Virus record (IMG/VR): IMGVR_UViG_3300005253_000539
Location: 1-26,427 of that record
DNA from: a virus
Reading direction: 5' to 3' (one strand)
Length of the DNA stretch: 26,427 bases
Each line of letters starts with the position of its first letter. Positions within the stretch are counted from its first letter, which is position 1. The notes below the pieces were generated by a model. It was not told where the DNA came from and made no database searches. It saw only the letters and a list, made by a program, of their open reading frames with translations. Shown one piece after another: positions 1-26,427 of this stretch. The position numbers and the translations under genes were made by a program.

Positions 1-449
1 GGGAGGGACATAACTTTTCGTGCGGTTTCACATCCAGGAGAATGACTACTACGAGTTCCACACCAACAAGCCTTTTCAGGCTCACCGGGAGGGCCGAAGC
101 GGTGTAACTCAGTTAGTGCGCGGCGAGCTTCGTCCAGTTCCGTCGCGAGGGCATCACGCTCTGCCCGTGTTACTTTTCTCCATTTCTTTACATTAGCTTT
201 CATCCTTTCAAAGGTACGCTCTGCTTGTAATTTGTCTGCCCACGCGCATATCAAAGCATGGGTTGCACACTCAAAATCGGGAGTTTCTATCCCCATTTTA
301 ACTTTTATTGTGTGCTCAACTGCCGCATCCCAATTTTTAGCTTTTTCCTCCAAAACCTCGGCGCGGGCTTTCCAGTCAATTTTTCCGACTGGTCTCTGTG
401 TAACCTCTATGCCGGTTGTGTCGTGGGTTTGTTTTAATGTGTTGCTCAT
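1..449 (-). CDS. Small modular phage protein (Ea22-like style), cut by left edge
   Basis: The reading frame is open from ATG at 449 to the window edge (149 codons, no stop seen), so the C-terminus is missing. The N-terminal part carries a charged helical segment with the motif DWKARAEVLEEK, followed by RAERDALATELDEARRALTEL, and then a cysteine-containing stretch with CWCG and a later Cys that may bind metal. The start overlaps the stop of the upstream gene as ATGA, which suggests translational coupling. The KARAE helix and the ALATELD segment recur in neighbouring genes. Arrays like this resemble the Ead/Ea22-like early proteins of lambdoid phages; that assignment is inference from style, and the function is unknown. 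Confidence 0.7.
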   Translation of the reverse strand, partial: MSNTLKQTHDTTGIEVTQRPVGKIDWKARAEVLEEKAKNWDAAVEHTIKVKMGIETPDFECATHALICAWADKLQAERTFERMKANVKKWRKVTRAERDALATELDEARRALTELHRFGPPGEPEKACWCGTRSSHSPGCETARKVMSL

Positions 450-1018
450 CTCCCCTCCTTTAGTTTTGCCACAATCTTCCTGCCCAGGTCGCCGGGTGGA
501 AGGAAGCGTGGGCAGTATTCAGCATGATCGTTTAACAGGCCCAAGCCGCAGTAAGCACAAAAATGCTTTCCGGGACCAAACAGTTTCTCATCTGCGGGCG
601 TAATTGACACGAACTTATCAAGCACCGCATCCAGTTCCGTCGCGAGGGCCTCGCGCTTATTAAGCAGCTCAAATACAAGCCCAAGAACATCGTTTCCACC
701 TGCCCCTGGCAATTTTTTTACCAGCGTCGTCTTTATAAAAGACAACTTTTCCTCAGCAGCCTTGGCGCGGGCTTTCAATCTGCTGATCTGGTAATCCCGC
801 ACAACGAGAAGCAGCCCTTTCTTCACAGCATCAGCGGCAGCAGAAGCTCCTTTCTCGTTGCCGTATTCAATGATTGCATCTGCCATAATTTCTTCATCCG
901 ATTTGGCTAGAATGGCGTCAGCTTCGGCGTCCAATGTGGGTTTTGAGCTTTGGTATGTCCTATGCCGCCGCCTGAGACTTGGCGCGCCTAAAGACCTGCT
1001 GCGGTGAGTTCCTCTCAT
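446..1018 (-). CDS. Modular early protein with C-terminal zinc knuckle
   Basis: A 190-residue protein. The chosen ATG at 1018 overlaps the preceding stop as ATGA and has a CGGAGG ribosome-binding site seven bases upstream; the open frame extends further upstream but only over another gene. Residues 80-93 form a helix with KARAKAAEEKL, residues 122-133 carry REALATELDAVL, and residues 153-170 hold a probable zinc knuckle (C154, C157, H165, C169). Both helical modules recur in neighbouring genes, and the DNA encoding ALATELD is almost identical in three of them. It resembles Ea22-like phage accessory proteins, but no precise function can be given. The first 25 residues are Arg-rich and could be a mis-assigned extension. 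Confidence 0.7.
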   Translation of the reverse strand: MRGTHRSRSLGAPSLRRRHRTYQSSKPTLDAEADAILAKSDEEIMADAIIEYGNEKGASAAADAVKKGLLLVVRDYQISRLKARAKAAEEKLSFIKTTLVKKLPGAGGNDVLGLVFELLNKREALATELDAVLDKFVSITPADEKLFGPGKHFCAYCGLGLLNDHAEYCPRFLPPGDLGRKIVAKLKEGR

Positions 1019-1308
1019 TCTCCATCCTCCGTCGGTTTTGCCACGGCGGTTTTTGCTGCTTCTCTCTGCTCGACTGAAATTGTGACACCACTGTTGCCAG
1101 CTTCCTGAACAAACCAAGGGTTTGCTCCCCTTGCCGACATTGCCAATCCCCACTTTGCAGCAGGCAGCAGGTCTTGACAGAGTTTCTCCGCAACCTTGGC
1201 GCGGGCTTGCCAGTCATCCCGTTCCTTGGCTACAGCTTCAGCAGCTTTGATACGGACCTGTCTTGTATTATGTAGTCGTTCTGCTTCGTTTTCCGCTTGG
1301 ACGTCCAT
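1015..1308 (-). CDS. Small helical phage accessory protein
   Basis: A 97-residue protein, almost entirely charged helix at the N-terminus (RIKAAEAVAKERDDWQARAKVAEKL). It shares the DW(K/Q)ARA(K/E) module with the two genes downstream. Its ATG at 1308 overlaps the upstream stop as TAATG, and its own TGA overlaps the next start as ATGA. It sits mid-way in a chain of coupled small genes. There is no catalytic motif or membrane segment. It is probably a member of the same Ea22-like accessory family; function is unknown. Confidence 0.7.
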   Translation of the reverse strand: MDVQAENEAERLHNTRQVRIKAAEAVAKERDDWQARAKVAEKLCQDLLPAAKWGLAMSARGANPWFVQEAGNSGVTISVEQREAAKTAVAKPTEDGE

Positions 1309-1628
1309 TAGTTTTCCTCCAGTTCCGTCGCGAGGGCATCACGCTTCAATCCGTTGTCAATCTTCTCGCGCAGATTTTCTCCGCATTTGCGAGCAGTTTC
1401 CATCAAATCAAGACCACGCGCAGTAATCTCATACCAACGGAAACCCTCTCGCTGGCCTGGCCCGTTGGATTCATAATCTCGCCTTGATTCAAGAATCCCG
1501 GCTCGAACCATTTTCCGTAATACGGGCTTCGCATCCGGGAACTTGGTCAATATTGAGTAGTCCTTTAAGCGGTTTCCTGTGTTATTTTCAAACCTAATAT
1601 ATTCCAGTATGTCATTCTGCGATACCAT
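1308..1628 (-). CDS. Winged-helix-like DNA-binding protein
   Basis: A 106-residue protein. The start is taken at ATG 1628, because GAGGAAGG lies eight bases upstream of it but only two bases before a GTG at 1634. The N-terminal ~85 residues read like a winged helix: an initial helix, a helix-turn-helix-like stretch DAKPVLRKMVRAGILESRR, then a wing with RWYEITARGLDLM, as in PadR/MarR-type folds. The last residues KRDALATELEEN are encoded by a 28-base sequence identical to one inside the left-edge gene, so the tail looks like an acquired module. It overlaps the upstream gene by 17 bases. A regulatory role is inferred from the fold only. Confidence 0.6.
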   Translation of the reverse strand: MVSQNDILEYIRFENNTGNRLKDYSILTKFPDAKPVLRKMVRAGILESRRDYESNGPGQREGFRWYEITARGLDLMETARKCGENLREKIDNGLKRDALATELEEN

Positions 1629-1968
1629 CCCCACCCCCTTCCTCTTCGGCTTTGATAACGGCGTCTATGGCTTGGCGGATTGTCGCTCCAGTGTAAACTT
1701 TCCGAGCTTTAGAAATTCTAAATGCCCCATACCCATCAACCCACAAGCGAATTAAGCCTCCGTTCAAATCTAACCAATCCATCCGCTCGGGATCCTTCTC
1801 CGCTGCCTCCGCCCTCTCTAGGAGGTATTGAATATCCTCCAGCATAAGCGTAGGGCTATTGCTTGCTGCTCCTGTCCACCCCAGGAGGTTATATTGGCTG
1901 TTCGAGAGTCGCTCCCGGATTGTCGCCAGGTGCGCGCTGTCGGTGATCTCTGCATCGCGCTCAGGCAT
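1612..1968 (-). CDS. Conserved phage hypothetical protein (RxDWL...TIRQAID type)
   Basis: A 118-residue protein. The start is ATG 1968, which overlaps the upstream stop as TGATG; a GTG one codon earlier is less likely. The N-terminus is a helix, followed by ERAEAAEKDPERMDWLDLNGG and ending in KVYTGATIRQAIDAVIKAEEE. The pattern of a DWL/WL element followed by a closing T(L/I)RxAID helix is frequent in small phage early proteins, often attached to Ea22-like modules. There is no enzymatic motif. Function is unknown; it is part of the coupled accessory operon. Confidence 0.65.
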   Translation of the reverse strand: MPERDAEITDSAHLATIRERLSNSQYNLLGWTGAASNSPTLMLEDIQYLLERAEAAEKDPERMDWLDLNGGLIRLWVDGYGAFRISKARKVYTGATIRQAIDAVIKAEEEGGGDGIAE

Positions 1969-2201
1969 CACAGCCCCATTCCGTAGATGCGCTTGATTCC
2001 CGTGCAGCCTTTTTCCAGGAGATAGGCCGCGGCCTGCTGCATGGTGTGGTTAAAGGTCGGAGGTTCTCCGGCAACCATAACCATGGCAATCCAGTATGAG
2101 TCTCCTGGCCTCTGTGAACTGACAACACGGAATGCATAACCCCTAGGATGGGTCTGGTCAAGCTCTGCATTAAGTTCCAATATCCGCCGTTTCTTCTCCA
2201 T
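1968..2201 (-). CDS. Small hypothetical phage protein
   Basis: A 77-residue protein starting at ATG 2201, which overlaps the previous stop as TGATG. A GTG one codon upstream is in frame but would lengthen the overlap. The sequence is a short helix (EKKRRILELNAELDQ) followed by a beta-rich middle and a helix NHTMQQAAAYLLEKGCTGIKRIYGMGL. I do not recognise the family. The tight coupling on both sides argues that it is a real gene of the accessory operon. Confidence 0.6.
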   Translation of the reverse strand: MEKKRRILELNAELDQTHPRGYAFRVVSSQRPGDSYWIAMVMVAGEPPTFNHTMQQAAAYLLEKGCTGIKRIYGMGL

Positions 2202-2467
2202 CACCCGCTCCCTTCCTGGTCTGCGCCTTGGCTGTGCGTGACTATTTTTTCCAATTCTCGCAGAGGCTGCATGTCCATAAGCGCACGACGCATGGAAATT
2301 TCCATCAATAGTGATTCGTAAAACCTCGCAATCGGATTGTGCTTTTGCAAAAACAGCATGCCGGTGACTTCTATTAAACGGTCAAGATCGGTGCCCTTGG
2401 TGGTCATCAAATCACGGAGCTTATTGTATTCGGCTTCGTAGTCGATATTTAGTTTTTCAAAGCTCAT
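2201..2467 (-). CDS. Small helical hypothetical protein
   Basis: An 88-residue protein. The start is placed at ATG 2467, two bases after the stop of the DUF5131 gene; the longer open frame to 2572 lies over that gene and is compositionally unlike a protein. It is mostly helical (EAEYNKLRDLMTTKGTDLDRLIEVTGMLFLQKHN and onward), with no cysteine, membrane segment or known motif. Its TGA overlaps the next start. Function is unknown. Confidence 0.6.
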   Translation of the reverse strand: MSFEKLNIDYEAEYNKLRDLMTTKGTDLDRLIEVTGMLFLQKHNPIARFYESLLMEISMRRALMDMQPLRELEKIVTHSQGADQEGSG

Positions 2468-2469
2468 AA

Positions 2470-3573
2470 TTAGCCCGTGACAGGCATCCCGTTGTGCTCG
2501 CGCCCGTCCAGCAGGCGGCCAGCGGCTTTCGGCATCTCCCTCACTCGTAAATCTTCCGGCCACTCGTCCCAATTGCCGCCCTTATGATCCTCTAAAGCCA
2601 CGCTCCGCGCCCAATCGCCATGACCGCACGGCTTCCTGGCCATGCAGAGCGGGCGACCGTTCGGCTTTTTGTAGTGCGGATTCGCCCCGAGCTGCTTCAC
2701 AAAGACTGCAACTCCGGCATCACGGCACTGCCGCACTACGCTGCGGATGTTCTCAATTTCACAGACCCTTGCCCCCGGCCCTGATTCTCCACCAGCGATT
2801 ATCCAGTCGAGACGTTCTTTTGAGCACGGATCGTTGATCGCCGCCACATCCCCCCCAATCATATCAGCGAGTTTACCGGCCAGACGTGGGCCGTCGAGAA
2901 ACAGTGCAAAATCCACCGGCCCCAGGGCAGGCTCATAAGAGACAAAGCGCACCGCCGCAGGGGTGTTCAGCAGGTGCGGGATGCGCTCGTCCGCCGTGGC
3001 CTGATCTTCCACGCTCACGCCGAGCCACACGTTGGGGATCGGCCATTTGAAAGCGCCGTTTTTCACGCTCTGCTCAAGCCGCTCGAATTGGCGCGGGAAG
3101 TTTCGCCATGCAATCCTGTCAGCGACATTTAAAACATGATTCTTTGTCGGACATTCAATCCCTCGGGGCGCAACGCCGGTACCACTAAAATACTCCGCCA
3201 TCCGCTCCGGGCGCTTGGTCAGAATCTGAAAGGTGTGCTGGGGGCAGAGCGCCATCACCGCGAATACCTGATCTATGAACTCGTCCGGCACCCCCTCGTG
3301 GAAGAGGTCGGACATGCTGTTCACAAAATACGTGGTGGGCTTCTTTTCATCCAAGGGCTTGGAAAGCCGATCCGGGATGCAGCGAATCTTGCCCGTCCAT
3401 TGCACCTTGCCGCCGACCTTCTTGGTCAACCCCTCGTAGTTCGCCACCTGCTTGGGGTGGTGGGCCTGCCTCCAGGAATCCCGCAGGGCGTAACAATTCT
3501 CACACCCCGCGCTGACCTTGGAGCATCCCAGCACCGGATTCCACGTCTCGCCCGTCCACTCGATCTTGCTCAT
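2470..3573 (-). CDS. DUF5131 / phage Gp37-Gp68 family three-cysteine protein
   Basis: A 367-residue protein with the hallmarks of the phage Gp37/Gp68 (DUF5131) family. These are the N-terminal IEWTGETWNPVLGC opening, a cysteine triad C17/C24/C27 (Cx6CxxCYA), YFVNSMSDLFHEGVP, FQILTKRPERM, VWLGVSVEDQ, and the C-terminal WIIAGGESGPGAR followed by GVAVFVKQLG. The family is related to radical-SAM-like iron-sulfur proteins, and the three cysteines are the likely cluster ligands. Its substrate is not known; nucleic-acid or small-molecule modification is speculation. It begins just after a repeated AAAGGAGCCAGG leader that supplies its ribosome-binding site. Length and motif order look complete. Confidence 0.9.
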   Translation of the reverse strand: MSKIEWTGETWNPVLGCSKVSAGCENCYALRDSWRQAHHPKQVANYEGLTKKVGGKVQWTGKIRCIPDRLSKPLDEKKPTTYFVNSMSDLFHEGVPDEFIDQVFAVMALCPQHTFQILTKRPERMAEYFSGTGVAPRGIECPTKNHVLNVADRIAWRNFPRQFERLEQSVKNGAFKWPIPNVWLGVSVEDQATADERIPHLLNTPAAVRFVSYEPALGPVDFALFLDGPRLAGKLADMIGGDVAAINDPCSKERLDWIIAGGESGPGARVCEIENIRSVVRQCRDAGVAVFVKQLGANPHYKKPNGRPLCMARKPCGHGDWARSVALEDHKGGNWDEWPEDLRVREMPKAAGRLLDGREHNGMPVTG

Positions 3574-3575
3574 TC

Positions 3576-3621
3576 CCTGGCTCCTTTGCTTAAATTCCCA
3601 GCGTCTCCTGCACCACCCGTG
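3576..3621 (-). pseudogene. Relic of a Dam-methylase 3' end plus leader
   Basis: Forty-six bases match 4363-4408 with four mismatches. In the matching frame both copies encode RVVQ(E/D)xLGI followed by TAA, which is the C-terminus of the adenine methylase gene at 4377-4859. Here only about ten codons survive, preceded at once by an in-frame stop. The copy ends in the AAAGGAGCCAGG element that serves as ribosome-binding site for the DUF5131 gene. It looks like a recombination scar left when a methylase-adjacent segment was replaced. Confidence 0.6.
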
Positions 3622-3636
3622 GTTATTGATTAGGGC

Positions 3637-3649
3637 AGTTACCGTAACT
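3637..3649. repeat. Short inverted repeat at the end of the fused accessory gene
   Basis: The sequence is a 13-base palindrome with six-base arms (AGTTAC / GTAACT) around one central base. It overlaps the stop codon of the gene ending at 3648. It could be a protein-binding site or chance; nothing else supports a role. Confidence 0.3.
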
Positions 3650-4241
3650 AACGTTTATCTGATTGGTGCCCCACAAAGACCCCATCTGTGAATTTTAGAA
3701 TATAATCTGCATATTCCTTTTCGCCTCCACCGACTATTTTACCCCCAATATGTACGAGGCCATGATAATTCATGTCCTCATCTTCAGTGTGAATTATTTC
3801 CCCATCATCATACGTGTGTTTTATAAAAATGAGTCGGCCATGTTTGTTGACGATATAAGTCTCCAGGTATGGAAAAGGAAAAGTCTTGGTTTGCCATTCT
3901 TCTACTATCGGCATACCCGATGGCTGTTCTTCAAACTTCAAACGGTCAAACATGCTCATTCCCTGGCTCCTTGCTTGCGGTCGATGTATTTCTGCCAGCA
4001 AATTACGGGTTAAATCCTTCCGCACAGATTCATGCTCACAGCAGGTAAGTAACTTTCTGCCGAGGCGGCGCAACACATCGTTAGGCTTGTAGAGCGGGTT
4101 GCCATTCAACGCGCCCACTATTTGCAACGCCAATCCAAACGCATCATCCCCGCGAATGAAAAGACCGGCCCAATCATCACCGAAGCGCACAGGGCCGGTC
4201 TCCACCCGGTCGTCTTGCTGCGGCAGTTCTCGAATTTCCAT
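3648..4241 (-). CDS. Two-part phage accessory protein (probable in-frame fusion)
   Basis: A 197-residue frame starting at ATG 4241, eight bases after AAGGAG in a repeated leader. Residues 1-88 form one unit (DDWAGLFIRGDDAFGLALQIVGAL, a pattern seen in small phage proteins). Residues 95-197 form a second beta-rich unit beginning MSMFDRLKFEEQP, with WQTKTFPFPYLETYIVNKHGRLIF and an acidic middle, resembling stand-alone phage proteins that begin MS(M/L)FD. Between them (3962-3975) lies another copy of the leader carrying a one-base deletion, which keeps the frame open. The second unit may also be translated on its own from ATG 3959. Function is unknown for both parts. Confidence 0.6.
   Translation of the reverse strand: MEIRELPQQDDRVETGPVRFGDDWAGLFIRGDDAFGLALQIVGALNGNPLYKPNDVLRRLGRKLLTCCEHESVRKDLTRNLLAEIHRPQARSQGMSMFDRLKFEEQPSGMPIVEEWQTKTFPFPYLETYIVNKHGRLIFIKHTYDDGEIIHTEDEDMNYHGLVHIGGKIVGGGEKEYADYILKFTDGVFVGHQSDKR
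3962..3975 (-). promoter_or_regulatory. Internal ribosome-binding site (leader copy with one-base deletion)
   Basis: The minus strand reads AGCAAGGAGCCAGG, followed by GAATG at 3959. It matches the leaders at 3576-3590, 4244-4258 and 4363-4377 except for one missing A. The Shine-Dalgarno core AAGGAG is correctly spaced for the ATG at 3959. It therefore probably marks an originally separate downstream gene (3648-3959, 103 residues). Confidence 0.55.
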
Positions 4242-4243
4242 TT

Positions 4244-4258
4244 CCTGGCTCCTTTGCT
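4244..4258 (-). promoter_or_regulatory. Repeated translation leader copy
   Basis: One of four copies of AGCAAAGGAGCCAGG in the accessory region. It places AAGGAG eight bases before the ATG at 4241. The identical sequence before unrelated genes suggests a shared translation-initiation module that can also act as a recombination joint. Confidence 0.6.
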
Positions 4259-4376
4259 GCAATACTATTGCTGGAAGTTAGGGGGATAGGTTGACGCTTT
4301 TCACCGCCCCAACCAAACCCTGTAGATAATTTCGGGTTATCCGCCCAACAGCCTCTATATTTCCTGGCTCCTTTGC
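4259..4376 (-). other. Gene-free gap with an orphan leader
   Basis: About 118 bases between the methylase stop and the next gene's leader. It begins with a complete leader copy (4363-4377), but the expected start codon is replaced by ATATAG, and no frame longer than a few codons follows. It is probably the remains of a lost gene. Confidence 0.5.
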
Positions 4377-4859
4377 TTAAATCCCCAGCGGATCCTGGAC
4401 CACCCGTGCGCCGTTCAGGGTGCCGTTCTTTCGGAAGATCACCACCACACTCGGAAATGGGGCGTTGTGTTTGGATCTACCAAATTTCAAGCGCCCTTTG
4501 ATGAACCGGATATCTGCCGCGCTGGCACAGTGATCGTGCCACCAGCGGGTATCCGTCCGTGCCGGTAGCAAGCAAACAACAACTTCCGCGTTGGTTTCAG
4601 CTTCACGCCTGGCCTTTTCTACCCATGCGCCTATTGCCCTGCCATAGGGTGGATTCATAAACACCCGTCCGGGCCAAGGTTGCGCCAAGCCATCCTCCTG
4701 CAAAGTGAAGCACCGAGGCGTTTTTGCGTTTTCCAGCGTGCAACACGGGTCAAGGGTAAAATTGAATTCCTTATGCAGTTCCATGAAAACATCCGCTGGC
4801 GTTTCCCATTCATCGGATTGCGATGATGTGTGTACTTCGCTCCAGGTCACTGTACGCAC
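4377..4859 (-). CDS. dam: Phage DNA N-6-adenine methyltransferase (Dam-type)
   Basis: A 160-residue protein of the phage DNA N-6-adenine methyltransferase family. It carries DEWETP at residues 16-21, FTLDPCCTLENAKTPRCFTLQEDGL (the substrate/cofactor side), the catalytic NPPYGR at 69-74 (a DPPY-type motif IV), and VVVCLLPARTDTRWWHD, all in family order. It transfers a methyl group from SAM to adenine in DNA, typically to mask phage DNA from restriction; this role is known for the family and inferred here. The start is GTG 4859 (or GTG 4850); both lie inside the 3' end of a truncated second methyltransferase, from which it may borrow translation. Its last codons and trailer are duplicated near 3576-3621. 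Confidence 0.88.
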   Translation of the reverse strand: MRTVTWSEVHTSSQSDEWETPADVFMELHKEFNFTLDPCCTLENAKTPRCFTLQEDGLAQPWPGRVFMNPPYGRAIGAWVEKARREAETNAEVVVCLLPARTDTRWWHDHCASAADIRFIKGRLKFGRSKHNAPFPSVVVIFRKNGTLNGARVVQDPLGI

Positions 4860-5023
4860 CCGTCCGGCAGCGTTTTCAGCACCTCCAGCGCATCGCCCTG
4901 GATTATCTGGCCTGTGGGGAGGGTCATGTTACCATCCCCGCGATCCGCCCCATTCGATACACCCAGGCAGGCCATACAACACGCCACCGGCCCCGGATGC
5001 GGAAAAAGATTGGCTTGGCCCAT
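4847..5023 (-). pseudogene. Truncated N-terminus of a second DNA methyltransferase
   Basis: A 58-codon frame from ATG 5023 to TGA 4847. Its second half (internal ATG 4927) reads MTLPTGQIIQGDALEVLKTL and then PDGCVQ. That is the N-terminal SAM-binding start of beta-type site-specific DNA methyltransferases, which normally runs on into TSPPYW. Here the frame stops before any catalytic motif, exactly where the Dam-type gene begins, so the rest has been deleted. The upstream half contains a Cys cluster (ACCMAC). A competing 36-residue frame, 4924-5034, has an excellent AAGGAGG site and ends ATGA on the internal ATG 4927, but it is Arg/Trp-rich and may only drive coupling. Confidence 0.6.
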
Positions 5024-5026
5024 GTG

Positions 5027-5299
5027 CTATTCATTGATCCTCCTTACCAATGGTGCGACGTTTTTCCCCAAAGCGTTTTTTACTGATTGGACTATGCCTC
5101 GGCGCGGAATCGCCTTTTCCTCTGGTTTATATTCGAGAAGAATTCGCAAGGTTCTCGTTTGCGGTTCGTAAGAGCCGGATCGCCAGCGATGCCAGGTGCT
5201 ATCAGCCACGCCAGCGGCCCGGCATAATTCAAGCGGAGTCATTCCCAGCGAGGCGGCGTGATCTCTGACTTCCTGCAATAATTCTGCTTGTGATTTCAT
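5027..5299 (-). CDS. XRE-family helix-turn-helix regulator
   Basis: A 90-residue protein. Residues 5-50 form a Cro/CI-type helix-turn-helix: LLQEVRDHAASLGMTPLELCRAAGVADSTWHRWRSG, followed by EPQTRTLRILLEY. ATG 5299 is preceded by AAAGGT five bases upstream. It is the first gene of the leftward accessory operon and lies next to the divergent control region with repeated motifs, the usual place for a phage repressor or Cro-like switch protein. The C-terminal 40 residues are basic, and no peptidase or oligomerisation domain is visible, so it is Cro-sized rather than CI-sized. The binding site is inferred. Confidence 0.85.
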   Translation of the reverse strand: MKSQAELLQEVRDHAASLGMTPLELCRAAGVADSTWHRWRSGSYEPQTRTLRILLEYKPEEKAIPRRGIVQSVKNALGKNVAPLVRRINE

Positions 5300-5314
5300 G
5301 TTACCTTTTGTTGC

Positions 5315-5343
5315 ATTTATGCTTGCTTTTTACTTTCCATGCA
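5315..5343 (-). promoter_or_regulatory. Putative leftward promoter
   Basis: The minus strand shows TTGCAT (5343-5338), 17 bases, then CATAAA (5321-5316), upstream of the XRE gene start at 5299. The match to consensus is moderate. A better -35-like TTGACA lies at 5360-5355 but has no good -10 at the right distance. Confidence 0.4.
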
Positions 5344-5351
5344 ATTATGCT
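5323..5351 (+). promoter_or_regulatory. Putative rightward promoter
   Basis: TTGCTT (5323-5328), a 17-base spacer, then TATGCT (5346-5351), about 30 bases before the start of the nuclease gene. It overlaps the leftward promoter-like element and both direct repeats, so one regulator could switch both directions. An alternative is TTGTCA-16-TATAAA, directly abutting the start codon. Confidence 0.4.
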
Positions 5352-5380
5352 TGTTGTCAAGCAGAAACGCAAGGGTATAA

Positions 5381-6181
5381 ATGAACGATTTACGGATACG
5401 ATGTTCGATGCTTCCATCATGGCCGGACTGTGCCAGGCGCACAGCCGGGAAGCAATACAAAAAGATGATTGAAGGCTTTGGTTTTGAATTGCGCCAGCTT
5501 AAGCCGTCCGTTGGGGCGGCGGTCGGAACGGCCGTCCACCGCGCGGCCACCGAGCTTATGCGTCGGAAGCGCGATGGCAATTCAGCAACGGATGGAGTTC
5601 TCGAAACGGCTATTGCTGCTTTCCATGAGGAAATTGCGCCAGGGGCGGTGTGGGATGATACCACTCCAAACACGTTGACGGCCCGTACACAAATCGAAAG
5701 ACTGACCGCGGCGTATTTGCCAATCGTTGCGGAGCGGGAACCGGTGCTGATCGAGGAACAATTCAAGGCATCGGTCGGTGGGGGATGGATATTAACCGGT
5801 CAGATTGATTTATGCGATGCCCAAAATGAACTCGACGACTTGAAAACCGGGGCTCTTGCCCGCCCGTACATTCAGCAACTCGGGGGATATATTATGTTGC
5901 TGGAAAGGCATGGGCATGAAGTCAAAAAGGCGGGAACGACATTTATCAAACGCGCGCGAGTCGCAAAGCCACAACCTGTGCCCGTGCGAACGTATTTCGA
6001 CCTGGAACCCGCCCGGCATTCGGCTTGGGCTGTCATTCAGGAAATCCGGCGCGCTGTTGAAGCGTTCGCCGAGCGGGGCGATCCGTACAAACTCCAGGCG
6101 AATCCCATGTCTCTAATGTGCTCGGAAAAATATTGTCCGGCCTGGGGGACGGATTTTTGTAACGTCCATTTGAAAGGATAA
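5381..6181 (+). CDS. PD-(D/E)XK exonuclease, Cas4/RecB-like
   Basis: A 266-residue protein with the PD-(D/E)XK nuclease layout: GTAVHRAATE (H53), WILTGQIDL (D143), LDDLKTG (D153, K155) and QQLGGY (Q166, Y170). Cys17 near the N-terminus and Cys247, Cys252, Cys260 in CSEKYCPAWGTDFC match the arrangement that holds an iron-sulfur cluster in Cas4- and AddB-type nucleases; here the cluster is inference. Such phage enzymes resect DNA ends for recombination. The start at 5381 follows AAGGG. It is the first gene of the rightward operon, whose last gene is an SMC-like ATPase and likely functional partner. The protein ends LKG because the next gene's ribosome-binding site is embedded in its 3' end. Confidence 0.85.
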   Translation: MNDLRIRCSMLPSWPDCARRTAGKQYKKMIEGFGFELRQLKPSVGAAVGTAVHRAATELMRRKRDGNSATDGVLETAIAAFHEEIAPGAVWDDTTPNTLTARTQIERLTAAYLPIVAEREPVLIEEQFKASVGGGWILTGQIDLCDAQNELDDLKTGALARPYIQQLGGYIMLLERHGHEVKKAGTTFIKRARVAKPQPVPVRTYFDLEPARHSAWAVIQEIRRAVEAFAERGDPYKLQANPMSLMCSEKYCPAWGTDFCNVHLKG

Positions 6182-6185
6182 TGAT

Positions 6186-6398
6186 ATGGCACAATTTCAG
6201 CAATTCAAGGTCCGCTCTGGCGGTGGGGAAATCATAATCAATTTGGATCAAGTTGTGTATTTTATGCGCGAAAAGGCTTCGCCAAACGGAGACCCGAACG
6301 ATTCGGGATCAATCGCTGGTTTCGCTGGAGGCGAAATACGATATCGTCTCGAAGACACGCTCGAAGAAATCAACGCTCAACTTTTGAAAGGAAAATAA
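6186..6398 (+). CDS. Small hypothetical protein of the recombination operon
   Basis: A 70-residue protein starting six bases after the GGATAA that closes the nuclease gene; TTGAAAGGA upstream is the ribosome-binding site. It has a beta-rich N-terminal half (KVRSGGGEIIINLDQVVYFMREK) and a short C-terminal helix (LEDTLEEINAQLLKG). I see no known motif. The TAA overlaps the next ATG. Conserved spacing and coupling support a real gene; function is unknown. Confidence 0.65.
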   Translation: MAQFQQFKVRSGGGEIIINLDQVVYFMREKASPNGDPNDSGSIAGFAGGEIRYRLEDTLEEINAQLLKGK

Positions 6399-6586
6399 TG
6401 ACGGGGGCAATGGATATATGTAACCACGGCCCGGAGACATATTGCACAGAATGTGCTCATGGTTGGGAATTACTGCCAGAAACCCCGCCTTCCTATTGTG
6501 TATTTTGCGGAATGGAGTTGGTTTCGGAAGACGGTATTTCCTACCCAATTATCGGCGGCAGGTGCCACAAACGATTGAAAGGATAG
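6398..6586 (+). CDS. Small Cys-rich (zinc-ribbon-like) protein
   Basis: A 62-residue protein starting with an overlapping TAATG. It contains five or six potential metal ligands: C8, H10, C16 and C19 (CTEC) in the first half, and CVFCGMEL in the second. This pairs into a zinc-ribbon-like fold (CxxC...CxxC). It ends in RLKG because TTGAAAGGA, the next gene's ribosome-binding site, is encoded at its 3' end. Function is unknown; it may bind nucleic acid or a partner in the recombination cassette. Confidence 0.65.
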   Translation: MTGAMDICNHGPETYCTECAHGWELLPETPPSYCVFCGMELVSEDGISYPIIGGRCHKRLKG

Positions 6587-6588
6587 CC

Positions 6589-7821
6589 ATGCAAATCGTG
6601 AACCGAAAACCGTCGCTCCCGGAGCGCGGGAAAATCAAAATCGGTAAAAAAGGCGAACCGCGAACGTCACAAGGCGGCGCTAAATATTCGCCGCCAGTCA
6701 AGCTCGATCATTTCATCATAACCGGGATGGATCGCGACAAGGAGGGGAATTTCATTCCCGATGTTGCGCTGATGGAAGCGATTGCAGAGAAAACCGGGCA
6801 GGATGCCAAAAAATTGACCAGGATCCCCGTTCGGCTCTTATATAACGACCCGGCCCTAAACATGGGGACACGATACGCTGCCTACAAAGGCCGGTCGGTG
6901 TGGTGCTCGGGGAACGGTGAGACGGCGCAAAGGGCGGTCACAAAACCCGGCCAATATGAGGCGAAAGAATGCCCTTGCGAAAGAATCGAGCAGGGATACG
7001 AGGGCGATCCGAAATGCAAAATCAATGGGGTTTTGAGCGTATTGATCGACGGCGCCCCTGGTGTCGGCGGAGTCTGGAAATTTAGGACTACTTCCTTTAA
7101 TTCCGTCGACGGCCTTGCCGGTTCGCTGGCTTTTATGGCGGCTATGACGGGCGGCCAGCTCGCGAATCTTCCGCTTGAGCTTGTGCTACGCGAAAAAATG
7201 GGAATTCTCCCGGACGGAAAACAGCAGAAAATCTATATTGTTGCGATTGAATACGCCGGCAACCTGGACGAGCTGAGGGATGCGGGTTATAAAATCGCGC
7301 TCGAAAATTCAAAAGCGAATCTCCGTATTGAGCACATCGAAGCGGAAGCACGGAAAAGTATGGAGGTCGGTGATGGCGATCCCGCGGCGGTGTTTCCAGA
7401 CGACGACGCCGAGGACGTCGGCGGGGAATTCTATCCCGAGGGCGAGCAAAGGGAAGGAAATACGCCCGAATTACAAGACCCGGCTGGAAGCGAGGGGCCA
7501 AAACCGGCGAAAGCTGCTTCAAAAAAGAAAACGACTAAAGTCATCGATCTTCCGAACGGCGGTTATACCGCTGAGGTCCTTGCGGCTCCGCCGAAAACGG
7601 AAATCCGCGACTGTACGGTCAGCGATGTCGAGGCACCATTACCTATATCAGTTACAACTGATGAACTCAAATCCCTGGCTAAAACTTCAGAGGTACTTGC
7701 GCCGCCGCCGGAGAACACTGAGGGCGATGAGGGTCCGCAAAACGATGGGGCGCCGCCGCCGAGCGACAAGGATGCGCCGCCGTTGACTAACCCCGGGGGG
7801 CTGGACGAGGACGTTTTTTAA
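6589..7821 (+). CDS. Gp3-like / recombination directionality factor-like metal-binding protein
   Basis: A 410-residue protein starting at ATG 6589 after GAAAGGATAGCC; the open frame upstream only shadows the previous gene. Residues 1-255 follow the Gp3-like family often labelled hydrolase or metal-binding protein: IVNRKPSLPERGKIKIG, YSPPVKLDHFIIT, then WCSGNGETA (C106), ECPC (C128, C130) and KC (C143) as a probable zinc site, then GGVWKFRTTSFNSV. The family includes the phiC31 recombination directionality factor, but many members occur without an integrase and probably handle single-stranded DNA. Residues ~260-410 are an acidic, Pro-rich disordered tail ending LDEDVF, like the tip of SSB proteins. 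No integrase is visible here. Confidence 0.8.
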   Translation: MQIVNRKPSLPERGKIKIGKKGEPRTSQGGAKYSPPVKLDHFIITGMDRDKEGNFIPDVALMEAIAEKTGQDAKKLTRIPVRLLYNDPALNMGTRYAAYKGRSVWCSGNGETAQRAVTKPGQYEAKECPCERIEQGYEGDPKCKINGVLSVLIDGAPGVGGVWKFRTTSFNSVDGLAGSLAFMAAMTGGQLANLPLELVLREKMGILPDGKQQKIYIVAIEYAGNLDELRDAGYKIALENSKANLRIEHIEAEARKSMEVGDGDPAAVFPDDDAEDVGGEFYPEGEQREGNTPELQDPAGSEGPKPAKAASKKKTTKVIDLPNGGYTAEVLAAPPKTEIRDCTVSDVEAPLPISVTTDELKSLAKTSEVLAPPPENTEGDEGPQNDGAPPPSDKDAPPLTNPGGLDEDVF

Positions 7822-8069
7822 TGTCAGGCAAAAGATACCGTCTGCAAAAGACGGAACGGCTGCAATTAAAAATAAAGTTGCTCGTCGCACACGGATCAAA
7901 TTGCTGGTGGTGCGAAGAACCTTTCTCGCCGGACGACTGGCCGACGTTCGAGCATGTAAACCCGCTTTCGCTGGGAGGGACATGGTCATTTGAGAATTTA
8001 CGATTGACCCATGAAAGCTGCAATGAAATGAGGGCAAATCACTACCCTATTAGCTATGAGGTAAAATGA
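7821..8069 (+). CDS. HNH endonuclease
   Basis: An 82-residue HNH protein. A CxxC pair (NCWWCEEPF) is followed by WPTFEHVNPLSLGGTWSFENLRLTHESCNEMRA, which gives the His-Asn-His core (EH, N in ENLRL, H in THESCN). The length suits minimal phage HNH enzymes, which nick or cut DNA. The ATG overlaps the previous TAA and its own stop overlaps the next start as ATGA, so it is an integrated member of the operon rather than an obvious homing insert. Confidence 0.85.
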   Translation: MSGKRYRLQKTERLQLKIKLLVAHGSNCWWCEEPFSPDDWPTFEHVNPLSLGGTWSFENLRLTHESCNEMRANHYPISYEVK

Positions 8070-9727
8070 TTCTGGAAATTAGAAATTTTCGGGGGATAGC
8101 AAAGGCGGACATTGACCTTTCGCAAATCGCGCTCGTCGCGGGCAGAAACGAGTCGGGGAAATCGTCAATCGCTCACGCGGCGCAAGCAATTCTGACGGGC
8201 GACGCCGTTCCGATCGCCGGACTCAAGAAATCCGAAGCGGCAATGTTAATTCACGCCGGGACGGGAAACGGATCGGTCGCATTGGAGCGGGAAGGTGGGA
8301 GCGCGCGAATAGCTTACCCGCAAGCGAAAAAAGAAACGGAAGGCGATCCGCCGTCCGCGTCTCCGATTGCCGCGGGCATGGTTTCCCCTGCCGACATGGA
8401 GCGAGCGGAGCTTTCGGCTGTCCTGATCGACTATCTCAAAGCCGCACCTAGCGAGGACGATTTGCGGGAAGCGGTCAAGGCGATCATCGGCGTCGGGGAA
8501 GGTTTCGCGCGGCTCTGGAAAAGCGTCACCGATAATAGTTGGGACGGTGCCCACAAGCAGGTCAAGGAAAAGGGAATCGAACTGAAAGGCGCTTGGCGTG
8601 AATGTGCCGGCGAAATGTACGGATCGAGCAAGGCCGAAACCTGGATGCCGCCAGAATGGGAATCCGATCTTGAGGGAGCCAGTGAGGAAAGTCTCCAGGC
8701 GGTAGCAACGGAAGCGGGCGAAATCCGCGATGCCGCGATCGCACACACGGCAATTTCAGAGGACAAAATCGAACAACTTGGGGCAAAAGCTGCCAGCGCG
8801 GAAAGGTTGCGGGATGATATTCAAAGCCTGGGGAAAATCCTCGACGATGCAAACAAGGCCGTCCTCGACAGCGCGGAAGAATTGCGAAATGCGCCTAGCC
8901 CTGATGAGGAGCAAGAAACCGTCGCCTGTCCGCATTGTGGAAAAGACTGTGTTATTCACGCTGGGGCGCTGACAAAGCCGCCGCCAGTGGCAAATTCAGC
9001 CGAGAATGCAAAACGTCGCTCGATTGGCGAGGAGGCCGTCCGCAAACATCAAATAGCATCGCAAACACTGAGAAGCGCAAACCTGAAAAAAGAACAAGCC
9101 GATCGTGATCTTTCCGAGGCGGAAGCGGCACGGGTCGAACTCGATGCGATTGAAGCAAAAGCCGACGGCGGAACGGCAGACGATGCAGCTCTTGAGCGAG
9201 CCCGGCGCGATGTGCAACATGCAGAAAATCGGTTCAAGGCATTCAAGGTTAAAACCCGGGCGGACAATCTGCATAAAAGTATTGGCCGGAACCAGGCGCT
9301 TGTCTCCATTTTAGCGCCGGATGGGCTACGTCGAACCAAGCTCCGCAATGCGGTTAAGCAATTCAACGGATCTCTCGCGGATCTGGCGAAAGCCGCAAGT
9401 TGGGGAGCGGTGGAAATAAATGCCGACCTTGCTGTCACGTACAGCGGTATGGGATGGAGGCTCTGCGCCGAATCAGCGAGGTATCGCGGTCGGGCAATGC
9501 TTCAACTTGCTTGCGCGTCGATTGATGGCAGCGACCTTGTGATTCTGGACGGCGCCGATATTCTGGACACGGTCGGCCGGCGGGGTCTTTTCCGGCTTTT
9601 GCGGCATTTCGACAAACCGTCGCTTGTTTGCATGACCATACCTGAGCGTGGTGACGTTCCATCACTGGCCGCGAAAAGTTACGGGAAATCCTACTGGCTT
9701 GAAAATTCAAACGCGGAGGAGGTATGA
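8066..9727 (+). CDS. SMC/RecF-like ATPase with CxxC coiled-coil element
   Basis: A 553-residue ABC-type ATPase of the RecF/SbcC/Rad50 style. It has an N-terminal LEIRNFRGI opening, Walker A GRNESGKSS at 26-34, and long coiled-coil stretches roughly at 205-275 and 320-410. The coil is split by CPHCGKDC at 288-295, which looks like a zinc hook. The C-terminal lobe carries LVILDGADILD (Walker B, D495). The usual glutamate after the Walker B aspartate is a glycine, as in some phage relatives. No SbcD/Mre11 nuclease gene is present; the Cas4-like nuclease at the operon start may be its partner. It probably acts on DNA ends during replication or recombination. The start overlaps the HNH stop. Confidence 0.85.
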   Translation: MILEIRNFRGIAKADIDLSQIALVAGRNESGKSSIAHAAQAILTGDAVPIAGLKKSEAAMLIHAGTGNGSVALEREGGSARIAYPQAKKETEGDPPSASPIAAGMVSPADMERAELSAVLIDYLKAAPSEDDLREAVKAIIGVGEGFARLWKSVTDNSWDGAHKQVKEKGIELKGAWRECAGEMYGSSKAETWMPPEWESDLEGASEESLQAVATEAGEIRDAAIAHTAISEDKIEQLGAKAASAERLRDDIQSLGKILDDANKAVLDSAEELRNAPSPDEEQETVACPHCGKDCVIHAGALTKPPPVANSAENAKRRSIGEEAVRKHQIASQTLRSANLKKEQADRDLSEAEAARVELDAIEAKADGGTADDAALERARRDVQHAENRFKAFKVKTRADNLHKSIGRNQALVSILAPDGLRRTKLRNAVKQFNGSLADLAKAASWGAVEINADLAVTYSGMGWRLCAESARYRGRAMLQLACASIDGSDLVILDGADILDTVGRRGLFRLLRHFDKPSLVCMTIPERGDVPSLAAKSYGKSYWLENSNAEEV

Positions 9728-9870
9728 TTTAACCGTAAGGATGCGGTTCTAGGAGCTGGCAGGACGCCGGCATTGCCAGGAATGACGGGCTGGAGTGTTT
9801 GGAGCCGACAGGGACGCTGGCATTGCCAAGGAAGGCCCCATACCCTTGTAAGGGTATGGGGAACGTTTAG
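9728..9870. repeat. Structured noncoding spacer with imperfect tandem repeats and long palindrome
   Basis: No gene is supported here. Two ~30-base imperfect repeats lie at 9753-9782 and 9802-9833, sharing GGACG(C/T)YGGCATTGCCA. A near-perfect palindrome follows at 9836-9861 with two 12-base arms (CCCCATACCCTT / AAGGGTATGGGG). The palindrome lacks a T-run on either strand, so it is not a standard terminator alone. It sits between convergent operons. Confidence 0.6.
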
Positions 9871-9910
9871 GGCTCCAGGAAATGCCGTTTTGGGCTTCCT
9901 GGAGCCTTTT
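9871..9910 (+). terminator. Rho-independent terminator between convergent operons
   Basis: GGCTCCAGGAA (9871-9881) pairs perfectly with TTCCTGGAGCC (9896-9906), forming an 11-base GC-rich stem with a 14-base loop followed by TTTT. It ends transcription of the rightward recombination operon. The stem lies directly downstream of the leftward transglycosylase gene and could also slow leftward transcription, though no T-run is present on that side. Confidence 0.85.
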
Positions 9911-10372
9911 CTATGTGGTCGGCTGGTACTTCATCATCAGCTTTCCTACGGCTTGGGCATATCCCCATATTTTGCCGTTTCTTGGGCAATGCCCCCGGTT
10001 ATACTTGTGGGCGGCATGCAGGTTGGTCCCGCAGAGCGCTAGGCTTCGGGCGAGATAACGTAGGCCACAGTCGGTTGAAACGCGGAAAAGCCGCATTGCG
10101 CTCCAGCGGCAGCCAACGTCAGTAGCAGCCGCCTCCGTGACCTGAAAAGAACCTCTTTCGTTAGCTCTGCCATCTTGCACCTCTGTTCGTTGACTGGACT
10201 CCATTTGCCAAACGGCAAGCGCTAATTCTTCCGGCACCCCGTATTGCCGGGCCTTGGCTTCCACGTAGGCCCTTGCATGCTCCACTGGAGGCTCCCAATA
10301 GTGGTGCTGGAGCGGCCCCCATGCGGTAGCCGGGAGTAGGAGCAACAGAATCCCGGCCAGCAAGACCCTCAC
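9911..10372 (-). CDS. Secreted lytic transglycosylase (SLT lysozyme-like)
   Basis: A 153-residue protein from GTG 10372 (AAGG just upstream). Residues 1-18 form a signal peptide: MRV, a hydrophobic run, then ATAWG. The mature part has the SLT lysozyme-like layout: YGVPEELALAVWQMESS with likely catalytic E58, GSFQVTEAAATDVGC, a row of cysteines, and NLHAAHKYNRG. It probably cleaves peptidoglycan in the periplasm at lysis or supports virion entry. The position, last gene of the late operon after a lysozyme and membrane proteins, favours lysis. The four Cys could form disulfides. It ends five bases before the convergent terminator stem. Confidence 0.8.
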   Translation of the reverse strand: MRVLLAGILLLLLPATAWGPLQHHYWEPPVEHARAYVEAKARQYGVPEELALAVWQMESSQRTEVQDGRANERGSFQVTEAAATDVGCRWSAMRLFRVSTDCGLRYLARSLALCGTNLHAAHKYNRGHCPRNGKIWGYAQAVGKLMMKYQPTT

Positions 10373-10382
10373 GGGACCTTCC

Positions 10383-10610
10383 CTATACCTTGAGCCCAGC
10401 CAGGGCTTTGACCGCGGCTTTCTTTCCTTCCTTCAACGCTACTTTCTGGAAGGTTTTGTTTGCGGACGGAGACTTGTCAATCACCTCCACCACTTCCTTG
10501 ACCGTCTTACGGAGGACAGCGATGTACGGCACCGCAGCGGGAAAAGCTACAGCGGCGATGATGGAAATAATCGTTGAGATGGAATCCCAATTTTCGATAA
10601 ACCAGTTCAT
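10383..10610 (-). CDS. Small single-membrane-segment lysis-cassette protein
   Basis: A 75-residue protein. ATG 10610 is preceded by GGGAGA; the longer frame to 10676 overlaps the previous gene. It has one hydrophobic segment at about residues 12-34 (ISTIISIIAAVAFPAAVPYIAVL) followed by a strongly basic C-terminal tail ending KKAAVKALAGLKV. The organisation suggests a holin accessory or membrane-anchored protein in the lysis cassette; the family is not identified. Confidence 0.65.
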   Translation of the reverse strand: MNWFIENWDSISTIISIIAAVAFPAAVPYIAVLRKTVKEVVEVIDKSPSANKTFQKVALKEGKKAAVKALAGLKV

Positions 10611-10620
10611 ATCAATCTCC

Positions 10621-10809
10621 CTATTGAGCGAACATGCCGGCGCCCAGCGCCAGCATTTGAAAAAGCACAGATGCAACGGTCAGCGGGATACGCCATTCCT
10701 TCACTTGTATCTTCCCAATTACGGCAAGTTGCACAAAGCCCATGAAGATCGCGGCCCCCATGTACGGCCCCGCCCCGTCCAGCAAGCCGCCCAAATCGTC
10801 TAGGCTCAT
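10621..10809 (-). CDS. Holin-like protein with two membrane segments
   Basis: A 62-residue protein with two hydrophobic stretches: YMGAAIFMGFVQLAVIG at ~16-32 and IPLTVASVLFQMLALGAGMF at ~41-60, separated by a short charged loop (KIQVKEWR). Size and topology fit a small class II-type holin that permeabilises the inner membrane. Its ATG overlaps the upstream stop as ATGA. The identification rests on topology and on the neighbouring lysozyme, not on a recognised family. Confidence 0.65.
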   Translation of the reverse strand: MSLDDLGGLLDGAGPYMGAAIFMGFVQLAVIGKIQVKEWRIPLTVASVLFQMLALGAGMFAQ

Positions 10810-11000
10810 TTCATCCCCTTTGGCTCCATCAGCCCATTCATTCTCAAGACGGTCTCGTGCTTCCCGAGCGTAATCATCGCCTTGTTAACCGATGCCCTGG
10901 TTTCTCTGACCTCAGACCAGATGCCCATCAGCAATATCAGCGCGGCCCCCAGCAGAGCGGGCGTGACCCAGGCTTGGAATTTCGCTCCGTTGCCGTTCAT
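10806..11000 (-). CDS. Small membrane-anchored protein of the lysis cassette
   Basis: A 64-residue protein from ATG 11000, which overlaps the lysozyme stop as TAATG; the longer frame to 11060 is rejected because it lies in the lysozyme gene. One membrane segment (WVTPALLGAALILLMGIW, ~11-28) is followed by a helical outside or cytoplasmic part (EVRETRASVNKAMITLGKHETVLRMNGL). It may be a holin, antiholin or inner-spanin-like component; the sequence alone does not decide. It is coupled on both sides. Confidence 0.65.
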   Translation of the reverse strand: MNGNGAKFQAWVTPALLGAALILLMGIWSEVRETRASVNKAMITLGKHETVLRMNGLMEPKGMK

Positions 11001-11431
11001 TATCCCCGCTCCATCATTTTGCGCAGCCGAGTGGCGCGAGACTTGACCTGCCTTCGCCATGAACTATCGTGCATTTGTTTCCCCACTTCCGGGTAATTCC
11101 GCGCAATCAACGCCTCGGAAAACTTCGGCCATTCAGCTTGGTTGAATTTATCGGCTCCCATGTTATACATCATATTGACCATGACGCGCTGCCTGATTGG
11201 GGAAAGCTCGCGCCAGAAAGGGAACTCCCGATCAAGTTCCCCTTCGGCCTCGTGAATCCCGATAGCGAGCAACCTGTCAATTATCTCATCAGGCAGTCCT
11301 TTGGACTGGATATTCCAACCTACGCCTATCGTCCAATTAGGGGGGCTGGCATCGTCCTGATATAAAAATTGTTCGCGGCCCTCGTCCATGTCCAGTTCTT
11401 CGGTCATCTCGTCCATGTCGTAGGTAATCAT
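11000..11431 (-). CDS. T4-type lysozyme (endolysin)
   Basis: A 143-residue glycoside hydrolase of the T4 lysozyme type. The catalytic triad pattern is present as DEGREQFLYQDD...WTIGVGWN with E17, D26 and T34 (T4: E11, D20, T26), with two extra residues before the threonine. The C-terminal lobe holds LSPIRQRVMVNMMYNMG and SSWRRQVKSRATRLRKMM. It cuts the peptidoglycan backbone at lysis. I prefer ATG 11431 (AAGGACGGGG upstream) over ATGs at 11497 and 11500, which would add a short hydrophobic N-terminus (LCNLWKWLLAML) that could act as a signal-arrest segment. It lies upstream of three membrane proteins that may export it. Confidence 0.88.
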   Translation of the reverse strand: MITYDMDEMTEELDMDEGREQFLYQDDASPPNWTIGVGWNIQSKGLPDEIIDRLLAIGIHEAEGELDREFPFWRELSPIRQRVMVNMMYNMGADKFNQAEWPKFSEALIARNYPEVGKQMHDSSWRRQVKSRATRLRKMMERG

Positions 11432-11556
11432 TTTCCCCGTCCTTGGCGAGTTCGTAACCAGCATCGCCAGCAACCATTTCCAGAGATTGCAGAGCATCAT
11501 TGCGCCACCCATCCGCCCCAATCAGGCCATTCAAAATTCATTGTGAAACCTTTTAA

Positions 11557-12132
11557 TCATGGAGCAGGGATATATTCGACAATCCAGCCAGCGACCGAAA
11601 CAACATCACTTAGTGCGTCTGTGCTGTTTTCGCCAGTGAATTTAATTATAAAGGAACTGCTCAATGTTGCCGTTGCTGTTTGCAGTGTCACACTGCTCGT
11701 GGTTGCGTCGTCATCCACGTATGTGATCATTATATCCTGGGTTGCTGCTCCTGTGCGACCGAGGACTATAACGACGTTCCATTGTCCCCCCAGGGGGCCA
11801 CTGTGTAGCGTCTGGGACACTCCATCAATATAATTTTTGAGTACTGTTGTTTTACCGAACAGACCACCTTCGCCCCAAGCGGTAATTCGTAGTGAATCCG
11901 CGTCATTTGCCAGCGTGTTTGCGGGAACTGTAAATGAAACTAAATCATCTTCGCCAGCACCCACGTTTGCGACTTCTGTAAAATCCGAATGCAAGTTGCG
12001 CATTATGGTGGGGGCGCCCGATGCCCCTTCCGCAATCGCCACGGGATTGTCGCGGAGAGCTTGCATCAAAGACGTGGTTATCGGGCTTTCTGGGTCTACG
12101 TCGCTGTCGGGTATGGTTGTCCAAGCGGCCAT
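11557..12132 (-). CDS. Virion structural protein, tail-tip or fibre associated
   Basis: A 191-residue protein starting at ATG 12132 after GAGGACT. The N-terminal ~42 residues (WTTIPDSDVDPESPITTSLMQALRDNPVAIAEGASGAP) are a module common in siphophage tail or fibre genes. The rest is a beta-rich, Thr/Ser-rich, cysteine-free sequence. It lies between the tail-tip genes and the lysis cassette, the usual place for receptor-binding or tail-associated proteins. Exact placement in the virion is inference. Confidence 0.65.
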   Translation of the reverse strand: MAAWTTIPDSDVDPESPITTSLMQALRDNPVAIAEGASGAPTIMRNLHSDFTEVANVGAGEDDLVSFTVPANTLANDADSLRITAWGEGGLFGKTTVLKNYIDGVSQTLHSGPLGGQWNVVIVLGRTGAATQDIMITYVDDDATTSSVTLQTATATLSSSFIIKFTGENSTDALSDVVSVAGWIVEYIPAP

Positions 12133-12133
12133 G

Positions 12134-12364
12134 TTAGTCCTCTACAATCATTGAAACGCGGCGGGCGATTGGATGGGCGCAAAAAATCCGGTATCCTTGC
12201 GGCCACGTAGACGGCTCCTGAACGACCACCAATCCTCTGAAATGCTCGCAACCAGGGCAACATTTCGCGGCGCGGCGGTTGTCGAATTTCCGCATCGGGC
12301 ACGGTATGAGAACGTCGTCAGGAATATTGTCCGCATCAGAGGATTCGATAGGCATCAGTTCCAT
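12134..12364 (-). CDS. Small Cys-rich, probably zinc-binding protein in tail module
   Basis: A 76-residue protein starting at ATG 12364 with GGAGA about ten bases upstream; it overlaps the end of the hub gene by 29 bases. Ligand candidates are CP (IPCPMRKF), CCPGCEHF and FCAHP, a pattern like phage zinc-ribbon proteins often found beside tail-tip genes. The frame extends upstream to 12433 without support. Function is unknown; it may be a tail-assembly helper. Confidence 0.6.
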   Translation of the reverse strand: MELMPIESSDADNIPDDVLIPCPMRKFDNRRAAKCCPGCEHFRGLVVVQEPSTWPQGYRIFCAHPIARRVSMIVED

Positions 12365-14150
12365 CCGCGAAATCTCCTGTGTTTTGTGAAATCCAAGCGT
12401 AAGATTCCAAATCAGCGGCCGGCGCGGCCCCAAAATCGGCCAATGAATCAGGCCCTATGAAACCATACCTAGTTGAAAACTGATAACGCTGCGCCTCATA
12501 GGAAAACGATCCATCCGGCAGTTCTTCGACTTGCAAAACCTGGTGCCGTTTTGCCTCGGCCGCTCCGGTAACGTCGGCCAGTAATCGGGTTTCAATAGTG
12601 AAAACATCTCCTGTGACGAGTGAGGCATCTTTTGCGCCTAGCCGAAACGAGATATCTTGTGGTGTGTCTTTATAGGATGCCAGCATTCGTGCGGCAAGCT
12701 GTAACGCTTGAGCACGGTTCGCCGCGCCAAGCCACCGGGCAAATATTTTCGAGGTTCGCACGTCCCCAAATTTATCGCTTGTTTCCGCATCAGCGTCAAT
12801 AGCGGTGACGGATTGCGCGAAATCTTCCTCGCCTGGAACATCGACAACGGCATTTCGCACGTCGAAATGAACCACCACGCGAGTCAGCCGTTCATCATGC
12901 CTGTCCTGAATTTTTGTGCTGTTTTGGATGAGATGCGCATCATCGGTCAAGGCCGTTTCAGCGGACGAGGGCCGAACCGCCCTGAGTTTTATTTCCTGAT
13001 CGATATCATCCCACCATAGATATAAAAGGGATTGCTGGCATAGTTCGTTGAGGAGTTTGCGAACGCCGGTAGGCTTCCATATCACGGTCGAAAATCTATG
13101 GGAGGACAGCCATGTTCCGACTTCATCCTGCCAATCAGAAAACGGAATGAATGACGGGTCAATCCCGACAAAGTCTTGCAAGAGGTCTTGGATGATCGAA
13201 TCGACGCGAATGCTTGTGAAGCGGAGGGCCTGTTGTACCAGGTCATCTTCTTTATGTTCCTCCGCTACGGTTCCGTCCACGCCACGAGCAGTCAAGGTGA
13301 GATCATCCCCAACCCGTGTGAAAGTAATTGATTCCGAGCCAATCAGTATCGTGCCGGATGCGTCATATTCATCATCCCCGACGCCAGCGGGAATCAGAGT
13401 TGCGGAGCCATCAGCGTCGGTAATATCGCCGTCAAGGCGGCCCGAAGTCGGAATGGGAACGAGAGTCCGGTCATTATCGGCCAGCTTGAGCATATCCTTG
13501 GCTATGATCTTGAACGCGCCGGCAGCGTCCGGGCCTTCCCATCGTTCCATGATATAGGTGCGGCGGCGGAGATTCGCGATAACCTCAGCCGAGGTATACG
13601 CGGGCTGTTGTTCCGGGGTTTTATCGAAATCCCAAGGGAGATAGCCGGTCAATATGTGCATCAGCCGACCGGAATAAAACGGGTTTCTTGATCGCAGTTT
13701 AGCGAAAAATGTTCCGAGTTCAAAAGGTGTGTACGTTTCGCCTGTTGCCGATGCCGTACCGGCCGGCCGTTCATCTACATATTTATCGATGCCGCGGTCA
13801 TGGTGCGGATGGTCCAGGAATGTGGCAATAGCCGAGGCGCGCTTGCCCAGCGTGCGACCCGGGTCGATCATTGTCGGGGAAAGTTCGATGCCGCGGAGCG
13901 ATGGAATGGCGTCAAAATCGCGCGGGAGTCCTTCTATCGGATCGCAAAATCGATAGGTCTTGTCCGCTGGATCGTAATTGTCGGGATCTTGGCAGGTTTC
14001 GCGGGTGTTGAAACATTTGCGATCGCCGGTAGTTCCGAGCACGGCAACGCAAGGCGAGGTCGCATAGATCAGGGAACAAAAATCGAGGTCGATTTCAACA
14101 CATCTGAAAAGTCGGCGTCCGGCCTTTGTTCTGGCTGTGTCCCAAGCCAT
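12336..14150 (-). CDS. Tail hub / baseplate protein with N-terminal Cys cluster
   Basis: A 604-residue protein starting at ATG 14150; AGGA of the site overlaps the upstream stop. The N-terminal 70 residues carry six cysteines (C17, C25, C34, C46, C53, C69) around LGTTGDRKCFNTRETCQDPDNY, typical of siphophage tail hub proteins. A beta-rich middle (GTILIGSESITFTRVGDDLTLTARGVDGT) and a domain with LLYLWWDDIDQEIKLRAVRP follow, then a C-terminal part ending FADGTDAYRIL. Position after the distal tail and fibre genes supports the central tail hub that closes the tube and holds fibres. The cysteines could bind metal or an iron-sulfur cluster, as in lambda gpL; this is inferred. Confidence 0.7.
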   Translation of the reverse strand: MAWDTARTKAGRRLFRCVEIDLDFCSLIYATSPCVAVLGTTGDRKCFNTRETCQDPDNYDPADKTYRFCDPIEGLPRDFDAIPSLRGIELSPTMIDPGRTLGKRASAIATFLDHPHHDRGIDKYVDERPAGTASATGETYTPFELGTFFAKLRSRNPFYSGRLMHILTGYLPWDFDKTPEQQPAYTSAEVIANLRRRTYIMERWEGPDAAGAFKIIAKDMLKLADNDRTLVPIPTSGRLDGDITDADGSATLIPAGVGDDEYDASGTILIGSESITFTRVGDDLTLTARGVDGTVAEEHKEDDLVQQALRFTSIRVDSIIQDLLQDFVGIDPSFIPFSDWQDEVGTWLSSHRFSTVIWKPTGVRKLLNELCQQSLLYLWWDDIDQEIKLRAVRPSSAETALTDDAHLIQNSTKIQDRHDERLTRVVVHFDVRNAVVDVPGEEDFAQSVTAIDADAETSDKFGDVRTSKIFARWLGAANRAQALQLAARMLASYKDTPQDISFRLGAKDASLVTGDVFTIETRLLADVTGAAEAKRHQVLQVEELPDGSFSYEAQRYQFSTRYGFIGPDSLADFGAAPAADLESYAWISQNTGDFADGTDAYRIL

Positions 14151-14156
14151 ACGATC

Positions 14157-14432
14157 CTATTTCAATGCGGCGTTTTCCGGCGATTCATTCCAAAGCCGTT
14201 CATTGAATGCCGAGCGGGCCTGGGCTTCGGTTTCCGCCTTGGCTTTGGCCTTCAATTCCGCCGCCGTAAATTCGGGCTCGGGGGTATTGTTTTCTGATAA
14301 CCATTGATTGAAAGCAGGTTCAAGATTGCTTTTGCCATTCAAACGGAAACTGGTCCCTCGCACGTCTCCATTAGGTTGGAGTTCGCGCAAGATAACAACT
14401 TGATTATTGTCTCCAAATTTATACTTTTTCAT
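14157..14432 (-). CDS. Small tail-module protein, possible fibre accessory
   Basis: A 91-residue protein with its ATG overlapping the fibre gene's stop (TAATG). The N-terminal half is beta-rich (KYKFGDNNQVVILRELQPNGDVRGTSFRL); the C-terminal half is a helix rich in Ala, Glu and Lys (FTAAELKAKAKAETEAQARSAF). Its position directly after the fibre gene recalls tail fibre assembly chaperones, but there is no family motif to confirm it. Function is unknown. Confidence 0.6.
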   Translation of the reverse strand: MKKYKFGDNNQVVILRELQPNGDVRGTSFRLNGKSNLEPAFNQWLSENNTPEPEFTAAELKAKAKAETEAQARSAFNERLWNESPENAALK

Positions 14433-15682
14433 TACAACTCGCAGGCAAGAGTTAAAACGGCTGCATCCGTTTCATCTTGTATAAGTTCCCCCGCATTCCC
14501 AACTGTAAAAGGAGTGCCGGTGACCGTACAAAGTAAGGTGACGGCTTCGGATGAATCGCCAACAGAGGATAATGCAATAACAGTCATTTCCGAAGTCGCT
14601 CCCCCCGCATAACCATCAAAGTGTGTCACGTCAGAAACAACTACGGTTACGGCTGTTGGATCATGCATCCCCCGCACATCTACGGGGCAAGCAATACGTG
14701 CAGTCGTGTCACACTGTCCGAGAAGAAATCTCGCACCTGTGTTGGATTTAACATCCATTACGCGGGTATATCGCCTGCAAAGCTCCAACTCCAATACATA
14801 AGGCCGATGCTCAAACGGTGGGGCTTCCGGCCCTTTCACTAAAAGAAGTTCGGCGGCCTCAAAAAACCTGGTGGTAACTGAACCACAATCAAGTTCGATT
14901 TCAATTTCAATGCCGCGCTCCGGGTTGTCACTACTGAAATCAATGGCCTCGAATACAATGCGCGTGACCGCTAGATTCGCAACGCTGAAAACCTTGTTTG
15001 CGATATCCGTGACGGCGCTAAATACATCCTCAACGTCAGCATCACGGATGTAAATAGTCACATTATTTACTCCAACGTCGTGATAGACCTCAACGGCGAA
15101 TGATCCAAGACCACCTTTTAATTGTACTGCGTCCTTCGCCTCGCAACGATACAGGAAGGACATTTTGCCGCCGGCCCCGATAGTAACACCCCCAAACCTG
15201 AAAGCAAAACCAGTGCTTCCCGGATTGGCGTTTGAAACCGCTGCATACTCCCCGGCCGACGCGGTTCCTGTAATGAATCCCTGTAACCTATCCCCTTGGC
15301 CAAATCCTGCGTTCGCTTTGCCCAAGTCAATCGCCGTGGCGGCAATGTTACTGTCACGCTGTTGCACTCTTGCTGTCGGATTGATGATAAGGTTTTCTCG
15401 CGCGGATTGTGCAATAAGCTGAAAATCTTCCCAAACGCGCGTGACGGAATTAAATTCGATTGAAATTTGCAGCCGGCCAGGCGCGGCATAAACTCTGAAT
15501 TGACCGTTCGCGTCAGCGTTGAATGGATTGGATTCCCCCGATGCCCCAAGCCGATCTTCAAAAAGTGAAACCAGGGCTCCGCTTGCAGCATCGCGGATCG
15601 TGACTTCGGCGGATGCTCCAATGCCAATGGACGAGGTTCCGCTTAAAACCGTATCTTGTATTACTTCGTAAGTGACCGTCAT
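14432..15682 (-). CDS. Tail fibre / receptor-binding protein
   Basis: A 416-residue protein starting at ATG 15682. Residues ~20-75 form a small beta domain (TIRDAASGALVSLFEDRLGASG, NPFNADANGQFRVYAAPGRLQISI) that recurs at the N-terminus of phage fibres. Residues ~95-280 form a jelly-roll-like segment opening ENLIINPTARVQQR and resembling fibre carbohydrate-binding domains. Around residue 300, EHRPYVLELELCRRYTRV matches the LELCRRY element common near fibre C-termini. It is likely to recognise the host surface. It lies between the distal tail protein and the hub. Confidence 0.75.
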   Translation of the reverse strand: MTVTYEVIQDTVLSGTSSIGIGASAEVTIRDAASGALVSLFEDRLGASGESNPFNADANGQFRVYAAPGRLQISIEFNSVTRVWEDFQLIAQSARENLIINPTARVQQRDSNIAATAIDLGKANAGFGQGDRLQGFITGTASAGEYAAVSNANPGSTGFAFRFGGVTIGAGGKMSFLYRCEAKDAVQLKGGLGSFAVEVYHDVGVNNVTIYIRDADVEDVFSAVTDIANKVFSVANLAVTRIVFEAIDFSSDNPERGIEIEIELDCGSVTTRFFEAAELLLVKGPEAPPFEHRPYVLELELCRRYTRVMDVKSNTGARFLLGQCDTTARIACPVDVRGMHDPTAVTVVVSDVTHFDGYAGGATSEMTVIALSSVGDSSEAVTLLCTVTGTPFTVGNAGELIQDETDAAVLTLACEL

Positions 15683-15695
15683 GTTTCCGCTCCGG

Positions 15696-16529
15696 TTAAG
15701 TCACGATACCACGGGCTTTCAATGAAATCCCGCCATACACGTTACTATCATATTGTGCCGATGGTTGCGATTCCGTCCATCCGTAAAATACTTCGGGGGC
15801 TGCGACTCCGCCGATGGCCGCCAGGTCACGAGCGGCAAAGAAAAATCCTCGCAATTCGAGCAGACGCACGGTATCTTCCCACTCGTTCCTGATCCAATCC
15901 ATATCAACGGCGCTGATTTGCAAGCTGAGTTGTGCTCCTTCCGCAAGCAGGGACTTCCCAAGGAAAGCGCCACCGTCGGCGACTTCATTGACGTATCTGT
16001 TCAGTCTGGACAGATTGGGCGGAGACCAGGGGCCCAAGAGCGGGGCGTTGAGTTTGAGTATCTGCCCAAAATGCACAACGCCAATGGATACCGCGCCCGT
16101 CGAAACAATCAAGAGCCGATGATCCGCGGCGAACGTGTCATCGTACAGAATCATCAATGGAGAAGAATCGGCCGGCATAAACTCGCTGGAGGAGTCAGAC
16201 CACGTGGCGCCTCCGTCCGTCGAATGCTGCATTTTTACGGTTCCGGCGTGCTGGTGTAGGTTGTGAGCTGCGATCGCTACGTAATTGGAAACCTTCGCCC
16301 CATTGCTCATACTGACCCGGAGCCAGTGTGTTCCACTCGTGCCAGGGCGCCAAAAATCGAAAGTGAACCCTTCCGCATATCCGTTTTCTTTTTCGCCGCC
16401 CGTTGTCTCGGCGCTGACTGAGACCGCCGCATCAGCTTCGCGCAATAGACTATGGACGCCGATGCGCGGATCGAATGTATCACGGTCAGCGGCGACTACA
16501 ATCGAATGTGAGTCGATGAATAGGCTCAT
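15696..16529 (-). CDS. Distal tail protein-like
   Basis: A 277-residue protein directly downstream of the tape-measure gene, whose stop it overlaps. The position (tape measure, this gene, then fibre and hub) is that of the distal tail (Dit) protein in siphophages. The sequence has a beta-rich N-terminal half (discoidin-like WLRVSMSNGAKVSNYVAIAAHNL, then VKMQHSTDGGATW) and a second part with LGPWSPPNLSRLNRY and GYVT-type closing strands. The assignment depends on order and fold impression, not on a diagnostic motif. Confidence 0.65.
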   Translation of the reverse strand: MSLFIDSHSIVVAADRDTFDPRIGVHSLLREADAAVSVSAETTGGEKENGYAEGFTFDFWRPGTSGTHWLRVSMSNGAKVSNYVAIAAHNLHQHAGTVKMQHSTDGGATWSDSSSEFMPADSSPLMILYDDTFAADHRLLIVSTGAVSIGVVHFGQILKLNAPLLGPWSPPNLSRLNRYVNEVADGGAFLGKSLLAEGAQLSLQISAVDMDWIRNEWEDTVRLLELRGFFFAARDLAAIGGVAAPEVFYGWTESQPSAQYDSNVYGGISLKARGIVT

Positions 16530-18943
16530 CCGACTACCTGCAGCAAGGGGAATGTGGAATCATCGGAAATTTCTTCCCGGATCGCTGAAAGGAGGCTCCG
16601 AATTTGGCGTTTTGAATATGTGGTGCTGTCGTCGCCGTTCAATTGGATTGTGACTTGGCTTCGCGCTGGCAGGACTGTTTCGCCCGCCTGGAGCAGCGCG
16701 AGGCCTTCATTCGGTGCCATGCCAGGGAGTCGGGCAAGGTCGTTTGCATGGAGTGGGCCGCCGCTTCCGCCATGGAAACCGAATGCGCCCAATATGGTGC
16801 CACCGATTCCACCGCCACCGAAAGGATTAAAAGCCTCGATTATTTTGCCGAGTGTTTCCAGCGGGCCGACAAGTGCTTTTAGGGCTTCATCAACATGCTT
16901 TAGAATGCCTGTCAGGAGTTTTATTTGAATAACGAGCGGCTTGAGATACAGTGCTAACATTTTTCCTATGTGTTCAAAAACAGGTTGAAGTTCCACGAGG
17001 AGCGGTATTAACGCCTCAAGGGATGGGGCGATTGCCTCTGCGATCGGGGCTAGTAATTTTGCGAGAGTTTCGTTTAATCCGTCAACGGCCGCCGCGAATC
17101 TCTCATTTTGCATCAAAAGGCTGAATACTAGCTGTCCGGCAGCAACGGCTGCCGCTGGACCGCTAGCCGTGGCGGCGGCGGCTAATCCGGCGACATTGCC
17201 TGCGGCCGTGGCCTGAGACGCGCTTTTTCCTGCTTCTATTGCAATATTTGCGGCTGTTGTAAATGCGCGTTCAAATTCGCTTATCAAGGTATCAGCAAAA
17301 TTGGCGAAAGCCATTCCAAGTTGTCCCATCGCGCGCAAACCGGCATTTACAAGACCGGCAAATGCTTGTTCCGTGTCTGATAAAGCGTCGGTTATTCTTG
17401 GCACTGCCATGGCTGCCTTGCTCACTTCAAACTCAACGTCCGCCATTGCTAAGGCTGCGCGGCGGGCAACAAAATCAGTCTCTTCTAGAGCGCGATTCAT
17501 ATCATTAAGGCCGCGCTCCGCTTCCTCCACCGCGTCCGTTAGCGCCCCAACTCCGGTCCTGATAAATTCCCTGGTTGCCTCGGCAGTCTCCTTTGTTCTC
17601 TCGGTAACTTTCTTTATTGCCTCGGCAGTCTCCTTTGTTCTGACTCCCAGCACGGCGTAGTCATTTGCTATGGTTTTAGTTACTCCGACAAGTTTGAATG
17701 TCGCAATGAGTAAAGCTTTATATTGCGCTTCAAGTTTGGATGATAAATCGATCGTAATGCCAAGAAATTTCAAACGGCTTTCGTTTCTTTTCGCGGCCCT
17801 GATTTCCGCTTTCAGCCAGAGGAGGCGCTGTTGTTCAAATCCATTTGTCAACTCGCGGAGCACGCACGAAAAACCCTCAACCCAATCCGTCACAAGGGAA
17901 AGCATGCCGGAATTCGCGACCGTAAGTTCCAGTTCTTCAAATGCAGATTTAAGGTTTCTGAGTTCGCCAGTCAATCCCTTCATTTGTACGTCGGCGACTT
18001 CCTTCGCTCGGTCGCCGCTTTCTACGACCACCTTTGTAAAATTAACTAGGGCACCGGAACCTTGTTTAAGCACGGCGACCATCGCAGGGCCTGCACGCTG
18101 GCCGAAGATTTCCATTATTTCCTCAGTTCTCGCGCCGCTTGTCTCTAATTGCTTCATAATTTCAACGAGTGAAACCATGTTTCCTTTGGCATCAAAGACG
18201 TTGATCCCGAGTTCCCTCATGAGCGTAGCGTTCTGCGTTGTCGGTGTCGCCAAGCGCACCAACGCACCGCGTAGCGCGGTTCCTGCGAGGGTCGCCTGGA
18301 AACCAGCATTCCCCATAAGTCCCACAAAAGCGGCCGCTTCTTCAAATTTAATTCCGAAACCCGACGCAACGGGGCCTGCCAATTTCATCGCCTCGCCCAA
18401 TTGCACAAGATTGGTATTCGATCCGGTGAATGTTGCGGTCAGGATGTCTGTTGTCCGTGTCGTTTCCTCAACCCCTCGGCCATAGCCTTTCATTATGTTG
18501 GTGAGAATGTCGGCGCTCTGCGCAAGTTCTATCTGCCCGGCGGCGGCAAGGTTGAGGGTTGCTGGCATCTGCGCGAGAATTTCGTTTGCGCTCGCGCCGG
18601 CCTGGGCTAGAAACCCCATGGCATCAGCCGCCTGGGATGCTGAGAATTGAGTCGTTCCGCCGAGCTGCCGCGCCTGCTCCTCGAGAGCTTTGAATTCGTC
18701 GCCGGTTGCACTCGTAAGCGCCTGGACGCGATTCATTCCCGATTCAAAATTGGCGGCCGTTTTCAGGATATGTGCGCCAAGGGCGGCAAGGGGGAGCCCG
18801 AACGTAGTTGTAATTTCCCGGCCGACCTTTCGGAATCGGGTTGCGAGGCTTTGCGCCGATCGCTTGCCCTTTGCAACGCCGGCTTCAAATTGTTTGGAAT
18901 CCGTCGATATTATTAGAACAGCGCGGCCGAGAGTTTCAGACAT
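16526..18943 (-). CDS. Tail tape-measure protein
   Basis: An 805-residue protein starting at ATG 18943, seven bases after GGAGG; the frame continues five codons upstream without a better site. The N-terminal ~330 residues match phage tape-measure proteins: FRKVGREITTTFGLPLAALG, FESGMNRVQALTSATGDEFKALEEQARQLGGTTQFSASQAADAMGFLA in family order, then FGIKFEEAAAFVGLMGNAG and FGQRAGPAMVAVL. A coiled-coil middle includes RTKETAEA repeated twice. Hydrophobic segments (VAGLAAAATASGPAAAVAAGQLVF region) follow, then a Gly-rich GFHGGSGGPLHANDLARLPGM stretch and a C-terminal tail. It sets tail length and reaches the host membrane during injection. Confidence 0.93.
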   Translation of the reverse strand: MSETLGRAVLIISTDSKQFEAGVAKGKRSAQSLATRFRKVGREITTTFGLPLAALGAHILKTAANFESGMNRVQALTSATGDEFKALEEQARQLGGTTQFSASQAADAMGFLAQAGASANEILAQMPATLNLAAAGQIELAQSADILTNIMKGYGRGVEETTRTTDILTATFTGSNTNLVQLGEAMKLAGPVASGFGIKFEEAAAFVGLMGNAGFQATLAGTALRGALVRLATPTTQNATLMRELGINVFDAKGNMVSLVEIMKQLETSGARTEEIMEIFGQRAGPAMVAVLKQGSGALVNFTKVVVESGDRAKEVADVQMKGLTGELRNLKSAFEELELTVANSGMLSLVTDWVEGFSCVLRELTNGFEQQRLLWLKAEIRAAKRNESRLKFLGITIDLSSKLEAQYKALLIATFKLVGVTKTIANDYAVLGVRTKETAEAIKKVTERTKETAEATREFIRTGVGALTDAVEEAERGLNDMNRALEETDFVARRAALAMADVEFEVSKAAMAVPRITDALSDTEQAFAGLVNAGLRAMGQLGMAFANFADTLISEFERAFTTAANIAIEAGKSASQATAAGNVAGLAAAATASGPAAAVAAGQLVFSLLMQNERFAAAVDGLNETLAKLLAPIAEAIAPSLEALIPLLVELQPVFEHIGKMLALYLKPLVIQIKLLTGILKHVDEALKALVGPLETLGKIIEAFNPFGGGGIGGTILGAFGFHGGSGGPLHANDLARLPGMAPNEGLALLQAGETVLPARSQVTIQLNGDDSTTYSKRQIRSLLSAIREEISDDSTFPLLQVVG

Positions 18944-19178
18944 TCGGGTCCTCCACAACTATTCCTATGCCGTGCATTGCGGCAACGTCTGCCGTCGACA
19001 GTCCTCGGACGGTGTTACTCGAACCGGCGCGGCGTTCCCAGCGGCGGATAATTTCTTTCGCTTGGTGTTTTTTCATGGATCCCGAGCCCAAGGCAAAGGC
19101 CGTTGCCCTTGACAACGATTCCCGAGCTTCAATTTTCGGCATGTTTTCCATATAGGCGTCGAGTAGCCAATGGGGCAT
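18936..19178 (-). CDS. Tail assembly chaperone extension (GT-type), read by -1 frameshift
   Basis: The ATG-initiated frame is 80 residues, but there is no ribosome-binding site before ATG 19178. The same frame stays open upstream to the slippery site at 19298-19304. The upstream part reads RGDPFRRWISDTIPGLQRF and YGGEVDAWLT, running directly into MPHWLLDAYMENMPKIEARES, which is the kind of sequence found in siphophage chaperone fusions. A ribosome slipping by -1 in the upstream gene would make a protein of about 222 residues (101 codons of the upstream frame, the slip codon, and 120 codons here). The lambda gpG/gpGT pair is the model. It ends eight bases inside the tape-measure start. Confidence 0.8.
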   Translation of the reverse strand: MPHWLLDAYMENMPKIEARESLSRATAFALGSGSMKKHQAKEIIRRWERRAGSSNTVRGLSTADVAAMHGIGIVVEDPNV

Positions 19179-19180
19179 GG

Positions 19181-19603
19181 TCAGCCAGGCGTCGACTTCA
19201 CCGCCGTAGAATCTTTGGAGCCCAGGGATTGTGTCGCTGATCCATCTTCGGAAGGGGTCGCCTCGCTCGGTTCCGCGCCTTGCGCCCCGCTGAATGCCAA
19301 AAAATAGGCGTTGGTTATCCTCATACGCGCGCCGGGCCGGAGCTTGGCCTTGACATCTTTGGGGATGGTGCCTGCGATGCGTTCAAATAGTTCGTCAACG
19401 ACCTTACTGAGTTCTTCCGCGGCGGGTTCCGAAAGCTCGTCCTCGGCCAGTATCTTCAGGGTCCGCCGCCCGAGGGATTGAATTTTATGCTGGTCGATGA
19501 CGCTGAAGGAGTCGAAATCTGTAAGGGCATATATCGTGCCGTCGATTATAACGGTTTCGGCGTTGCCCGCGCTGTCAAGATCCAGAAGTGGGTTCTGAGC
19601 CAT
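19181..19603 (-). CDS. Tail assembly chaperone (G-type)
   Basis: A 140-residue protein starting at ATG 19603 with AAGGGGA six bases upstream. It opens MAQNPLLDLDSAGNAETVIIDGTIYALTDFDSF in sequence order, then a helical region (QHKIQSLGRRTLKILAEDE and ELSKVVDELFERI), ending in a low-complexity tail rich in Ser, Glu and Ala. That tail is what remains when the ribosome does not shift frame. Its position between tail tube and tape measure identifies it as the chaperone that coats the tape measure before tube assembly. The slippery heptamer lies at codons 100-102. Confidence 0.82.
   Translation of the reverse strand: MAQNPLLDLDSAGNAETVIIDGTIYALTDFDSFSVIDQHKIQSLGRRTLKILAEDELSEPAAEELSKVVDELFERIAGTIPKDVKAKLRPGARMRITNAYFLAFSGAQGAEPSEATPSEDGSATQSLGSKDSTAVKSTPG
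19298..19304 (-). promoter_or_regulatory. Programmed -1 frameshift site (TTTTTTG)
   Basis: On the minus strand the zero frame reads TAT TTT TTG, so the heptamer T_TTT_TTG has the canonical X_XXY_YYZ phase. Both P- and A-site tRNAs can re-pair on TTT TTT after a -1 shift. The -1 frame then runs without a stop for 120 codons to 18939. Confidence 0.8.
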
Positions 19604-19784
19604 GGGGTTCCCCTTCGCTCTCAATGTGGAATGCGATCCCGAGGGATTCACATTGAATACGGAGCGTTTCAAGTTGCTCCATGCGTTCCCGGAGTGCTCT
19701 GCGATGCAATCCGATTTCGCGTTTGTGATATTTCGCCGCCTTCCTGGTCGAGTGGACGGCGGCGTTCAATTCGACAGGATTCAT
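19575..19784 (-). CDS. Small helical protein between tail tube and chaperone genes
   Basis: A 69-residue protein starting two bases after the tail tube stop (TAGGGATG). It overlaps the chaperone start by 29 bases. It is a basic helix (STRKAAKYHKREIGLHRRALRERMEQLETLRIQCESLGI) with a polar tail. The ribosome-binding site is poor, so translation is probably coupled to the tube gene. Family unknown; it could be a minor assembly factor. The short length and overlap keep confidence moderate. Confidence 0.55.
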   Translation of the reverse strand: MNPVELNAAVHSTRKAAKYHKREIGLHRRALRERMEQLETLRIQCESLGIAFHIESEGEPHGSEPTSGS

Positions 19785-19786
19785 CC

Positions 19787-20368
19787 CTAGTTCTGGAACT
19801 GCGTTACAATATTGCCAAAGCGGGCACCGTCGGTCGCGGCGTTGAGATCGATCATGCCGCGAAAGACGAGGGCCAGGCCCGCGGGGGCTCCTTTTGTGAA
19901 TATGACTTCGGGAGCCGAATCCTCGCGAACGCGCGGGATTTCAAATTGTATATTGTACGCACCATAAGGGCCCGCATCGTTTCCGCGTACCAATAGCGCG
20001 CGATAAGCGACATCTTGCCCCTGGTACATGGGGAGGCTTTTGTTATCGGAAGCCGTCGCCACTGTGCCGAAATTAAGCGCGCGAGCGTATTCCTCCAGGG
20101 TCAAATCGTGAAGCATGAAGGAAATCAGCAAATCTTCCTCGGTGCGGAATGATTTGACGGGACCGGTACTGCCAAGGGTGCGGATGTCCTCGATTGTTTC
20201 CGTGTGTTGTACCGTGACGCCTTCTTCTCCATAATTGGTATCGCCAAGGGTTCCGATGAGCACCCAATTCCCTACGGGGGGCTCAAGGGTAACTGCCGGA
20301 AAGGATTCACCGACTGGAGCGACGTAAACCTCAAACGGCGCGGCGATGATTTCGAAGGGAGCTGTCAT
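19787..20368 (-). CDS. Major tail tube protein
   Basis: A 193-residue beta-rich protein starting at ATG 20368 after AAGGAG. Features typical of siphophage tube proteins are an N-terminal strand region (FEVYVAPVGESFPAV), GNWVLIGTLGDTNYGEEGVTV, a helix-bearing part (DLTLEEYARALNFG) and closing strands (GLALVFRGMIDLNAATDGARFGNIV). The place between tail terminator and chaperone genes is diagnostic. It would polymerise as hexameric rings around the tape measure. Confidence 0.85.
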   Translation of the reverse strand: MTAPFEIIAAPFEVYVAPVGESFPAVTLEPPVGNWVLIGTLGDTNYGEEGVTVQHTETIEDIRTLGSTGPVKSFRTEEDLLISFMLHDLTLEEYARALNFGTVATASDNKSLPMYQGQDVAYRALLVRGNDAGPYGAYNIQFEIPRVREDSAPEVIFTKGAPAGLALVFRGMIDLNAATDGARFGNIVTQFQN

Positions 20369-20384
20369 TGCTTGTTCTCCTTGG

Positions 20385-20816
20385 TTATGCGGCCGCGCGT
20401 TCGTCGGCTAGAATTTGCCAGCTATTCCATTTCAAGGGCCAATCTGCGTCAGGGTCTCTCCCCGACATGGCGCCGCCGGCGGGACGGGCCCAATGAACTA
20501 GGACGCCTGCGATGACTTGCCTTTCGACTGCCCGGAGCGCCCCATATACCGCGCGGCGTACTTCCTCTGCTTCGTATAGTGTGCCACCATAGCAAAAAAC
20601 GTCAAGGCGTTGCGTTTCAAGCGGGAGCGTGCCTGTGGTGTACGATAACGGCGTCCCTCCAGCCGGAGAGATAACAACGGCCTTTCGCGGCATTGCATCG
20701 GTTTCGCTCCGCGGCAGCTCATCGCCAAAAACGCGGCCCTGGACTTCCGTTGTAGTGTCCGCGTCGGCTTTCAGTATTTCGATTATCGCTTTTCGAGCGT
20801 CAACGATTTGCGTCAT
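20385..20816 (-). CDS. Tail terminator / completion protein
   Basis: A 143-residue protein whose ATG overlaps the upstream stop as ATGA. It opens with a helix (DARKAIIEILKADADTT), then RVFGDELPR, PRKAVVISPAGG, TQRLDVFCYGG and a helix EAEEVRRAVYGALRAVERQVIAG, the layout of lambda gpU / DUF3168-like terminators. It would cap the tail tube end for joining to the head. The assignment rests on gene order plus fold pattern. Confidence 0.75.
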   Translation of the reverse strand: MTQIVDARKAIIEILKADADTTTEVQGRVFGDELPRSETDAMPRKAVVISPAGGTPLSYTTGTLPLETQRLDVFCYGGTLYEAEEVRRAVYGALRAVERQVIAGVLVHWARPAGGAMSGRDPDADWPLKWNSWQILADERAAA

Positions 20817-21229
20817 AGCGTTGCGAATCCTTGTCGAATATTAGCAGCTAGTTTCGGATAGGCTGCATCCGCCGCCGGTCTCAAATACGGCCGTGCCGGA
20901 ATATTCACTTCGTCAACTGTAACCCAACTTCCGCCGATTTGAAATTTCAATTTCGGCGCTTTTTTCGGAACGATCTTTCCGCCCAATTCGTGAATCAAGG
21001 CGTATACAATATCTTTTGATCCCCATAACCCGCGAACTTCCGATCCGACTCGATGCGCCTTTTCCGCGATCGAAATGGAACCTTCGAGATGGCTTGACCG
21101 GTTTTGCCATGTGTGGTTCCGCTTGGCGTGCTCGACCGCTTCGGACATGGTTTTGTTGACACCGAATATCTGAGCCTTGACCATTTTCGCGGCGACCTGG
21201 GGGCCGAACCATTGTAGAGTCACAGTCAC
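20813..21229 (-). CDS. HK97 gp10-like morphogenesis / neck protein
   Basis: A 138-residue protein from GTG 21229, which overlaps the previous stop as GTGA. A helical N-terminus (EAVEHAKRNHTWQNRSSHLEGSISI) is followed by VYALIHELGGKIVPKK and IPARPYLRPAADAAYPKL, matching the HK97 gp10-like morphogenesis proteins, which place an ARPYLRPA element near their C-terminus. It acts at the head-tail joining region. Coupled to both neighbours. Confidence 0.8.
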   Translation of the reverse strand: MTVTLQWFGPQVAAKMVKAQIFGVNKTMSEAVEHAKRNHTWQNRSSHLEGSISIAEKAHRVGSEVRGLWGSKDIVYALIHELGGKIVPKKAPKLKFQIGGSWVTVDEVNIPARPYLRPAADAAYPKLAANIRQGFATL

Positions 21230-21585
21230 GACTGAATCCTCCGTAAGTCCATTTCGATGTGAGTGTGCTTGTGCTGTATCGCGTCAATCCGCAACGGGCC
21301 TTCCCAAATAATATTCCCGGCCCGATCGTTAACCCTCCTGATTCGATCGCGTTCTGTGACATCAGTTCCGAGCGGCATACCGCAACGGATTTCCTCGATT
21401 CTGGCATCCTTGCGGTTGTCGTTTTGCTCCCGCCGAAAACGAGACCACACGCGGCACGGGATGGTCGCGAGGGTTGTGAAATTTGGAGTTCCTGCATGCC
21501 CATAAGGATCGGTCGACTCGGTGTTATTGCGCTCAAGAAACGCGCGCATTGTCATCTGAGTTCTTGCCCTGCTTCCGACTGCCAT
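21226..21585 (-). CDS. Head-tail joining / head closure protein
   Basis: A 119-residue protein starting at ATG 21585, overlapping the upstream stop as TGATG; a TTG one codon earlier is less likely. It is beta-rich, with FTTLATIPCRVWSRFRRE, ERDRIRRVNDRAGNIIWEGPLRIDAIQHKHTHIEMDLRRI as a closing barrel-like segment, similar to small SPP1 gp16-type head closure proteins. Its position between connector and gp10-like genes fits. Confidence 0.7.
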   Translation of the reverse strand: MAVGSRARTQMTMRAFLERNNTESTDPYGHAGTPNFTTLATIPCRVWSRFRREQNDNRKDARIEEIRCGMPLGTDVTERDRIRRVNDRAGNIIWEGPLRIDAIQHKHTHIEMDLRRIQS

Positions 21586-22130
21586 CAAGTCACCGCCATA
21601 TTATTGCGCGCCGTCCTAAGTTTACGGAGGATTGCCGTTGTTTCTGTGGCTGTGTCGTTATGCAGGAACTCAAAATCGCCCAGCTTTTCCTTTTTCGCGC
21701 CGGAATACATGACTCCCAATTTAACCAGGGCGATTTGCACGAGCTTTCGAATATCGTTGTCGCTTTCCGGTGTGTAGATCAGTTCAACATAGGGAGCCCA
21801 CAACTGGCGCGGGTTTGTTCCTTCCTGGAGCCGGATGATACGTCTAACCCCTTCGAGCCGGTAGTCATCAGTTTCAAGGGTTGTTTGCGCATCGTCCGGG
21901 TGGTCTCGTTCTTTTATGCTGGTGAAGTTGGAGACAGGGCGAGCGGTGTATAACTCGCGATGGCGCCCCCAAGGAAATCCCCATTCGTTTCGCGTTTCGG
22001 TTACGTCGGAAGTCTGCCCGGCTTCCCGGATAATCATTCCCTCGGCGGCTGCGGCCAGCCTGAGCAGAGCCACATCTTCGAGGTCGGTTTCAATATGTTC
22101 GCGGAGCTCGTCCGCGGCAAGAATCGTCAC
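21585..22130 (-). CDS. Head-tail connector (gp6-like adaptor)
   Basis: A 181-residue protein from GTG 22130 with GGAGG five bases upstream. The N-terminal helix (ELREHIETDLEDVALLRLAAAAEGMIIREAG) and the central WAPYVELIYTPESDNDIRKLVQIALVKLGVMY are typical of HK97 gp6/DUF-type adaptor proteins that bind below the portal. The fold is mostly helical with a long loop between. Position right after the head genes supports the call. Confidence 0.75.
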   Translation of the reverse strand: MTILAADELREHIETDLEDVALLRLAAAAEGMIIREAGQTSDVTETRNEWGFPWGRHRELYTARPVSNFTSIKERDHPDDAQTTLETDDYRLEGVRRIIRLQEGTNPRQLWAPYVELIYTPESDNDIRKLVQIALVKLGVMYSGAKKEKLGDFEFLHNDTATETTAILRKLRTARNNMAVT

Positions 22131-22141
22131 AGCCCCTCCCG

Positions 22142-22483
22142 TTACAGGCTAAAAACGGCCTGAGTGACGCTGGTGATAAAACTGTGGGTAAAGTTCACCA
22201 GGCCGTCGCCGTCATTGTAAACGTGCGGTAACAACGGCCCAATCATCCTTTCCTCTCCGGCCGTAACGACTACGGTTCGGTCGGCCACGGCAAGCCCGTC
22301 CTCACTGTTCTGGGAAACGATCGTCACGGTATCAGGAGACCCTCCGCCATTTTTGACATGAATAAACGTTTTGCCGTCGTTCGGAAACTGGTAATTGTTC
22401 GAGAGGGAAAGCGATCCGGTGTAAGTCGGGTCAGCCCCGCCAGTCTTGACGATCGCAATAACGGCTTGGGAAGTGTCGGCCAT
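22142..22483 (-). CDS. Small beta-sandwich head protein
   Basis: A 113-residue protein starting at ATG 22483 with GAGGAGC upstream. It contains FPNDGKTFIHVKNGGGSPDTVTIVSQ and RTVVVTAGEERMIGPLLPHVYNDGDGLVNF, an immunoglobulin-like beta pattern common in small phage head genes next to connectors. It probably decorates the capsid or neck; no catalytic residues. Function inferred from fold and place. Confidence 0.65.
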   Translation of the reverse strand: MADTSQAVIAIVKTGGADPTYTGSLSLSNNYQFPNDGKTFIHVKNGGGSPDTVTIVSQNSEDGLAVADRTVVVTAGEERMIGPLLPHVYNDGDGLVNFTHSFITSVTQAVFSL

Positions 22484-22519
22484 TGGTCAGCTCCTCGGTA
22501 TGGGCGCCAGGGCATCCCG

Positions 22520-23164
22520 TTAGAGAATGTCGTCGGGTTCGCCTGCGTCCTTGTTTTCGTCGCTTCCGCCCGCATCCCCGAATACAACGCTGGGGGCGGT
22601 GGCATCCGGCGAATTTTCCTCGTCAGATCCTTCATCCCCTTCCTGATTGGCCGCGGCGGCGAAAAGCATGTCGGGGTTGGCCAGTCCCCAGGCCTCCCAG
22701 GCCTCGTCGCGTTCGGCGGCGCTTACATTGTCTTCGAGACGAGCAGCCAGGACACGGGAATCCGGTTTTTTGTCGTGTGTGAACAACTTTTGCGTGACTT
22801 CATCGGCGGCGTTTGTCCCCCCTTCTTCGCCCGCGGCTTTCACTTCGGCGATCATGGATCCAATCGCATCGACCAGGAGTTCGGACTTTTCTTTCGGCTG
22901 CGCCAGGGGCGTTCCGCCTCTCGCCTTTCGGCGGCCCGTCTTGTCGGCGCGGGGACCTTTGCTTTCCTTGTCGTGGTGCTTTTTGGCTTCCTTCGCCCCA
23001 TCGGAACCCGGGAGCCAGCCATCAACGAGCCCGAGCGCGATTGCGGTTTCATCGGAAATTTTCCCGCCTTCGGGGCCGACAAGGAATGTCGCGGACGCGT
23101 GACCATCCGGCAATGCTTTCATATCATCGTCGCGGCAAGTGCGCTGCTTTAATATTACGCTCAT
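22520..23164 (-). CDS. Acidic head-module hypothetical protein
   Basis: A 214-residue protein starting at ATG 23164, seven bases after AGGAGG; the frame extends to 23236 without a better site. The N-terminal ~55 residues look folded (SVILKQRTCRDDDMKALPDG). A long charged linker rich in Lys, Glu, Gly and Asp follows, then a helical segment (KSELLVDAIGSMIAEVKAAGEE) and an acidic C-terminus. I do not recognise the family; it may be a head-neck accessory or scaffold-like protein. It lies between two beta-rich head proteins. Confidence 0.55.
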   Translation of the reverse strand: MSVILKQRTCRDDDMKALPDGHASATFLVGPEGGKISDETAIALGLVDGWLPGSDGAKEAKKHHDKESKGPRADKTGRRKARGGTPLAQPKEKSELLVDAIGSMIAEVKAAGEEGGTNAADEVTQKLFTHDKKPDSRVLAARLEDNVSAAERDEAWEAWGLANPDMLFAAAANQEGDEGSDEENSPDATAPSVVFGDAGGSDENKDAGEPDDIL

Positions 23165-23216
23165 TTTATCTTCCTCCTGTTCCTGCGCCTGGCGCAGAGT
23201 GTTGACTGCGAATCCG

Positions 23217-23846
23217 CTAGAAGTGTTCATAGGCATGGATCAACCATGAAATATCGGCCGCATTTCCTTTTTTGTTGGTCAGGCGGAATAAATATTTTGT
23301 GTTAATCTTCAAGAGCATTCCCGATTCCCTGCCCGCCGTTCCGCCGTCTGAATTTCCGCCCGTTCCTCCCGCACTAAACCACTCTATTAGTTGCGTTCCT
23401 AAGCCTGTAATAGTGGGGTTTTTGAGCGCGGTTATGGCCCCGCTGTCTCCGGTTGTCCTGTTTGAGTTTTTTACAAATGCCGCGGTGCCGGTCTCGGCGG
23501 TTACTGTTGGGCCTTCATAGATAGCGGCATAACCGGCCCCGGACGAGGCTTCGCTAAAATCAATATAAAGCTCGTCGCTTCCAACTTCAAGAACCAAATC
23601 GGCAACCGCATCATTCGCGATGGAAATAAAAAGCCCCGAGATATCCCACATTCTGCCGTTGTGGACTTGCTTATGCTCAATCTGAACGACAACGCGGTCA
23701 ATTTCTCGCCATGCAGTTCCGTCGAAATACCATTCTTCGCCGGTGTCATATTCGAGGCAATGGGCGCCAATTACCGTTCCGGCGATGGTTTTTACGTCCG
23801 CCGCCAAGGCGACACATTCGTATTCTGATAGCCTGACAAACGTCAT
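23217..23846 (-). CDS. Beta-rich virion protein, probable capsid decoration or fibre
   Basis: A 209-residue protein starting at ATG 23846. It opens with ECVALAADVKTIAGTVIGAHCLEYDTGEEWYFDGTAWREI, where DTGEEWYFDGTAW is a short element seen in phage head or fibre proteins. The remainder is beta-rich, with Gly-rich loops (GGTGGNSDGGTAGRESG) and a closing WLIHAYEHF. No enzymatic motif. It sits among head genes, so decoration of the capsid is the simplest guess. Confidence 0.6.
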   Translation of the reverse strand: MTFVRLSEYECVALAADVKTIAGTVIGAHCLEYDTGEEWYFDGTAWREIDRVVVQIEHKQVHNGRMWDISGLFISIANDAVADLVLEVGSDELYIDFSEASSGAGYAAIYEGPTVTAETGTAAFVKNSNRTTGDSGAITALKNPTITGLGTQLIEWFSAGGTGGNSDGGTAGRESGMLLKINTKYLFRLTNKKGNAADISWLIHAYEHF

Positions 23847-23858
23847 GGGCTAGCCCCG

Positions 23859-24056
23859 TCAATTTCTAACGATCTCGAATTCGGTCAGACCGAAACGCGA
23901 TATTAGGAGCACGCATACGTCACGGAGACGGCGGTGTGCTTTGAATTCGCTGAGGACTAAAACGATATCAGGCAACGGCGGCAGATTCATATAAAGCGGC
24001 TTATCTGTCCGCAGTACAATCTGTTTTCCGTGTCCCTCCCATTCGATTAGCGCCAT
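23859..24056 (-). CDS. Small hypothetical head-module protein
   Basis: A 65-residue protein from ATG 24056 with GGAAGG eight bases upstream. The sequence is strand-like at the start (LIEWEGHGKQIVLRTDKPLY) and has a Leu/Val-rich centre (LPPLPDIVLVLSEFKAHRRLRDVCVLLISRFG) that is probably a fold core rather than a membrane segment because it holds several Arg. I do not recognise the family. Confidence 0.55.
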   Translation of the reverse strand: MALIEWEGHGKQIVLRTDKPLYMNLPPLPDIVLVLSEFKAHRRLRDVCVLLISRFGLTEFEIVRN

Positions 24057-24080
24057 AATTCAGCCTTCCATCCCTCTGTC

Positions 24081-24941
24081 TTAGGTTTCCGTGTAGTGGT
24101 TCCCCGCGAATTGAATCCCTTGGCCTTGCAGGGTTCCCACTATAGCATCATACGCCGCAGTGGCTGCGAGTTCGGAATAATTATCCGTCAGGAAGCTCGG
24201 GGCGGTGTTTCCTTGCGAATCCAGGGTCACGCCGTCCTCGATGATATTCCGGTCGATCAGGGCATGGGGGCCGCCGCCGGCAAACGCGCCGTACTGAATC
24301 GCCGCCGTGCATTGCCGAAAATGATTTCCCCGAATGACGAGATTTTGCGTTGCGCCCTGGACATAGATCCCAACGGCGAGCGCGGAACCCACCCCCTCAA
24401 ACGTGCATTCCTCGATCAGGCAATCGCTCGATCCTTCAATGGCGAGCCCGATCCGGTTGTCCAGGCCCCATTTCGGAAACCGGCAATTTTTCATCTGGAC
24501 GCCAAATGGGGGCGCGCCCTGTGCCCCATCGCCCCCGAGCAAGCAGGCTGCGCCGGAGAAAAACAAACTGCCCGTGTCCCTGCTGACAAATCCCATGCCA
24601 ATGATTCGGCACGAGGCAGTAATCGTTGCGGCCGGGCCGTTGGTGTAACTCGCGTTACTGAGAATTGAATGGAATTCGCCGTCGACCATGGGATTCAAAC
24701 CCCGATTAACGGCAATGACATTGATTCCGCTCTTGTTGAAAAGAACGGAAGTCGTTACATCGCTCGCGCCCGGGAGCATAAGGATCACATCTCCCTTGGC
24801 GGCTATACATTCGTCGATGGCGTTCTGGATCGTAAATCCCGAATCGCTCGGGTCTACGACAAACACGCGAGCTTCCGGCCCTTTGATAATGCCGATATTG
24901 GAAAGGGCTTCGATTACGCTTCCGCTGTGTAACAGTGTCAT
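24081..24941 (-). CDS. Right-handed beta-helix head-associated protein
   Basis: A 286-residue protein starting at ATG 24941 with GAGGGG upstream; the longer frame to 25031 overlaps the previous gene. Successive short turns suggest a parallel beta-helix: CRIIGMGFVSRDTGSLFFSG, VQMKNCRFPKW, GLAIEGSSDCLIEECTFEGVG, GIYVQGATQNLVIRGNHFRQC, ALIDRNIIEDG. This is the pectate-lyase-like architecture of phage tailspikes. Here the gene lies among capsid-associated genes rather than beside the tail fibre genes, so it may be a capsid spike. No clear catalytic acidic residues can be assigned. Confidence 0.75.
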   Translation of the reverse strand: MTLLHSGSVIEALSNIGIIKGPEARVFVVDPSDSGFTIQNAIDECIAAKGDVILMLPGASDVTTSVLFNKSGINVIAVNRGLNPMVDGEFHSILSNASYTNGPAATITASCRIIGMGFVSRDTGSLFFSGAACLLGGDGAQGAPPFGVQMKNCRFPKWGLDNRIGLAIEGSSDCLIEECTFEGVGSALAVGIYVQGATQNLVIRGNHFRQCTAAIQYGAFAGGGPHALIDRNIIEDGVTLDSQGNTAPSFLTDNYSELAATAAYDAIVGTLQGQGIQFAGNHYTET

Positions 24942-24945
24942 GGAT

Positions 24946-25260
24946 TCACCCCTCGGATGTAATAATTGTGTGCAAATATACGTCGCATTGGCCCGATAGA
25001 TGGTTGAGCGAAAGCCCATTGGAAATGTCAATGCCAGGCCATAGCCATTCCCCGGCTGTTACGTCGGCTGCAATTACGACCGGGATTATCTGAGCGCCGC
25101 CCGCACCTGTTGCGCCGTTTACAATATTGAATTTTGCCGCTGCGCTAGCGGTTTCCTTGACATGGTATCCGACTAGGCGGAGCCCTTCCGTCGCTGCGAT
25201 GACTGCGTCCGCATCGGCGACAAGTGTTGCCTCCAGGGTCGTTGTTGGAACGAGCGACAT
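24946..25260 (-). CDS. Small beta-rich protein next to the capsid gene (candidate decoration protein)
   Basis: A 104-residue protein starting at ATG 25260 (a TTG two codons upstream is less likely). It is a compact beta sequence: LVPTTTLEATLVADADAVIAATEGLRLVGYHVKETASAAAKFNIVNG in order, then IIPVVIAADVTAGEWLWPGIDISNGLSL and CDVYLHTIITSEG. It is the first gene after the capsid gene and its terminator, the standard place for a capsid-decorating or stabilising protein, though it does not resemble lambda gpD. The call is by position. Confidence 0.6.
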   Translation of the reverse strand: MSLVPTTTLEATLVADADAVIAATEGLRLVGYHVKETASAAAKFNIVNGATGAGGAQIIPVVIAADVTAGEWLWPGIDISNGLSLNHLSGQCDVYLHTIITSEG

Positions 25261-25273
25261 TGGCAATCCAGGG

Positions 25274-25296
25274 AAAAGCGCGCCGGAGCGCGCCTT
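25274..25296 (-). terminator. Terminator downstream of the capsid gene
   Basis: On the minus strand GCGCGC (25293-25288), loop TCCG, GCGCGC (25283-25278) is followed by TTTT (25277-25274), and flanking AAG/TTT can extend the stem. It begins a few bases after the capsid stop codon. It probably lets capsid mRNA accumulate above that of downstream genes. Confidence 0.75.
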
Positions 25297-25300
25297 ATGG

Positions 25301-26427
25301 TTATATGCCGGTCACGGTGCAGAAAGCGACGGGGCGGTAAGTGACAAGCACGACGCGCATCGATGCGCGAATCGTCTGCTTGCCCTGCGTGAATTGGCTT
25401 CCGGTGAACCCGACTTCCAGCACGACGCCGCGCCGTTCGAGAAGCTGAATCCATGCGCCTTCGAACGATCCCGATAGTCCGGTGTTTTCCGTCATAACGT
25501 CGGATTTGACGACAGGCAAACCCCACAAACGCTCGGGGCCCGCTTCCGAGGGATTCCCCCAGATATAAATTCCATCGGCGGTGCGGAGCAGGCGAATCGC
25601 TTGCCAGTCGTTCGGGTGCATGACGTGGTGGGTCGCGTTGACGCGGCCAATCACCATCAGTTTTGTCATCGCTTTGAAAAACGCATCCGGCACCGGGTCG
25701 GAGCCCTTGGCCTGGGTTTGAATCCCGGAAACGTTTAGGATTCCTTCCAGGTTCGGTGTTGCGCCGTTGCCTTTCATAACCTGATTGTCGAGCCGCTGGC
25801 GGATGCCGAATCGAATGCGCTCCTCCAGATAGGATTGAGCCATCGCAACGTCTTCCAGTTGCTCGTCGGTCACGGGGATGCTATCCGTGATTTTCTCGAC
25901 CGTTTGCGTTCGTTCGGTCAGGACAAATTCAGATTCAGCGTAGGCCGCGCCCTCGGCTTTTTCTGCGGCGGCATGAGTCCTGGTCGTTTCTTCCATGTAC
26001 TTCGCGGCGGCCTGGCCGATTGTGCCGGTCGGCATAATGTCGAGAAGTTGAATGGGCCGGGTGACTGCCGGGACAATTTGAGGGAATCGCACCGATTCCG
26101 GCGACCATCCCGCAGAAGTCTCAAACAGGGTTTTGATTTCCTGGAATTGGGCCTTGAATTCGTTAAGGCTCACTCCGGGGATTTCAACCGCGCCGCGTTC
26201 GAGAATCCGCTTCAAACTGGTCGGGTCTTCCTTGAGCCCCTTGATCTCCATGAGTTTCTGACCAAGGGATTTGTACGGCTGGGGCTTGGGGGCGTCCTTC
26301 GTGGCTTCGAGCGCGGGGTGGATCATCTGATCGGCGGGCTTGGGTAGCCGATCCAACGCGCCGGGAGCGGCCGGCCTCGTCTCGGTTTCCTCTCCCCGCT
26401 TTTCCATTTTCTTTACGTCGGGTTTGT
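25301..26427 (-). CDS. HK97-fold major capsid protein, probably cut by right edge
   Basis: From ATG 26407 the frame gives 368 residues, but it is open to the window end (upstream residues KPDVKK) and ATG 26407 has no good ribosome-binding site, so the true start may lie outside. Residues 1-~105 form a charged helical N-terminal region like the delta/scaffold domain. The core then shows the HK97 pattern: SVRFPQIVPAVTRPIQLLDIMP, ESEFVLTERTQTVEKITDSIPVTDEQLEDV in order (E-loop and spine helix), LDNQVMKGNGATPNLEGILN, HHVMHPNDWQAIRLLRTADG, WGLPVVKSDVM, and a beta-rich end IRASMRVVLVTYRPVAFCTVTGI. Confidence 0.9.
   Translation of the reverse strand, partial: KPDVKKMEKRGEETETRPAAPGALDRLPKPADQMIHPALEATKDAPKPQPYKSLGQKLMEIKGLKEDPTSLKRILERGAVEIPGVSLNEFKAQFQEIKTLFETSAGWSPESVRFPQIVPAVTRPIQLLDIMPTGTIGQAAAKYMEETTRTHAAAEKAEGAAYAESEFVLTERTQTVEKITDSIPVTDEQLEDVAMAQSYLEERIRFGIRQRLDNQVMKGNGATPNLEGILNVSGIQTQAKGSDPVPDAFFKAMTKLMVIGRVNATHHVMHPNDWQAIRLLRTADGIYIWGNPSEAGPERLWGLPVVKSDVMTENTGLSGSFEGAWIQLLERRGVVLEVGFTGSQFTQGKQTIRASMRVVLVTYRPVAFCTVTGI

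Follow-up and report, generated by a model that had tools for sequence, protein, structure and literature searches.

The 26.4-kb fragment of a bacterial virus genome analysed here (the window; all coordinates refer to this whole stretch) contains a recombination cassette whose central gene encodes a Gp3-like protein of Pfam family PF18897. Between homologous nuclease and ATPase genes, relatives of this cassette carry either a Gp3-like gene or recT. In the best reading, to which a probability of roughly 0.7 is assigned, the nuclease resects DNA, the Gp3-like protein coats and anneals the single strand, the ATPase acts as a third partner, and PF18897 is an unrecognised recombination family.

Layout of the cassette

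A cassette at 5381-9727 had been proposed in a preliminary description of the window, and ORF calls, Pfam and PHROGs bore it out. It consists of six plus-strand ORFs (Table 1), separated in order by gaps of +4, -1, +2, -1 and -4 nt. The gene content and coupling, the conserved motifs, the in-place exchange of Gp3-like and RecT genes, and the tip common to their products are all read directly from sequence.

Table 1. Features of the cassette and its flanks (coordinates of the window).
Feature	Position	Strand	Length	Remarks
HTH protein, divergent, upstream of the cassette	5027..5299	-		PF13560 below cut-off; phrog_4836 CII-like, E 5e-4; possible early regulator
RecB/Cas4-type PD-(D/E)XK exonuclease	5381..6181	+	266 aa	PF12705, phrog_69
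Small ORF	6186..6398	+	70 aa	No Pfam/PHROG family; only in the window record
Cys-rich ORF	6398..6586	+	62 aa	Six Cys, possible zinc ribbon; only in the window record
Gp3-like protein	6589..7821	+	410 aa	PF18897; proposed ssDNA-binding/annealing protein
Putative four-Cys zinc site of Gp3-like protein	6904..7017	+		C106, C128, C130, C143
C-terminal tip of Gp3-like protein	7804..7818	+		DEDVF, SSB-tail-like
Small HNH protein	7821..8069	+	82 aa	PF01844/PF14279; HNH match at E 1e-6
SbcC/Rad50-like SMC-type ATPase	8066..9727	+	553 aa	PF13175/PF13476, phrog_77
Two perfect inverted repeats	9836..9906			12-bp arms 9836-9861; 11-bp arms 9871-9906, then TTTTCT; likely a terminator (predicted) between convergent gene sets

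The 62-aa ORF matched no Pfam family and gave only weak PHROG matches; neither it, the 70-aa ORF nor the HNH gene has a counterpart in related loci. The preliminary description had made the HNH enzyme one of four parts of a distinct machine, and in this respect it was not upheld. The only genes conserved in the relatives are those for the nuclease, Gp3 and the ATPase. No HNH homologue adjoins Gp3 in these loci, and the idea of four obligate genes, HNH among them, was therefore rejected; moreover, versions with RecT exist, and some pairs of Gp3 and exonuclease genes lack the ATPase. As judged from these comparisons, the conserved core is the three genes nuclease-annealer-ATPase, and the small HNH protein is probably an accessory insertion outside it.

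The nuclease and the ATPase

The nuclease matched PDDEXK_1 (PF12705, E 1.1e-9) in Pfam and the exonuclease family phrog_69 in PHROGs. Its motifs, GTxxH (H53), D143, DxKxG (D153, K155) and Y170, occupy columns that are invariant in 7 homologues, and it is 49% identical to the nuclease of locus L151 and 45% identical to those of Bordetella phages. All cassette relatives retain C17, C247, C252 and C260, the four cysteines expected of a Cas4/AddB-type Fe-S cluster, which had been suggested earlier as a possibility. With RecB-family motifs and four conserved cysteines the enzyme resembles the Cas4/RecB-type Fe-S nucleases, the cluster itself being putative.

The ATPase matched AAA_15/AAA_23 (E 1e-7) in Pfam and the SbcC-like phrog_77 in PHROGs, and has homologues at 38% identity. 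A Walker A motif (GRNESGKS) lies at residue 26 and a zinc-hook-like CPHC at 288-291, the latter invariant in 9 near relatives. By its motifs, Walker A and a CPxC hook between the ATPase halves, the protein is classed as an SbcC/Rad50 ATPase, and it has both in common with SbcCD/Mre11-Rad50 and the phrog_77 ATPases. In contrast to SbcCD, no SbcD/Mre11-type phosphoesterase (PF00149) was found in nine virus records (the window and eight relatives, some of them fragments) or in four phage genomes, and the usual neighbour of the ATPase is a Cas4-type nuclease. The locus was not assigned to the SbcCD/Mre11-Rad50 systems, as the phosphoesterase partner is absent from the records searched. Because SbcD/Mre11 was not found with the ATPase, it is plausible that the Cas4-like nuclease partners the ATPase in SbcD's stead. 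Scans of viral contigs with the window nuclease, Gp3-like protein or ATPase as single proteins gave no matches, and alignments were needed.

Exchange of the central gene

Pseudomonas phage phi297, Burkholderia phage Magia, Achromobacter phage CF418P1 and the IMG/VR records L151, L155 and L158 have a homologous four-Cys nuclease and a homologous SbcC-like ATPase, whose genes follow the order and strand of those in the window. Their central gene encodes RecT or a RecT-like protein, whereas that of the window encodes the Gp3-like protein; phi297 and CF418P1 also have a translocase gene before the ATPase. Across the relatives, the slot is occupied by a Gp3-like gene in the window, L025, L028, L035, L067 and L068, by a canonical RecT in L154, L155, L158 and L161, by a phi297-type RecT in L151 and L152, and by a RecT-like protein in Bordetella phage PY223. 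The label of this last protein is the depositors' annotation of PY223 relatives, and profiles, which were shallow, gave no link between its family and phi297-type RecT. PF03837 and PF18897 occurred together in none of the cassette records searched.

In the nuclease tree, Gp3-bearing L028 was joined to RecT-bearing L155 with support of 99/98, L067 (Gp3) to PY223 with 87/84, and the window (Gp3) to L151 (RecT) with 84/68. Gp3 and RecT cassettes therefore interleave on the tree, which indicates that the central gene was exchanged in place, probably more than once. As would be expected of a single-strand annealing protein (SSAP), the Gp3-like protein trades places with a known SSAP in the cassette, and a nuclease gene lies upstream of its gene in the operon. 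The earlier suggestion that it supplies the annealing or ssDNA-binding role is well supported by this comparison, through replacement of RecT in situ and pairing with exonucleases.

The exchanged proteins also have similar C-terminal tips. Slot proteins of both families frequently have a terminus of one kind (DEDVF, PEDLF; GDLF, LDLF), which resembles the SSB tail. A C-terminal phenylalanine was present in 11 of 13 Gp3 proteins at loci with an ATPase match versus 3 of 118 others. In this subclade of the nuclease tree, nine of ten slot proteins end in this residue (background, 3.6%), including three of the four that are not Gp3 proteins (GDLF, LDLF and KEVF).

Sequence and fold of the Gp3-like protein

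PF18897, the family of the phiC31 recombination directionality factor (RDF), was matched by the window protein with E 7.5e-38 and 130.8 bits against a gathering cut-off of 23.6, and hhalign of the protein with phiC31-type Gp3 gave 96.9%. Its core, spanning about residues 10-225, is rich in beta structure; helices and an extended low-complexity linker follow. Its AF2 model (pLDDT 86) matched the phiC31 RDF (9teh_I) in Foldseek with E 9e-7, and this was the top PDB match for two models of different subfamily members (E 9e-7 and 6e-7). The matches that follow are mostly SSB-type OB folds and are weak (E 0.03 or worse), with GFP-type barrels in the same score range; among the 50 best matches listed for the Gp3-like models there is no Rad52 fold. 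Pfam likewise gave no match to RecT, ERF or Rad52, and hhalign no profile relation to RecT, and the protein was not placed in the Rad52/RecT/Red-beta/Erf superfamily. Of the cysteines of the zinc site, C106, C128 and C143 are invariant in 58 sequences, and the fourth is shifted between subfamilies. No nuclease fusion was detected by Pfam in the long C-terminal extensions of L022-L037 and L066, or by PDB sequence search in that of L029.

Gp3-like genes in other genomes

Genes for Gp3-like proteins were also found on plasmids and chromosomes and in phages, phiC31 included; a tblastn search for Gp3 in phages gave no matches. A genome survey of Gp3 loci, dominated by Pseudomonadota, confirmed 587 of them, of which the best 80 were retained. 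An exonuclease gene lies within 1.5 kb on the same strand in 113 of the 116 Gp3 loci with upstream sequence, and upstream of Gp3 in 108; among clusters at 70% identity, 29 of 36 were paired with an exonuclease. The partners belong to YqaJ, DUF3799/ExoVIII, phrog_298 Cas4, phrog_2139, phrog_10477 and PDDEXK_1. This adjacency follows the two-component logic of lambda Red and RecET, in which exonuclease and annealer genes adjoin, and on plasmids Gp3-like genes adjoin a YqaJ/RecE-like exonuclease; unlike those systems, Gp3-like proteins have no detectable sequence relation to RecT.

The early region of phiC31 (gp1-gp3) is similar in having an exonuclease upstream of a PF18897 protein and an HNH gene downstream, in the order exonuclease-gp2-gp3. 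It differs in that the exonuclease is of phrog_298, the segment has no ATPase, and gp3 is shorter (244 aa), lacks the phenylalanine tip and has a demonstrated RDF function.

The lack of a RecT/Beta-type annealase and of calcineurin-type SbcD/Mre11, observed earlier, held within the 26.4-kb window and extended to ERF, Rad52 and SSB. Most Gp3 carriers have no other known annealer. Three distant carriers outside the cassette group have their own elsewhere in the record: RecT in G018 and G020, and ERF in G036. For PF10991 no match was obtained in the records searched, the positive control being likewise silent.

Role of the Gp3-like protein

The phiC31 gp3 protein is an RDF established by experiment (PMC5814800, PMC3132441), and by Pfam, hhalign and fold the window protein belongs to the same family. 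It might accordingly switch a serine integrase to excision, its nuclease neighbour being incidental. However, a large serine recombinase exceeded the cut-off in only 4 of 43 Gp3 records, among them those of phiC31, VResidence and Halsey, and tyrosine integrases are common in these records, as in VWB and MinS1. Lytic phages BabyYoda and BAjuniper carry Gp3-like genes without an integrase (PMC10652889). The window has no large serine integrase, and 15 near-relative records (G001-G010 and G012-G016, some of them fragments) had none over the cut-off, with one sub-cut-off match in G002. With exonuclease pairing near universal and serine integrases so few among the carriers, directionality control as the general role of the family was rejected as largely refuted, and for the window protein it is very improbable. 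Serine-integrase RDFs are mutually unrelated, and some have been suggested to be co-opted from other functions (PMC3132441).

Alternatively, the protein might make no direct DNA contact and act on the exonuclease and ATPase as an inhibitor, scaffold or processivity factor. This would suit its very close coupling to exonucleases and a tip suggestive of protein docking, and phiC31 gp3 does affect its integrase by contacts between the two proteins (PMC5814800). Partnership with several exonuclease families would be odd for a dedicated subunit, though, and RecT takes the place of the Gp3-like protein, so that this explanation is improbable. Somewhat more credible, but still unlikely, is an OB-fold, SSB-like protein that does not itself anneal strands but protects the resected DNA or loads the host's recombinase. 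Bacterial SSBs are rich in the second tier of Foldseek matches (viral ssDNA-binding matches being weak), the tip is SSB-like, and PF00436 SSB was not found in 22 of 24 Gp3 records tested. Against this, the remaining two records have their own SSB, the SSB-like matches are weak, and the protein exchanged for Gp3 in the same slot, RecT, is an annealase. Compared with Gp2.5 and bacterial SSB, the OB-fold SSAP/SSB proteins, the weak fold likeness and acidic/hydrophobic tip are accompanied by an extra four-Cys metal site, and the likeness is not significant alone.

The preferred explanation is that the cassette is a homologous-recombination module of exonuclease and annealing protein to which the SbcC/Rad50-like ATPase is added as a third component. 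DNA ends would be resected by the Cas4-type nuclease, with a presumed polarity, and the Gp3-like protein would coat and anneal the exposed single strand, RecT's part in the sister cassettes. The ATPase may tether ends, or it may deliver blocked ones to the nuclease, which would stand in for an SbcD-type partner. Through its acidic/hydrophobic tip the Gp3-like protein could dock to a partner that the RecT cassettes also have, which is probably either the nuclease or the ATPase. PF18897 would then represent recombination proteins that lack the Rad52 fold, and its integrase-directing role in phiC31 would be a later adaptation. The odds are about even for the fuller proposal. In it, PF18897 is a new non-Rad52 SSAP family with an OB-like barrel and zinc site, distributed over phages, plasmids and chromosomal elements; the phiC31 RDF is one member that took on a second function; and the short tip common to the cassette RecT would attach one or the other annealer to a resection complex of Cas4 nuclease and Rad50-type ATPase.

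So far PF18897 has been known solely for helping to turn a single integrase on or off; the comparisons suggest that it is a class of recombination proteins that has been overlooked. Within partial coverage of the literature, no paper calls a Gp3-like protein an annealing protein, which is weak evidence of novelty, and no annealing or ssDNA-binding assay was found for any PF18897 member. By itself, phiC31 gp3 is reported in a commentary on Khaleel et al. not to have bound the DNA of att sites, a result on those sites and not on ssDNA. If the family anneals DNA, the phiC31 RDF gains a testable original function, 'RDF' genes in lytic phages without an integrase are explained, and a misleading family name is corrected. 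It would also add a class to the few known annealers and possibly yield recombineering tools. The common tip makes a concrete prediction for assembly of annealer, nuclease and ATPase. Pairs of PF18897 and exonuclease genes are already present in elements of Acinetobacter, Pseudomonas and Aeromonas.

Composition of the cassette

The window, a genome fragment (a 26.4-kb IMG/VR virus record), carries siphovirus head and tail genes on its minus strand and six tightly coupled ORFs on the plus strand. The Gp3-like product matches PF18897 (Pfam, 7.5e-38), the family to which the recombination directionality factor (RDF) gp3 of phiC31 belongs. The nuclease has RecB-family motifs and four cysteines that are kept in all its cassette relatives, as would be expected of a Cas4/AddB-type Fe-S nuclease, and the ATPase contains a Walker A motif and a CPxC hook. 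The coupling of the ORFs, the family matches and these motifs bear out the preliminary description, which had recognized a compact cassette of Cas4-like nuclease, Gp3-like protein, HNH protein and SMC ATPase.

Features of the cassette and its surroundings
Feature	Position	Strand	Basis or detail
Recombination cassette, six tightly coupled ORFs	5381-9727	+	Gene order and Pfam/PHROG; PD-(D/E)XK nuclease, two small ORFs, Gp3-like, small HNH protein, SbcC-like ATPase
DUF5131 (phrog_2045)	2470-3573	opposite to cassette	Upstream of cassette
Dam-type methylase	4377-4859	opposite to cassette	Upstream of cassette
Dense repeats	9762-9906		3' of cassette
17-nt direct repeat	within 9762-9906		
12-bp hairpin	9836-9861		Perfect
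11-bp inverted repeat, then TTTTCT	9871-9906		

Relatives were collected by a scan with the Gp3 alignment. The order nuclease-Gp3-ATPase recurs at loci L025, L028, L035/L036, L067 and L068, and a Gp3-ATPase pair at L021, L026, L027 and L030 (L021 and L030 being cut by a contig edge). Homologues of the HNH protein or the small ORFs were not found beside Gp3 in these relatives; judged by sequence comparison, the nuclease, Gp3 and ATPase genes are the conserved core.

Exchange of Gp3-like and RecT proteins

In phages phi297, Magia and CF418P1, RecT is flanked by homologous nuclease and ATPase genes. In Bordetella phage PY223 the same neighbours enclose a 364-aa protein whose relatives, beside RecE-like nucleases, are annotated as RecT or RecT-like. 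A nuclease-profile scan added cassettes with canonical RecT (L154, L155, L158, L161) or phi297-type RecT (L151, L152). Gp3- and RecT-bearing cassettes intermingle on the nuclease tree, where L028 (Gp3) groups with L155 (RecT) at 99/98, L067 (Gp3) with PY223 at 87/84, and the window (Gp3) with L151 (RecT, nucleases 49% identical) at 84/68. Tree support is good for one of these exchanges, and the other two are likely. The two families did not occur together in any cassette record examined. When one gene is replaced by an unrelated one while both neighbours stay the same, sequence comparison can offer no stronger evidence of equivalent function.

Further nuclease-X-ATPase cassettes occur at L153, L157, L162 and L165, with central proteins ending in VKFDM, VKFEA, VNFEM or similar. 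The L157 record has a RecT match; the unassigned centres of the other three may be still other annealers.

ATPase-adjacent Gp3 proteins end in short tips (DEDVF in the window; PEDLF, PADLF, NIDLF and AGDLF), preceded by low-complexity linkers of variable kind. Where the locus has an ATPase hit, 11 of 13 Gp3 proteins terminate in phenylalanine, against 3 of 118 where it has none; the significance of this comparison is overstated because the sequences are related, and L040, one of the 13, has its ATPase hit on the other strand. The RecT proteins in this slot in sister cassettes have comparable ends, GDLF in L151 and LDLF in L155; the PY223 slot protein ends in KEVF, whereas five of its homologues elsewhere are without the terminal phenylalanine. 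In that nuclease subclade the residue terminates 9/10 slot proteins (3/4 among non-Gp3; background 3.6%). The tip tracks the cassette, whichever protein family fills the slot, and this suggests that both families dock on a common partner. It is similar to the SSB tail, DDDIPF in E. coli. One ATPase-linked Gp3, at L027, lacks a tip of this kind; the nuclease it pairs with is a DUF3799 protein.

Pairing of Gp3 with exonucleases

A same-strand exonuclease lay within 1.5 kb of Gp3 in 113 of the 116 loci with at least 1.2 kb of upstream sequence, and upstream in 108 of them (the genome sample, biased to Pseudomonadota, being represented by the best 80 of 587 confirmed loci). After clustering at 70% identity, pairing was seen in 29 of 36 clusters, and contig ends cut some of the rest. 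The paired exonucleases span YqaJ, DUF3799/ExoVIII, phrog_2139, phrog_10477, PDDEXK_1 and phrog_298, the last pairing with Gp3 in phiC31, VWB, MinS1, BabyYoda, VResidence and Halsey. Such mixing of exonuclease families is also seen with annealing proteins. Most Gp3-carrying virus records had no other annealer over the cut-off: RecT exceeded it in two carriers (G018, G020), ERF in one (G036), and Rad52 in none of the virus records searched. Among 24 records tested, Sak4-type AAA_24 was found in none and SSB in two.

A module of DUF932, YqaJ exonuclease and Gp3-like genes (L069-L145, L012, L013), with the exonuclease upstream, recurs widely among Acinetobacter, Pseudomonas, Aeromonas and their relatives, both on plasmids and on chromosomes. 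In L023 the ORF immediately upstream of Gp3 (7085-7906) is not an exonuclease and has no Pfam or PHROG match; its sequence is reminiscent of DUF1351-type proteins, which accompany annealers in other phages.

Alternative roles and proposed mechanism

A primary role of the family as RDF was rejected. Large serine recombinases exceeded the cut-off in only 4 of 43 records and tyrosine integrases in 26; four of these 43 are cassette phages of the RecT type that lack Gp3. In VWB and MinS1 the Gp3-like gene accompanies tyrosine integrases, and neither integrase type was found in BabyYoda. The family name is probably misleading. In the last phage (Microbacterium phage BabyYoda, L016) the gene at 25193-25942 is annotated 'recombination directionality factor'. 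The same puzzle was noted for the lytic phage BAjuniper (PMC10652889), and recruitment of RDFs from other functions has already been suggested, an annealing-type function not being named (PMC3132441).

Models of the window protein (pLDDT 86, pTM 0.84) and of the core region of a plasmid-type homologue (pLDDT 85), not fully independent as their alignments share members, both matched the phiC31 RDF 9teh best (E 9e-7 and 6e-7). Second-tier matches were weak (E 0.03 and worse) and included many bacterial SSBs against a background of GFP-type barrels; a viral structure library gave a similar picture, and no Rad52-fold protein was among the 50 best matches listed. Profile comparison joins the window family to phiC31-type Gp3 (96.9%) and gave no link to RecT. 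A four-cysteine site is conserved in the Gp3-like family.

In systems of RecB/Cas4-type nucleases with SSAPs, the nuclease resects ends and an annealing partner pairs the exposed strands. Beside the gene content, motifs, coupling, RecT exchange and tip, which are observed directly, a corresponding division of labour may be proposed for the cassette: the nuclease would resect DNA ends and the slot protein pair the exposed strands, with Gp3 binding and annealing ssDNA and docked through its C-terminal tip. The ATPase would tether or clear ends, plausibly as a partner of the Cas4-type nuclease, given that SbcD/Mre11 was not found in the records tested. The main rival to this proposal is an SSB-like role of the Gp3-like protein without annealing.

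Within the cassette, one ribosome-binding stretch, TTGAAAGGA, stands ahead of each of three consecutive genes (starts 6186, 6398 and 6589; window 6170-6591), as though the start regions had been duplicated.
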